In this document: positions 1-46,910 of the stretch, piece after piece | Numbering within the stretch: position 1 is the stretch's first letter | How the letters are laid out: the number at the start of each line of letters is the position of its first letter | Origin: Deltaproteobacteria bacterium | GTDB taxonomy: Bacteria; Myxococcota_A; Polyangia; HGW-17; JAJRWW01 | Assembly (NCBI GenBank): GCA_029938605.1 | Contig: JAOZUO010000018.1 | Location: 1 to 46,910, forward strand | Length of the DNA stretch: 46,910 nucleotides | Reading direction: 5' to 3' | Made by a program: the position numbers and the translations under genes | Notes under the pieces: model-generated | What the model was told of the DNA's origin: nothing | Database searches by the model: none | Seen by the model: the letters and a program-made list of their open reading frames with translations, nothing else

Positions 1-13
1 CCAGGGCCGGAGA

Positions 14-1048
14 CTATCCGCCGAACACCAGGTCCCGGGCCGCGGGGAGGCCGCCCAGGGGCTCGGCGTGACGGACCGCGCGCAGGATCGACTGCTCCAG
101 GGCGAGCCGGGCGAGGAGTCCCACCTGGTGGGCATCGGCGGTCACTTGTCCGGTGGTGATGGCAAAGACCAGATCGCCGTCAAAGCGGGTGCAGGCCGGC
201 GCGATGGTTCGAGGGAAGGCGTCGGCCGCCAGGCGGGCCACCAGGGTCATGTCCTGGGCGTCCAGCCGGGCGTTAACGGCCACCACTGCCAGGGTGGTGT
301 TCTGGGGATCGGCCGAGCCCCGAAAAGTGGGCCGCTCCTCGTCGCCGAAGCGCTCAGGGACCCGGCCCGTCGTGGCGATGGACATACTGTCGGCCAGCTC
401 CTGGGAGTCGGGCCCCAGTCGCGCGCCCGCCACCGGACGATCCGTGGACGGATCGTGCACATCGCCAAATGCGTTTACCACGGCCAGGGCGCCCACCTCC
501 AACGGAACGTCCTGGCCCGTGTCCTGTCGCAGCCCGGCCGAGCCGAGGCCGCCCTTGGTGGCGCACCCCACGCCCAGGACCTTGCCCACCGTGGCGCCCG
601 TACCCGCCCCCACGCAGCCCTGAACCACGGGATCTCCGCTCGCCGCGGCCAGGGCGCGCTCCCCCATGGCCGCACCGGGCCACGCGGTCGGATCTCCCAA
701 CTTCAAATCGAATATCACCGCCGTGGGAAGGATGGGCACCACCGCGCCCCCCACGTCAAAGCCCACGGACTGGGCGGCCAACGAACGCATGACTCCGTCG
801 GCCGCGGCCATGCCGAAGGCGCTCCCACCGCAGAGCACAAACCCCTGCACTTTGTCCACGATGTGCGCCGGATCCAGGGCGCTGAGCTGCCGGGCCCCGA
901 TGGCCCCGCCCCGCTGGCATACGCCACCAACTCCCCCTTGGCGACACAGCACCACCGTCACGCCCGTGAGCCCCTCCAGATCCTCGGCGTGTCCCACCTC
1001 AATTCCCCCAACCACGGTCAAGGTTTCATCAAACGTCAGCTCGTTCAT
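14..1048 (-). CDS. P1 family peptidase (DmpA/S58-like aminopeptidase)
   Basis: A 344-residue protein resembling the P1/S58 family (L-aminopeptidase / D-esterase DmpA and relatives), N-terminal nucleophile hydrolases that cleave themselves before the nucleophile. Visible family features are the early glycine-rich stretch (GGIEVGHAEDLEGLTGVTVV, residues 14-33), the LCGGSAFGM segment near 72-80, and KGGLGSAG near 165-172, where Ser170 would be the new N-terminal nucleophile. Length fits the family. There is no clear signal peptide, so it is probably cytoplasmic. The ATG is preceded by AAAGGA. It lies inside the last 20 bp of murJ, so the two are probably cotranscribed and translationally coupled, although no functional link is known. 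Substrate cannot be inferred; peptide or small amide hydrolysis is the family role. Confidence 0.85.
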   Translation of the reverse strand: MNELTFDETLTVVGGIEVGHAEDLEGLTGVTVVLCRQGGVGGVCQRGGAIGARQLSALDPAHIVDKVQGFVLCGGSAFGMAAADGVMRSLAAQSVGFDVGGAVVPILPTAVIFDLKLGDPTAWPGAAMGERALAAASGDPVVQGCVGAGTGATVGKVLGVGCATKGGLGSAGLRQDTGQDVPLEVGALAVVNAFGDVHDPSTDRPVAGARLGPDSQELADSMSIATTGRVPERFGDEERPTFRGSADPQNTTLAVVAVNARLDAQDMTLVARLAADAFPRTIAPACTRFDGDLVFAITTGQVTADAHQVGLLARLALEQSILRAVRHAEPLGGLPAARDLVFGG

Positions 1049-2729
1049 GGGATCCTTTCTTTGGGCTCGTCTGGTTCTTCTCGCCTAAAGCGTTCTCCCT
1101 GGTTCCGCGTCGGCGAAGGGCCATTCTCAGCTCTCCGACCTCCCGACAGCGTAGCATCGCCGCCAGGCCGAAGTACCCAACCACCGCGATGATCACCACC
1201 CCGAGCAACGCTACCACCCCAAAGACGCCTCTGCCCGGCGACGCATGGTTCTGGACCCCACGCCACAGAAGCCACGTCCCCCCCCCCATGACGGTGGAGG
1301 CCACCGCGGAGCGCGCCATGGACATCCCCACCCCCCGCAGCCCCAGCCCACCGAGTCGCCGCCGGAGGATCACCAGGAGCAACCCGAAGTTCACCGTCGA
1401 AGACAACGAAATCGCCAACGCGAGACCGAGGTGGCCCAAGGGACGCATCAGCACGATTCCGGCGCCCACAAAGATCCCCAAGCATACCGCGGCGATCTTT
1501 ACCGGCGTTCGGCTATCTCCCAGGGCGTAGTACACCGGTACGATCAGGCGGATCCCCGCTGCGGCCGGTAGCCCCACACCAAAGCCCACCAGAGCTCGAT
1601 AGGTCTCGACGGTCATGACGGAGGTGAACTGGCCGCGCTCGAAAATCGCCGCGATGATGGGCTCGCCCAGAACCAGCAACCCCACCGTGGCCGGTGCGAC
1701 GATGAAGAAATTGAGGCGCGCCGAGTCGGCGAAGACTGCCTTGAGCCGCCCCAGATCTCCAGCGGCTGCGTGGCGCGATAGGGCCGGCATGGCGGCCGTG
1801 GCCACCGCCACAGCGAAGACCCCCATGGGCAACTCCATGAGCCTCTGGGAGTAGTACAGATAGGTGACCGCACCGGGATCCAGGAAGCTGGCGAGCAGCC
1901 GCGCGACCATGACGTTCACCTGATACAGGGCCAGACCGAAGATCGCCGGCGCCATGGTCTTAACCACCCGGATCAAGCCGGGGTGACGAAAGTCGAGCCG
2001 CGGCCGGGGAAAGAACCCCCGACGGGCCAGCCCCGGGAGCTGCAGAAGCACCTGCGCCAGACCGCCGACCAGGACGCCCAGGGCGAGGCCGTAGATCGGA
2101 TTGTACCCCGCACGCTGCAGCGGATGCCACAGGGCCGCCGTGGTGGAGATCATCATCACGTTGAGCAGCACGGGCGCCACCGCCGGGGTGGTAAAGTGGT
2201 CCAACGTGTTGAGTACCCCCATGGACAGCGCCATCAGGGAGACAAAAAAGAGGTAGGGAAACATCACCCGGGTCAACCGCACGGCGAGATCAAACCGAGC
2301 CGGGTCATCGGCGAAGCCCGCGGCGAAGAGATGCACGAGCCATGGCGCGGCCAACACGCCCACGACAGAGATCACGAGCAACACCAGCGACAATAAGGAC
2401 CAGGTGGCATTGACCAACTCCCGCGCCGCGGACTCGCCCCGGTTGTCGCGGTAGTCGGTGAACACCGGAATAAATGCCACCGTGAGGGAGCCCTCCGCCA
2501 GGAGCCGCCGCAAGACGTTGGGGATGGTGAAAGCCACGAAGAATGCGTCGGTGGTGGTTTTGGCGAAGAGGGCCGCGATGACCATGTCCCGGACCATACC
2601 GAGCACCCGACTCGCCCCTGTGAGCAGCCCCACCCATCCCGCGGAGCGCACCAACTGCCGGTGCCCCCGGGGGTTCACCTTCGGATTCGGGGTGGCGTCA
2701 TGCGGAGCGTTGTCAGTGGTCCTTGACAT
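1029..2729 (-). CDS. murJ: Lipid II flippase MurJ (MviN)
   Basis: A 566-residue polytopic membrane protein of the MOP/MurJ family, which flips lipid-linked peptidoglycan precursor across the inner membrane. The N-terminal region carries the hallmark residues: SRVLGMVRD near 40-48, matching the essential Arg pair of E. coli MurJ (R18/R24), and IPNVLRRLLAEG near 69-80, matching the R52 region. About 14 hydrophobic segments follow. A hydrophilic N-terminal tail of about 25 residues precedes the first helix, and the C-terminal tail is basic. It is divergent from rpsT, whose predicted promoter overlaps the murJ start codon. No good Shine-Dalgarno is seen upstream of the ATG. The 3' end overlaps the peptidase gene by 20 bp. 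Confidence 0.95.
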   Translation of the reverse strand: MSRTTDNAPHDATPNPKVNPRGHRQLVRSAGWVGLLTGASRVLGMVRDMVIAALFAKTTTDAFFVAFTIPNVLRRLLAEGSLTVAFIPVFTDYRDNRGESAARELVNATWSLLSLVLLVISVVGVLAAPWLVHLFAAGFADDPARFDLAVRLTRVMFPYLFFVSLMALSMGVLNTLDHFTTPAVAPVLLNVMMISTTAALWHPLQRAGYNPIYGLALGVLVGGLAQVLLQLPGLARRGFFPRPRLDFRHPGLIRVVKTMAPAIFGLALYQVNVMVARLLASFLDPGAVTYLYYSQRLMELPMGVFAVAVATAAMPALSRHAAAGDLGRLKAVFADSARLNFFIVAPATVGLLVLGEPIIAAIFERGQFTSVMTVETYRALVGFGVGLPAAAGIRLIVPVYYALGDSRTPVKIAAVCLGIFVGAGIVLMRPLGHLGLALAISLSSTVNFGLLLVILRRRLGGLGLRGVGMSMARSAVASTVMGGGTWLLWRGVQNHASPGRGVFGVVALLGVVIIAVVGYFGLAAMLRCREVGELRMALRRRGTRENALGEKNQTSPKKGSHERADV

Positions 2730-2751
2730 GATTTCAGATGTCTGTTAAACA
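2723..2751 (+). promoter_or_regulatory. Candidate sigma70-type promoter of rpsT
   Basis: A perfect TTGACA (2723-2728) is followed after 17 bp by TAAACA (2746-2751), a poorer match to TATAAT. The predicted start of transcription lies about 20 bp before the rpsT start. The -35 box overlaps the murJ start codon on the other strand, so polymerase at rpsT could interfere with murJ expression. The boxes are seen; their activity is inferred. Confidence 0.5.
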
Positions 2752-2777
2752 GCCCAAGCTTTTGAAGGAATACGAAA

Positions 2778-3041
2778 TTGGCTACACATCCTCAAGCAGA
2801 AAAACGGTCGCGCCAAAACCTCAAGCGGCGTGCAACCAATCGGAACCACAAGACAACCATGCGCACCATCATCAAGAAGGTGCGTTTGGCCGTCGCTGCT
2901 GGCGACAGCGCAGAGGCCAACCGCCTGCTGCCTGAAGCGCTCACTAAGATCGCCCGCGTAGCTTCCCGTGGCGCGCTCCACCGCAATACCGCGGCGCGCA
3001 CCATCAGTCGGCTCACCCGCGCGGTGAATAAAGCTAAGTAG
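2778..3041 (+). CDS. rpsT: 30S ribosomal protein S20
   Basis: An 87-residue, strongly basic protein with the S20 pattern: N-terminal SRQNLKRRATNRNHKT, then MRTIIKKVR, and the C-terminal segment ASRGALHRNTAARTISRL. It is a primary 16S rRNA-binding protein of the small subunit. The start codon is TTG, preceded by GAAGGA (2764-2769) at 8-nt spacing, and the codons after it encode ATHPQAEKRSRQN as expected for S20. E. coli rpsT also starts with UUG, which matters for its autogenous control, so similar regulation is plausible here. It is convergent with holA, an rpsT neighbour in other bacteria as well. Confidence 0.97.
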   Translation: MATHPQAEKRSRQNLKRRATNRNHKTTMRTIIKKVRLAVAAGDSAEANRLLPEALTKIARVASRGALHRNTAARTISRLTRAVNKAK

Positions 3042-3139
3042 TTCCCCCGGTCCGTCGTTCCCCGATGATTTCGCTCCCACCGGTCTGGCGTGGATCGACA
3101 CCATATTTGCGCCCGAACCTCGCACAATATCGTAATATC

Positions 3140-3153
3140 CTAAGGGTCCTTAG
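3140..3153. repeat. Short palindrome CTAAGGGTCCTTAG at the rpsT/holA junction
   Basis: Arms CTAAGG and CCTTAG flank a GT pair between two convergent genes; the right arm includes the holA stop. A loop of two bases is too tight for a normal hairpin, so it is more plausibly a protein site or an element end. The first ten bases (CTAAGGGTCC) closely match the outer ends of the palindromic elements at 38128-38288 and 43935-44090. Otherwise 3042-3149 shows no feature. Confidence 0.35.
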
Positions 3154-4166
3154 CGGTTGCAGAGCCCCATGACCAAACGCTCGAGGATCAGGTTCCGCGG
3201 GACCCGGGAGCTCTTGAGGGCCCGATCTGCCCGGTAGATCTCGGCGTGGGCTTCGTGGATAGTCTCCACGTTGAAGCGACGGGCCTGATCCCCGATCTTG
3301 CGAGCCACGAAGGGCGGCACGCCGATGGCTCCAGCCAGATCCCCGAACCGCTTGCCGGTGGACAGGGCATCCAGAGCCCGCCAGATGAGCCGGTATTGAC
3401 GGGCGATCATGAAGAGAATGCGTTGCGGGGGCTCGCCGGCCACCAGGAGGTTGTACAGGCTGCTCAGGGCTGAGCCCACGTTGCCCTCCCCCACGGCATC
3501 GGTCAGCTCGAAGATCACCGCCTGCCGGGTCTGGGCCACCACCGAGTCCACCTGCTCGGCGTCCACCATGCCGCCCTCCCCAACGAAGAGACAGAGCTTC
3601 TCCACGGCGCTGGCCAGGGCCAGGAAGTCGCTGCCCACGAGATCCACCACGAGCTCCGCCACCCCGGGGCCCAGGCTCGCCCCCAGCCGCTTGGCCTCTG
3701 AGTTCAAAAACCGCAGCAACGGCGCCCCACGCACGGGCTCGAACCGGCCCAGGTACCCCGCCTTGTCCAGAGCTTTGAAGAACTTGAGCCGCCCGTCTAC
3801 CTTGGTGGCGGTGAATATCATTACCGTGGAAGCCACCGGTTTGGCCACATAGGGCAGGAGCTGCTCCAAATCCTTAGCAGCGAACGCCTCAGCGTCCCGC
3901 ACCTCCACCAGCCGCATCTCGCCCATCATGGGCACCGTACGGGCAAGCTGGACGATGGTCCCACCACCGGCCTCCTTGGCCGCAACCTGGTCGTGGTTGA
4001 ACTCCGCGGCGCCACCGGCGAGAACCTTGCGCCGAATGGCGGCCACGAGCCGGTCGATGAGCAACCGCTCCTCACCCGCCAGAAAGTAGATTGGTAGGAG
4101 CTGATCCTGCTGTACGCCTCGCATGAGCTCGGTATACAGGTCCACCGTGGATTTCCGCCGCGCCAT
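3150..4166 (-). CDS. holA: DNA polymerase III subunit delta
   Basis: A 338-residue protein matching the HolA family, the wrench subunit of the clamp-loader complex that opens the beta sliding clamp. The N-terminus has LLPIYFLAGEERLLIDRLV (near 23-41), the degenerate AAA+ start typical of delta, which lacks a true Walker A. LVEVRDAEAF follows near 86-95 and the C-terminal helical collar (YRLIWRALDAL to LILERLVMGL) is present. Length is typical. It is convergent with rpsT and divergent from the lipoprotein gene starting at 4266. The start ATG at 4166 begins MARRKSTVDLYTELM. Nothing unusual was seen. Confidence 0.92.
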   Translation of the reverse strand: MARRKSTVDLYTELMRGVQQDQLLPIYFLAGEERLLIDRLVAAIRRKVLAGGAAEFNHDQVAAKEAGGGTIVQLARTVPMMGEMRLVEVRDAEAFAAKDLEQLLPYVAKPVASTVMIFTATKVDGRLKFFKALDKAGYLGRFEPVRGAPLLRFLNSEAKRLGASLGPGVAELVVDLVGSDFLALASAVEKLCLFVGEGGMVDAEQVDSVVAQTRQAVIFELTDAVGEGNVGSALSSLYNLLVAGEPPQRILFMIARQYRLIWRALDALSTGKRFGDLAGAIGVPPFVARKIGDQARRFNVETIHEAHAEIYRADRALKSSRVPRNLILERLVMGLCNR

Positions 4167-4265
4167 GGCCCAGCAGTGTGTCCCCGATGGCCCGCCAGGT
4201 CAAGGTGTGGGTGTGAACGCCCAGCAAAAACCAGAGCCCATTCGGGAGGGCTGTGGTATCAAGTG

Positions 4266-5729
4266 ATGGTGCACAGCCCAGGACGTGAAAACCGTTGGCT
4301 CGCCAGGACGCTGGGAGTCGCCGCAACCGCCCTGGTGGCGCTCTCAGGCTCCGCCTGCCGTCAGGAGCACGCCACCCGCCCGCCGGTCACCAAGGCCAAA
4401 CACCTCACCCTGGCCGTCTCCGCCGGGCCGGGCGTCTCGCCGGCGCTGGCGGCGCTGGTGAGGCTGGTGGCAGAGCAAGAGCTTGGGCGGGCCGGACTGC
4501 AGCCGCGCGTCAACGCCACGCCCACGGGGGTGCTGGCGCTGATCCTCGAGCGGCGGCCCGGCTCCACCAACCGGCTGAACCTGAGCCTCTTTCGGGCCAC
4601 CCGAAGCCTGGAGACACGCTTCGACTTCAGCCGCTGCTGTGGTCCTGCCCAGGTGGCCGAAATGCGACGCCAGATTCGGGTGCTGCTAGCCACCGTGGCG
4701 CCGGGTTCCGTGAAGCCACCTCGCCCCCTGTGGCACTCCAGCCGAACCAACCGGGACCAGCTCCAAAACGCCCTCGCCGCCGGGGTGCACTGGCTGCTGT
4801 TAAAAGCTCAACGCACCGGTCCCTTTGAGCTTTCGGACCTCCAGCAGGTGTTCCTGATCCTGCGGGAGTCGGCCCGGGATCCGGCATTGCGCCGCCTGGC
4901 CGCCAAGGTAGGCCCTCAGCTGTCACACCGCTTTCGACGCCTCGCGCCCCTCCCGCGCGCCACCACCACCGCCGCGAAGCTCTTCGATCACGCCGCGGGC
5001 ACCTACTTCGCCCAGCGCTTCGGCGTCCGGGCCCCGCCGCGCTACACCAGCGCCCTCGCCAAGGCCTTCCGCGGAGTCCCCCCCCAGCGGCTGCTGCACC
5101 GCCGCACCACCGCCGCCGATCCCGCCCGGGACCTACTCGATGAGCTAGTGGATCTGTACTTTCCCTACAAGCTCAAACTGCCCCTGCCCGTCCACTATGC
5201 CGACGTCGTAACCCGGGCCGCCCGCTACCCCTTCCACATGCGGGACTCCGAGACCGCGCTGGCGCTCGAAGACCGACTGTATCTGGCCACGCATGTGGTC
5301 TACGTGCTGTCAGACTTCAACGAGTCACTGCTCCGAGAGGCGGACCTGTCCAAAGTAGTTCGGTTCCTTGTGCGAGCCGCGAAGGTGTTCCTCGCCGCGG
5401 ACGACGTGGAGACCCTGGGCGAAGTGGCCGACGCCCTGAAGATCGTCGGACGAGACTACAAAGATCCCCTGATCCGACTCCTCGTCCAACGATTGCTCCG
5501 GGCCCAAAACCCCGACGGCTCCTGGGGCAACATGCGCGACAAGGATCGCTACCGCCGGTACCACACCACCTGGACCTGCTTCAACGGCCTGCTGGAGTAC
5601 CGATTCGCCAAACGCGGGATTTCCGACGCAACCATCGGCGCGGCCTGGCGACGGGGCGCTACAGCCGCACCACCAAAACCCATGCCGCGGGCCGCAATGC
5701 GCCCTAGACCTTCGAAGCCGGGTATGTAA
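4266..5729 (+). CDS. Putative lipoprotein with C-terminal terpenoid-cyclase-like (QW motif) region
   Basis: Unrecognised protein of 487 residues if started at ATG 4266; the frame is open back to 4176 but the upstream part does not look like protein and would overlap the holA promoter region. GGGAGG lies at 4244-4249, a little far; GTG 4263 is an alternative start. The N-terminus has arginines, a hydrophobic stretch (TLGVAATALVALSGSA) and Cys31, a weak lipobox, so it may be a lipoprotein. The middle is basic and helical. Near residues 425-465 it reads LLRAQNPDGSWG followed by YHTTWTCFNGLLEY, resembling a QW motif and the next helix of the alpha/alpha toroid found in terpene cyclases and prenyltransferase-like proteins. 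Only about one such repeat is visible, so no enzyme function is claimed. It is followed 12 bp later by a membrane-protein gene, probably cotranscribed. Confidence 0.65.
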   Translation: MVHSPGRENRWLARTLGVAATALVALSGSACRQEHATRPPVTKAKHLTLAVSAGPGVSPALAALVRLVAEQELGRAGLQPRVNATPTGVLALILERRPGSTNRLNLSLFRATRSLETRFDFSRCCGPAQVAEMRRQIRVLLATVAPGSVKPPRPLWHSSRTNRDQLQNALAAGVHWLLLKAQRTGPFELSDLQQVFLILRESARDPALRRLAAKVGPQLSHRFRRLAPLPRATTTAAKLFDHAAGTYFAQRFGVRAPPRYTSALAKAFRGVPPQRLLHRRTTAADPARDLLDELVDLYFPYKLKLPLPVHYADVVTRAARYPFHMRDSETALALEDRLYLATHVVYVLSDFNESLLREADLSKVVRFLVRAAKVFLAADDVETLGEVADALKIVGRDYKDPLIRLLVQRLLRAQNPDGSWGNMRDKDRYRRYHTTWTCFNGLLEYRFAKRGISDATIGAAWRRGATAAPPKPMPRAAMRPRPSKPGM

Positions 5730-5741
5730 TATGACCCGACC

Positions 5742-6518
5742 ATGACGCTGCTACGTGCCCTCCGCTGGACCGCGATCATCCTGCCCTCGCTCTCTTTGTT
5801 GGCGACGGTGTGCTGGCTGATCACCGGCGACGGATCCTGGGACATCGGCGTGACCTTCGCGATGATCCCGAACCTGCTGCTGGCCCTGTACTTCGGCTAC
5901 CGCATGATTCGCGCCCGCGTCGGTGACCTGGCGCCCTTCATGGCGGCGGTGTTGACCACGGTGCCCGCGCTGATCCTGGGCTGGTGCGCCTTCCAGGGTC
6001 TGCGCCTCACCTACGGCGAGCAGATCGGCCCCATGCCGGTGGCCGAGTACGCCCAGCGCAAGGACCGCAACGCGGTGACCACGCGGATCCGTGGGCGCAT
6101 GCTCTGGGACGATGGCGTGACCTTCACCCGACAGCAAGGTGGATCCGACGTCAAGTACACCGTCCTACCCTTTGTGCCGGTGGACTGGAAGAAGGGCGAT
6201 CCCATCAAGGTCTGGATGCTGGGCGCCACCCACCGCTACAAACAGGCCGACTTCGACGGCTGCGGCTATCCCCGGTCCATCCCTTGTACGGTGATCGCCT
6301 ACGAGCCACGACTGCGTGAGCTTCGCCTGGCGATACTCCGCCATGGCGTGGACCGTGGACGAGGCGGCCTCGACTTCGTGGTGCTCCGCGCCGACCCGGA
6401 CCGGCTCTGGTTCCCCAGACGACTGGCCATCGGGGTAGGCCCCCTGTGGCTGCTGCTATTGTCCTTGTGGATCTTCCGCATGGGCCGCAAAACCGACCAG
6501 CGGCTGGCCAAGGCGTAG
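5742..6518 (+). CDS. Membrane protein of unknown function
   Basis: A 258-residue protein not assigned to a family. Three hydrophobic segments lie in the first half (about 9-28, 38-54 and 62-86), then a soluble region of roughly 120 residues with predicted beta character (VTTRIRGRMLWDDGVTFTRQ, then VKYTVLPFVPVDWKKGDPIK). A last membrane helix (GPLWLLLLSLWIF) is followed by a short basic tail. The two cysteines of GCGYPRSIPC could pair if the soluble part faces the periplasm. It begins 12 bp after the preceding lipoprotein gene, so the two are likely an operon and may act together at the envelope. This is inference from spacing only. Confidence 0.7.
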   Translation: MTLLRALRWTAIILPSLSLLATVCWLITGDGSWDIGVTFAMIPNLLLALYFGYRMIRARVGDLAPFMAAVLTTVPALILGWCAFQGLRLTYGEQIGPMPVAEYAQRKDRNAVTTRIRGRMLWDDGVTFTRQQGGSDVKYTVLPFVPVDWKKGDPIKVWMLGATHRYKQADFDGCGYPRSIPCTVIAYEPRLRELRLAILRHGVDRGRGGLDFVVLRADPDRLWFPRRLAIGVGPLWLLLLSLWIFRMGRKTDQRLAKA

Positions 6519-6543
6519 GACCCCCGGGGTTATCCCTGCTCTT

Positions 6544-7182
6544 CTATCCCTGCTCTTCAGGGGGGGGAGCGATGACCACGTCGGCGCGCGCCTTGTGCCC
6601 GGAGATGATGCCGTGCTCGATCTCCAGCACCTGCTCGAGAAAAGCCACGTCGGGATCGCGGCCCCGGGCGAGACGGGACTTCTTGGTCTGCCGATAGTTG
6701 CGGTCGATGAACACCCGGATGTCGGCGTTGTTGACGGCCGAGGTGTAGGTGCCCTCCGCCACGACGATGTCGAACACCGCGGCTTCCACAGTCTCCTCAC
6801 CGATGCGGTTCTCCTCGAAGTAGACCAGGGGCTTGGAAAAGGACTCGCCCCCGCGCGCCTTGATCCTGGCCAGGTGCTCGTCCAACAGGTCCAGCCGAAC
6901 CTCGCCCAGACCCACCCAGGAGATGTCCTCCTGACGTCGCTCATGGTTGGAGCGTGGCGGCAGGACGAAGTAGTCGTCCTGACCGAGCAAGAGGCACTTG
7001 TACCCCTCGGTGGAGAGAGTCTCGGCGATGACGTGGCCGGTCTCGGACTTGCCACTGCCTGACTCCCCCGCCACGGTGATGGCCAGGGTGACGCCGTCGG
7101 TCAGCTTCGTGCGGATCAATTCCAGGGCCTGAGCGGCCCCCGCGCGGTGGTAATCGGTGATGAGCAGCTTGTCTCCGATCAT
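6544..7182 (-). CDS. Uridine kinase / phosphoribulokinase family P-loop kinase
   Basis: A 212-residue soluble protein with a textbook Walker A, GESGSGKS at residues 39-46, and the family pattern that follows it: LGQDDYF near 67-72 (the DDFY motif of uridine kinases), VVAEGTY near 140-146 (the beta strand and Glu contacting the substrate) and LARGRD near 171-176. Family members phosphorylate uridine, ribulose-5-phosphate, pantothenate or other small sugars and alcohols, and the true substrate cannot be read from sequence. It lies 5 bp downstream of a glycosyltransferase gene with an SD-like GAGCTGAGA in between, so the pair is almost certainly cotranscribed. A role in making or using a sugar-phosphate for that transferase is inferred, not shown. 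Confidence 0.85.
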   Translation of the reverse strand: MIGDKLLITDYHRAGAAQALELIRTKLTDGVTLAITVAGESGSGKSETGHVIAETLSTEGYKCLLLGQDDYFVLPPRSNHERRQEDISWVGLGEVRLDLLDEHLARIKARGGESFSKPLVYFEENRIGEETVEAAVFDIVVAEGTYTSAVNNADIRVFIDRNYRQTKKSRLARGRDPDVAFLEQVLEIEHGIISGHKARADVVIAPPPEEQG

Positions 7183-7187
7183 AGGTC

Positions 7188-8936
7188 TCAGCTCTCCTTT
7201 CCGGGGGCCACCTCTAGGCCGGCCCGGCGTAGATAATCGAGGAAATCCCGGGAGACGGCCTCCCAGTCCAGTCCGCGCGTGATTTCGGCCAATTTCATGG
7301 CGCGGGTGCGCCGTCCGTCGTCGTCAGTGAGCAGGTCAACGATGCCCGCGGCCAGCGCCGACTCGTCGCCGGCCTCAAACAGGATGGCGGCATCGGCGGC
7401 GTACTGCACGCCGAAGGGGATCAGGTCCGACAGCACCACGGCCACTCCGCAGCCCGCCGCCTGACAGGCCGACATGCCGAACCCTTCCATCTCGGACGCG
7501 CTGGCGAAGACGTCCGCCATGGAAAAGAGGGGCGCCAGATGCTCCTCGGGGATAAAGGCCAGTAGGCAAGCCCTCGCCTTGAGCAGGGGGTCGGCCTCCT
7601 GCTGCTTTTTCAGCTCGGCAAACAGGGGGCTCGATTCGGGTCCGCCGCCGATGAACAGGTAGCAGTCGTCCACCTGCGCGGCCACCCGAGCGAAGGCCGC
7701 CAGCAGCAGGTCCTTGCGTTTGGTGCGATCCATCCGGCTCGTCTCGAAGACGATCTTGCCGGACTTGAGCTTGTCGACGGAGACGCCGGACTTCTCGGAG
7801 AGGTAGTCGTACACCGGCACCAATTCCTCGTCCGAGTGCGGGCGGAACAGCTCGCGGTCCACGCAGGGAGGGAAGTAGAACATGGACTCCACAGGCACAT
7901 CGAACTGCGTGTGGAGACGCTCGGCGATCTCCTCGCTGGTGGCAGCGAAAAGTCCCGTGGCGTGGCACACGGCCCGTTCATGGGCCCGCCGCTCGCAGAA
8001 CTTGAGCGGTCGCACCACATCGGGCTCCTTGTCGCGGAAGTTCTCCTCCTTGAGGGCTCCCAGGGAGTGCGGGGTCCAAACGTGGCGGTCCACGACGCCA
8101 AATGCCGCCTCCACCCGCTCGCCCACCGGGTCCCAGGCCGATAGAACGGCCGTACCCAGCACCTTCGCCGCTCCAACCAGCCCCAGGGCCGGCGAGAGGG
8201 AGGCCGTCAACTCCTCAACCCGGTCGCCCACCTCCCCAGCGTCAGACTCGGAGATCGCCCGAGCCTTGGCCCAGGCAGCGAACGCCTCCCGGGCGCGATC
8301 CGCCGGCAACCCAACTGCGTTGCCCGTAGCGTCCACCAGGAGCCGGCCGGCCACGTATGGCATCGACTCGCCCAGCCCGCTGTAGTGACGATCTGCGCGC
8401 ACCCTTGCCAGGGCCTCGTCGGGCACCACGCCCTCGAGCAGCTCCTGTAGCAAAACCATGGCCCGATCCGCCCGCCAGCGCTCCACCAGCCGCATGCCCA
8501 TGACAGCGGCGTCCCAGTAGTGCGTGTTCACGATCTCAAAGACCTCCCAGGGCTCGCAGCCCCGGGTCTTGGCCTCGGCGCGGATCCAATCGTCCAACCA
8601 CTCCACCTCTTCATCGAGGGTGATGGCGATGTCCTCCTTGCGAATGAACTCGCCACCACCACCGGGCACGTACAGATAACGGACGTAGTCCGAGAGGAGC
8701 TCCTGGCCCTGGCGCATCCGCTCACTTTCGAAGAACGGGAAGCCTCCGCGAGCAACAATGGTGACCCTGTAGCCCAGCCGCTCCAAGGCCACAGCGAGGG
8801 AGTTTACGTAGAAGTTCTGCCCCCCCGTGTCCGCCGCGCCGCCCACGGGGATCTGCACCCCCGCGTAGCCGTGGTTGGTGATCAACGCCAGCTCGGGTCG
8901 GCCGTCGCTCGTGTCCCACTGGAAATCCTCAGCCAT
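7188..8936 (-). CDS. GT-B glycosyltransferase, sucrose-phosphate-synthase-like, with large insertion
   Basis: A 582-residue GT4-type retaining glycosyltransferase. The N-terminal domain has IPVGGAADTGGQNFYVNSLA (30-49), the nucleotide-sugar/acceptor loop typical of sucrose and sucrose-phosphate synthases, then NTHYWDAA (137-144) and HVWTPHSLG (285-293). In normal family members the last two motifs are nearly adjacent; here about 140 residues of charged, helix-rich sequence separate them. The C-terminal domain has ETSRMDRTKRKDLLLAAF (398-415) and the donor-site motif EGFGMSACQ (484-492). The second Glu of the usual E-x7-E is replaced by Gln492. GAGAGG precedes the ATG at good spacing. It heads a two-gene operon with the uridine-kinase-like gene. 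Sucrose, trehalose-like or glucosylglycerate-type products are possible; specificity is unknown. Confidence 0.85.
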   Translation of the reverse strand: MAEDFQWDTSDGRPELALITNHGYAGVQIPVGGAADTGGQNFYVNSLAVALERLGYRVTIVARGGFPFFESERMRQGQELLSDYVRYLYVPGGGGEFIRKEDIAITLDEEVEWLDDWIRAEAKTRGCEPWEVFEIVNTHYWDAAVMGMRLVERWRADRAMVLLQELLEGVVPDEALARVRADRHYSGLGESMPYVAGRLLVDATGNAVGLPADRAREAFAAWAKARAISESDAGEVGDRVEELTASLSPALGLVGAAKVLGTAVLSAWDPVGERVEAAFGVVDRHVWTPHSLGALKEENFRDKEPDVVRPLKFCERRAHERAVCHATGLFAATSEEIAERLHTQFDVPVESMFYFPPCVDRELFRPHSDEELVPVYDYLSEKSGVSVDKLKSGKIVFETSRMDRTKRKDLLLAAFARVAAQVDDCYLFIGGGPESSPLFAELKKQQEADPLLKARACLLAFIPEEHLAPLFSMADVFASASEMEGFGMSACQAAGCGVAVVLSDLIPFGVQYAADAAILFEAGDESALAAGIVDLLTDDDGRRTRAMKLAEITRGLDWEAVSRDFLDYLRRAGLEVAPGKES

Positions 8937-9004
8937 GTCTGCCTCTCATATTCTTGAGTCCGGGCAGCGCCCGACCCAATGGGCACTATACCCTATCCCA
9001 GCTC

Positions 9005-10618
9005 TCAGAAGCGTCCGCTCGCGTAGAGGGCGGCGGTCGTCTTGATCTGGTCCCGGCCCAGGGAGTCCTCGAGATAACGATACCCCGAGCAGCTACCGCT
9101 GGCCTCCAGCCACAGATCCGGCCGGCTGAGCACGCGCACGCCCACCGAGAGGCTCCCTCCCCCCCAGGACTCGTCATATTCCTGGAAATCCGTCTGGTGC
9201 GACACCCCGCCCCACACCACACCACGCAGGGTCCAACGATCGGAGGTGTGCACCGTGGCCTCTGCCCACGACCACCCCACGTGCCTGGTCTGCCGATGGT
9301 CGAGATCCCTGTAGTGACCTCCCCAACCCGCCACCGCCTGGGCGGAGATTCGACGCGTGGACACCATCAGCTTGAACGACGAGGACCACCCGGGGAACCA
9401 GCCGTTGAAGTCGCCCTCGCTGCGGTTGGCGGAGACCACGGTGACCAGGTTGCCCGACAGCCACTTCACCGGTCGCCACTGAACCTCCATCCGCACGTGC
9501 CCGGCAGCCCCCTTGGTCACCGACGGCGCGGGGTCGTCCAACTGGCTGAAGGACTCCCGCCAAACACCGCCGCCACCGCCAAACCGGAGGTAGCCCCCCT
9601 TGAACCGCAGGTGGCCCAGCAGGGCCGAGGTATTGCGCCGGGCGACCGTGACGTTGAAGGCCGTGGTGGTCTCGTTGTCGGCGAAGGCGTAGGTTCCGAT
9701 GAGCCCCAGGCGGCCAAAATGGTAGGAGAGCCTGGTGTTCACCGCGGCGCGGTCGATCTGCTGGCGATTGTAGTCCGCGTCCAGGGGTGGTGCGAACCGG
9801 TCGGCCCGCCAGCTCCCGTCCACCCGGACCCCGAGCCCCGTGGACCAGGGTTTGCGCACCTCCAGGGTTCCCGAGACCAGCGCCCGAGACGCCAGCCGGT
9901 CCGCCATGGGCTCCCAGTAGCGGTGTACTCCGCCGGCGAGCACCAGGCGAAAGCGTGCGCTTCGCTCGGTCAGCGACAGGTTGGAGTTGGCCACCAGCGC
10001 CGGATAGGACAGGGTCTTACGCGAGGTGGTGTCGGTCACGCCAGAGGTCTGGTGACGCTCGAAGGTGGCGCCTCCGAGGTAGCTGGCCACCAGGGCGGCA
10101 GAGCTCTTCCAGCGCCACCGGGCGAAGGGGATGTTGATCGAAAGGCGCCCCGATCCCAGGACCTGGTGCAGCGAGGTTCGATAGACAGTGCGCTCCGGGG
10201 TGTCCCGATCCACCACCCGATCCCAACCGAAGTTATACCGGACGACCGTGGAGCCCCGCACGGTGCGATCCGTGAACTCGAAGGCGAGCAGATCCCGTAT
10301 TCGTTTTCGTATCTGGGCACTGTGGCCCGCGGTTCGCCGCAGACGCAACAGCTCCCGGCGCACCGCCTCCCAGAGGTTGTTCTGGACCCGCCCCACGAAG
10401 TAGGCTCGGACCCGGCGGTCCCGGGTGCGAATGAGCTGCCGCAAGAAGCAGGCGAACTGCCCGTCGGTCATCTCGCTGCGGTGCAGTTGCAGATTGGCGA
10501 CGACGTCGTATCGGTTGAAGTCACCGAGCTCGAGGGGACGGGTGCACCGGCGGACTCTGGACGGCTGGGGCGCCTGGCCCAGGGCCACCAACAACAATGT
10601 CACCCACAGTCCAGTCAT
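9005..10618 (-). CDS. Putative outer-membrane beta-barrel protein
   Basis: A 537-residue protein, not matched to a named family. It starts with a short signal peptide (MTGLWVTLLLVALGQA). Residues about 25-125 are helical and charged. From about 130 to the end the sequence is a long run of alternating amphipathic strands rich in Trp, Tyr, Arg and Gly, such as LRFKGGYLRFGGGG and WTLRGVVWGGVSHQT, and it closes with the aromatic C-terminal residue (YASGRF) expected of barrels recognised by BamA. Roughly 20 strands could be drawn. A long open frame on the opposite strand over the same bases is rejected because it is His/Pro/Gly/Arg-rich and lacks motifs. It lies 21 bp downstream of the MYXO-CTERM protein gene, so the two may be coexpressed. 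Confidence 0.7.
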   Translation of the reverse strand: MTGLWVTLLLVALGQAPQPSRVRRCTRPLELGDFNRYDVVANLQLHRSEMTDGQFACFLRQLIRTRDRRVRAYFVGRVQNNLWEAVRRELLRLRRTAGHSAQIRKRIRDLLAFEFTDRTVRGSTVVRYNFGWDRVVDRDTPERTVYRTSLHQVLGSGRLSINIPFARWRWKSSAALVASYLGGATFERHQTSGVTDTTSRKTLSYPALVANSNLSLTERSARFRLVLAGGVHRYWEPMADRLASRALVSGTLEVRKPWSTGLGVRVDGSWRADRFAPPLDADYNRQQIDRAAVNTRLSYHFGRLGLIGTYAFADNETTTAFNVTVARRNTSALLGHLRFKGGYLRFGGGGGVWRESFSQLDDPAPSVTKGAAGHVRMEVQWRPVKWLSGNLVTVVSANRSEGDFNGWFPGWSSSFKLMVSTRRISAQAVAGWGGHYRDLDHRQTRHVGWSWAEATVHTSDRWTLRGVVWGGVSHQTDFQEYDESWGGGSLSVGVRVLSRPDLWLEASGSCSGYRYLEDSLGRDQIKTTAALYASGRF

Positions 10619-10639
10619 GTCTGACGATGGAAAACGACG

Positions 10640-12322
10640 CTAGCGCCGGCGGCGCCCAAAGCCAAGAAAGCCAAGATAGCCTAGCGTCAATACAAAGAAG
10701 AGCCACCCGGTTCCCTGCCCGCCACCACTGCGGCAATTGCATCCCACCGCGTGGCCGGTTCCCGATTCTGAGGCATCGACGCCTGGGGCTGCGTCGAAAT
10801 CCACCACCATGGAGTCAGGTTCGACGGGCAGCGCGTCTGCGCCCGGGCCCGCACCATCGGGCGACGGGACCTCGGCGTCCACTACGCCTGCGTCGGGCTC
10901 GGTCCCACCATGGATCGCCACCGACAACGCAAGGATGGATCCGGAGTTTCCGTCCGGCCCCGCGTCGAACTGGGCGACGTTGTCCATGTGCAACCCCTCG
11001 GTGCCCGCAGCCAACACCACATCCAACACCACATCCGCCACGGACCCCGCGTCCATGTAGATGTCTATCAGCACGAGCTGCGTCGCCGTGGACTGGTCCG
11101 TGCCGCCGGCGCCGTCCACCAGGGTCCACGAGGCCGCCTCGGCGGGGATCACATCGGTCACGGTGACGTACCCGGGGGCCGTACCGACATTGTCTAAGTG
11201 AATGGTGTACCGGATGGTGTCACCCGGAGTGACGTCGCCGCTTCCATCGGCGTCCACCTGCAGCACCGCCTCCTTTGTGGACGCCTTGGGGTGGATCAAC
11301 GCCCGATAGACGTTGACACCCACCAGGTTGTACACCACCCAGAACTTGTCGCTCTCGGCGGTGAGCGTCACGTCCACAGCCGTGTCTCCCGGCGTCAGAC
11401 CCGCGCTGAGATCCAGCCGATCGATGTCCACACCGACGACGCCCGTTTGGGGCGGGGTGGTGGTGTTGATGGTGCGGTTCATGGGGTTGTCCGGTGGATT
11501 GACCGCGTCGGACAGGATCGTGCTCAGCCCACCAGGTATGCCCTGCGCGGTCACCCGCTCCAATCCGGTGGAGCCGCCGAGGTCCCCGTCCAGCACGTAC
11601 CACGTCAGCTCCCCCTGGGCCGGTGTGTCCACGTCCAGCCCGGCGAGTTGGATCGTGCGGGAGCTCTGGTACAACTCCTCGAGGCCGTCATAGAGGGTGA
11701 TCCGCCGCGGGGGCAACAGGACAGGCTCCTCATAGATGAGCACCAGGGAGAAGCTGGCGTTGTCGGTGGAACCACTGCCGCTCACGTCACAGGCAAACTC
11801 GTCCACCGTGAAGGTGCCGATCATGCCCGAGCTGACGACCTGGCTGGTGATGTCCACCCGGCAGGCCTGGATGTCATAGGACGAGGCCCCCGGAGAGCAG
11901 AAACACTCGTCGGCCGTAACCGCCGTGCCGACCGCCTGGCCCGGTAGGGTCAGCACCACCTCATCATCAATGGACACCGGCGCGTTGGTGCAGTCGCTCT
12001 GATCCCCGATGGTGCCCGCCCAGTACAGATACGCCGCCACCACCGTGGCAGAGGCCGGCACATCCCCACTTCCCACCTGGACCGAAGCGGGTTGGTTGAG
12101 CACCTCCGCCTCGTTGGGCAACGCCACCGTGGGCACCGCCAAGGGGGCCCCCGTGGCGAAGTAGTCCATGGTCCCCTCCCAGGAGCTCAGGGAGTCCATG
12201 GGCTGCGCAGCGGCGTCGCGAACGCCAAGCCCAAACCACACCAGACCTACGAAGAGGATCGAGACAACCCACCTCCTCCGCAAACACACCGCCACACCAA
12301 ATGTCGGGAAGAGATCACTCAT
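10640..12322 (-). CDS. Secreted DUF11-like protein with MYXO-CTERM sorting tail
   Basis: A 560-residue surface protein from ATG 12322; the frame is open to 12409, but starting here gives a good signal peptide with an arginine cluster (CLRRRWVV) and a hydrophobic core ending at AAAQ. Two or more Ig-like/DUF11-like beta domains follow, the clearest being GDTIRYTIHLDNVGTAPGYV with VTVTDVIPAEA near 390-420. A Pro/Asp/Gly-rich linker (about 475-520) leads to the tail: GCNCRSGGG, a membrane helix (WLFFVLTLGYLGFLGFG) and RRRR at the very end. That Cys / helix / Arg order is the MYXO-CTERM sorting signal, thought to be cut by a dedicated sortase for surface anchoring in Myxococcota. Probable role: surface adhesion or structure. 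It is the strongest single clue to the phylum. Confidence 0.82.
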   Translation of the reverse strand: MSDLFPTFGVAVCLRRRWVVSILFVGLVWFGLGVRDAAAQPMDSLSSWEGTMDYFATGAPLAVPTVALPNEAEVLNQPASVQVGSGDVPASATVVAAYLYWAGTIGDQSDCTNAPVSIDDEVVLTLPGQAVGTAVTADECFCSPGASSYDIQACRVDITSQVVSSGMIGTFTVDEFACDVSGSGSTDNASFSLVLIYEEPVLLPPRRITLYDGLEELYQSSRTIQLAGLDVDTPAQGELTWYVLDGDLGGSTGLERVTAQGIPGGLSTILSDAVNPPDNPMNRTINTTTPPQTGVVGVDIDRLDLSAGLTPGDTAVDVTLTAESDKFWVVYNLVGVNVYRALIHPKASTKEAVLQVDADGSGDVTPGDTIRYTIHLDNVGTAPGYVTVTDVIPAEAASWTLVDGAGGTDQSTATQLVLIDIYMDAGSVADVVLDVVLAAGTEGLHMDNVAQFDAGPDGNSGSILALSVAIHGGTEPDAGVVDAEVPSPDGAGPGADALPVEPDSMVVDFDAAPGVDASESGTGHAVGCNCRSGGGQGTGWLFFVLTLGYLGFLGFGRRRR

Positions 12323-12453
12323 AAACCCCATTTTGTCCCAAAACACCGGTCCATCACAAGCACCATTCCCAAAGGCAGGTGGGAGGTCATCTGGCATCAG
12401 GAGAATCAAAGCGACTGCGCAGGGCTTGGAGCGGGTTCTAAGGCGGCTGGCGC

Positions 12454-13125
12454 CTAACCGATCAGGATTTTGACCGTGACGTGGGTTCCGGCACCCGGAT
12501 GGCTCTTCACCATGAGATCGGCAGCCAGTTTGCGGATCCTGCAGAGCCCCGTGTTGCGTTTACCCAGGTGTGCATCGTCCAGAAAATGGTCCACGTCGTC
12601 GATGCCGGGCCCCTTGTCCCGCGCATTGATCACCAGGAAATCGCCCTCGACAGACAGCGCAAGCCGGCCCCGGTCCGCATGCTGGACGATGTTCCTGGCC
12701 AGCTCACTGGCGATGGTGGCCGTGCGCGTCCGTAGGCTCCACGAGAGGCCCATATCACGGGTCGCCTGTAGGCACTCGGTGCGGACAATGAGTATGTCGT
12801 CCTTACTCTCTATCGGAATCACCCGGTTGTTGGATGCCGTCGTCGGCGCGGCGTATTTCGAGACGCCGGCCAGGGCCCGCTTGAGCTCAATGAGCTCGGG
12901 CTCGGGATCCTTCAGAAAGGGACCGGTGCGACGACAGATTTCGTCAATGATCTTTCGACGTGCCCGTGGGTTATCCCACTCATCGGGTCGGAACTCGCGT
13001 CCAGCGCTCACCCGATTCAACAACACCTCCACGATGGACTCGGGGAGAAACCGCCCCAGGGCCTGCAGCACCCTCGGTGGCCATTCGGCCGAAAATCTCG
13101 GCATCAAGGAGGCTTGTTTAGTCAC
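12454..13125 (-). CDS. RsbT/RsbW-like GHKL ATPase (anti-sigma regulatory type)
   Basis: A 223-residue protein starting at GTG. The C-terminal half (about 105-223) is a HATPase_c domain of the serine-kinase switch type: N box ATIASELARNIVQHA (136-150, with E141 and N145), G1 box DKGPGI (170-175), G2 region LGKRNTGLCRIRKLA (187-201) and the closing GAGTHVTVKI. The best likeness is RsbT, which phosphorylates a STAS-domain partner. The first 105 residues are an unassigned helical extension not found in Bacillus RsbT. No STAS partner or sigma factor is adjacent. It is divergent from the TrkA/USP gene across an AT-rich region. Only a weak purine-rich stretch precedes the start. Confidence 0.82.
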   Translation of the reverse strand: MTKQASLMPRFSAEWPPRVLQALGRFLPESIVEVLLNRVSAGREFRPDEWDNPRARRKIIDEICRRTGPFLKDPEPELIELKRALAGVSKYAAPTTASNNRVIPIESKDDILIVRTECLQATRDMGLSWSLRTRTATIASELARNIVQHADRGRLALSVEGDFLVINARDKGPGIDDVDHFLDDAHLGKRNTGLCRIRKLAADLMVKSHPGAGTHVTVKILIG

Positions 13126-13342
13126 TTTTTTCTTAGATGACCGAATAACCTCGCTCCCTCCTGTCTAAATGCAATCCACCTCACAAGAATATACATCTAT
13201 GATGGTAACGTTATATTACACATATGATAGATTACCGGAGATTGTCAGTAACGTGTTTTCCGACAGTCATCTGCGAAGATTCTCCAAAGTCTGGATGATG
13301 CCTGTTGTACCGTTGCCAAAACAAGCTAATGTCTCGCACCTA
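13126..13342. other. AT-rich divergent intergenic region
   Basis: About 217 bp between the RsbT-like gene and the TrkA/USP gene, clearly more AT-rich than the coding DNA around it and therefore the likely site of divergent promoters. A weak candidate for the rightward gene is TTGTAC, 16 bp, TAATGT (about 13305-13332). The frame of the rightward gene is open through this region, but composition and lack of motifs argue that it is not translated. Confidence 0.4.
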
Positions 13343-14839
13343 ATGGAGATGCGCATTGTCATCGTCGGGGCTGGGGATACGGGTTTGGCCCTGGCCAAGC
13401 GGCTGTCAAAACGTCACCCTGTCCTGTTGCTGGACCGGGAACCTGCGCACCTCGAAGACCCAGAGCACCCCGTACAAATTCACGCACCGGAGTCCGGCGT
13501 AGCCCAAACGCAGGCTGGATCAGGGCTGCTGTTCTTCAAGGGAGACGGCTGCTCACGCCTGGTGCTGCAACACCTGTACGAGGATATCGTCAACTGCGCG
13601 CTGGTGGCGGTGACGGGCGACGACGAGACCAACCTGGAGGTAGGACGCATTGGTCGGGACCTCGGTTACGAGCCCGTAGCGGCCCTGCAGCACAGCGCCC
13701 TGTTTGGGGAGCGATACGGCGCCGAGCACATCATCACCCTGGATCGCACCCAGCTCGTGGTAGACGAAATTGAGCGGTCCCTCCGACACCGCGGCGCCGT
13801 CGTGGCCCGGGGCGTGGGGTTCGGCCGGGGGGAGCTGGTGGAGATCCGACTGGTACGCACCTCACCCCTCATCGGCCGGCCCCTACAGGATCTCCGCCCC
13901 CACCGCTGGCGCGTGGCGGCCATCTTCCGCGGCGACGAGGCCATCGTGCCCGTGGGCGATACCACCATGGAGGCCGACGACCGGGTACTGCTGGTGGGCG
14001 ACCCGCACATTCTCGCCACCGTGAGTGAGTACCTACGGCTGGGCAAGCCGCAGTTTCCCCAGCCCTACGGGCCCCACGTGGTCACCCTGGAATACGCCGT
14101 CTCGGAGGAGGCCCTGTTGGAGGAGGCCGAGGTCTTCACCCGCCGGACCGAAGCCGTGCAGATCGTGCGGGGCATCCCGGACGCTGAAAATGTCTGGCCC
14201 AGAGACGAGGGCGACCTGGAGGACGAACCCGGCGCGGACGAGGAGGCAGACCGCACGACCTTCTCCTTGCGGCCGCCCGACCACCAAGACTTCGGCGCCG
14301 ATGTGGTACGCAACCTGCCCGGGCTGGTGGTGACCCGATCGGAGCAACGGCCGTGGCTGGCACGGGCAATGGGTCGCCACGGTCACGACGCTCGGATCTG
14401 CGACGCCGTGAAGCGCCCGGTGCTCTTCGCCCGGGGCAGCCACCCCTACAAGCGCATTCTCCTCCCGGTGTCCTACTCCGAGCTGAACATCCCCGCCGCT
14501 GAGGTGGCCCTGGATTTGACCCGCCAGATGGAAGCCGGCCTCACCGCCATGAACGTGGATCACCCGAAATTCATCTCCGGGCTGGAGGACGAGGACGTAC
14601 ACGAGGAGGTGGTGCCCATCCGCCGACTGTGCGAGCTGTACGAGGTGGAGCTGGAGTACCGCCACGCCTGGGGCAACCCCGTGCGCCACGTCGTACGTCA
14701 GGCTGAGCAGCACGACCTGGTGGTGGTGGCTCGCTGGCAGGGACGCCCCGACAGCTACTTCAACCCCGACGTGGCCCTGCGAGTGGCCCGGCTGGCACCG
14801 TGCTCGGTGCTGGTGCTGACCCGCGCGCGCAGGGGCTGA
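13343..14839 (+). CDS. TrkA-type RCK regulator fused to a universal stress protein domain
   Basis: A 498-residue cytoplasmic protein from ATG 13343 (ATG 13349 is equally possible; the Rossmann fold begins at once). The RCK_N/TrkA-N domain has the nucleotide-binding motif GAGDTG (9-14) and an acidic LLLDREP at the end of strand 2, then CALVAVTGDDETNLEVG. An RCK_C domain follows (SPLIGRPLQDLRPHRWRVAA, about 215-290). The C-terminal 140 residues form a USP-like domain (YKRILLPVSYSELN to CSVLVLTRARRG). Known TrkA-like proteins gate K+ or Kef transporters in response to NAD(H) or nucleotides. The antiporter gene begins 7 bp later, so this is very probably its regulator. An acidic linker near 345-365 separates the halves. 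Confidence 0.85.
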   Translation: MEMRIVIVGAGDTGLALAKRLSKRHPVLLLDREPAHLEDPEHPVQIHAPESGVAQTQAGSGLLFFKGDGCSRLVLQHLYEDIVNCALVAVTGDDETNLEVGRIGRDLGYEPVAALQHSALFGERYGAEHIITLDRTQLVVDEIERSLRHRGAVVARGVGFGRGELVEIRLVRTSPLIGRPLQDLRPHRWRVAAIFRGDEAIVPVGDTTMEADDRVLLVGDPHILATVSEYLRLGKPQFPQPYGPHVVTLEYAVSEEALLEEAEVFTRRTEAVQIVRGIPDAENVWPRDEGDLEDEPGADEEADRTTFSLRPPDHQDFGADVVRNLPGLVVTRSEQRPWLARAMGRHGHDARICDAVKRPVLFARGSHPYKRILLPVSYSELNIPAAEVALDLTRQMEAGLTAMNVDHPKFISGLEDEDVHEEVVPIRRLCELYEVELEYRHAWGNPVRHVVRQAEQHDLVVVARWQGRPDSYFNPDVALRVARLAPCSVLVLTRARRG

Positions 14840-14846
14840 TCCCCTC

Positions 14847-16040
14847 ATGCACCACTCCGTCCAAGACCTGCTGGTGCTGCTGCTCTTCCTGGCAGGATCC
14901 TTCCTCACGCCGGTGTTGGCCAAGCGCGTCCGCATGCCAGGGGCGGTGCTGCTCATCGGCTACGGCCTGCTCCTGGGACCGGCGGTCCTCTCGGTGGCGC
15001 ACAACGAGCGCATCATCGCGTTCCTCTTCGAGGTGGGGTTCATCATCCTGATGTTCCTGGCGGGGTTGGAGATCGACTTCACCGCCATCCGCAAAAAGGG
15101 CGGTTGGGCGCTGATTTGGGTGGTGGCCATCTGCGGTGGGATCTTCGGGCTCTCCTTCGGGGCGGCCTGGCTGATGGACCTGCACCCCATCTTCGGGCTC
15201 GCCCTGGGCGCCACCAGCGTGGGGCTGCCCCTGGCAGTGCTCAAAGAGACCGGCCACCTGAAAAGCGGCCTGGGGCAACGGATCCTCCTGCTGGGCTCGG
15301 TGGGGGAGTTCCTCTCGGTCATCGGCATGACGCTGTTTTTCTTCATCAGCAAGTACGGTCTTAGCGTCAAGCTGGTGGTGGGGCTGGCCAAGCTCGCGGG
15401 GTTGCTGTTGGTGGCGGGCCTCACCCTACGCGTGTTCATGGCCATGGCCTGGTGGCAGCCGTCGCGCTTCGCCAAACTGGTGGACGCTCACGAGAAGAGC
15501 GAGATCGGCGTGCGCGCGTCATTGCTTTTGATGATGGCCTTCTCCCTGCTGGGCCTCATGGCCGGCCTCGAGGCCATCGTGGGCGCCTTCGTGGCCGGGG
15601 CGCTGCTGGCCTTCGTGCTCAGGGGCAAGGAGGTCCTCGAGGAGAAGCTCACCGTGGTGGGCCACGGCCTGTTCATCCCCATCTTTTTCATCGAAGTGGG
15701 GCTGCGCTTCGACCTGGCCGCCGTCACACCCGCGAGCCTGCTGTTCGCCGGGGTGCTCCTGGTGACGGCCTTCACCGTGCGACTGTTGCCCTGCCTGATC
15801 CTGCTGCGTCAGGGCGTGGGCGCCCGGGATATGGTGTCCACCGTCAGCCTCCTGTCAGCGCCACTGACCCTGGTGGTGGCCATCGCCGCCCTGGGGCTGG
15901 AGCTCGGCGCGCTCAACGCCGAGGGCAAGTCCACCCTCATCGTGCTCGCCGTGGTCTCGGGCACCATCTTCCCGATCCTGTTCCGGATGCTAGCGCCCAC
16001 GCCGCCCGCCAAACCCACCACGCCGCCGACAGGCCACTAA
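14847..16040 (+). CDS. Kef-type cation:proton antiporter (CPA2 family)
   Basis: A 397-residue inner-membrane protein with about 12 hydrophobic segments, matching the Na+/H+ exchanger (CPA2/KefB-like) fold. Visible family features are LAKRVRMPGAVLLIGYGLLLGP (residues 25-46, in part), the GFIILMFLAGLEIDF stretch, and LEAIVGAFVAGALLAF, which is where CPA2 proteins carry the inverted-topology helix. It lacks the C-terminal RCK domain of E. coli KefB/KefC. That domain is supplied by the separate gene 7 bp upstream, so the pair forms a split regulator/transporter unit for K+ or Na+ export and pH or osmotic control. The protein ends in a short Thr/Pro-rich tail. Confidence 0.88.
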   Translation: MHHSVQDLLVLLLFLAGSFLTPVLAKRVRMPGAVLLIGYGLLLGPAVLSVAHNERIIAFLFEVGFIILMFLAGLEIDFTAIRKKGGWALIWVVAICGGIFGLSFGAAWLMDLHPIFGLALGATSVGLPLAVLKETGHLKSGLGQRILLLGSVGEFLSVIGMTLFFFISKYGLSVKLVVGLAKLAGLLLVAGLTLRVFMAMAWWQPSRFAKLVDAHEKSEIGVRASLLLMMAFSLLGLMAGLEAIVGAFVAGALLAFVLRGKEVLEEKLTVVGHGLFIPIFFIEVGLRFDLAAVTPASLLFAGVLLVTAFTVRLLPCLILLRQGVGARDMVSTVSLLSAPLTLVVAIAALGLELGALNAEGKSTLIVLAVVSGTIFPILFRMLAPTPPAKPTTPPTGH

Positions 16041-16060
16041 ACCCCATTTATCGCCGGTTG

Positions 16061-17272
16061 TTAGAGTCCCATCTCTACCGGTGCGGAGTAGCTCTCCGCG
16101 TCAAAGCTGATCTGACCGTCTGTGCTGTTGCCCCAGCAATAGAGAGTCTTCTCGTGGCCCACAATGGCGCAGGTGGTCCCGTTTCCCAGGGCCACTTCCC
16201 GCACGTCCTCCAGGCCCACGACCCGCAACGGCTGCCAGGACCTCTCCACTAATTCATCATCGACGCCGAGCTGTCCCCAGTAGTTGTTGCCCCAGCAGTA
16301 CAGGTCGCCTCGCTCTTCGACAGCGCAGCTGTGATCGAACCCCGTATCGACCCGAATCCACCGGGAGCCAACTGGCGCCTCCATCACCTCCGCCGGCTCG
16401 AAGACGAGGTTCGAGTCGTTGTCGACGCCCGCCTGGCCATCGAAGTTCTCGCCCCAGCACCGGATGGAGCCGCCTCCTAAGAGCGCGCAGGTGTGCGTCG
16501 ACGCGCTGGCGATTCGCTCCACATTCGACAGGGACTCTACCTTGTGCGGTATCCGGATGCATCGATTTTCGCGCTCACAGGCCTCCTCGTCCACATGGTT
16601 CATACCGAGGCCCGTCTGGCCGGAGCTGTTATCGCCCCAGCAATAGACATCTCCCTCTCCGTCCAGCGCGCAGATGTGGCGCTCGCCCACGGCCAGGGAT
16701 TTAATATTCATGCCGATGGGCGGAATGGGGACGGGCGTCGCCGAATACCCCAAGTCCATGGGCTTGGTCAGCTGGAGGGCGTCGTTGATGCCCCAGCAGA
16801 AGAACTCGTCATTGTAGCCGCCCGCGCAGGAGTTTTGCGGCCCGGCAAAGACCTGTTTCATTGCGGGAAGGCCAGACACCCTTTGTGCGTGGACAAAATC
16901 ATCATTCACGGTGGCGCCAACCTGGTAAACGTTGTTGGTCCCCCAGCACCAGACCGAATCCGTGTCGGCGATGGCGCAGGCATGGTACTTCCCCAGCGCG
17001 ATCTCGAGCACTGACTCCAACTGGTCCACGGGCCATGGGTTGTCCAAAGCAGAGTCCCTCTCGGAGCCGAGCTGACCGCTGATGTTGTTGCCCCAGCACA
17101 GCGCCTCCCGGTTCTTCGAGATGACGCAAACGAAATTGTCGCCCAGCGCCAGCGACTCCACAAGTAAAGGATAGTCGGGAAAATCGGCTACGGCCGTGCA
17201 GCCCGTAACGGGGAGCGGGCACATGAGCGCCATCAGCGCGCCCGACAGTATGACAAAGCGGTAGTTTCGCAT
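16061..17272 (-). CDS. RCC1-repeat lipoprotein
   Basis: A 403-residue exported lipoprotein. It begins MRNYRFVILSGALMALM, reaches the lipobox VTGC, and Cys25 is the lipidation site. ATG 17272 is preferred over the open frame to 17320 because it gives this signal peptide and has GAGAGA upstream. The rest is a chain of RCC1-type propeller blades, each with a Cys-Ala pair and a CWG motif, as in CVISKNREALCWGNNISGQ and CAIADTDSVWCWGTN. The paired cysteines of each blade suggest disulphides on the cell surface. Directly after the lipid Cys it has ADFPDY, shared with the divergent gene at 17417, so the two are paralogs. RCC1 propellers bind other proteins; the ligand here is unknown. Confidence 0.85.
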   Translation of the reverse strand: MRNYRFVILSGALMALMCPLPVTGCTAVADFPDYPLLVESLALGDNFVCVISKNREALCWGNNISGQLGSERDSALDNPWPVDQLESVLEIALGKYHACAIADTDSVWCWGTNNVYQVGATVNDDFVHAQRVSGLPAMKQVFAGPQNSCAGGYNDEFFCWGINDALQLTKPMDLGYSATPVPIPPIGMNIKSLAVGERHICALDGEGDVYCWGDNSSGQTGLGMNHVDEEACERENRCIRIPHKVESLSNVERIASASTHTCALLGGGSIRCWGENFDGQAGVDNDSNLVFEPAEVMEAPVGSRWIRVDTGFDHSCAVEERGDLYCWGNNYWGQLGVDDELVERSWQPLRVVGLEDVREVALGNGTTCAIVGHEKTLYCWGNSTDGQISFDAESYSAPVEMGL

Positions 17273-17416
17273 GGGAGGTCTCTCGGGTCGAACCGGTTTG
17301 GGTTGGATCCTATCACACATGGCTATCGGCTCCCTCGCCTCTCCCTCGTCTCTCCCCTTGCATGCGCCAGGGCGATGGGGGATCCTGGGGTCGTTATTAT
17401 CCGGAGTCGCGAGCCA

Positions 17417-19147
17417 ATGATATCATCCCACAACCATCCCGGACACCGTGTAGGGTCGTCGGCGTCCCTGCTGGCGCTGTTGGCGTTGCTGACACTGCCG
17501 GCGCTGATGACATCGGGCGCCTGTTCGCTCCTGGCGGACTTCCCCGACTACAACATCTGCGGCAACAACCGGGCCGAGGCGGATGAAGAGTGTGACGGTG
17601 AGGATCTGAGTGGGTGGACCTGTCCGGATTTCGCCCGGTACACAAACGGCCTCACCTGTTCGGACAACTGCCAGATCGACCTGACCGGCTGCGGCGGCAC
17701 CTGCGGCGATGGCATCTGGCAGGATACCTATGAGGACTGCGATGGCTCGGACTTCGGCGGGACCCACTGTAGCGACCACGATCCGAGTAGCTCCGGGGGG
17801 ACACTCCACTGCACCGACCAGTGTGCGCTGGACCTCAGCGAATGCAACATCTGTGGAGACAACATCATCGACCCCGAAGAGGACTGCGACGGCGAGAACA
17901 ATGGCGACCAGGACTGTTATTCCCTGGACGCCGGCACCGGAGGCGAGCTGCGCTGCACCCTGGACTGCCGGTTCGATCTATCCAACTGTGGTATCTGTGG
18001 AGACGCCATCTGCCAGTTCGACCGCGGCGAGGGTGCCACCTCCTGCTCCGCCGACTGCGCCTACTCGGAGATCGCCGCCGGCGAATACGCCACCTGCGCC
18101 CTGCGTGGTCCAGGGATGGTCTGGTGCTGGGGCACCGGAGAGGGCGTCGGCCCGAGCCTGTCCGAGACCGTCCCAACGCGGCTACCGGGCAACCTGCTCT
18201 TTACCAAGCTGGTCGCTGGTAAATACCACTTCTGCGCACTGACCAGAAACGGGGAGGTGTACTGCTGGGGCTCTGGTTACAATGGCCAACTCGGCAACGG
18301 TGCCTCTGGTGACGAGACCTCGCCGGTGGCGGTGGACCTGGGAGAACTGCAAGCCGTCGAACTGAGTGCCGGAGAGAACCACACCTGCGCGGTAGTCCCC
18401 AACGGCAGCCTCTATTGCTGGGGGCTCAACGCCTATGGCTGCCTGGGCGTGGGAGAGAACCCCTCCGAGACCAACACCCCCCTCGAAGTCATATCCGTGA
18501 ACGACGCCAGGTTCGTGGCGGCCGGCGCCCTGCACACCTGCGTGGTGCGAGAATCGGGGGTCGTGTCCTGCTGGGGCAGCGGCTTCACGGGGCAACTGGG
18601 CCACGGCGAATTTGCTGACAGCCTGGACCCCGTAGACGCATCGGGCATCGTCGATGCCGTGGCAGTGACTGCCGGCGACTACTTCACCTGCGCCCTGGAG
18701 TCCACGGGGGTAACGTCCTGCTGGGGAGACAACATCACCGGCCAGGTGGGAGACGGGACGACAACAATCCGCCTCGTCCCGACTCCCCTCTCTTCCCCGC
18801 CCACGGATCTGGTGAGTCTCAACTCTGGGTGGCTCCATTCCTGCGGTGTGGGGCAGGACGACCTCGCCTACTGCTGGGGCGATAGCGAATATGGCAAGCT
18901 CGGCCGCCTGTCCACAACGCCGCTATGTGACGATGCGCCCATCGGATACACCATTGCTCCGGTACTGCAGACAGGACCGTCTCCGATTTCACCGATCATG
19001 CGGGTCACCGCTGGCACCCACCACAGCTGCGCCCTGAACACCGGCGGCATGATCTACTGCTGGGGCCTCGACAATGGAGGACTGCTCGGCAGCGGTCCCT
19101 CCTCGGGCGAATGCGTGTCGGAAGCCCGTCTGGTGGCCAATCAATGA
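17417..19147 (+). CDS. Cys-rich / RCC1-repeat lipoprotein
   Basis: A 576-residue exported protein from ATG 17417; the frame is open to 17303 but that start gives no sensible signal peptide. A long hydrophobic core (SLLALLALLTLPALM) ends at Cys36, a weak lipobox (SGAC), followed by LLADFPDY, also found in the divergent paralog. Residues about 45-215 are Cys-rich repeats of the EECDGEDLSG / CSDNCQIDL kind. The remainder is RCC1 blades with repeated CAL/CAV and CWG motifs (YCWGSGYNGQLGNG, SCWGDNITGQVGDG). It probably forms a disulphide-stabilised propeller on the cell surface. It is followed 63 bp later, on the same strand, by a transmembrane Ser/Thr kinase, an arrangement repeated at 34681-37964. 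Confidence 0.85.
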   Translation: MISSHNHPGHRVGSSASLLALLALLTLPALMTSGACSLLADFPDYNICGNNRAEADEECDGEDLSGWTCPDFARYTNGLTCSDNCQIDLTGCGGTCGDGIWQDTYEDCDGSDFGGTHCSDHDPSSSGGTLHCTDQCALDLSECNICGDNIIDPEEDCDGENNGDQDCYSLDAGTGGELRCTLDCRFDLSNCGICGDAICQFDRGEGATSCSADCAYSEIAAGEYATCALRGPGMVWCWGTGEGVGPSLSETVPTRLPGNLLFTKLVAGKYHFCALTRNGEVYCWGSGYNGQLGNGASGDETSPVAVDLGELQAVELSAGENHTCAVVPNGSLYCWGLNAYGCLGVGENPSETNTPLEVISVNDARFVAAGALHTCVVRESGVVSCWGSGFTGQLGHGEFADSLDPVDASGIVDAVAVTAGDYFTCALESTGVTSCWGDNITGQVGDGTTTIRLVPTPLSSPPTDLVSLNSGWLHSCGVGQDDLAYCWGDSEYGKLGRLSTTPLCDDAPIGYTIAPVLQTGPSPISPIMRVTAGTHHSCALNTGGMIYCWGLDNGGLLGSGPSSGECVSEARLVANQ

Positions 19148-19210
19148 CCAGGGCCCCGCCGAGGGCGACCGATTGCCGCGCCTGGGTCCGGATGATAGTC
19201 TAGATGATTG

Positions 19211-20902
19211 ATGGCACCTGACGACACAGCCACGACCCTGGTGGGAACCACGGTCGGCAATTACGAGGTCATCGACCGCCTGGGCGCCGGCGCCATGGGC
19301 GAGGTCTATCTCGGGCAGCACCCGGCCATCGGCCGAAGGGTGGCCATCAAGGTCGTCATGGGGTCCCTGTCGACGAATCAAGAGGTGACAGGCCGTTTTC
19401 TCTCCGAGGCGCGGGCAGTTTCGAAGATCAACCACCCCAACATCATCCAGATCTTCGACTTCGGGACCCTGCCCGACGGGCGGCTGTACTACATCATGGA
19501 ATACCTGGACGGCCAGGATCTGTCCAACCTGCTCGCCGACCGGGCGCCCCTGCCCCCCGCCGAATCCGTCGTGCTCCTGCGACAAATCACCGCGGCCATG
19601 GAGGCCGCCCACGCCGCGGGCATCGTGCATCGGGACCTCAAACCCGACAACATCTTCGTGGCCGACACCGAAGGTGGCCCCTTGGTGAAGATCCTGGACT
19701 TCGGCATCGCCAAGCTGCTCGAGCCGGCCTTTGGCTCCGAGAGCCGCACCGCCACGGGGATGATCATGGGAACGCCCATGTACATGTCCCCCGAGCAGGC
19801 TGCCGGGCAGGTGAACCAGATCTCCCCCCGCACCGATATCTACGCCCTTGGAATCATCGCCTACGAGATGCTGTCGGGGCGCTGTCCCTTTTTTGGAAAG
19901 ACCACGGCAGTGGTGCTCACCATGCACATCACCGAGCCGCCACCGCCCCTGAAGACCTTCGTAGACGGTCTGGCGCCAACCCTGGAGACCTTCATTCAGC
20001 GCGCTTTGGCCAAGGCGCCCTCGGACCGTCAACAGACCATGACCGAGTTCTTCGCCGAGTTCGAGCAAGCCTCGAGCGGTGGGCCAGACGCGCTGATGCC
20101 CACCATGGCGACGGCAGGATCCGCCCCGTCCCCCACCGCCCCCGCCGCCGAGTTGGGAGAGGCCCAGACCATGGCCAGCATCGGCCCGGGCGTAAGCCTG
20201 AACGCGGGCCCGGACACGGGCCCGGACACGGGCTCAGTCGTGGAAACGACCCTCGGTCGATCAGCCGCCGAGAGCGTGCCGGCGGGCGCAATGGACGCCG
20301 GCGGTCGAAGCTCGGGCCTCCGCGCCCTGCTGGTCGCCATCGTAATTCTTCTCGGGCTGGGAGTTGCCGTCGGCGCCTACTACGGGCTGGGAGGCACAGG
20401 GTCGGCTCCGGAGTCGAGCTCAACATCCGCCGCACCTGTGGCCGACGCTCCGGACGCCGCTGTCGCCCAGAACGCCAAGCCAACCACACGTCCAGCCAAC
20501 CCGGTCCGAAGACCACCGCCCGCCCGACCGCAAGTGCGCCGGACCAAGGTGCGTTCCAAAATGAGGCGACTGAAGATACGCGTCACCGTGCCGGGCGCCC
20601 CGGTCTACACACGGAAGACCCCCTTCACGGTGGACGCCCTACAGGGACAGCGTGTGATCCTCACGGCCCACCGGCGTGGCTACCACTCCGAGACCCGCAC
20701 GGTGGTCATCGACCAGGATTCCCGGATCGTCTTCGCTCTGACCCGCCTGGGGCGTCCGCGTCCGCGGCCCCGACCCCATCCGCGGCCGATGGTCGCCGAG
20801 CCACCGGCCATGCGACCGGCCATGCGACCGGCCATGCAGCCGGCCATGCAGCCGGCCAAGCGCCCCATGGACTACGGCGAGTCCACCATCTCGCCTTTTT
20901 GA
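19211..20902 (+). CDS. Transmembrane Ser/Thr protein kinase with PEGA-like tail
   Basis: A 563-residue Hanks-type kinase. The kinase domain (about 18-290) is complete: glycine loop LGAGAMGEV (24-32), catalytic lysine VAIK47, HRDLKPDN (140-147, D142), DFG (163-165) and GTPMYMSPEQA (187-197). A low-complexity linker holds a duplicated GPDT motif. One membrane helix (about 370-393) then leads to an extracytoplasmic Pro/Arg-rich region and a PEGA-like beta domain (LKIRVTVPGAPVYTRKTPF to VFALTRLGRP). The protein ends in repeats of R/QPAM. ATG 19211 is used; TTG 19208 is directly before it. It follows the Cys-rich/RCC1 lipoprotein gene by 63 bp and precedes a TPR-PEGA gene by 18 bp, so three proteins of one pathway are likely. 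Confidence 0.93.
   Translation: MAPDDTATTLVGTTVGNYEVIDRLGAGAMGEVYLGQHPAIGRRVAIKVVMGSLSTNQEVTGRFLSEARAVSKINHPNIIQIFDFGTLPDGRLYYIMEYLDGQDLSNLLADRAPLPPAESVVLLRQITAAMEAAHAAGIVHRDLKPDNIFVADTEGGPLVKILDFGIAKLLEPAFGSESRTATGMIMGTPMYMSPEQAAGQVNQISPRTDIYALGIIAYEMLSGRCPFFGKTTAVVLTMHITEPPPPLKTFVDGLAPTLETFIQRALAKAPSDRQQTMTEFFAEFEQASSGGPDALMPTMATAGSAPSPTAPAAELGEAQTMASIGPGVSLNAGPDTGPDTGSVVETTLGRSAAESVPAGAMDAGGRSSGLRALLVAIVILLGLGVAVGAYYGLGGTGSAPESSSTSAAPVADAPDAAVAQNAKPTTRPANPVRRPPPARPQVRRTKVRSKMRRLKIRVTVPGAPVYTRKTPFTVDALQGQRVILTAHRRGYHSETRTVVIDQDSRIVFALTRLGRPRPRPRPHPRPMVAEPPAMRPAMRPAMQPAMQPAKRPMDYGESTISPF
20206..20229 (+). repeat. 12-bp tandem repeat in the kinase linker
   Basis: Two exact copies of GGGCCCGGACAC, encoding a repeated GPDT. 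The repeat is in frame, so copy-number change would alter linker length without breaking the gene. Confidence 0.7.
20804..20863 (+). repeat. 12-bp tandem repeats at the kinase C-terminus
   Basis: Five units beginning CCGGCCATGCGA or CCGGCCATGCAG, the last degenerate. They encode the PAMR/PAMQ repeats in the extracytoplasmic tail. Confidence 0.8.
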
Positions 20903-20920
20903 CCAGAAGTAGGAGCCCGT

Positions 20921-22012
20921 ATGCATCGCCCGGCCACCAAACTTCTCATCCTCACGTTGCTCGCGCTCGGGTTCCTGGTCGGCGGGGCGCAGCCCGGGAC
21001 CGCCCGGGCCAAGGACCCGAAGCTGATCCTGGCCCGCAAACACTTCGAGTCCGCCGAGACCCACTACGATCAGGGGGAGTTCAAAAAGGCCCTGGCCGAG
21101 TACCAGAAGGCGCTGTCCTACAAGCGCTTCGCCGCCTTCATCTTCAACATCGCCCAGTGCCACCGGCAGCTCAAGCAGTGGAACCTGGCGCTGTTTAAGT
21201 ACAAGCTGTACCTGTCGCGGAAGCCCAACGCATCCAATCGAGCCGAGGTGCGGCGCCGCATTACACAGATGGCCAAGGAGGTGGCCTTGCAGACCGCCGC
21301 CCTGAAGGCCCAGGGCAAGCTCACCGTCATCACCCGGCCCGCCGGCGCCCAGGTGCTCATCAACAAGCTCAAGGGCGCACCCGACGGCGTGAGCCCCTTC
21401 ATTCGGAAGCTCAAGCCCGGCACCTACCTGGTGGCCATTCGCCACAAGGGGTTCGGACAAGTACACCGACAGGTAGTCATCACCACGGGCAAGATGACGC
21501 TGCTCGAGGTCACCCTGCCGCCCCTGGTGACGCCACGACGGGTGGACGCGCGGCAAGCTACCGGCCTCGGGGACGGGCCCGCCAGACGCCTGGGCCCCGA
21601 ACGGCCGGCGCGACGTCGAGCGCCCCTGGCCCGAACGCCGCGACCGCTCCCCGTACACCAGAGCTCCCCCTACTATGAGCGCTGGTGGTTCTGGACCGGC
21701 CTGGTCCTGGCCGCCACCCTGGCCGGCGGCGGCATTGCCTTCGGCGTCCAGGCCCTCAGGCTGTCCGATGAGTGGAAAGAAGCGGAGGGGATATTGGAAA
21801 ATCCGGTGGATCATGTAGAACGGGGAAAGGAGGCCCGCACACAAGCCGACATCCTGTTCGGTACCAGCGCGGCCGTAACCATCGCGGTAATCATCGGCGC
21901 CGCCATCGTGGGCAAGGACCGCCGAGAACGCGCCACCCGCCTCGACCACACCCTCGTCCTCCCCTCCTGCAGCGCCCAAGGCTGCGGCCTCACCGTCACC
22001 GGCCGATTCTAG
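20921..22012 (+). CDS. Exported TPR-PEGA protein with C-terminal helix hairpin
   Basis: A 363-residue exported protein. A signal peptide (LLILTLLALGFLVGG, cleavage near ARA) is followed by two or three TPR-like helical repeats (HFESAETHYDQGEFKKALAE, then FNIAQCHRQLKQWNLALFKY) and a PEGA domain (LTVITRPAGAQVLINKLKGA to VVITTGKMTLLEVTL). After an Arg/Pro-rich linker come two hydrophobic helices separated by a charged stretch of about 45 residues, and a short tail CSAQGCGLTVTGRF. The same helix / loop / helix / Gly-to-Phe ending occurs in the proteins at 29276-30481 and 42880-43680. It starts 18 bp after the PEGA-tailed kinase and is probably cotranscribed, so it may be a periplasmic partner or target. 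Function is unknown. Confidence 0.85.
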   Translation: MHRPATKLLILTLLALGFLVGGAQPGTARAKDPKLILARKHFESAETHYDQGEFKKALAEYQKALSYKRFAAFIFNIAQCHRQLKQWNLALFKYKLYLSRKPNASNRAEVRRRITQMAKEVALQTAALKAQGKLTVITRPAGAQVLINKLKGAPDGVSPFIRKLKPGTYLVAIRHKGFGQVHRQVVITTGKMTLLEVTLPPLVTPRRVDARQATGLGDGPARRLGPERPARRRAPLARTPRPLPVHQSSPYYERWWFWTGLVLAATLAGGGIAFGVQALRLSDEWKEAEGILENPVDHVERGKEARTQADILFGTSAAVTIAVIIGAAIVGKDRRERATRLDHTLVLPSCSAQGCGLTVTGRF

Positions 22013-22033
22013 GCTCCGGTCTGGTCTCAGTAT

Positions 22034-23854
22034 TTAGAAGCTGAACTTACCCTTGGCGAAGACTACGGAGCCTCCGGTGGCGGGGTCGCCGAACTTGGTG
22101 TGGCGTCGGCCGAGCATCCAGAAGGCGCCCGCCGACAGCTCCACACCCGAGCCCACCGACCAGGTCCAGGAGGGGAAGATGACCATGGAGAAGCCGTCGG
22201 GGGTAAAGATGCTTTTGTGGGTCCGGACCCGGCGACCGTCCGTGGGGTTGGTGGGATCGCCCACCCACTCCGAGATGGTGATCCCCGTGAGGTCGAAAAT
22301 GAAGAAGAGCCGCAGCAGCATCTGGCCCTTGTAGAACTTGAAATCCATGCCGGCTACCAGGTAGTCACCCAACCGGGGTCGCAGGTACTCCTTGGCGCAC
22401 AGGTTCCCGTCGCCCACACCGGCCGACAGGTTCATGCAGGGCGACGAGCCGAAGCCCGATAGATCCAGGTCGTCGATGCCGTCGTTGTTCACGTCCAGGT
22501 CGGCGTAGCCCCGGGTGGGGATGAAGCTCTTGTGCATAAAGCTCCCCGCGCCGAACTCATCGATGAAGCCGTGCACCCACTGCATGTTCACGAACAGGTG
22601 CCGGTTGAAGGTGTAGTCCATGCCCACGGTCCACTTAACGAAGGGGCGCGTAGAGATGATGGTGGGAGGCAGGCCGACACCCGGCTCATCCGGTCCGTTG
22701 TAGTCGTACTCCCCGTCGGGGATGATGGGCAACCCCTCCTGAAAGATGGGCATGCGCACCTCCCGGGGGAAGAACACCGCCGTCTCCACCCAGAAACCGA
22801 TGCCGCGACCGCCGCCGCCGATCTTGCCCAGGGGGATCTGGCCCGACCAGTCAAAGCCCAGCGTGTGCATCTTGGGGTACATGAGCGACGCCACCGCGTC
22901 CACGAAGCCCCCTCCGTTGGAGGTGCGCTCGAGGTAGGGCTGCGGGATCCCGTGGCGGCCGTGGTAGTAGCTCACCGAGAAGTCCATCTTGGCCATCTTC
23001 CAGGCGGTCTTGAAAGCGACCTGGGAGTTTTCAATGCGCATCTCCGGCTGGATCGGGGCGGCCCGGGTCACCACCGTGGGCATGCCCAGGAACTGCTCGG
23101 CGTAGTCCCGCTCCACGTGGAGGCGGCGCCGGATGCTCGCGTCGGAGATGGGGATGCGATCCACGCCCTTGACGGCGATGGGGGCCCAGCGGTTGAGCTG
23201 GAAGGGTTTGAAGATGGGCACCCACACCAGCGAGAAGATCAGATCCTTCCAGGGATTGTAGTCCACCCGGATCATGTTGTTCGACACCCGTTCCCCGAAC
23301 AGCAGGGAGTCCTCCAAATCCAGCGGGTTGATGTTCGACGTGGGGTTGAACATATCCGCCTTGCCCCAGACGACGATCTGCTTTCCGATGCGGACGTCGA
23401 GCCCCTTGGTCAAAAAGTCGGTCACGTCAAAGTACAGGGCGTGAGCCTCGATGCGGAAGGGATCCACGATGGCACGATCCGCCAACGCCTCCAGATCCCC
23501 CACGGGGCGCATGTACCCCGTCCAGACGAAATCCAGCTCGGCCACCCCCTTGTACTCCCCCGAGCGAACGGTGAAGCGGAAGCGAGCGGTGTTCTCGTTG
23601 CGGTCGAAACCCGACCGAACGTCGGTCACCCGTCGGTCGCCCACACAGCCCCGGCCGGCGGACTTGGGGCACCAAAACGGGTTCATGCGCGGCAATGAAT
23701 AGCGGAAATCAGCCCGAATGAAACCAGACAGCGCGGTCTTCAGCCCGCCCTCGTCCTCGTCATCGTCGTCATCGTCATCGCTGTCGGCGCGAGCCGTGTG
23801 CAGGGGAATGATCACCGCGATGATCGCCAGCCAGTACCATCTTCGCTTGAACAT
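22034..23854 (-). CDS. DUF1302-like outer-membrane porin of an RND export operon
   Basis: A 606-residue predicted barrel. After the signal peptide (YWLAIIAVIIPLHTARA) the mature protein opens with an unusual run of about ten Asp/Glu residues (residues 24-36). The core resembles DUF1302 / alginate-porin-like proteins, notably VRIGKQIVVWGKADMFNPTS with INPLDLED after it, and RFTVRSGEYKGVAELDFVW. It ends in Phe (FAKGKFSF), as expected for an outer-membrane barrel. DUF1302-type porins are often encoded beside RND transporters and DUF1329 or LolA-like proteins. Here it is the third gene of that set, 38 bp after the LolA-like gene. The substrate is unknown; the acidic N-terminus may bind cations. 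Confidence 0.8.
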   Translation of the reverse strand: MFKRRWYWLAIIAVIIPLHTARADSDDDDDDDEDEGGLKTALSGFIRADFRYSLPRMNPFWCPKSAGRGCVGDRRVTDVRSGFDRNENTARFRFTVRSGEYKGVAELDFVWTGYMRPVGDLEALADRAIVDPFRIEAHALYFDVTDFLTKGLDVRIGKQIVVWGKADMFNPTSNINPLDLEDSLLFGERVSNNMIRVDYNPWKDLIFSLVWVPIFKPFQLNRWAPIAVKGVDRIPISDASIRRRLHVERDYAEQFLGMPTVVTRAAPIQPEMRIENSQVAFKTAWKMAKMDFSVSYYHGRHGIPQPYLERTSNGGGFVDAVASLMYPKMHTLGFDWSGQIPLGKIGGGGRGIGFWVETAVFFPREVRMPIFQEGLPIIPDGEYDYNGPDEPGVGLPPTIISTRPFVKWTVGMDYTFNRHLFVNMQWVHGFIDEFGAGSFMHKSFIPTRGYADLDVNNDGIDDLDLSGFGSSPCMNLSAGVGDGNLCAKEYLRPRLGDYLVAGMDFKFYKGQMLLRLFFIFDLTGITISEWVGDPTNPTDGRRVRTHKSIFTPDGFSMVIFPSWTWSVGSGVELSAGAFWMLGRRHTKFGDPATGGSVVFAKGKFSF

Positions 23855-23892
23855 GACTCTTCACCGTAGGAGCTTGGGAACCCGCTCTGAAT

Positions 23893-24654
23893 TTAGTTGG
23901 CGCTGCGCAACAGATAGCGGACCGAGAAGATTCGATCCGAGTACCCCTTATTATACCGTATTTTGCCCTTGAGCTTCATCTCCGAAACGAGGTTGCCCCG
24001 GGTGTGCTCGACCATCTGGATCAGCTTCGGGTTGCAATGACTGTTGTCAGACTTGCACTTGTAGCGAAGGAACCGCTGCGTCTTGATCTTTCTGCCCCGG
24101 CGGTTGATGTAGTGGATCTCATCCATGAGACCGAGGTCCTTCCGGATCCGCAGCATCTGCTGAGGCCAGGCGACGGTCTTACCGGGCTTGACCTTGAGGG
24201 AAAGATACCAGTGCTTCTTCGTCTGCTTGAGGAGCCGGACGTTGTAGTAAACCGCCCACTGGGCGATGGCCATGTCGTCGTAGGTAAAGCCCGAGCCCTG
24301 AAAACCCTGGTTTCGGATGTGGCCCGCGATACGGCGAACCTTACGAAAAGCCGGCAGGTAGATGTACATCTCATCCCGGGACTGAACCAGAACGTGCATG
24401 CCCTTGATGTCCCCGGGGTAGGTGTATCGAACGAGCCGCTGTCCCTTGGGCCGGGTGATGACCGTGAATCTGACCGCCGAGTGTTTCTTGCCCGGGTGCC
24501 GAACCCGGAGTGTCCACTTGAGGGTAAGGTCCTTGAAGGCGTTCATCTTGCGTTCCATCTTCTGCAGGATCTTCAAGGGCGAGGGCGCGGCGGAGGCCAC
24601 GCCGGGAGCGAGCAGAATCATGACCACGGACAGGACCAATAGTAGTTGTTTCAA
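23893..24654 (-). CDS. LolA-like outer-membrane lipoprotein-sorting-type protein
   Basis: A 253-residue periplasmic protein starting at TTG, which has a strong AAGGAGGG seven to eight bases upstream. The signal peptide is LLLVLSVVMILLAPGVASA. The mature part resembles the LolA-like fold (COG2834/pfam17131 type): MERKMNAFKDLTLKWTLRV, then RYTYPGDIKGMHVLVQ and MYIYLPAFRKVRRIAGH, and the flat basic half-barrel sequence that follows. In other bacteria such proteins accompany MMPL-type RND pumps and are thought to ferry lipids or hydrophobic molecules across the periplasm. It sits between the RND gene and the porin gene, both within about 40 bp. It is not the housekeeping LolA itself, being longer and in a different context. 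Confidence 0.8.
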   Translation of the reverse strand: MKQLLLVLSVVMILLAPGVASAAPSPLKILQKMERKMNAFKDLTLKWTLRVRHPGKKHSAVRFTVITRPKGQRLVRYTYPGDIKGMHVLVQSRDEMYIYLPAFRKVRRIAGHIRNQGFQGSGFTYDDMAIAQWAVYYNVRLLKQTKKHWYLSLKVKPGKTVAWPQQMLRIRKDLGLMDEIHYINRRGRKIKTQRFLRYKCKSDNSHCNPKLIQMVEHTRGNLVSEMKLKGKIRYNKGYSDRIFSVRYLLRSAN

Positions 24655-24696
24655 GTCTGGGCCCTCCTTAGGGGCAGTCCTCTATTTGTGAGCGAT

Positions 24697-27600
24697 TCAA
24701 TCACGGGGCGCGGCGCTCGCCGCGGGTGCCAACGCGCTCGCCTCGGCCTCGTTCTGTGCGGACGCGCTCTCATGAACAGAGCGTCGATAGTAGGTTTTTT
24801 TCGCCGCCAGGGCCGGGATCACCAGGAAGGTGATGGCGGCCGCCATGAGCATGGACGAGGCGATCATGATCCCAAGCACCTTCAAGGGTTGCCCCTGGCC
24901 CATGGCCAACACAGCGAACCCCATACAGACCATGAACGCGTTGGCTACGATTCCGCCGCCGGACTCCTGGGCCGCCGTGCGGGCGGACTCGGCCCAATCA
25001 CCGTCATCCCGCTTCTTCCACCAGGTCATGAAGTGGATGGCGTAGTCGATGCCGACGCCGATGGCGATGCCGGCCACCATGGACGTGGAGATGTCCATGG
25101 AGCGGCCCGCCAACCGCAGCCCGCCAAACACGGCGACCAGGGTCAACCCCGCGGGCAGCAAAGCGACCACACCCGCAATGAGGGAACGGAACATGAAGAC
25201 CATGATCAGAAACACCACACCCAGCGACACGATGAGGCTCAAGATCTGGTTGCGCTCCACCGACCGCGCCAGGCCGCGCAGCACCACGGGCATGCCGCTC
25301 ACCGTGGGACGCAGGGCCAGCAGTCCCTTGGGCTCATCGGCGCCCGGGGGTACGACGGCCACGGTGGGCGCGTCCAGATCCACCGCGGCCGTGGCCAGCG
25401 ACTGGATCAACTTGGGCGTGGGCTTGTTGACCCCTAGAATCCGCACCGCGATGCGGCCGAGCTGCTGGGCCCGCTGGAGCCGCCAACTGTGACCCAGCTC
25501 CCGCTCGGCGAAGGTCGAAAAGTCCAGGTACTTGGAGCTCCCCAGCACGTCCACCGACGCCGCCTTCACCGCCTTGTCCCGGGCGTCCTCCTTGGCTCCG
25601 GGGCCCAGCCCCGCCAAAGCCACCGCGATCTTTTTCGCGGTCTTCTTCTTGTCGTACTTCTCCCCATCCGGAGTCGAACCGGGCCAACCACCCGGGAACT
25701 CGCTGCTGGCGAGGTAGGACGCCATGTTGGCCACCACCCCAGCCCTGGCGGCGGGGGTCACCGCCACGGACTTGCCGAACCGCTCCCGGTAGGCTGCGAT
25801 GAGCCGGGCTCGACTCCCGGCCGCCACCCGGCATCCACGGGCCCGGGCCACGGCCATGACATGGTCCGAGGTGTCAGCTACCAATGTGGTCACCGCCAGG
25901 GTCCGCAGCTTGACGTCCTTGGTTTTTTTGAGGTCCACCGCCACCAGTCGACGCCGGAAGTCCTTGCGTACGAGCTCACTGACCCGGTTGAGCACCCGGT
26001 TGACCACCTCCAACTTGCTGGACTTGATCTTGATGTGGATCAGCAAGTCCCGGTGGTTGGGACTCAGTAGCTGGTTCACCGTGGGATCGGTGCTCACCAG
26101 GCCATAGACGTTCTTCACCTTGGCCCGGGTGTCGGGGATCCGCCGCAGGTCGTCGGCCATCTCCGTCCCCAGGGAGACCGGCAGGCCCACATGAAGCACG
26201 GAGGAGATCTCCTTCATCTTGGCGACCTTCTCCGAGAAACGCCGCACCTCCCGCATGACCAGCGGATCCTCGATGAGGGGCTTTCTCTGCTGGCGCACCT
26301 GGGGAAAGAACTCCTCCAGGGCGTTGCCCTCGACGCGCTCCACCGGGTCCGCCGGGTCCATGTCAATGTGTATCTGGATGTACTGGGAGCCGCCGAACCG
26401 ACGCCCGAAGAAGGCATCCGCCAGGGCCGGCTCGCTCTGGGAACCGTAGAAGGCCGAGGGCTCCACCTCCACCTTGACTCCCGCCGCCAGGATCACCCCC
26501 GTTACAAAGAGCACCGCCGCTACGCACACCGTCACCAGGCGCCGGCGCGCCGCCGCGGCCGCGATGGTTCCCACCTTGCGGCTCAACCACCCCGGCGCCG
26601 GCTTCTCGGTGACCATCGGCCGCTTGCGCCTCAGCCGACTCGTGACCGTCAACAGCGCCGGGATCACGCACAGGGCCGTGAGCATGGAGACGCCGATACC
26701 CAGGGCTGTGAAGAGCCCGAACAGCCGCATGGGCCGGATATCCATCACCAGGAAGGAGGCGAAGCCTGCCATGGTGGTGAGGCCCGTGGCCAGTACGGCG
26801 GGGCCCACCTCCACCACCGCGTCGTGCACGGCCTTGACGGGGTCCCGGGTCTCGGCGAGCTTGTAATATCGTGCGAGGATGTGGATGCCGTAGGCGCTGC
26901 CCACGGCAAACAAAATGACGGGCATGGAGCTCAAGACCAGGTTCAGCTTCACCTCGAACAGCACCATCATGGAGAAGGCCACCACGGCGCCCACCCCCGT
27001 GGAGATCAGCGAGAGCACCACGCCCAGGAAGTCCCGGAAGGCGATGAGCATCACCAGAATGATGGCCGCCAAGGCCCAAGGCGTCAGCACCTCCAGGTCC
27101 CGCTGGGTGGTCTCGAAGATGTAGGACGAGGCGAAGGGGGCGCCGCCCCAGTACAGCTTCTCGCCCTTCATCTGCTCCTGGGTGACCTTCTTGATGCGCC
27201 CCACAACCTCCTGCTGATTCATCCCCGGCACCAGGAAACACATCACCAGAGTCGACGTGCCCGCCTTGTCCACGAACTGCCCGACCACATGGTCCTTTCC
27301 CAGGACCCGGGCGCGCAGGCCCTTGCGATATTTTGAGTTCCGGAACTGCCTGACGTCCACCAGCTCGGCGGCCTTGATTCCCCGTTGCTTTTTGTCAGGC
27401 TCGAAGTCGGCGAGGTTGGTGAGGCTCACCACCCGGTCCACGCCGTTGGTGTCCCGCAGATCGGACGTGAGCACGTCCAGCTTCTTGAGAAATTTCGGCT
27501 CGAATACGTCTTGGGTCTCGATGCCGATCATGGCCACTTCGAGACCACCGAAGGTGGCGCTGATCCGCCGGAACACCTGCACGTCCCGATCCTCGGGAGG

Positions 27601-27729
27601 TAGAAACTCCAGGATGTCGTTCTCGGGCTGGGGCCAGATCCCGATGAGCAGACACACGGTCACAAGGATCGTCACCGCGGCCAGTACCAACCACGCCAGC
27701 TTCGTTACAATATTCGCAAGGACGTTCAC
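24697..27729 (-). CDS. RND-superfamily (MMPL-type) transporter
   Basis: A 1010-residue inner-membrane protein starting at GTG, with two RND halves. TM1 is near 10-30. A periplasmic domain of about 170 residues and five more helices follow (about 210-370), including FAVGSAYGIHILARYY. Another helix near 400 precedes a second, larger periplasmic domain, and the final helices hold VAGIAIGVGIDYAIHFMTWW, the proton-relay signature with its Asp. The first half has no Asp at the matching place (SAYGIH), which as I recall is usual for the COG1033 'predicted exporter' branch. HpnN and MmpL proteins of this type move hopanoids and other lipids. It is the first gene of the RND / LolA-like / porin operon, suggesting transfer of a hydrophobic cargo from inner to outer membrane. 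Confidence 0.92.
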   Translation of the reverse strand: MNVLANIVTKLAWLVLAAVTILVTVCLLIGIWPQPENDILEFLPPEDRDVQVFRRISATFGGLEVAMIGIETQDVFEPKFLKKLDVLTSDLRDTNGVDRVVSLTNLADFEPDKKQRGIKAAELVDVRQFRNSKYRKGLRARVLGKDHVVGQFVDKAGTSTLVMCFLVPGMNQQEVVGRIKKVTQEQMKGEKLYWGGAPFASSYIFETTQRDLEVLTPWALAAIILVMLIAFRDFLGVVLSLISTGVGAVVAFSMMVLFEVKLNLVLSSMPVILFAVGSAYGIHILARYYKLAETRDPVKAVHDAVVEVGPAVLATGLTTMAGFASFLVMDIRPMRLFGLFTALGIGVSMLTALCVIPALLTVTSRLRRKRPMVTEKPAPGWLSRKVGTIAAAAARRRLVTVCVAAVLFVTGVILAAGVKVEVEPSAFYGSQSEPALADAFFGRRFGGSQYIQIHIDMDPADPVERVEGNALEEFFPQVRQQRKPLIEDPLVMREVRRFSEKVAKMKEISSVLHVGLPVSLGTEMADDLRRIPDTRAKVKNVYGLVSTDPTVNQLLSPNHRDLLIHIKIKSSKLEVVNRVLNRVSELVRKDFRRRLVAVDLKKTKDVKLRTLAVTTLVADTSDHVMAVARARGCRVAAGSRARLIAAYRERFGKSVAVTPAARAGVVANMASYLASSEFPGGWPGSTPDGEKYDKKKTAKKIAVALAGLGPGAKEDARDKAVKAASVDVLGSSKYLDFSTFAERELGHSWRLQRAQQLGRIAVRILGVNKPTPKLIQSLATAAVDLDAPTVAVVPPGADEPKGLLALRPTVSGMPVVLRGLARSVERNQILSLIVSLGVVFLIMVFMFRSLIAGVVALLPAGLTLVAVFGGLRLAGRSMDISTSMVAGIAIGVGIDYAIHFMTWWKKRDDGDWAESARTAAQESGGGIVANAFMVCMGFAVLAMGQGQPLKVLGIMIASSMLMAAAITFLVIPALAAKKTYYRRSVHESASAQNEAEASALAPAASAAPRD

Positions 27730-27750
27730 TGCTTACACTCTGCCTACTAA

Positions 27751-27769
27751 GTACAATACTGTCTTGTAC
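27751..27769. promoter_or_regulatory. Candidate operator palindrome upstream of the RND operon
   Basis: GTACAA and TTGTAC are perfect inverted repeats around a 7-bp spacer, 22 bp before the GTG start of the RND gene, in a locally AT-rich stretch (27730-27864). On the operon strand, TTTACA (27787-27792 region) with TACAAG 18 bp on could be a weak promoter that the palindrome overlaps. The arm and spacer size suit a TetR-type dimer; no such regulator is encoded nearby. Confidence 0.4.
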
Positions 27770-27864
27770 AATGCAGAACGCCCTTCTGTAAAGTATTGCT
27801 TCCGCTCCGAAAAGCGATGAGGCCGGTCCTTTGCGTCTGCCTACCCAGACGTCTGACCTGAACT

Positions 27865-29229
27865 CTACTCTCGTTCGAAAGCCCCCAGGTCCGGGGCCAA
27901 TCCGGCAAACGGCAGAGCCACGTCCTCGCCTGCGTTGATTTCCGGAGCACCTGGCGCCAGACGCAGGAAATTGCTCTGTAGCGCCTCCGGGTCCAAACTC
28001 AGGAAGTCGCCTTCGGACACGGTGATCCCCGGAGGATCGTTCCAGGAGTTCGTCCGATCGTCCACCTCGGCATAGATCGTGACCCCGTTGGGGCCGAGGG
28101 CGAGGTTGTTCCGAGCCACGTGATCCAGGTTGACGAGCCAGAAATCTCCGCGATCACCGTTGTTCCAACCCGTGTTGTTGAAATAGGTGTTTGGCTCATT
28201 GCCGCTTCCCGTATTGCTCGCAAATCCGCTGGTTCGATTCTCGAACGCGATGCAGTGATGGATGAAGTTGCCCCCTCCCATACTACCTCCGCCGTTTTTG
28301 AATCCATTCCCGTCGCCCGCGGCGCCCTTGCCGTTGCGATGGGCCACGCATTCGGCCAGCTCGTTGCCGGTCGACTCCCAGGTGTCGAATCCGTCGTCGG
28401 AATTGTCGTGGGACACGCAGCGGTAGAACCGGTTATCCGAGCCCGAGCCGATGGCAATCCCGTCTGCATTTCCTCCCTCCCCGGCGCTGTCGAAGTTGTC
28501 GCGGGCAGTAATGAACCGAAAAGTCACCCTCTCAATGTCCACGCAGCCCACCCCTGAGCCATTATTGTCGTGGGTCAACAGATTATCCAGCACCAGATCG
28601 CTGCTCTGTTGCAAGGCGATGCCAATGCAGGTGGAGTCCTGCACCTCGAAGTCGCGAATCACGACCCAACGGGCGTTGCGGATGCTAAGCATGCCCGTGG
28701 GCACTTGAGGCAATGAGCCGTCCAAGATCACCCTCTCTCCAGGGTAGGCCCGCCAGACGATGGGTTGATCCTCCAATCCAATACAATACCCGTCAGGGTT
28801 TCCATCAAAACCGCCCAGACTCACGTATTCGTAGTACACCCCGGCCCGGACAAAGACCTGGTCCCCCGGAGCCACCACCCGATTCGCATGGGCGAATGTC
28901 GCCCAGGGCGCGTTGGAGCCACCGTCATTGTCGTCGCTGCCGTCGGTGGCGATGAAGAAGGTATTCCCTCCATACGGATTCTGGGATGGATCGTCGTTGG
29001 CACCCCGGCTTGGATCATATCCGAACAGTAACAGCGGCGTGTTCTGGCCGGCATCAGCACCGCCGTCATCCATCCCCGCATCCAGGTCACCGTCCATCCC
29101 CGCATCCAGGTCGCCGTCCGTGCCTGCGTCTACGTAGCCCGACTCGCCACGCGTACAGCCAAGCAACCCGAATGCCATCATGGAAACGACGAGTCCCACA
29201 CCGACCCACAGACTGGTCCAGTTTCTCAC
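27865..29229 (-). CDS. PL9-like polysaccharide lyase lipoprotein (right-handed beta helix)
   Basis: A 454-residue lipoprotein. GTG 29229 is chosen over ATG 29274 because GGAAGAGG lies 7 bp before it and it gives a compact signal peptide (MRNWTSLWVGV) ending in LLGC, Cys25. An Asp/Gly-rich spacer (24-bp DNA repeats) follows, then a parallel beta-helix. Its pattern closely follows family-9 pectate lyases: NADGIAIG with D256, SDDGFDTWE with D278/D279/D282, and GDGNGFKNGGG with K311. In Pel9A the matching aspartates bind calcium and the lysine is the base. This suggests cleavage of pectate-like uronans at the cell surface. The gene follows the PEGA-protein gene (29276-30481) on the same strand by 46 bp. 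Confidence 0.7.
   Translation of the reverse strand: MRNWTSLWVGVGLVVSMMAFGLLGCTRGESGYVDAGTDGDLDAGMDGDLDAGMDDGGADAGQNTPLLLFGYDPSRGANDDPSQNPYGGNTFFIATDGSDDNDGGSNAPWATFAHANRVVAPGDQVFVRAGVYYEYVSLGGFDGNPDGYCIGLEDQPIVWRAYPGERVILDGSLPQVPTGMLSIRNARWVVIRDFEVQDSTCIGIALQQSSDLVLDNLLTHDNNGSGVGCVDIERVTFRFITARDNFDSAGEGGNADGIAIGSGSDNRFYRCVSHDNSDDGFDTWESTGNELAECVAHRNGKGAAGDGNGFKNGGGSMGGGNFIHHCIAFENRTSGFASNTGSGNEPNTYFNNTGWNNGDRGDFWLVNLDHVARNNLALGPNGVTIYAEVDDRTNSWNDPPGITVSEGDFLSLDPEALQSNFLRLAPGAPEINAGEDVALPFAGLAPDLGAFERE
29071..29118 (-). repeat. 24-bp tandem repeat in the lyase spacer
   Basis: Two copies of a 24-bp unit starting CATCCCCGCATCCAGGTC, differing at one base, with partial copies at both sides. They encode the DGDLDAGM repeats between the lipid anchor and the beta-helix. 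Confidence 0.75.
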
Positions 29230-29275
29230 ATCCAAACCTCTTCCATCGAAACGACCATCCCTCCCGTAGTACATG

Positions 29276-30481
29276 CTAGAACTTCAGGGTGGCCGTGAGA
29301 CCGCCTCCGCCTTTCCAGAGCAGGGGCGTCATCTGGACCGAAGCGGCGGCGGTTTTAGCCTTGGCGTCATATCGGGGCTTGGGTTTGGCGAAGTAGGCGA
29401 AGTACAGGAATACGGCGGAGGTGGCCACCAGGCCGACGCTCAGGCCGATGAACGTATTGGTAAGAAGCGACATGCGCTCGCCCCTGTTGCAGACATCGGC
29501 TAGTTCTGCATTGAGGGTGGTGCTGTTGCAGACGTTGATCAAGTTGTCGAAATATTCGGTGGAGGGGCCCAACTGATTGATGCGAAGGAGGTAGTCTTTT
29601 TCATCCTCCAGCGCCCTGATCTTGAATCCCGTGAAGCCCGCCGCCACGGCGAGCGCGATACCGGTGCCCAGGGTGGAGAAGAAGAGCACTCGCCAGGCGG
29701 TTTGCGTCGCCCGCTGCTTCTTCGTCAAGCCGGGGATCACCGCTACCACCGGCTTGGCAGGGGGCGGGTCGCACCGCGGTCTGGGCACGGGTACCAGACG
29801 CAGAGCCAACTTGAGGCGTGCCGTCTCGCCACCGCGGACCTCGACCTGGTGCACCAGGGTAAAGTACCCCTTGCGGCGAAAACTCACCCGATGTCTACCG
29901 GGGCTCAGCTTCATGCGGGTGATGCCCGTACCGCACCTGCCCGCGCGCTGTTTACCCACGGCGACGTGCACCCCGTCGATGTTACAGGTCACGATGAGGT
30001 AGCCCGCGGCCCCCTTGAACAGGCGATTGAACAGCCGCTGGATCCACGCCTCGAGGGCCGACCCCTGGGCACTGGCCGCGGTGAGCCGTTCGGTGATGGT
30101 TCTCACCTTCGTCGGGTTGGCGGTGTCCACGATGGTGATCACCACCCGGTAGTTCGCGCCACTGGGCAGGACGCTGCCCAGGACCAGTCGATCGGCCTTC
30201 TCGCGCACTCCGATCCGAGCCAGACACGCGTGAAAGGACCGCTTGAGCATTGCGGACTTGCAGTGTAGCCGTCGGGTTTCTGCCAGGGACTTTCCGTAAA
30301 AGCTCGACAGCCCCTCCGAGCTGTTGACCCAGCTCTGAAGGGAGGCGTTGATCCGCTTCGCAACGCCGCGAGTGCCCGACTGGGACTCCAGATCAAAGAA
30401 AAGGATCTTGCCCTTGGCATGCGCCGGGACCGAGCTCGTCAGGCTCACCGCGAGGACGGCAAACAGCGGTAGAAATCGCAT
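29276..30481 (-). CDS. Exported PEGA-domain protein with C-terminal helix hairpin
   Basis: A 401-residue exported protein from ATG 30481, preferred over GTG 30490 because GGAG is ten bases before the ATG but touches the GTG. Signal peptide FLPLFAVLAVSLTSSVPAHA. Residues about 25-155 resemble a domain that computes or binds something of unknown nature (ILFFDLESQSGTRGVAKRI, LGSVLPSGANYRVVITIVD). A PEGA domain follows (YLIVTCNIDGVHVAVGKQRA to GGETARLKLAL). Two membrane-type helices (about 265-290 and 340-362), separated by a polar loop with two Cys, precede the tail WKGGGGLTATLKF. This ending matches two other proteins in the window. It likely forms a short operon with the PL9-like lyase. Function is unknown. 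Confidence 0.82.
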   Translation of the reverse strand: MRFLPLFAVLAVSLTSSVPAHAKGKILFFDLESQSGTRGVAKRINASLQSWVNSSEGLSSFYGKSLAETRRLHCKSAMLKRSFHACLARIGVREKADRLVLGSVLPSGANYRVVITIVDTANPTKVRTITERLTAASAQGSALEAWIQRLFNRLFKGAAGYLIVTCNIDGVHVAVGKQRAGRCGTGITRMKLSPGRHRVSFRRKGYFTLVHQVEVRGGETARLKLALRLVPVPRPRCDPPPAKPVVAVIPGLTKKQRATQTAWRVLFFSTLGTGIALAVAAGFTGFKIRALEDEKDYLLRINQLGPSTEYFDNLINVCNSTTLNAELADVCNRGERMSLLTNTFIGLSVGLVATSAVFLYFAYFAKPKPRYDAKAKTAAASVQMTPLLWKGGGGLTATLKF

Positions 30482-30714
30482 GAATCTCACTCTCCAGGTT
30501 CAGCTCGTTTTCACCACCCAATGGGGCAATAGTACCGAGTTTTCGGCGCGTCGTCGAGCACGCTCAAAGTAACGAATCCGATCCTTACAACAGATGAACG
30601 GTCCCCTCCAACGAACCCGTCTGGCGCCGGACCAATCATCGTCGTGGCCCAGCCTGAGAGTGTCTGAAGCCCTACAAAGCGGCTCACCGGCGTTGCAGCA
30701 GCAAACAGAGAGAG
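30482..30714. other. Intergenic region upstream of the PEGA-protein gene
   Basis: About 230 bp between two genes on the minus strand. It must carry the promoter of the PEGA gene unless transcription runs through from the DUF4105 gene, but no convincing -35/-10 pair or terminator hairpin was found. No small open frame with a plausible ribosome-binding site was seen. Confidence 0.3.
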
Positions 30715-32079
30715 CTACGAGCGAGCCTTTGACGTCCGCGCTTTGTGCGCAATCCACAGGATGGCCAGGGCCCAGGGTAGCGCGATGGCGAGGAGGGGGG
30801 TGTTGCCCTGATTCGCGAGGCCCGAGACGCGGGCGATGGTGTAGAGCACCGCCATGAGGCCGTGCAGCCCGGCCAGCACCCAGAGCCCACGCCCGAGCCA
30901 CCGCCCGAGACGTTGCCCGAGAGGTTGCTTGAAAGGTTGCTTGGGAGGTTGCTCGAGACGTTGTTGCGACGAGGGCCGCACCACCAGGACCGCGCCCCAA
31001 AGGATCCACGCCACTGCCGTGGGCGGTAGGAGCACCAGGTTCTGGTTACCCGTGAACACCGGCAGGTCGGAGATATACCAGACATAGATTATCAATACGG
31101 AAAGAGCCGTGGCGACCAGTCCCCACAGGCCGAGCGCCACGCCGGTCAAACGCCAGGCCCAGCCTCCCGAGGGGCGGATGACCAGAGGCACCACCGCGAA
31201 AGCGAGCAGCAGCCAGGCGAGGACCACCGCCACGGTCCAAGGCGCGGTCCCACCGTCGTCACCAAAGACCGGACCGGGCAGCAGCACCCGGGTCTTGGCC
31301 ACGAAGGCCACCGATTGGCTGCGCCCAGCGCCCTTCGGATCCCCCTTCACCCGGGCGGCGTCCAGTCCCTGCATGAGCTGCTCGGGCGTAAAGCAGGCCT
31401 CCCAGGAGGAGATCCGCTGGTCGGCGCGGGTGAGCACCAGATCGAACCCCAGATGAAAAAGTGGCGCGCCGCGGGTGGCACGGCGGAGCCAGCGGCGGTA
31501 CGTGTGGGCGGGTCGCCCCGAGAGCTGTCGCCGGAGGTTGCCCCCCATCACTTCATCCAGCACGTCTCGGATCCTGGTGGCGCAGTTGGCCCGGTAGTGG
31601 TGGTACCGGTAGCGACGCTTGTCGGGCTGACTCATGGCGTACAGCCGCCCAAAGAGACGCCTCCGCTGGAGCGGGGTCAGTCGGAGCTCCTGGGCGACGA
31701 GGCGACGACCCTCCTGGCGGTACTCCCGCCGGGTTTCAGTGTAGGTGGAGACGCTCAGCCAATACTGCAAGGTGCCCGCCAGAAACTTCGAAACAACGGC
31801 GGGGTCCTCATCATCGAAGGTCCCAAAATTGAAGACGATGTCGCCGACGCCCCGCCGATCCGTCACCCGCAGGGCGCTGTGGCCGAAGCGGCTGTACGTC
31901 TCGGCGCCGGGCCCCATGGTGAGCAGCTCCACGCGCAGGTGGGCGCCCAATCGTGCGTCGCGTACATCGCGTTGGGCGGGACCCGCGTCCCCGGGGGCAC
32001 CGGGCAACAGGAGGGCCGCCGCGACGGCGCTGAGAGTGAGCAGATGCACGACAGCAGGTGTACCACGACGCTCGACCAC
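30715..32079 (-). CDS. DUF4105 (Lnb N-terminal-type) membrane protein
   Basis: A 454-residue protein with GTG start and an N-terminal signal helix (LLTLSAVAAALLLPGAPG). Residues about 45-250 match DUF4105: FGHSALRV (65-72), YHHYRANCATRIRDVLDE (159-176) with the conserved His, Asn and Cys, and a Trp/Arg-rich segment between. In other proteins this periplasmic domain looks like a papain/NlpC-type hydrolase fold, but its reaction is unproven. The C-terminal half has four or five membrane helices. Between the second-last pairs a basic loop is built of KQPF/GQRL/GRWL repeats from 12-bp DNA repeats. It is divergent from the POT transporter gene. The start is uncertain; the frame contains a second GTG at 32049. 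Confidence 0.82.
   Translation of the reverse strand: MVERRGTPAVVHLLTLSAVAAALLLPGAPGDAGPAQRDVRDARLGAHLRVELLTMGPGAETYSRFGHSALRVTDRRGVGDIVFNFGTFDDEDPAVVSKFLAGTLQYWLSVSTYTETRREYRQEGRRLVAQELRLTPLQRRRLFGRLYAMSQPDKRRYRYHHYRANCATRIRDVLDEVMGGNLRRQLSGRPAHTYRRWLRRATRGAPLFHLGFDLVLTRADQRISSWEACFTPEQLMQGLDAARVKGDPKGAGRSQSVAFVAKTRVLLPGPVFGDDGGTAPWTVAVVLAWLLLAFAVVPLVIRPSGGWAWRLTGVALGLWGLVATALSVLIIYVWYISDLPVFTGNQNLVLLPPTAVAWILWGAVLVVRPSSQQRLEQPPKQPFKQPLGQRLGRWLGRGLWVLAGLHGLMAVLYTIARVSGLANQGNTPLLAIALPWALAILWIAHKARTSKARS
30912..30963 (-). repeat. 12-bp tandem repeats inside the DUF4105 gene
   Basis: GTTG recurs exactly every 12 bp (30912, 30924, 30936, 30948, 30960) in units such as GTTGCTTGAAAG and GTTGCTTGGGAG. 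They encode a four-residue periodic basic loop. Confidence 0.75.
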
Positions 32080-32102
32080 TCCCCAAACCTACACCCTTCG
32101 GG

Positions 32103-32150
32103 CTGACCTATTAGCTGACCTACTAGCTGACCTATTAGATGACCTATTAG
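32103..32150. repeat. 12-bp tandem repeats in a divergent promoter region
   Basis: Four contiguous units (CTGACCTATTAG, CTGACCTACTAG, CTGACCTATTAG, ATGACCTATTAG) lie 24 bp before the DUF4105 start and about 130 bp before the POT start. Spacing near one helical turn would put repeated sites on one DNA face, so they could be regulator-binding iterons; expansion noise is the alternative. The rest of 32151-32281 is AT-rich and holds TATAAA at 32235-32240, a likely -10 for the POT gene. Confidence 0.7.
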
Positions 32151-32281
32151 CCGACCATCGATGGTTGCTGAGACAACGGAATATGTTGACGAAAGTGTAC
32201 TGTTGCTGATAGTCAATGCGTTCAATTCAAGGGGTATAAAATTCCGCAATTCCCCCAAAATCGTACCCTGAGGACGAGCAC

Positions 32282-34600
32282 GTGGCGACGGACCAGCCCG
32301 ACAAAATAACCAAGAAACGCAGCAAGTTCCATCCCCTGTTCTGGCTGGTAATCACCTTTGAGTTCTTTGAGCGGGGCAGCTACTACGGCATGATGAGCGT
32401 GCTGTCGGTCTACATGACCGAGCACCTCCACTTCGCCAAAACCGACGTGGGCCTCATCAAGTCCACGATCCAGCCTCTGCTGTACTTTTTGCCCATCATC
32501 AGCGGCGCCCTGGCCGATCGATTCGGCTATCGGCGCACCCTGATGATCGCCTTCTCCCTGCTCGGAACCGGCTACTTCCTCACCAGCCAGGCCACGGGCT
32601 ACGCCGCGGTGTTCTTGTCGCTGGTGGTCATGGCCGTGGGCGCCGGCACCTTCAAACCGGTGATCTCGGGCTCCATCGCCCGTTGCACCGACGAGACCAA
32701 CGCCACCCTCGGCTTCGGCATCTTCTACTGGACCATCAACCTCGGGGCCTTCCTGTTCCCGCTGTTCCTGGTGCCCTTCCTCAAGAACAACATCGGCTGG
32801 CGCTGGGTGATCATCGCCGCGGCCATCGGCACCGGCTCCATGCTGCTACCGACCTTCCTCTTCTTCCGGGAGCCTCCCAAGCCACCGGAGACCGAGGAGG
32901 AGAAGAAAAAGCCGAAGTCCACCCTGCTACAGACCCTGGCCAACGCCTTCGAGATCATCTACAGCCCGGTGGTCCTGCTCAACTCACTCATGCGCCGCTC
33001 GGGTATTGGAGCGGTGGTGATCGGGTCCGCCCTGGTCGGCATTCTGGCCTGGGGCGCCTACGACTACGCGCAGCCCGGTTGGGACAAGCACACCCTGTCG
33101 GCCCGCCGAATCAAGCTCGGCAACACGCAACTGAACGTGAAGGTGCAGCGCGATCTCAGCCGGGTCAAGCCCTACTCCTTGCAGTGGAAGACCAAACCAG
33201 GGGAGATCCTGCTCACCCTGTACGACCCCAACCGGTTCCCCAAATACGCCGACAAGCTCCTATCCGAGCTGCGGACCCTACACGGCCCGGGGGCCATCCG
33301 TATTGGTCAGCTCAAGGACGTACTCAAGATCTCCGAGCTGCATCGGCTCTATCAGCTCCACGGGCTACAAAGCCTCACTGCGAAGCAGCTCGAAAAAGTA
33401 CAGGCTGACGCCGTCGGCATGATGACCCTGGTGGTGGTGGTGGATCGCAGTCAGTCCGCTCCCTTTGAGCTCAAGCGCCAATCCAAGCATCAGTTTGTGC
33501 TGACCCTGAACCACCAGGACGTGGCCCGCACCCACAAGTTGGCGCTCCGCGCAGCCCTGGACGGCCAACCCGAGCTGACCACCCTCAACCAATCCAAGCT
33601 GAACGAGCTGGTGGGCAAGGGTCGCAACAAAAGCTTCTTCATGCTCTTCGTCGGACTGCTGTTGCTCGGCGCCTTCGTGGTGATCCGCATCGCCCCGCGG
33701 TTCAAGGCGACCGAGACGCTGGGATCCAAGCTGGGGTTGATGCTGCTGGTCATGGGACCCCTGCTGGCCCTGCTGTGGCTGCTGCCCAACCTGTCGTACT
33801 TCGCACGCATCCTATGCACCGCCATCGCCATAACGCTGCTGTCGCTGTACGAGATCAACACCGAGGATGTCTCCAAGTTCCGTGACCACGCGCGGTTCCT
33901 GCTGATGATCTTCCTGTACGCCGGCTTCTGGGTGCTCTACTTCCAGATGTTCGATTCAGTGCTTTGGTATGTGAAGGCCTACGTGGACGCCTCGAGCCTC
34001 AACAACTTCGTAAACGGTATCGGGGCGTGGTTCGGCGCCGACCTGAAGTGGCGCTTCGACATCGAGCACGTGACGGTGATCAACGCCGCCACCATCATCA
34101 CCTTGCAGCTATACATCTCCCACCTGGTGAAGAACACCAAGGCGCTGCCCACCATGATCGTCGGTATCTGCATGGGCACCGTGGGCATGGCGATCCTCGC
34201 CCTGTCTACGGGGATCTGGGTGTTCATGCTGGGCATCGTGATCTTCAGCGTGGGGGAGATGACCGCCCACCCGAAGTTCATCGCCTACGTGGGCCAGACC
34301 GCGCCCAAGTCCCGGGTGGCCATGTATATGGGCTACCTGTTCCTCTACGGCGTCATCGGCGCCTCCATCGGCGGCGTGCTGGGCGCCAAGCTCTATGTGG
34401 AGTTCGTGGACCAGCGCAATGAGCCGCGCACCCTGTGGCTTATCTTCACCTGCATCGGCGTAGCCACGGTGGTGGGTCTGCTGCTCTACAACCGTTTCTT
34501 CGGCAAAAAGACGCTGGTGGAGAGCGAAGACAGCACCGCCTCGGATCCCTCGGATCCCTCGGATCCCTCGGATCCCTCGGATCCCTCGGACAACAAATAG
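32282..34600 (+). CDS. POT/PTR2-family proton-coupled transporter with inserted soluble domain
   Basis: A 772-residue transporter starting at GTG, with GAGGA 7 bp upstream. The N-terminal bundle carries the POT signature FEFFERGSYYG (26-36, with E27, E30, R31 as ExxER) and GAGTFKPVISGSIARCTDE (120-138). These mark proton-coupled di/tripeptide transporters. Family members are usually near 450-600 residues; here a soluble stretch of about 185 residues (about 263-449) lies between two membrane helices in the middle, containing RIKLGNTQLNVKVQRDLS and FELKRQSKHQFVLTLNHQD. Its fold was not recognised. The C-terminus is a repeated SDP motif. It is monocistronic by appearance. The substrate may be peptides, but the family also includes other substrates. 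Confidence 0.88.
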   Translation: MATDQPDKITKKRSKFHPLFWLVITFEFFERGSYYGMMSVLSVYMTEHLHFAKTDVGLIKSTIQPLLYFLPIISGALADRFGYRRTLMIAFSLLGTGYFLTSQATGYAAVFLSLVVMAVGAGTFKPVISGSIARCTDETNATLGFGIFYWTINLGAFLFPLFLVPFLKNNIGWRWVIIAAAIGTGSMLLPTFLFFREPPKPPETEEEKKKPKSTLLQTLANAFEIIYSPVVLLNSLMRRSGIGAVVIGSALVGILAWGAYDYAQPGWDKHTLSARRIKLGNTQLNVKVQRDLSRVKPYSLQWKTKPGEILLTLYDPNRFPKYADKLLSELRTLHGPGAIRIGQLKDVLKISELHRLYQLHGLQSLTAKQLEKVQADAVGMMTLVVVVDRSQSAPFELKRQSKHQFVLTLNHQDVARTHKLALRAALDGQPELTTLNQSKLNELVGKGRNKSFFMLFVGLLLLGAFVVIRIAPRFKATETLGSKLGLMLLVMGPLLALLWLLPNLSYFARILCTAIAITLLSLYEINTEDVSKFRDHARFLLMIFLYAGFWVLYFQMFDSVLWYVKAYVDASSLNNFVNGIGAWFGADLKWRFDIEHVTVINAATIITLQLYISHLVKNTKALPTMIVGICMGTVGMAILALSTGIWVFMLGIVIFSVGEMTAHPKFIAYVGQTAPKSRVAMYMGYLFLYGVIGASIGGVLGAKLYVEFVDQRNEPRTLWLIFTCIGVATVVGLLLYNRFFGKKTLVESEDSTASDPSDPSDPSDPSDPSDNK
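34541..34585 (+). repeat. 9-bp tandem repeats at the POT C-terminus
   Basis: Five perfect copies of TCGGATCCC, encoding (SDP)5 just before the stop. In-frame and outside the membrane core. Confidence 0.9.
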
Positions 34601-34680
34601 CCTGTTCCTGTACACCCCGCCGCTGGTATAGTTCAGTAGATTCGAAAATTTGACCCGCTGCTGGGACAGGGAGCTAAAAA

Positions 34681-36183
34681 ATGAAGCCCTTGGGACTACA
34701 TTGGTGGTGGCTGGCCTGTGGTGTGCTCGTGGTAACACTCGCGGGCGGCTGCAAAAAGGACTCCGGACCCCGCTGCGGTGACGGAGTGATCGAAGGCGAT
34801 GAGGTGTGCGACTCCACCAACCTCGCGGGGGAGACCTGCGACTCCATCAGTGGCGAACCCAACGGGGACCTGCGCTGCGCCGAAGACTGCATGAGCTTCG
34901 AGGACGGCGCCTGCCACATGTGCGGCAACGGGGAGTTGGAAGGGAACGAAGACTGCGAGGGCGATACGGCGGGGACCACCTGTGAGGATCTGGGATACGC
35001 GGGCGGGAGCCTGACCTGCTCGGTGGACTGCCACTACGACGTGAGCCACTGCTGGAGCTGTGCCGACGGCGTATGCCAGGCAGACGACGGCGAGACGAGG
35101 GATGTCTGTCCTTCGGACTGCGGCTGGTTCGACGTGGCGGTGGGCTATCGCTTCACCTGCGGGCTCATCCGGGGAACGGGCGCCTTTTGCTGGGGCGAGG
35201 GAGTCGGGCCCTTGGCCCTGCTGCTGGGAGGCGGCACCCACCTGGTATCCATCGTCAATGGCTCCGGAGCCACACTCGGCACAGACGACGAGGGCGTTGT
35301 GTGGATGTGGTTCCAAGGCAATCCCATCGCCCCCGACACGCCGGAGCTGGCTCAAGCCACGGAGATCTCTGCCTTTGGGGCCGGAGGAAACCACTACTGC
35401 TTCACCACCGCCGACGGCCAGGCCTGGTGCAGCGGCAACAACGACTGTGGGCAACTCGGCGACGGGACCACCAACACGCCCGCAGAGGCGGTACAGGTCG
35501 AGGGCCTCGGTGACGTGATCTCCATCGCCGCCGGGTCGCAGCACTCCTGCGCCGTCTCTGGTGACGGCCTCGTCTGGTGCTGGGGTGAGGGCAGCGCCGG
35601 GAGGCTTGGCGACGGAACCACCCACGAAAGCTGCGATGTCGGGGGCAACACCGTGGACTGCGCGCCCTCCCCCGTACAGGTAACCGGGATCACCGGCGCG
35701 ATCACTGTGACCTCCGGCGGCTATCACAGCTGCGCCACCACCGGCGCCGGAGAGATCTGGTGCTGGGGTCTGGACAACCATGGGCAGATCGGCGATGGAT
35801 CGAGCATGGACACCTGCACGATGCCCAATGGCGACGTCTCCTGCCGAATCACACCAGTCAAGGTGCCTGGGCTCACAGGCGTTACCCAGGCCAGCGCGGG
35901 CAACTTCTACACCTGCGCTGTATACAACGAGCTGCTAAACTGCTGGGGGCAAAATGCCAACGGGCAGCTCGGAAACAACAGCACTATGGATGAGTCCTCG
36001 CCCGTGTCGGTGCCCATGCTGCGTGTGCTCCGGGTGGTGGCCTCGGATACCCACACCTGCGCCGTGTCCACCGACGGGACGCTGGAGTGTTGGGGCCAAA
36101 ATGAGCTGGGTCAGCTCGGCAACGGATCCTTCGACAACTCATTGTCCCCCGTGGAAGTAGTCGACTCCACAGACGTACCGTAG
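34681..36183 (+). CDS. Cys-rich / RCC1-repeat lipoprotein (second pair)
   Basis: A 500-residue exported lipoprotein with AGGGAG at good spacing. The signal (LHWWWLACGVLVVTLAGG) ends at Cys24. Residues 30-140 are Cys-rich repeats, such as CGDGVIEGDEVCD and CGNGELEGNEDCEGD, the DUF4215-like kind. The remainder holds about six RCC1 blades, each with CAV/CAT and CWG (WCWGEGSAGRLGDGTTHES, NCWGQNANGQLGNNS). The first blades are degenerate: one has WCSG in place of CWG, another WMW. The layout matches the gene at 17417-19147. As there, a transmembrane Ser/Thr kinase gene follows on the same strand, 92 bp away. A surface propeller that binds a partner is the likely form; the ligand is unknown. Confidence 0.85.
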   Translation: MKPLGLHWWWLACGVLVVTLAGGCKKDSGPRCGDGVIEGDEVCDSTNLAGETCDSISGEPNGDLRCAEDCMSFEDGACHMCGNGELEGNEDCEGDTAGTTCEDLGYAGGSLTCSVDCHYDVSHCWSCADGVCQADDGETRDVCPSDCGWFDVAVGYRFTCGLIRGTGAFCWGEGVGPLALLLGGGTHLVSIVNGSGATLGTDDEGVVWMWFQGNPIAPDTPELAQATEISAFGAGGNHYCFTTADGQAWCSGNNDCGQLGDGTTNTPAEAVQVEGLGDVISIAAGSQHSCAVSGDGLVWCWGEGSAGRLGDGTTHESCDVGGNTVDCAPSPVQVTGITGAITVTSGGYHSCATTGAGEIWCWGLDNHGQIGDGSSMDTCTMPNGDVSCRITPVKVPGLTGVTQASAGNFYTCAVYNELLNCWGQNANGQLGNNSTMDESSPVSVPMLRVLRVVASDTHTCAVSTDGTLECWGQNELGQLGNGSFDNSLSPVEVVDSTDVP

Positions 36184-36275
36184 CCCCCGATCCCAGCTAG
36201 TACCACTGCCCCCGTTTCAGCCAACCATTGCACCTCGCCTCGGGAATCGTATCATAGTGGATTGGAGCACCCCAG

Positions 36276-37964
36276 ATGACCGACGCCGCCGATCCAGCCG
36301 ACAACACACAAGAGCCACATGGCGGTTCCACATCCATGCCCACCAGCTCAGCTTTGGGTATGGTGGTGGACGGCCGCTACAGAATCGTCCAACCCCTGGC
36401 CGAAGGCGGTATGGGCTCGGTGTTCCTGGGTCTGCAGGAGAATCTGAACCGGCGTGTGGCCATCAAGCGGGTGAGCCAGCCCGAGGAGCAGGACGCCGAA
36501 CGATTCCGGCGGGAGGCCGAGGCCCTGGCCGCCGTGTCCCACCCGGCCATCGTAGAAGTGTACGACTACGTCAATGAGCCCACAGCCTCAGTGAGCTACC
36601 TGATCATGGCCTACGTGGACGGCGAGAACCTGGAGGACTACATCGATGGGCAACCCCAGGGCGTAGTCACACCGTTGGAGTCCCTCGGGCTGATGGTGCC
36701 CGTGGCCTCGGCCCTGGTGGAGCTGCACTCCCACGAGATCCTCCACCGCGACATCAAGCCCGCCAACCTCGTACGCTATGAGCGCGCCGACCGCCGCGCC
36801 GCAGTGAAGCTGGTGGACTTCGGCATCGCCCGGCGGGCTCAGGACCCCGGGCTCACGGCCGCGGGGCTCATCGTGGGCACGCCGCCCTACCTGTCGCCGG
36901 AGGTGATCCTGGGCAAGGGCCACTCCGAGGGGTCCGACGTCTACGCCTTCGGGGCCACGCTCTTCGAGCTGCTCACCGGCGAACCGCCCCACGGTAAGGA
37001 TGACCTGCACCAGATTCTCAAGCACGCCACCCAGGAGGACGTGACCCTACCCGCCTCACTCAACGCCACCCCGCTGGGCACGCTGCTATTGCGGGTACTC
37101 AACCGGGAAGACGAGGGGCGGCCGACCATGCAGACTGTGCTCGATGAGCTGGAGCAGATCCGGCTGTCGTTGCTCATGGAGAGCGGTGATCCCGACGCCC
37201 CTCTCAGGGCCACGCGCAACATCTCCGGAGCCACCATGCCGCCGGGCTTCGGCCAAGCATCCCTCTCTCTCCAGGCCGTCACCGCGGCCATTAATCCGCT
37301 GCGGAGTGACCCCGCAACCACCAGGGAGGTCCCTCCGGGAGCCACCGCCCTGGTGTCCCAGCCTGAGACTCCCCAGCACACCCTCGAGGTCAAGCGACTA
37401 CGCGCGGCGCCAGACGTTCGCACCGCCCGGCAGACCCCGGTTGTGCCCTGGATCCTAGCCGGTGTCATGGGAGTGGTGGCCGTCGTGGTCACAATCCTGC
37501 TCCTGGTGTCCGAGCCCGGGGAGAAGAAGCCTCCAGAGACGAAGGATGTGAAAAATCCCATCGTCGCCAACACCATGAACGGCGTCCCCGAGATCCTGAG
37601 CCGTCCCACTCCCCGCCGCCACTCCGAGGGGACCACGTCCCTGTCCGGAATCGGCCGGGCCAAACTCACGGGTGAGCTCCTGGCCGGGTGCAGTAACCTA
37701 AAAAAGGCCACGAGTCTCTTTTACAAGGCCGACCGCCGCCGCCGCAAAAAGCAGCACCATGAATGGGCCAAGGCAGCCTTCAGCGCCTTGATCCAGTGCA
37801 GCCACGCCATCTCCGGTCAGAAGATGTGGGCCGCCTACCGCCTGGCCAAGCTCCACGCCAAGGACGGCGAATGCGCCTCCGTAGACCAAGCCTGGCGCCA
37901 GTGGGCCCTCAACGGCGGCCTCCGCAAAAACGGGCACCTCAAAAAACCCCGTTGCCCTAAGTAG
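36276..37964 (+). CDS. Transmembrane Ser/Thr protein kinase with Cys-containing extracytoplasmic domain
   Basis: A 562-residue Hanks-type kinase; TTGGAG lies 8 bp before the ATG. The kinase domain (about 33-300) has LAEGGMGSV (41-49), VAIK64, HRDIKPAN (157-164, D159), DFG (181-183) and GTPPYLSPE (201-209), so it should be active. A Pro/Thr-rich juxtamembrane stretch leads to one membrane helix (about 390-412). The extracytoplasmic part (about 415-562) is basic, helical and has four Cys (AGCSNLKKATSLFY, LIQCSHAI, DGECASVD, PRCPK); no known domain was recognised. It differs from the PEGA tail of the kinase at 19211. It follows a Cys-rich/RCC1 lipoprotein gene, and its stop codon forms the edge of a long hairpin. 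Confidence 0.92.
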   Translation: MTDAADPADNTQEPHGGSTSMPTSSALGMVVDGRYRIVQPLAEGGMGSVFLGLQENLNRRVAIKRVSQPEEQDAERFRREAEALAAVSHPAIVEVYDYVNEPTASVSYLIMAYVDGENLEDYIDGQPQGVVTPLESLGLMVPVASALVELHSHEILHRDIKPANLVRYERADRRAAVKLVDFGIARRAQDPGLTAAGLIVGTPPYLSPEVILGKGHSEGSDVYAFGATLFELLTGEPPHGKDDLHQILKHATQEDVTLPASLNATPLGTLLLRVLNREDEGRPTMQTVLDELEQIRLSLLMESGDPDAPLRATRNISGATMPPGFGQASLSLQAVTAAINPLRSDPATTREVPPGATALVSQPETPQHTLEVKRLRAAPDVRTARQTPVVPWILAGVMGVVAVVVTILLLVSEPGEKKPPETKDVKNPIVANTMNGVPEILSRPTPRRHSEGTTSLSGIGRAKLTGELLAGCSNLKKATSLFYKADRRRRKKQHHEWAKAAFSALIQCSHAISGQKMWAAYRLAKLHAKDGECASVDQAWRQWALNGGLRKNGHLKKPRCPK

Positions 37965-38126
37965 TTGCCACCCCAGAAGTGGCTTCGAAGCGAAAGCGTG
38001 CCAGGTGCGTCGGATGTGCACTACCAGATCTGGTGGTTGTACCGGGCGTACTACCCCAGATCTGGTGGTGTGCAGACGGCGTGCCTGGTGCGCTTGCAGC
38101 CGATGTCCACTTCTGGGGTGGCAACT
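37963..38126. repeat. Long imperfect inverted repeat (element A)
   Basis: The outer 20 bp are perfectly complementary (AGTTGCCACCCCAGAAGTGG at 37963-37982 with 38107-38126), and pairing continues inwards with many C/T differences that would be G-U pairs in RNA. The centre holds ACCAGATCTGGT (38023-38034) and CCAGATCTGG (38056-38065), themselves palindromes. It begins in the stop codon of the kinase gene. It could act as a terminator or a mobile palindromic unit. Its core differs from elements B, C and D. Confidence 0.75.
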
Positions 38127-38127
38127 A

Positions 38128-38288
38128 AGGGTCCGCGAATGGACAACTCAGTCGTCCTGGCCGCCGATCCATCCCGCTGGTCGGCGTCGCTCGTCGGTTG
38201 CATAGGCACCGCTATACGCCCTCCTCGCTCCTTGCCCAGCGGGCGCCTCGACGACCATCATCGATCGAGTTGTCCATTCGCGGACCCT
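38128..38288 (-). repeat. Dispersed palindromic element, copy B
   Basis: Perfect 22-bp arms (starting AGGGTCCGCGAATGGACAAC at 38128 and closing at 38267-38288). Read on the minus strand the core is GCGAGGAGGGCGTATA, then CTATGCAACCGACGAGCGAC, matching copies C and D. It reaches the stop codon of the RDD gene. With element A it fills the whole space between two convergent genes, and CCCTAAGTAG occurs at both outer edges (37955-37964 and 38285-38294). Confidence 0.8.
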
Positions 38289-39021
38289 AAGTAGGTCCCC
38301 AGGTCTCCGACTCGTCGGGGGGGGCGCCTACGATGACCTGGGTGGAGGCGATGAGATCGTGAAGACAGCGGCGCTCCTGACCGAAGATAAGCAACGGGTC
38401 CACCAGACCGACAATGCCACCAATGTAGGGGATGTTGGTGATCAGGCTCATGACCCAGCCGCGCAAAAGTACGCCGTTGACAAAGCCCGGCATGGAGCCG
38501 TCCAGCTTCACGATGCGGATATGCAGCCATTTTTTGCCCAGGGACTGGCCCCGGGTGGCGATGAGGTACCACTGGTAGATGGCCAGGATCAGGACGCCGA
38601 CGCCCATGACTCCCACGGCGAGCCATAGATCGCTCTCCTTCTTGGAATCTATGGACTTGAGGAAATCGTACAACAGGATGAACCCGGGCAGGGCGGCCGC
38701 AATGGAGAGGAGTCCGTCGAGTATGGCCGCGACGAGACGTGTACCCCGACCGGCCAGCTCGTAGGGCTGCCAATATGGCTGGTGACCGTAGCCCCCCTGC
38801 GGCGGATAGCCGCCACCGGGCGGTGCGTAGGGGTTGTGCTCGCCACCGGGCGGCGGGTAGCCACCGGGCGGCGGGTAGCCTCCGCCGGCGGGCGGGTAGC
38901 CATCGGGCGGCGGGTAGCCTCCGCCAGCGGGCGGGTAGCCATCGAGCGCCGGGTAGCCGCCATCGGGATTGTCACCTTGCGGAGGCGAGGCGCCCGGCGG
39001 ATTGCGGTTGCGATCGTCCAT
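38287..39021 (-). CDS. RDD family membrane protein with Gly-Tyr-Pro-rich N-terminus
   Basis: A 244-residue protein from ATG 39021, which has GAGGAG just upstream; the open frame further upstream runs through the neighbouring gene and is not protein-like. Residues 15-80 are low complexity, repeats of GGYPPP / DGYPPA, ending near YGHQPYWQPYELAGRG. The rest is an RDD domain: RGTRLVAAILDGLLSI (Arg and Asp in the first helix), a second and third helix, and RGQSLGKKWLHIRIVKLDG. A final basic/acidic segment ends DLIASTQVIVG. RDD proteins are small membrane proteins; some act as Na+/H+ antiporters, most are unstudied. The gene is 62 bp after the giant Cys-rich lipoprotein gene on the same strand. Confidence 0.85.
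   Translation of the reverse strand: MDDRNRNPPGASPPQGDNPDGGYPALDGYPPAGGGYPPPDGYPPAGGGYPPPGGYPPPGGEHNPYAPPGGGYPPQGGYGHQPYWQPYELAGRGTRLVAAILDGLLSIAAALPGFILLYDFLKSIDSKKESDLWLAVGVMGVGVLILAIYQWYLIATRGQSLGKKWLHIRIVKLDGSMPGFVNGVLLRGWVMSLITNIPYIGGIVGLVDPLLIFGQERRCLHDLIASTQVIVGAPPDESETWGPT
38796..38961 (-). repeat. Degenerate tandem repeats encoding GYPPP motifs
   Basis: Repeating GGCGGGTAGCC-type units of mixed length within the RDD gene, encoding the cytoplasmic Gly-Tyr-Pro tail. Confidence 0.6.
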
Positions 39022-39083
39022 GGTCTCCTCGTTCAACGGACCGTCCAGAGTGCACCCAGGATCCGCCGCCACGGAACCACCTG

Positions 39084-42000
39084 TCAATCCAGGATCGTCA
39101 CGTCGTCGATGTACCAGCCGGGATAGGTAACCGAGCTGTCGGTGCGGAAGTCGAAACGAAGATATACGGTCTGCCCCGCCCAGGCGGACAGGTCGGCCAG
39201 GAAGGAGTACCACACCTGATTCCAGGACAGGTTGTCCTCGCCCCAGGCGGGCTGGCCTCCAACGCTGGAGAGGTTGTAGGCCGGCGTCACCGCGTCCACC
39301 CGCGTGAAAGTGACGCCATCGGTGCTGATCTTCAGGTTGCCGCCGTCGAAGGACGATCCCTCGGTGGACACCCAGGAGCGAAACTGGAGCAGGGGCGCCA
39401 CGGCGGCGGTGAGATCGATGGCCGGCGAGGTGGCCGTACAGACCCCCCAGACCAGGTTGTTGGAGTAGACGCCCGTCATCTGGACGCCGATACAGCTTCC
39501 GCTGAAGCAACCGGACGGGCCGGACCCCGAGGGCACGCCCCAGCCCCACTCGCTGTTGAGTGTCCAGCCGTGACCCGCGGCGTCGAAGTCCTCCTGCCAC
39601 ACACCCTGCACCACATCCACCGTCAAGGACTGCTCATCGAAGTTGCTCGGATCCGAAGGATTCTGGACCCGAACGATCACCGTACCCGGACCCTGGTTCG
39701 CCGCCAGGGGCGTCCCATCGAGCACTCCCGTGGCGGGATCGATGCTCAACCACCCGTCGTTGGTGCCTCCCGGCTGGATGGACCAGGCCAGGACGGGGGG
39801 CCCGCCCTCGGCGGTGAGGGGGCGGCTGAAGGGCAACCCGATGAGCGCCAGGCCGAGGTCCTGTCCGGAGGTCATCTGGATGGGCACCTCCCCGGCCTCT
39901 GTCACGGAAACGGCGTCCACGTACCAGCCGGGATTGTTCGTCGAAACGTTGGACACAAAGGAGAAACGCAGGTTCACCACCTGGCCCGTCCAAGGCGTCA
40001 GATCCGCCAACACGCGGTGCCACCCCAAACTGGTCTTGTCCCCGTAATAGGCCTGCTCACCGGACACCAGCCCGTCGTAGGCGGGGGTGGGGGTGACTAT
40101 GGTCCAGTTGCTGCCACCATCGGAGGAGATCTGGAGGTTGCCGCCATCCAGAGCGGAGTACGCATACGTGTAGAACCACTGATAGAAGGAAAGCGTGGGG
40201 TTCACCGCGCCGGCGAGATCGATGGGGGGCGGCTCGGCCACGCAGGTATCGTAGGCCATGGAGTCACTGTGGTTGGCGTCGATCTGCGTGGCGATACAGG
40301 AGCTCCCGTTGAGACATGCAGCAGGTCCAACGCTCGAGGGCGTACCCCACTCCCAATCCACGTCGAGGATCCAGGCGCCCGGGTGTCCGGAGTCGAAGTC
40401 CGTCTGGTAGGGAATGGGCTCCGGCGTCACGATCTCCTGGGAGAAGGTCACCTCCTGGAAGTTCTGGGTGAAGGTGGACTCCTCGCAGCGGACGGTAACC
40501 TCCACCGAGCCCACGTTGATGGCCATCGGTGTACCACTGAGCGTCCCCGTGACAGGATCGATGGACAACCAACTGTCATTCACGCCACCTGACAGGATGG
40601 ACCAGTTGTAGACCCCCGTGCCGCCCTTGGCCTGGAGATGGGCCTGGTAGGGCTGTGCCTCCGAGCCTCGCCGCAGGTTCGGATCGGAGGTGATCTCCAC
40701 CTCCACCAGGTGCGCCTCGGTGACCAGAACCTTGTCCACATACATACCCGAGTAGTTGGTCGAGGAGTTGGAGTACAGGGAGAAGGCGATCTGGATGGTA
40801 TCTCCGATGAAGTCCGAAAGATCGAAGATGACCTCGTTCCACGACTGGTGGGTGGTGACCCCCCGCCAGCAATTCTCCAAGGCCGTGACCCCGTCGTAAG
40901 GCAGGTTCGGGTCGGGCAACACGGCCCAATCGAAGCCGCCGTTGGTGGTGATCCATACGTTGTAGCCATCGGAGGTGGAGCTGGAACCCCACAGTTGCAA
41001 GACCAACATCGGCTGGGTGGCCGCCACCAGGTGCATAGGTGGGGTGATGGCCATGTTGTCTCGCCACGCCTGGTTGATGGAATAGTCGCTGTTGATGTTG
41101 GTGCCCAGCAACAGGCTACCCTCGTACGCGCTGTCGGGCTCCTCGTCGATGCCGTTAGGCTCGCCCACCTCCCAGTCGCCCAGCAGGGTCCAGGTGTTTT
41201 GCACATCGAGGGGATCGGCGAAGTCCTCGTTGAGATACCACACCAGCCCGGAGCACCCGCTGACGTCCAGACCACAGGAGCCCGTGCAGTCCAGCGTCCC
41301 GGTGGTGTACCCCACGCTCTGACAGGTCTTTCCCTTGAGGTCGGCGCCGTCGCACCGCTCGGTGCACTCGGCGAAGCCATCCCCACAGGCCGGGGGAGTG
41401 CCGCTGCAGGTCGTGAAGTCGAAGGTGCACCACGGCGTGCAGGTCAGCGAGCCCCCCTCATAGCACTCCTGTTCACAGGTGCGACCGCCCAAGTCCAAGC
41501 CGTCACACTCCTCGCCCTCAACCGCCTCCCGCACGCCGTTACCACAGTTGGGGCAGCAGTCCATCGGACACCGTTGGCAGGTCTCGCCCATGTGGTCGTC
41601 ACACTGCTGATCCCCGCACACAAACTCCATCTCGCAGGTGTCCGAGCAACCATCGTGGATGGTACTATTGCCGTCCTCGCACTCCTCCCCAGCCTCCCAG
41701 ATCCCGTTGCCGCAAATGGCCACGCCGTCGGTGTCCCTGCACCCCTTGTCGCAGCCGTCGCCGGGATCGGGGTCGTTGTTGCCGTCGTCGCACTCCTCTC
41801 CCGGGTCGAGCACCCCGTCACCGCAATCCGGACAGCAGTCCGCCGGGCACAGGTCGCAGGTCTCGTAGTTGGCCGCCTCGCATACTTCGTTGCCGCACAC
41901 AAACTCCACCCGGCACTCATAGCTGCACCCATCGCCGGAGATGTTGTTGTTGTCGTCACACATCTCCGAGGCGTCCACGGTGCCATTACCGCAGCCGTCC

Positions 42001-42515
42001 TCGCGCTCGCACTCCTCGTCGCAGCCGTCCCCGCCCACCACGTTGCCGTCGTCGCACCCCTCGCCAATCTCGTGAATGGAGTTGCCGCACAGCGCCCCCG
42101 GCTCATCGTCCAGACACAACGCACTACAGCCATCGCCGTCGGTGAGGTTGTCATCATCGCACTGCTCGCCGACATCCAACCGCCCGTTCCCGCAGCCCCT
42201 TTCCACGCGGCACAGCGCGTCGCAGCCGTCGCCTGCGACATAGTTGCCGTCGTCGCACTCCTCGCCAACCTCCACGACGTTGTTCGCGCAGAACGCCTCC
42301 ACCTCGCAGACGGAGTTGCACCCATCGTGACCCGTGGTGTTGCCGTCGTCACACTGCTCACCGGGGTTGATCACTCCGTTGCCGCACAGATCGACGTGGC
42401 TATTGTTGTTGTCCTGGGTGGAAGAAATGCACCCCGCCATGAGCAGCATCGCGACCATTCCAACCGTCGTTTCGCGTAGGAGGCTGGCGTGAATAAACTT
42501 GTCAAGTTGGGACAC
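39084..42515 (-). CDS. Giant Cys-rich (DUF4215-repeat) lipoprotein with repeated beta-sandwich modules
   Basis: About 1143 residues if started at GTG 42515. A signal region ([22 protein letters not shown]) ends in a good lipobox, LMAGC, Cys29. Residues about 35-400 carry around ten DUF4215-type Cys-rich repeats, such as [16 protein letters not shown] and [14 protein letters not shown], common on myxobacterial surface proteins. Then come three MAM/jelly-roll-like modules, each with a GW(YV)DxV ending ([36 protein letters not shown]), separated by two putative Ig-like domains ([30 protein letters not shown]). Likely a large surface adhesin. The start is uncertain because a palindromic element (42479-42634) covers the 5' end; the frame stays open to 42896. 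Lipidation is predicted only. Confidence 0.8.
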
Positions 42516-42634
42516 GAGGCGCGCGGAAGCCAAGGCGCGAGGAGGGCGCATACTCTGCGTATGCAACCGACGAGCAACGCAGGCAGCCGCGATGGATCGG
42601 GTTCCAGGTGACAAGTTTATTTGCGCCTGCCTCC
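42479..42634 (+). repeat. Dispersed palindromic element, copy C
   Basis: Arms of 26 bp (42479-42504 with 42609-42634) pair with three mismatches, two of them G-U type; the inner part is AATAAACTTGTCA / TGACAAGTTTATT. The core reads GCGAGGAGGGCGCATAC then GTATGCAACCGACGAGCAAC and GATGGATCGG. It lies over the 5' end of the giant lipoprotein gene and is 156 bp, a multiple of three, so the frame passes through it open. Confidence 0.8.
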
Positions 42635-42879
42635 TTAGGGTCGGGAATCGGCAACGTGACATATGGGAAATCCTCGAGCTCTGGTTCAGTACAAGGCCGA
42701 CCGAAGAGTCCATGATTTGAGCCCACTGGTCGTACAACCCCTTCAGCGACAAATCATACCGTGGTGGAAGGTATTCGTCGAGCACGCCATTGGGCTTTCC
42801 CCAGGGCAACCAAATAGGTACACTGTCTGGCAGTTCGCCTTCGGGACCATCGGCGGACGTCGGATTGAAGGAGTCGTTC
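42635..42879. other. Intergenic region with an open minus-strand frame of unclear status
   Basis: Between element C and the rightward gene at 42880. On the minus strand the reading frame of the giant lipoprotein continues to 42896 and encodes protein-like sequence (SVPIWLPWGKPNGVLDEY, YDLSLKGLYDQWAQIMD). No ribosome-binding site or signal fits, and it may be chance or a remnant of a gene broken by the element. The rightward promoter should also be here, but none is clear. Confidence 0.3.
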
Positions 42880-43680
42880 ATGTTTTTGCGTTTCAACCCT
42901 CACGATGCGGTGGGACGTGGTTTCGCCTTCGGGCTGGCCTTCGCGGCCGCCGGGATCATGCTGATCAGCGACAGCCAGGCCGCTCCCGCCGGGTCGGGTG
43001 ACCGTCCGGCTGCCCGGCCTCCGATCCCCGCCCAGACTACCCCCGCTGCCCGGGCCAAGGACCCCTCGCGTCCGACGGCCGCGCCGCCCCGTGGGAAGTC
43101 CACCCCGCGGGCGGTGCCGCCCCGACAAAAAACGCGCCCCGTGGCGCCGCCTCCCAAAAAACGCGCCCGGCCCGCGCCACCCCGGCGGGACCTACGTCCT
43201 CGCCTCCCGGAGCGCCCCCGGCCGGACGGCACGTCCCCGGACCAGGGACTCCCCGACAATGAAAGGGAGCCGGTGGAGAAGACCATGCGCCCCCTCCAGG
43301 GAGCCGCCTGGGCCCTGGTGGGCGTCGCCACCGCGCTGCTCACGTTCACTGGCGTCTTCGCCTTGATGGTGGAGGACCGGGAGGACGAAATGGAGCGACT
43401 GGCCAGCTTCGTGGACCCCTACTCCAACCCGCCCTTCCAGCCCCTGACCTACGACGGACGCACCAAACGCGACTTCGAACAGTACAAAAAAGAAGGGGAG
43501 CGCTACGAAATCGTCGCGTTCACCTTCCTGGGGCTGTCCACCGCCGCGGTCATCGCCGCCACGACGCTGTTCCTGATCGACCACATCACCAAGAAGAAGA
43601 AAGCGAAGGAGTCGAGCCTGCGGGTGCGGCCCATCATCGGCCCCCGGGGCGGCGGCGTTTCCCTCGGACTGGAGTTCTAA
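42880..43680 (+). CDS. Proline-rich membrane protein with helix hairpin and Gly/Phe tail
   Basis: A 266-residue protein from ATG 42880 with AAGGAG six bases before it; an earlier in-frame ATG at 42790 gives no signal peptide. Export signal FAFGLAFAAAGIMLIS, cleaved near SQAAPAG. A Pro/Arg/Lys-rich stretch follows (residues about 35-135). Two membrane helices (about 145-165 and 210-232) flank a charged loop with acidic RED motifs and FQPLTYDGRTKRDFEQYKKE. After KKKKAK comes the tail VRPIIGPRGGGVSLGLEF. The helix-loop-helix plus Gly-to-Phe ending is shared with 20921-22012 and 29276-30481, but there is no PEGA domain here. Two base pairs separate its stop from the next ATG. Function is unknown. 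Confidence 0.75.
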   Translation: MFLRFNPHDAVGRGFAFGLAFAAAGIMLISDSQAAPAGSGDRPAARPPIPAQTTPAARAKDPSRPTAAPPRGKSTPRAVPPRQKTRPVAPPPKKRARPAPPRRDLRPRLPERPRPDGTSPDQGLPDNEREPVEKTMRPLQGAAWALVGVATALLTFTGVFALMVEDREDEMERLASFVDPYSNPPFQPLTYDGRTKRDFEQYKKEGERYEIVAFTFLGLSTAAVIAATTLFLIDHITKKKKAKESSLRVRPIIGPRGGGVSLGLEF

Positions 43681-43682
43681 CC

Positions 43683-43934
43683 ATGCGTGCTGCACTGCTG
43701 ATCGCCACCCTCGTGGCCGCCTTGGTCGGCGCGCCCTCCTGCTTCAAACCCGAGATCGCCGATGTGGCCTTCCGCTGCGGCGATGACGAGCTCTGCCCCA
43801 GTGGCTACACCTGCGGAGCCGACGGGTGCTGCCACAAGGATGGCAGCGATCCCAGCGACCACGGGGCCTGCCTCGTGTGGGACGACGCCGCCGTGATTCA
43901 GGACGCCTCCCCCACCACCGACGCCAGCTCGTAA
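43683..43934 (+). CDS. Small Cys-rich lipoprotein
   Basis: An 83-residue exported protein. Signal sequence LLIATLVAALVGAPSC, with Cys20 as probable lipid site (weak lipobox). The mature part carries a compact disulphide-type cluster: CGDDELCPSGYTCGADGCC, followed by an acidic tail (DASPTTDASS). Small proteins with the CPSGYTC / GCC pattern are frequent as surface lipoproteins in Myxococcota. It starts 2 bp after the stop of the preceding hairpin protein, so the two are cotranscribed and probably translationally coupled. No function is known. Its stop codon is directly followed by palindromic element D. Confidence 0.75.
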   Translation: MRAALLIATLVAALVGAPSCFKPEIADVAFRCGDDELCPSGYTCGADGCCHKDGSDPSDHGACLVWDDAAVIQDASPTTDASS

Positions 43935-44090
43935 GGGTCCGTCCAGAAATAAGTCCTCGATTCAGGGCGTCGGTACGCCCGGCTCGCAAGGCACGACGAG
44001 GCGCATACTTATTGATATGCAACGAGAAGTAACGAAGCGAGCCGGGATGTACCGGCGGCCTGGGCGATCGAGTTATTTCTGGACGGGCCC
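43935..44090 (+). repeat. Dispersed palindromic element, copy D
   Basis: Arms of 18 bp (GGGTCCGTCCAGAAATAA with its complement at 44073-44090, one T/C difference) continue with CTCGAT pairing. The core is CGACGAGGCGCATAC then ATATGCAACGAGAAGTAACG and CCGGGATGTACCGG. It begins one base after the upstream stop codon and ends 14 bp before the stop of the convergent glycosyltransferase gene. Length is 156 bp, as copy C. Confidence 0.8.
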
Positions 44091-44104
44091 TGACCCCGTC
44101 CGGG

Positions 44105-45421
44105 CTACCCGGTTTGAAGGAGGCGGCCTCGGACGGTGGAGATCTGCAGGGTGAGCACCAGGGCCGTGATGCCGACCCAGAGCCCGAGGTGGGCCACCGA
44201 GAGGGTGCCCGTCCGTAAGGATTCGAGCTGCTGTGCGGCCACACAAACCGCAGCCAGACCCAAGGTCAAGCCCGCCGCCACCGCCCGATAACGCTCCCCC
44301 AGCGACCGCTCGAAGATCACAGAGGCCAGTACAGCCAGGGCCACGGAGACAAGGACCCAGTGGTGGATCCAGGTGATGGGGTTGCACAGCACCATGGCCA
44401 GCAGGATCTGGGCCACGGCGAGGGACCAGGCGGACCGATCATTGCGCCAGCGCAGCAGCACCGCCGACACCAGGGTCCCCAGCCCCACCATCAACCGCAG
44501 GCCCAGATACAGACCCTCGATGGCCTCGGGTGCCAAACGGTCGCTCCGGGGAGCGCACTGGCCAAACCAGTGGTGCAACGAAAAAAGTAGGCTGTGGTTG
44601 GCGCAGTTGTTTCCCCAGGGCAGAGACTGCGTGGTCCCCAGGGCAGTGCGCCCCAGCACCTGTCCAAAAGCCGCCGTCATATGCCAGGTCCAGCCGAAGC
44701 CGTTGACCAGCCCAGGCACCACCAGCCCACACACCACCAGGGTCAACCCGAACCCTCCGAGCCACCGTCCGGCCCTGCGCAGGGGCAACGCCGACACCAG
44801 GAGCACCAAAAATATGGGCGTCAACTTGATCGAAAAGGCCAGGGCCACCAAGGCGCCGGAAGTCAGCGGGCGATCCGCGCGCAGAGCCAGCAGCGCGCCG
44901 ATCACGCAGACCCAGACCACCAGGTTCACCTGCGCCCACTCGATGTTGTCGACAAAAAACCAGGTACACAGCACCACCGCGGCCCCTGCCAACAGCGGCG
45001 GTGCGGGCGCCCCCAGGGAGCGGAGCAGGCGGCGCAGCAGCTCGAACCCCAAAGGGATGAGCAGTAGCTGCAGCAGGTTCCACAAAAGCACCGCCCGGTG
45101 CAGCTCAACCCCGGCGAGGGGCCGCAGCAATGACACCAGCAGGGGTGGATACAGATACGGGTAGATTCGCTGTCGCTGGTGGGTGGTGTAGATGTTACCT
45201 CGGGCGGCCGCCACCCCGGCGTTCGTGTGGAACACCTCGAAATCGACCCGGTGCCCTTCAGAGGCCATCCGGCTCCCGGTGCGGTGCACGTGCAACGCGC
45301 ACACTCCCACAGTCACCGCCACCAGGACCAGACCGAGCCCCCAGACTACCGCTGGGCTCCAGGTTCCACCGGTCCCCCCATCGCCGCACGCTGCACGGTC
45401 GTTGAGATCGACGTCGGTCAC
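44105..45421 (-). CDS. GT87-like (DUF2029) polytopic glycosyltransferase
   Basis: A 438-residue membrane protein with about ten helices. It resembles GT87-type polyprenyl-phosphate-mannose-dependent transferases (DUF2029), with the periplasmic loop after helix 1 reading DFEVFHTNAGVAAARGNIY and then YPYLYPPLLVSL, plus the motif EWAQVNLVVWVC and FSIKLTPIFLVLLV in later helices. These enzymes add a sugar from a lipid carrier in the outer face of the membrane. The acidic residue D61 in VDFEVF is the probable catalytic site. The start is GTG inside a GTGA overlap with the upstream phosphatase gene (4 bp), so translation is coupled. The acceptor is unknown. Confidence 0.82.
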   Translation of the reverse strand: MTDVDLNDRAACGDGGTGGTWSPAVVWGLGLVLVAVTVGVCALHVHRTGSRMASEGHRVDFEVFHTNAGVAAARGNIYTTHQRQRIYPYLYPPLLVSLLRPLAGVELHRAVLLWNLLQLLLIPLGFELLRRLLRSLGAPAPPLLAGAAVVLCTWFFVDNIEWAQVNLVVWVCVIGALLALRADRPLTSGALVALAFSIKLTPIFLVLLVSALPLRRAGRWLGGFGLTLVVCGLVVPGLVNGFGWTWHMTAAFGQVLGRTALGTTQSLPWGNNCANHSLLFSLHHWFGQCAPRSDRLAPEAIEGLYLGLRLMVGLGTLVSAVLLRWRNDRSAWSLAVAQILLAMVLCNPITWIHHWVLVSVALAVLASVIFERSLGERYRAVAAGLTLGLAAVCVAAQQLESLRTGTLSVAHLGLWVGITALVLTLQISTVRGRLLQTG

Positions 45422-46239
45422 GTGGCCACCAGGGCTCCGAGCCGCTCCACCACCGCGTCAAACACCGATGCGTGGGTGGCCAGGAGCCCACGGGTGAGCC
45501 GCACATCGCCGCTGCCGTACTCGAGCTCACTGCCGTCGAGGGTGCCCATGCGACCGCCGGCCGCCTCCAGCAGAGCCTGGGGAGCGCAGGCATCCCAGAC
45601 CTTCAGACCGTGGCGGTGCAAGTACAGGTCATGGTCCCCGGCGGCGAGCAGGGTCACCTTGAGGCCGACGCTGCCGTGCCGGCCCGGCTCCTCGAGTCCG
45701 AGCTGTGCCCGGACCTCATCGAACCACGGATCGTAATGGGATCGGCTGACCACCAGCCGCAGGGCCGCCAGGTCGGAGGGCGCCTGCATGCGCAACGTCA
45801 CCCCGTCGGCCGCGTCCCCCTCCAGTCGCTCCAGGGGCAGACCGCCACCGCCCCGATAGACCGCGTCGCTGGGAGGGTGGTGCACCGCCCCCAGGACAGG
45901 GTGGCCGTCGACGCAGAGCCCGATCATCACCACGAAGTCCTCGATGCCGTCGACAAAGTCACTCGTGCCGTCCAGGGGGTCCACCACCCAGCATCGACCC
46001 TGGGCGGGTAAGGTGCCGGGCGCCTCCTCGGAGAGGATCGCGTCGTCGCCGAATGCTTCGGACAGCCCCTCGACGATGATGGCCTGAGCCGCCAGATCCG
46101 CCTCCGTGACGGGATCGCCGCCGCCCTTGTCGCGCACCTCGATATCCTGTCGCCACAGGGTCCGCACCTTGCGCCCGGCGCGCCGTGCGAGTTTGGTTGC
46201 GACCGCCAACTCTCGGGAAAAGTCCGGTGTAGATTCCAT
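45418..46239 (-). CDS. CysQ-like 3'(2'),5'-bisphosphate nucleotidase / inositol monophosphatase family
   Basis: A 273-residue soluble phosphatase from ATG 46239, which fits the family N-terminus; the frame is open further upstream (to 46755) but lacks coding character and overlaps the gene that starts at 46336. It carries the lithium-sensitive, Mg2+-dependent motif set: GDPVTEADLAAQ (41-52), LSEE (69-72), DPLDGTSDF (87-95) and WDACAPQALLEAAGG (215-229). CysQ proteins remove 3'-phosphoadenosine-5'-phosphate from sulphate assimilation, whereas IMPases act on inositol or similar sugar phosphates. The sequence does not settle which. Its translational coupling to a glycosyltransferase could hint at a sugar-phosphate role. 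It is divergent from the gene at 46336. Confidence 0.88.
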   Translation of the reverse strand: MESTPDFSRELAVATKLARRAGRKVRTLWRQDIEVRDKGGGDPVTEADLAAQAIIVEGLSEAFGDDAILSEEAPGTLPAQGRCWVVDPLDGTSDFVDGIEDFVVMIGLCVDGHPVLGAVHHPPSDAVYRGGGGLPLERLEGDAADGVTLRMQAPSDLAALRLVVSRSHYDPWFDEVRAQLGLEEPGRHGSVGLKVTLLAAGDHDLYLHRHGLKVWDACAPQALLEAAGGRMGTLDGSELEYGSGDVRLTRGLLATHASVFDAVVERLGALVAT

Positions 46240-46335
46240 AGCTTCACTTATACCAGATTCCTCTGCCCTCATACGCCTTGCCCATTGTCGGAATAGGCTT
46301 CCTTCGGTTATAGTCGGCACCGAAAGGTAGCCTAT

Positions 46336-46910
46336 ATGAACCTCGTTGCGTGGACAGAGGAGACCCGCGAGGGTTGCAGTAAGTGGGCCGAGTTCTTCTC
46401 CGAGGTCGCCGGCGACGCGAACCCTGTGTCGAGCCTGGTTGGTGAGAAGGCCCTCGAGTGGGGCGCCTTCCTCAAGAAGAACTTCGCGCCCCTGGCCCAG
46501 CGCCAGCTCTTGGCGGTGACCGACGAGTCCGTAAGGGCTCAGGTTGTCCGCGCCATGCAGACCGTGCTCTCGCTCCACAAGCGCCTCGCCGCGGCGGCGG
46601 AAGCCGAGAACCCCGCAGAGGTCTCGGAGGTCATGCTGTCCATCGACTCGGCCCTTCAGCAGCTGGAAGTGGGGCTCAAACTCATCTCCCCTTCCAACGT
46701 AGATGAAGCGATCCTGGACAACCTCCCCGAACTCCCTAAAAACCCTGACCATCAAGTCACACGCCCCTCGCCCGGCCGCACCGCCGCGGAGAAAGAACGC
46801 GACGACGAAGCCAAACGTCAGCTCCGGGATGGGAGCGGCTCCCGGCGCACCCGCCGCCCCGGTAGCGGCTCGGGTGTGCGCCCCGGTAGCGGCTCGGGTG
46901 TGCGCCCCGG
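46336..46910 (+). CDS. Uncharacterised protein, cut by the window end
   Basis: Open from ATG 46336 to the last base without a stop, giving 191 complete codons. GAAAGGTAG lies just upstream. The visible part starts MNLVAWTEETREGCSKWAEF, is strongly helical and amphipathic for about 135 residues (VVRAMQTVLSLHKRLAAAAE, IDSALQQLEVGLKLI), then turns into a charged linker and (GSGSGVRP)n repeats. No family was recognised. There is no signal peptide or membrane helix in the visible part. The helical region resembles a scaffold or adaptor domain, and the repetitive linker suggests a further domain beyond the window. It is divergent from the CysQ-like gene with a 96-bp gap. Confidence 0.65.
   Translation, partial: MNLVAWTEETREGCSKWAEFFSEVAGDANPVSSLVGEKALEWGAFLKKNFAPLAQRQLLAVTDESVRAQVVRAMQTVLSLHKRLAAAAEAENPAEVSEVMLSIDSALQQLEVGLKLISPSNVDEAILDNLPELPKNPDHQVTRPSPGRTAAEKERDDEAKRQLRDGSGSRRTRRPGSGSGVRPGSGSGVRP
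46855..46910 (+). repeat. 24-bp tandem repeats at the window end
   Basis: Two complete 24-bp units starting CGCCCCGGTAGCGGCTCGGG and part of a third, reaching the window edge; the true copy number is unknown. They encode eight-residue RPGSGSGV repeats. Confidence 0.85.

Follow-up and report, generated by a model that had tools for sequence, protein, structure and literature searches.

In a stretch of 46,910 nucleotides from a Deltaproteobacteria bacterium (contig JAOZUO010000018.1; hereafter the window), three palindromes, designated B, C and D, were noticed to share a core of about 75 bp while their outer arms differ from copy to copy and yet pair within each copy. The usual mark of a transposon is its ends, which stay conserved while the middle drifts. 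Here the reverse was found: it is the middle that is conserved from phylum to phylum, and the ends vary, in matched pairs. The locus raises the question of what kind of repeat can hold on to its middle and let go of its ends. The earlier note set the pattern against that of simple MITEs, whose copies would share their ends, and proposed either selection for an RNA or DNA hairpin with free arm sequence or a replication process that templates one arm from the other.

The palindromes and their subfamilies in the host genome

Element B is an imperfect palindrome of 159 bp (38129..38287) with its core sense on the minus strand; C (42479..42634) and D (43935..44090) are 156 bp each, with their core sense on the plus strand, and the positions first reported for all three were right to within one base. 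A core model (R2) run over the window found exactly three cores and no match elsewhere: 38165..38240 on the minus strand in B (71.7 bits, E 6.6e-18), 42525..42599 on the plus strand in C (80.9 bits, E 1.9e-20) and 43981..44054 on the plus strand in D (69.5 bits, E 2.6e-17), which bears out the shared core. Inside each element the arms are 88-90% complementary over 25-31 nt. Among the three, B alone is flanked by the same TNA left and right, namely TAA at 38126..38128 and again at 38288..38290. The flanks of C are GTA (42476..42478) and TTA (42635-42637), and those of D are TAA (43932..43934), apparently the stop codon of the preceding frame, and TGA (44091-44093), neither pair being an identical duplication. 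Next to B lies a further palindrome, A (37961..38125), which has no R2 match and is bounded by TAA on each side; one TAA is common to both palindromes, so that the arrangement reads TAA-A-TAA-B-TAA. The outer arms of A (21 nt) are perfectly matched, and partial matches to A of 31-32 bp occur at two other places of its own genome among the loci fetched. Elsewhere in the window, a perfect 9-bp tandem repeat, CCTCGGATC, occupies 34539-34590 near the 3' end of a long frame (32282-34600).

The host genome (G000) is a draft of 8.56 Mb in 359 contigs and is 92% complete. A covariance model built from the three copies gave at least 130 matches in it, a lower bound because 150 of 798 first-look candidates were scored. 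Near-complete palindromes of 140-200 bp (∼160 bp) made up 121 of the 130, and the other nine were left out of the palindrome set as fragments, variants or weak matches. The R2 core model gave at least 121 matches in the same genome, at least seven of the places listed lying beyond those of the three-copy model. B belongs to a subfamily of 10 near full-length copies, the others being 92-97% identical to it, plus fragments, many of them at contig ends; the C subfamily has 18 near full-length copies (the others 90-95% identical to C) and the D subfamily about 20 copies (86-97% identity across most of the length). The arms of B, C and D differ because each element stems from a different one of these three subfamilies.

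The same holds on a larger scale. In the 102 of the 121 copies that could be anchored at GG...CC, the arms fell into 14 clusters, of 24, 22, 18, 16, 6, 4, 3, 2 and 2 copies and five singles. Because the arms are common to the members of a subfamily, they are terminal inverted repeats. The proposed contrast with MITEs is wrong in part: terminal inverted repeats, TNA duplications and ends shared within a subfamily are as in MITEs, and it is between subfamilies that the arms differ. The finding that had been named in advance as contrary to the proposal, that most copies share the same arms, was half realised, since most anchored copies do so inside their own cluster.

A second group of 13 host copies, which accounts for 13 of the 19 unanchored ones, has the same core, unrelated arms and CTAG-like ends (G000 contigs and, where given, positions C236:11152, C236:20881, C113, C243, C56:26581, C58:29822, C349, C175, C313:45624, C14:28121, C118:80644, C80:24250 and C289). 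Two copies of the C subfamily are enlarged in the core (L180, G000 C356:11871-12145; L179, G000 C217:7535-7910); the enlargement of L180 is an extra nested hairpin, and the stretch GGCACGAGCGCAGTTAACGCAG is common to both.

Identical 3-bp flanks were present at 70 of the 102 anchored copies (shuffled mean 28.2, maximum 41 in 2000), in a test whose anchor is biased towards A in front of the element and T behind it, a bias that promotes TNA flanks but not their equality. TNA stood on both sides of 73 of the 102, with the same N in 65 of the 73. Most anchored copies were preceded by C at -4 (71 of 102) and followed by G at +4 (64 of 102), which gives CTNAG as the preferred target. The empty-site check that had been suggested was positive for D, which is absent from the corresponding site of the congeneric genome G001 (contig C61): the blocks that flank it are 19 nt apart there vs 219 nt in the host. 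C is a weaker case, because the sequence beyond it aligns poorly to G001 and the spacing there is no shorter than in the host; the G001 contig matching the C region has no core, and the four cores of G001 lie on other contigs. From their many copies, the 3-bp duplications and the empty site, we conclude that the elements are insertions that were mobile in the past.

Structure of the core and of the arms

Covariation shows that the core folds. In 28 cores aligned without structure, pairing was 88.3% (68.4 +/- 1.3 when shuffled), the covariation score was 0.457 (0.139 +/- 0.015 shuffled, at most 0.078 when slid) and double-changed cells numbered 91 (30.9 +/- 4.0 shuffled). Two of the five measures did not stand out in this unfitted alignment: the number of pairs with double changes (12 of 18) was not unusual alone, being reached in 53 of 500 shuffles, nor was the pair-type measure (87 of 500). 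Fitting to the model gave 87 distinct rows, which likewise contained compensatory changes. The central pair, 27-61, is G-C in 15, C-G in 12 and A-U in one of the 28 cores, and it sits between two mostly conserved tandem G.A mismatches. Of the 87 fitted rows, 68 keep the lower tandem intact, 75 the upper one and 61 both; one subfamily group, read by eye, has the tandems partly swapped for Watson-Crick pairs. Because the G.A tandems would read C.T on the opposite strand, the core has polarity.

If a palindrome were selected only as duplex ends, both of its strands would be expected to fold about alike. The core-sense strand folded better in 26 of 26 host representatives, under RNA as well as DNA parameters, and the advantage was seen in 23 of 26 without the core and in 21 of 26 for the core alone; because the copies are related, neither the 26 of 26 nor the G.T excess described below is a set of independent counts. 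At 100 places in other genomes (three own-genome rows and five repeats excluded), the core-sense strand was better in 82 of the 95 clear palindromes and in 3 of the 5 places without one, a count that supersedes a hand-picked 59 of 64. Elements of the Verrucomicrobiota genome G054 had no strand preference (2 of 6). At six loci (L183, L233, L350, L353, L357 and L200) second, weaker inverted cores lie ∼14-19 nt off, like paired REP units.

The arms showed the same kind of evidence. In 14 representatives, arm pairing was 92.9%, compared with 70.4 +/- 1.6% when the 3' letters were reshuffled, so that the pairing within copies is not due to chance. Changes on both sides were found in 16 of 21 arm pairs, double-changed cells numbered 68 (18.5 +/- 3.7 shuffled), the covariation score was 0.649 (0.186 +/- 0.025 shuffled, at most 0.137 slid), and none of 500 shuffles reached any of the five arm measures. 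The inner 15 pairs were 90% Watson-Crick within a copy vs 47% between copies with unlike 5' arms. The arm sequence is free to a limited extent: it differs between subfamilies, most of all at pairs 8-14, but pairs 1, 2, 6 and 15 were invariant and pairs 14-18 mostly AATAA in the 14 representatives. Half-changed pairs were common: where a subfamily had at least six copies, as six did, one-sided cells numbered 122 and two-sided cells 46.

Changes of the G-U-compatible kind had also been described. On the core-sense strand, arm mismatches were G.T in 81 and A.C in 30 cases (86 distinct host arm pairs), 8 vs 2 by arm-cluster consensus in the host and 175 vs 69 in the 95 palindromes of other genomes; by genome set (64 hand-picked elements), nine sets had the G.T excess vs one without, with one tie. 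A transcription-linked bias towards C-to-T changes on one strand could produce a similar excess or contribute to this one, and matched arm changes alone could reflect two ends bound by one enzyme. Compensatory changes in both core and arms, together with the excess of G.T over A.C, support the proposed selection for a folded strand, and a function of this structured single strand is likely. The matched changes could also arise if one arm were templated from the other; the whole-hairpin form of such templating is rejected as the sole cause, because the G.A mismatches of the core persist and the whole hairpin is thus not being homogenised, and the many half-changed arm pairs likewise speak against templating.

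Occurrence in other genomes and the search for an enzyme

The core recurs, in many copies, in several phyla. A scan of one genome per species with a core pattern returned 61 matches in 59 stretches, from Verrucomicrobiota, Myxococcales, Massilia, Sphingomonadales, Acidobacteria, Vicinamibacteria, Lentisphaeria, Chitinophagales, Bifidobacterium, Clostridia and others. Some of these are chance matches or half cores (nine that lack the 5' half, two Rhodococcus and both Clostridia places among them, were set aside), and about ten are too close to a contig end. The core model found 1 to 92 copies in each of 16 genomes picked by pattern match, and the core was present in 19 of 39 genomes, host included; it was the core pattern or the core model that led to most of the external places. 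Copies numbered 92 in an Acidobacteria MAG, 84 and 81 in Verrucomicrobiota, 63 in Chitinophagales and 17 in Massilia, down to 6 and 7 in Bifidobacterium, one in Sphingopyxis and one per Clostridia genome, where the places are weak core-model matches. The elements in the Chitinophagales, Acidobacteria and Massilia genomes are mostly ∼160 bp, with arms of their own and CTAG, CTNAG or TTA flanks in many, and those of Verrucomicrobiota G054 are shorter (102-103 bp). Same-strand core starts lie 215 bp apart at one Bifidobacterium locus (L214, 6808-7100) and 259 bp apart at one in an Acidobacteria MAG (L199, 1942-2271).

No autonomous partner with the same ends was found in the draft genomes and the limited set of transposase families searched. 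Many accepted MITEs have no known autonomous partner. The host carries four genes of PF01609 (DDE_Tnp_1), named IS4, ISAs1, IS1380 and IS4/Tn5-type by NCBIfam, and these were rejected as partners: their 1500-bp flanks, in which one 14/16 match (L298) and one 11-bp inverted repeat (L297) turned up, contain no end like an element arm, and local inverted repeats within 400 bp of the genes are unlike the arms. At one locus of the host (L299, 175-2352; G000 C204) a single long frame joins a DruA-like domain to an IS4/Tn5-type transposase. PF13340 was found in 2 of the 39 genomes, neither of them the host, and PF13359 in none of the 39, host included, the host draft being 92% complete. Y1 transposases were detected in 9 of 19 core-bearing vs 5 of 20 core-free genomes, including the host and G003 (30 cores), and were not found in G038, G037 or G029, which have 87, 23 and 21 cores. 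We conclude that none of these four families accounts for the elements.

Searching Massilia for the end pattern with at most two mismatches gave 28 end matches vs 4 in the control, 20 of which form ten pairs 157-184 bp apart (read by eye). The eight single ends comprise four that are one end of known elements, one on C23 that appears to mark a further element, two (C8:42475 and C8:148116) for which no partner bracketing a transposase-sized gene was in view, the genes there being unannotated, and one at C3:303917. Enlarged or half copies at C356, C217, C112 and C252 have no gene inside, as read by eye. When 120 of the 193 genes next to the elements were scanned, the 25 listed of 137 matching Pfam families included no transposase, and none of those 25 occurred in more than seven proteins.

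Carriers and earlier descriptions were sought as well. A 52-nt consensus gave two records each in plasmids and phages, all partial, weak and unconvincing, and a 64-nt consensus had no match in plasmids or E. coli. Of six pattern matches in viral contigs, two attained a core-model score of 17.9 bits and the remaining four scored nothing. Rfam yielded no match above the gathering score for the window and nine loci, and chance-level matches alone at a lax threshold for two elements; the covariance model now detects this repeat class, which has no Rfam match, in many genomes. In the accessible literature no title or abstract opening among those listed describes the class, no paper contains any of five sequence strings of the elements, and terms looked up in a REP survey (PMC12306157) gave nothing.

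Probable mobilisation in trans and comparison with known systems

We consider it probable that the elements are non-autonomous palindromic transposons of ∼160 bp, with a CTNAG target, a TNA duplication and a hairpin core that is conserved, and that they are likely moved in trans via the folded core-sense strand. The enzyme would be encoded elsewhere and would use that folded strand, and the ends would be joined by a DDE-type cut-and-paste transposase; we infer this type because the duplication has a fixed length at C|TNA|G, the target also given for NuwaII in the accessible text of PMC4482050. Selection on the core with its tandem G.A mismatches and on the arms with their tolerance of G.T may be for the folded single strand, whether RNA or single-stranded DNA. 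If the arms have a double role, marking the ends for recognition and forming the hairpin stem, their middle could change only in pairs. Palindrome A, which lacks this core and yet occupies the same CTAAG target, suggests that insertion may be possible without the core.

Tentatively, this can be extended to a pan-bacterial class of hairpin transposons, in which the trans-acting enzyme would read the folded strand by its tandem G.A core and the ends would be free provided that they change together, possibly through rewriting of one arm from the other. Such a class is apparently undescribed, as far as the literature searched shows. If the folded strand is indeed recognised, this would be a new way to define a mobile element, and the persistence of gene-less repeats without a visible partner would be explained.

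A more conventional explanation, which we regard as doubtful, is that the elements are ordinary MITEs of successive IS5/PIF-Harbinger-like insertion sequences, each set of arms matched for one transposase and the core an old passenger or a remnant of an insertion sequence. Both the C|TNA|G target with a 3-bp duplication, as in NuwaII (in the accessible text of PMC4482050), and the sharing of ends within arm clusters agree with it. However, PF13340 and PF13359 have the sparse distribution among the 39 genomes given above, a passenger core would not be expected to be conserved and to covary across phyla with unrelated arms, and ordinary MITEs would not be expected to show an excess of G.T over A.C in the arms.

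Gene conversion between copies, which would homogenise the cores while old, slowly diverged arms persist, is unlikely. In its favour, 34 pairs of copies with cores at least 95% identical have three or more compensated arm-pair changes (up to seven among the 12 listed), and at a core identity of 97% or more, pairs 8-14 in the middle of the 5' arm differ to the same degree as the rest, by 6.0% and 5.9%, with 14% of the changed pairs compensated. However, at 94-97% core identity the middle differs by 29% and the rest by 11% (45% of changed pairs compensated), and at 90-94% by 54% and 16% (53% compensated); the changes concentrate in pairs 8-14 with more constant sequence on either side, unlike the graded edges that conversion tracts would be expected to leave.

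A retron-like origin, in which a reverse transcriptase copies the repeats from a structured RNA, is quite improbable. The fold is strand-specific, and msDNA-like repeats for which such a process was proposed are reported from a myxobacterium, Nannocystis exedens, by a title in the reference list of PMC6868368; but duplications of a constant 3 bp at a target that is palindromic, together with ends that are inverted repeats, better fit a cut-and-paste enzyme, and the Rfam searches gave no match at the curated threshold and chance-level ones at the lax threshold.

We likewise give little credence to a hairpin useful to the host in 3'-UTRs, as a terminator or RNA stabiliser, that was spread by selection. 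By a rough gene call, the median distance to genes is 19 bp, and 25 of the 121 copies overlap a gene by more than 60 bp; the 93 copies with both neighbours lie between convergent genes in 32 cases, co-directional genes in 51 and divergent genes in 10, the last being fewer than the expected quarter (p 0.001). Between co-directional genes, however, no clear bias in orientation was seen (29 vs 22, p 0.40), even though one strand folds better than the other; this speaks against a role solely in 3'-UTRs, as do the target duplications. Finally, movement as REP/REPIN-like elements by a REP-associated tyrosine (Y1) transposase is largely refuted, for although the elements are mostly intergenic, hairpin-forming and near gene ends, and Y1 is found more often in core-bearing than in core-free genomes, there is no Y1 match in 10 of the 19 core-bearing genomes, including those with 87, 23 and 21 cores, and Y1 enzymes, which transpose single strands, would not be expected to leave target duplications.

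Several known systems resemble the trans-mobilised hairpin transposons that we favour. The msDNA-like sequences of Nannocystis exedens, likened here by title alone (reference list of PMC6868368), are likewise repetitive, structured and chromosomal. REPs and REPINs with their RAYT, units that bear a GTAG or CGTC tag at one end, also form hairpins in the chromosome close to the ends of genes, some of them as inverted pairs, with a hairpin unit of 20-40 bp according to the accessible part of PMC3733652; the present elements differ in being four to eight times longer (∼160 bp), in their target duplications and in the absence of a Y1 match from so many core-bearing genomes. NuwaII, of the PHIS superfamily, agrees with the elements in its target, C|TNA|G, and in its TNA duplication of 3 bp, and is compared with bacterial IS5, a group whose duplication is ANT, in the accessible text of PMC4482050; unlike in PHIS and IS5, no PF13340 or PF13359 transposase was found in the host.

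Mobile, gene-less, inverted-repeat elements with target duplications are known already. What differs here is that the core rather than the ends stays constant across phyla, that its hairpin structure has polarity, and that changes in the ends come in pairs. The MITEs ERIC and Correia are short, palindromic, multicopy, mostly intergenic and gene-less, with a target duplication, and the present elements share all of these traits. They also have the terminal inverted repeats, fixed-length duplication and short length without coding capacity by which MITEs are defined. In contrast to ERIC and Correia, as MITEs are treated in the accessible part of PMC10969869, what stays constant across the subfamilies is a structured core rather than the ends alone, this core occurs in several phyla with unrelated arms, and the two ends vary in matched pairs.
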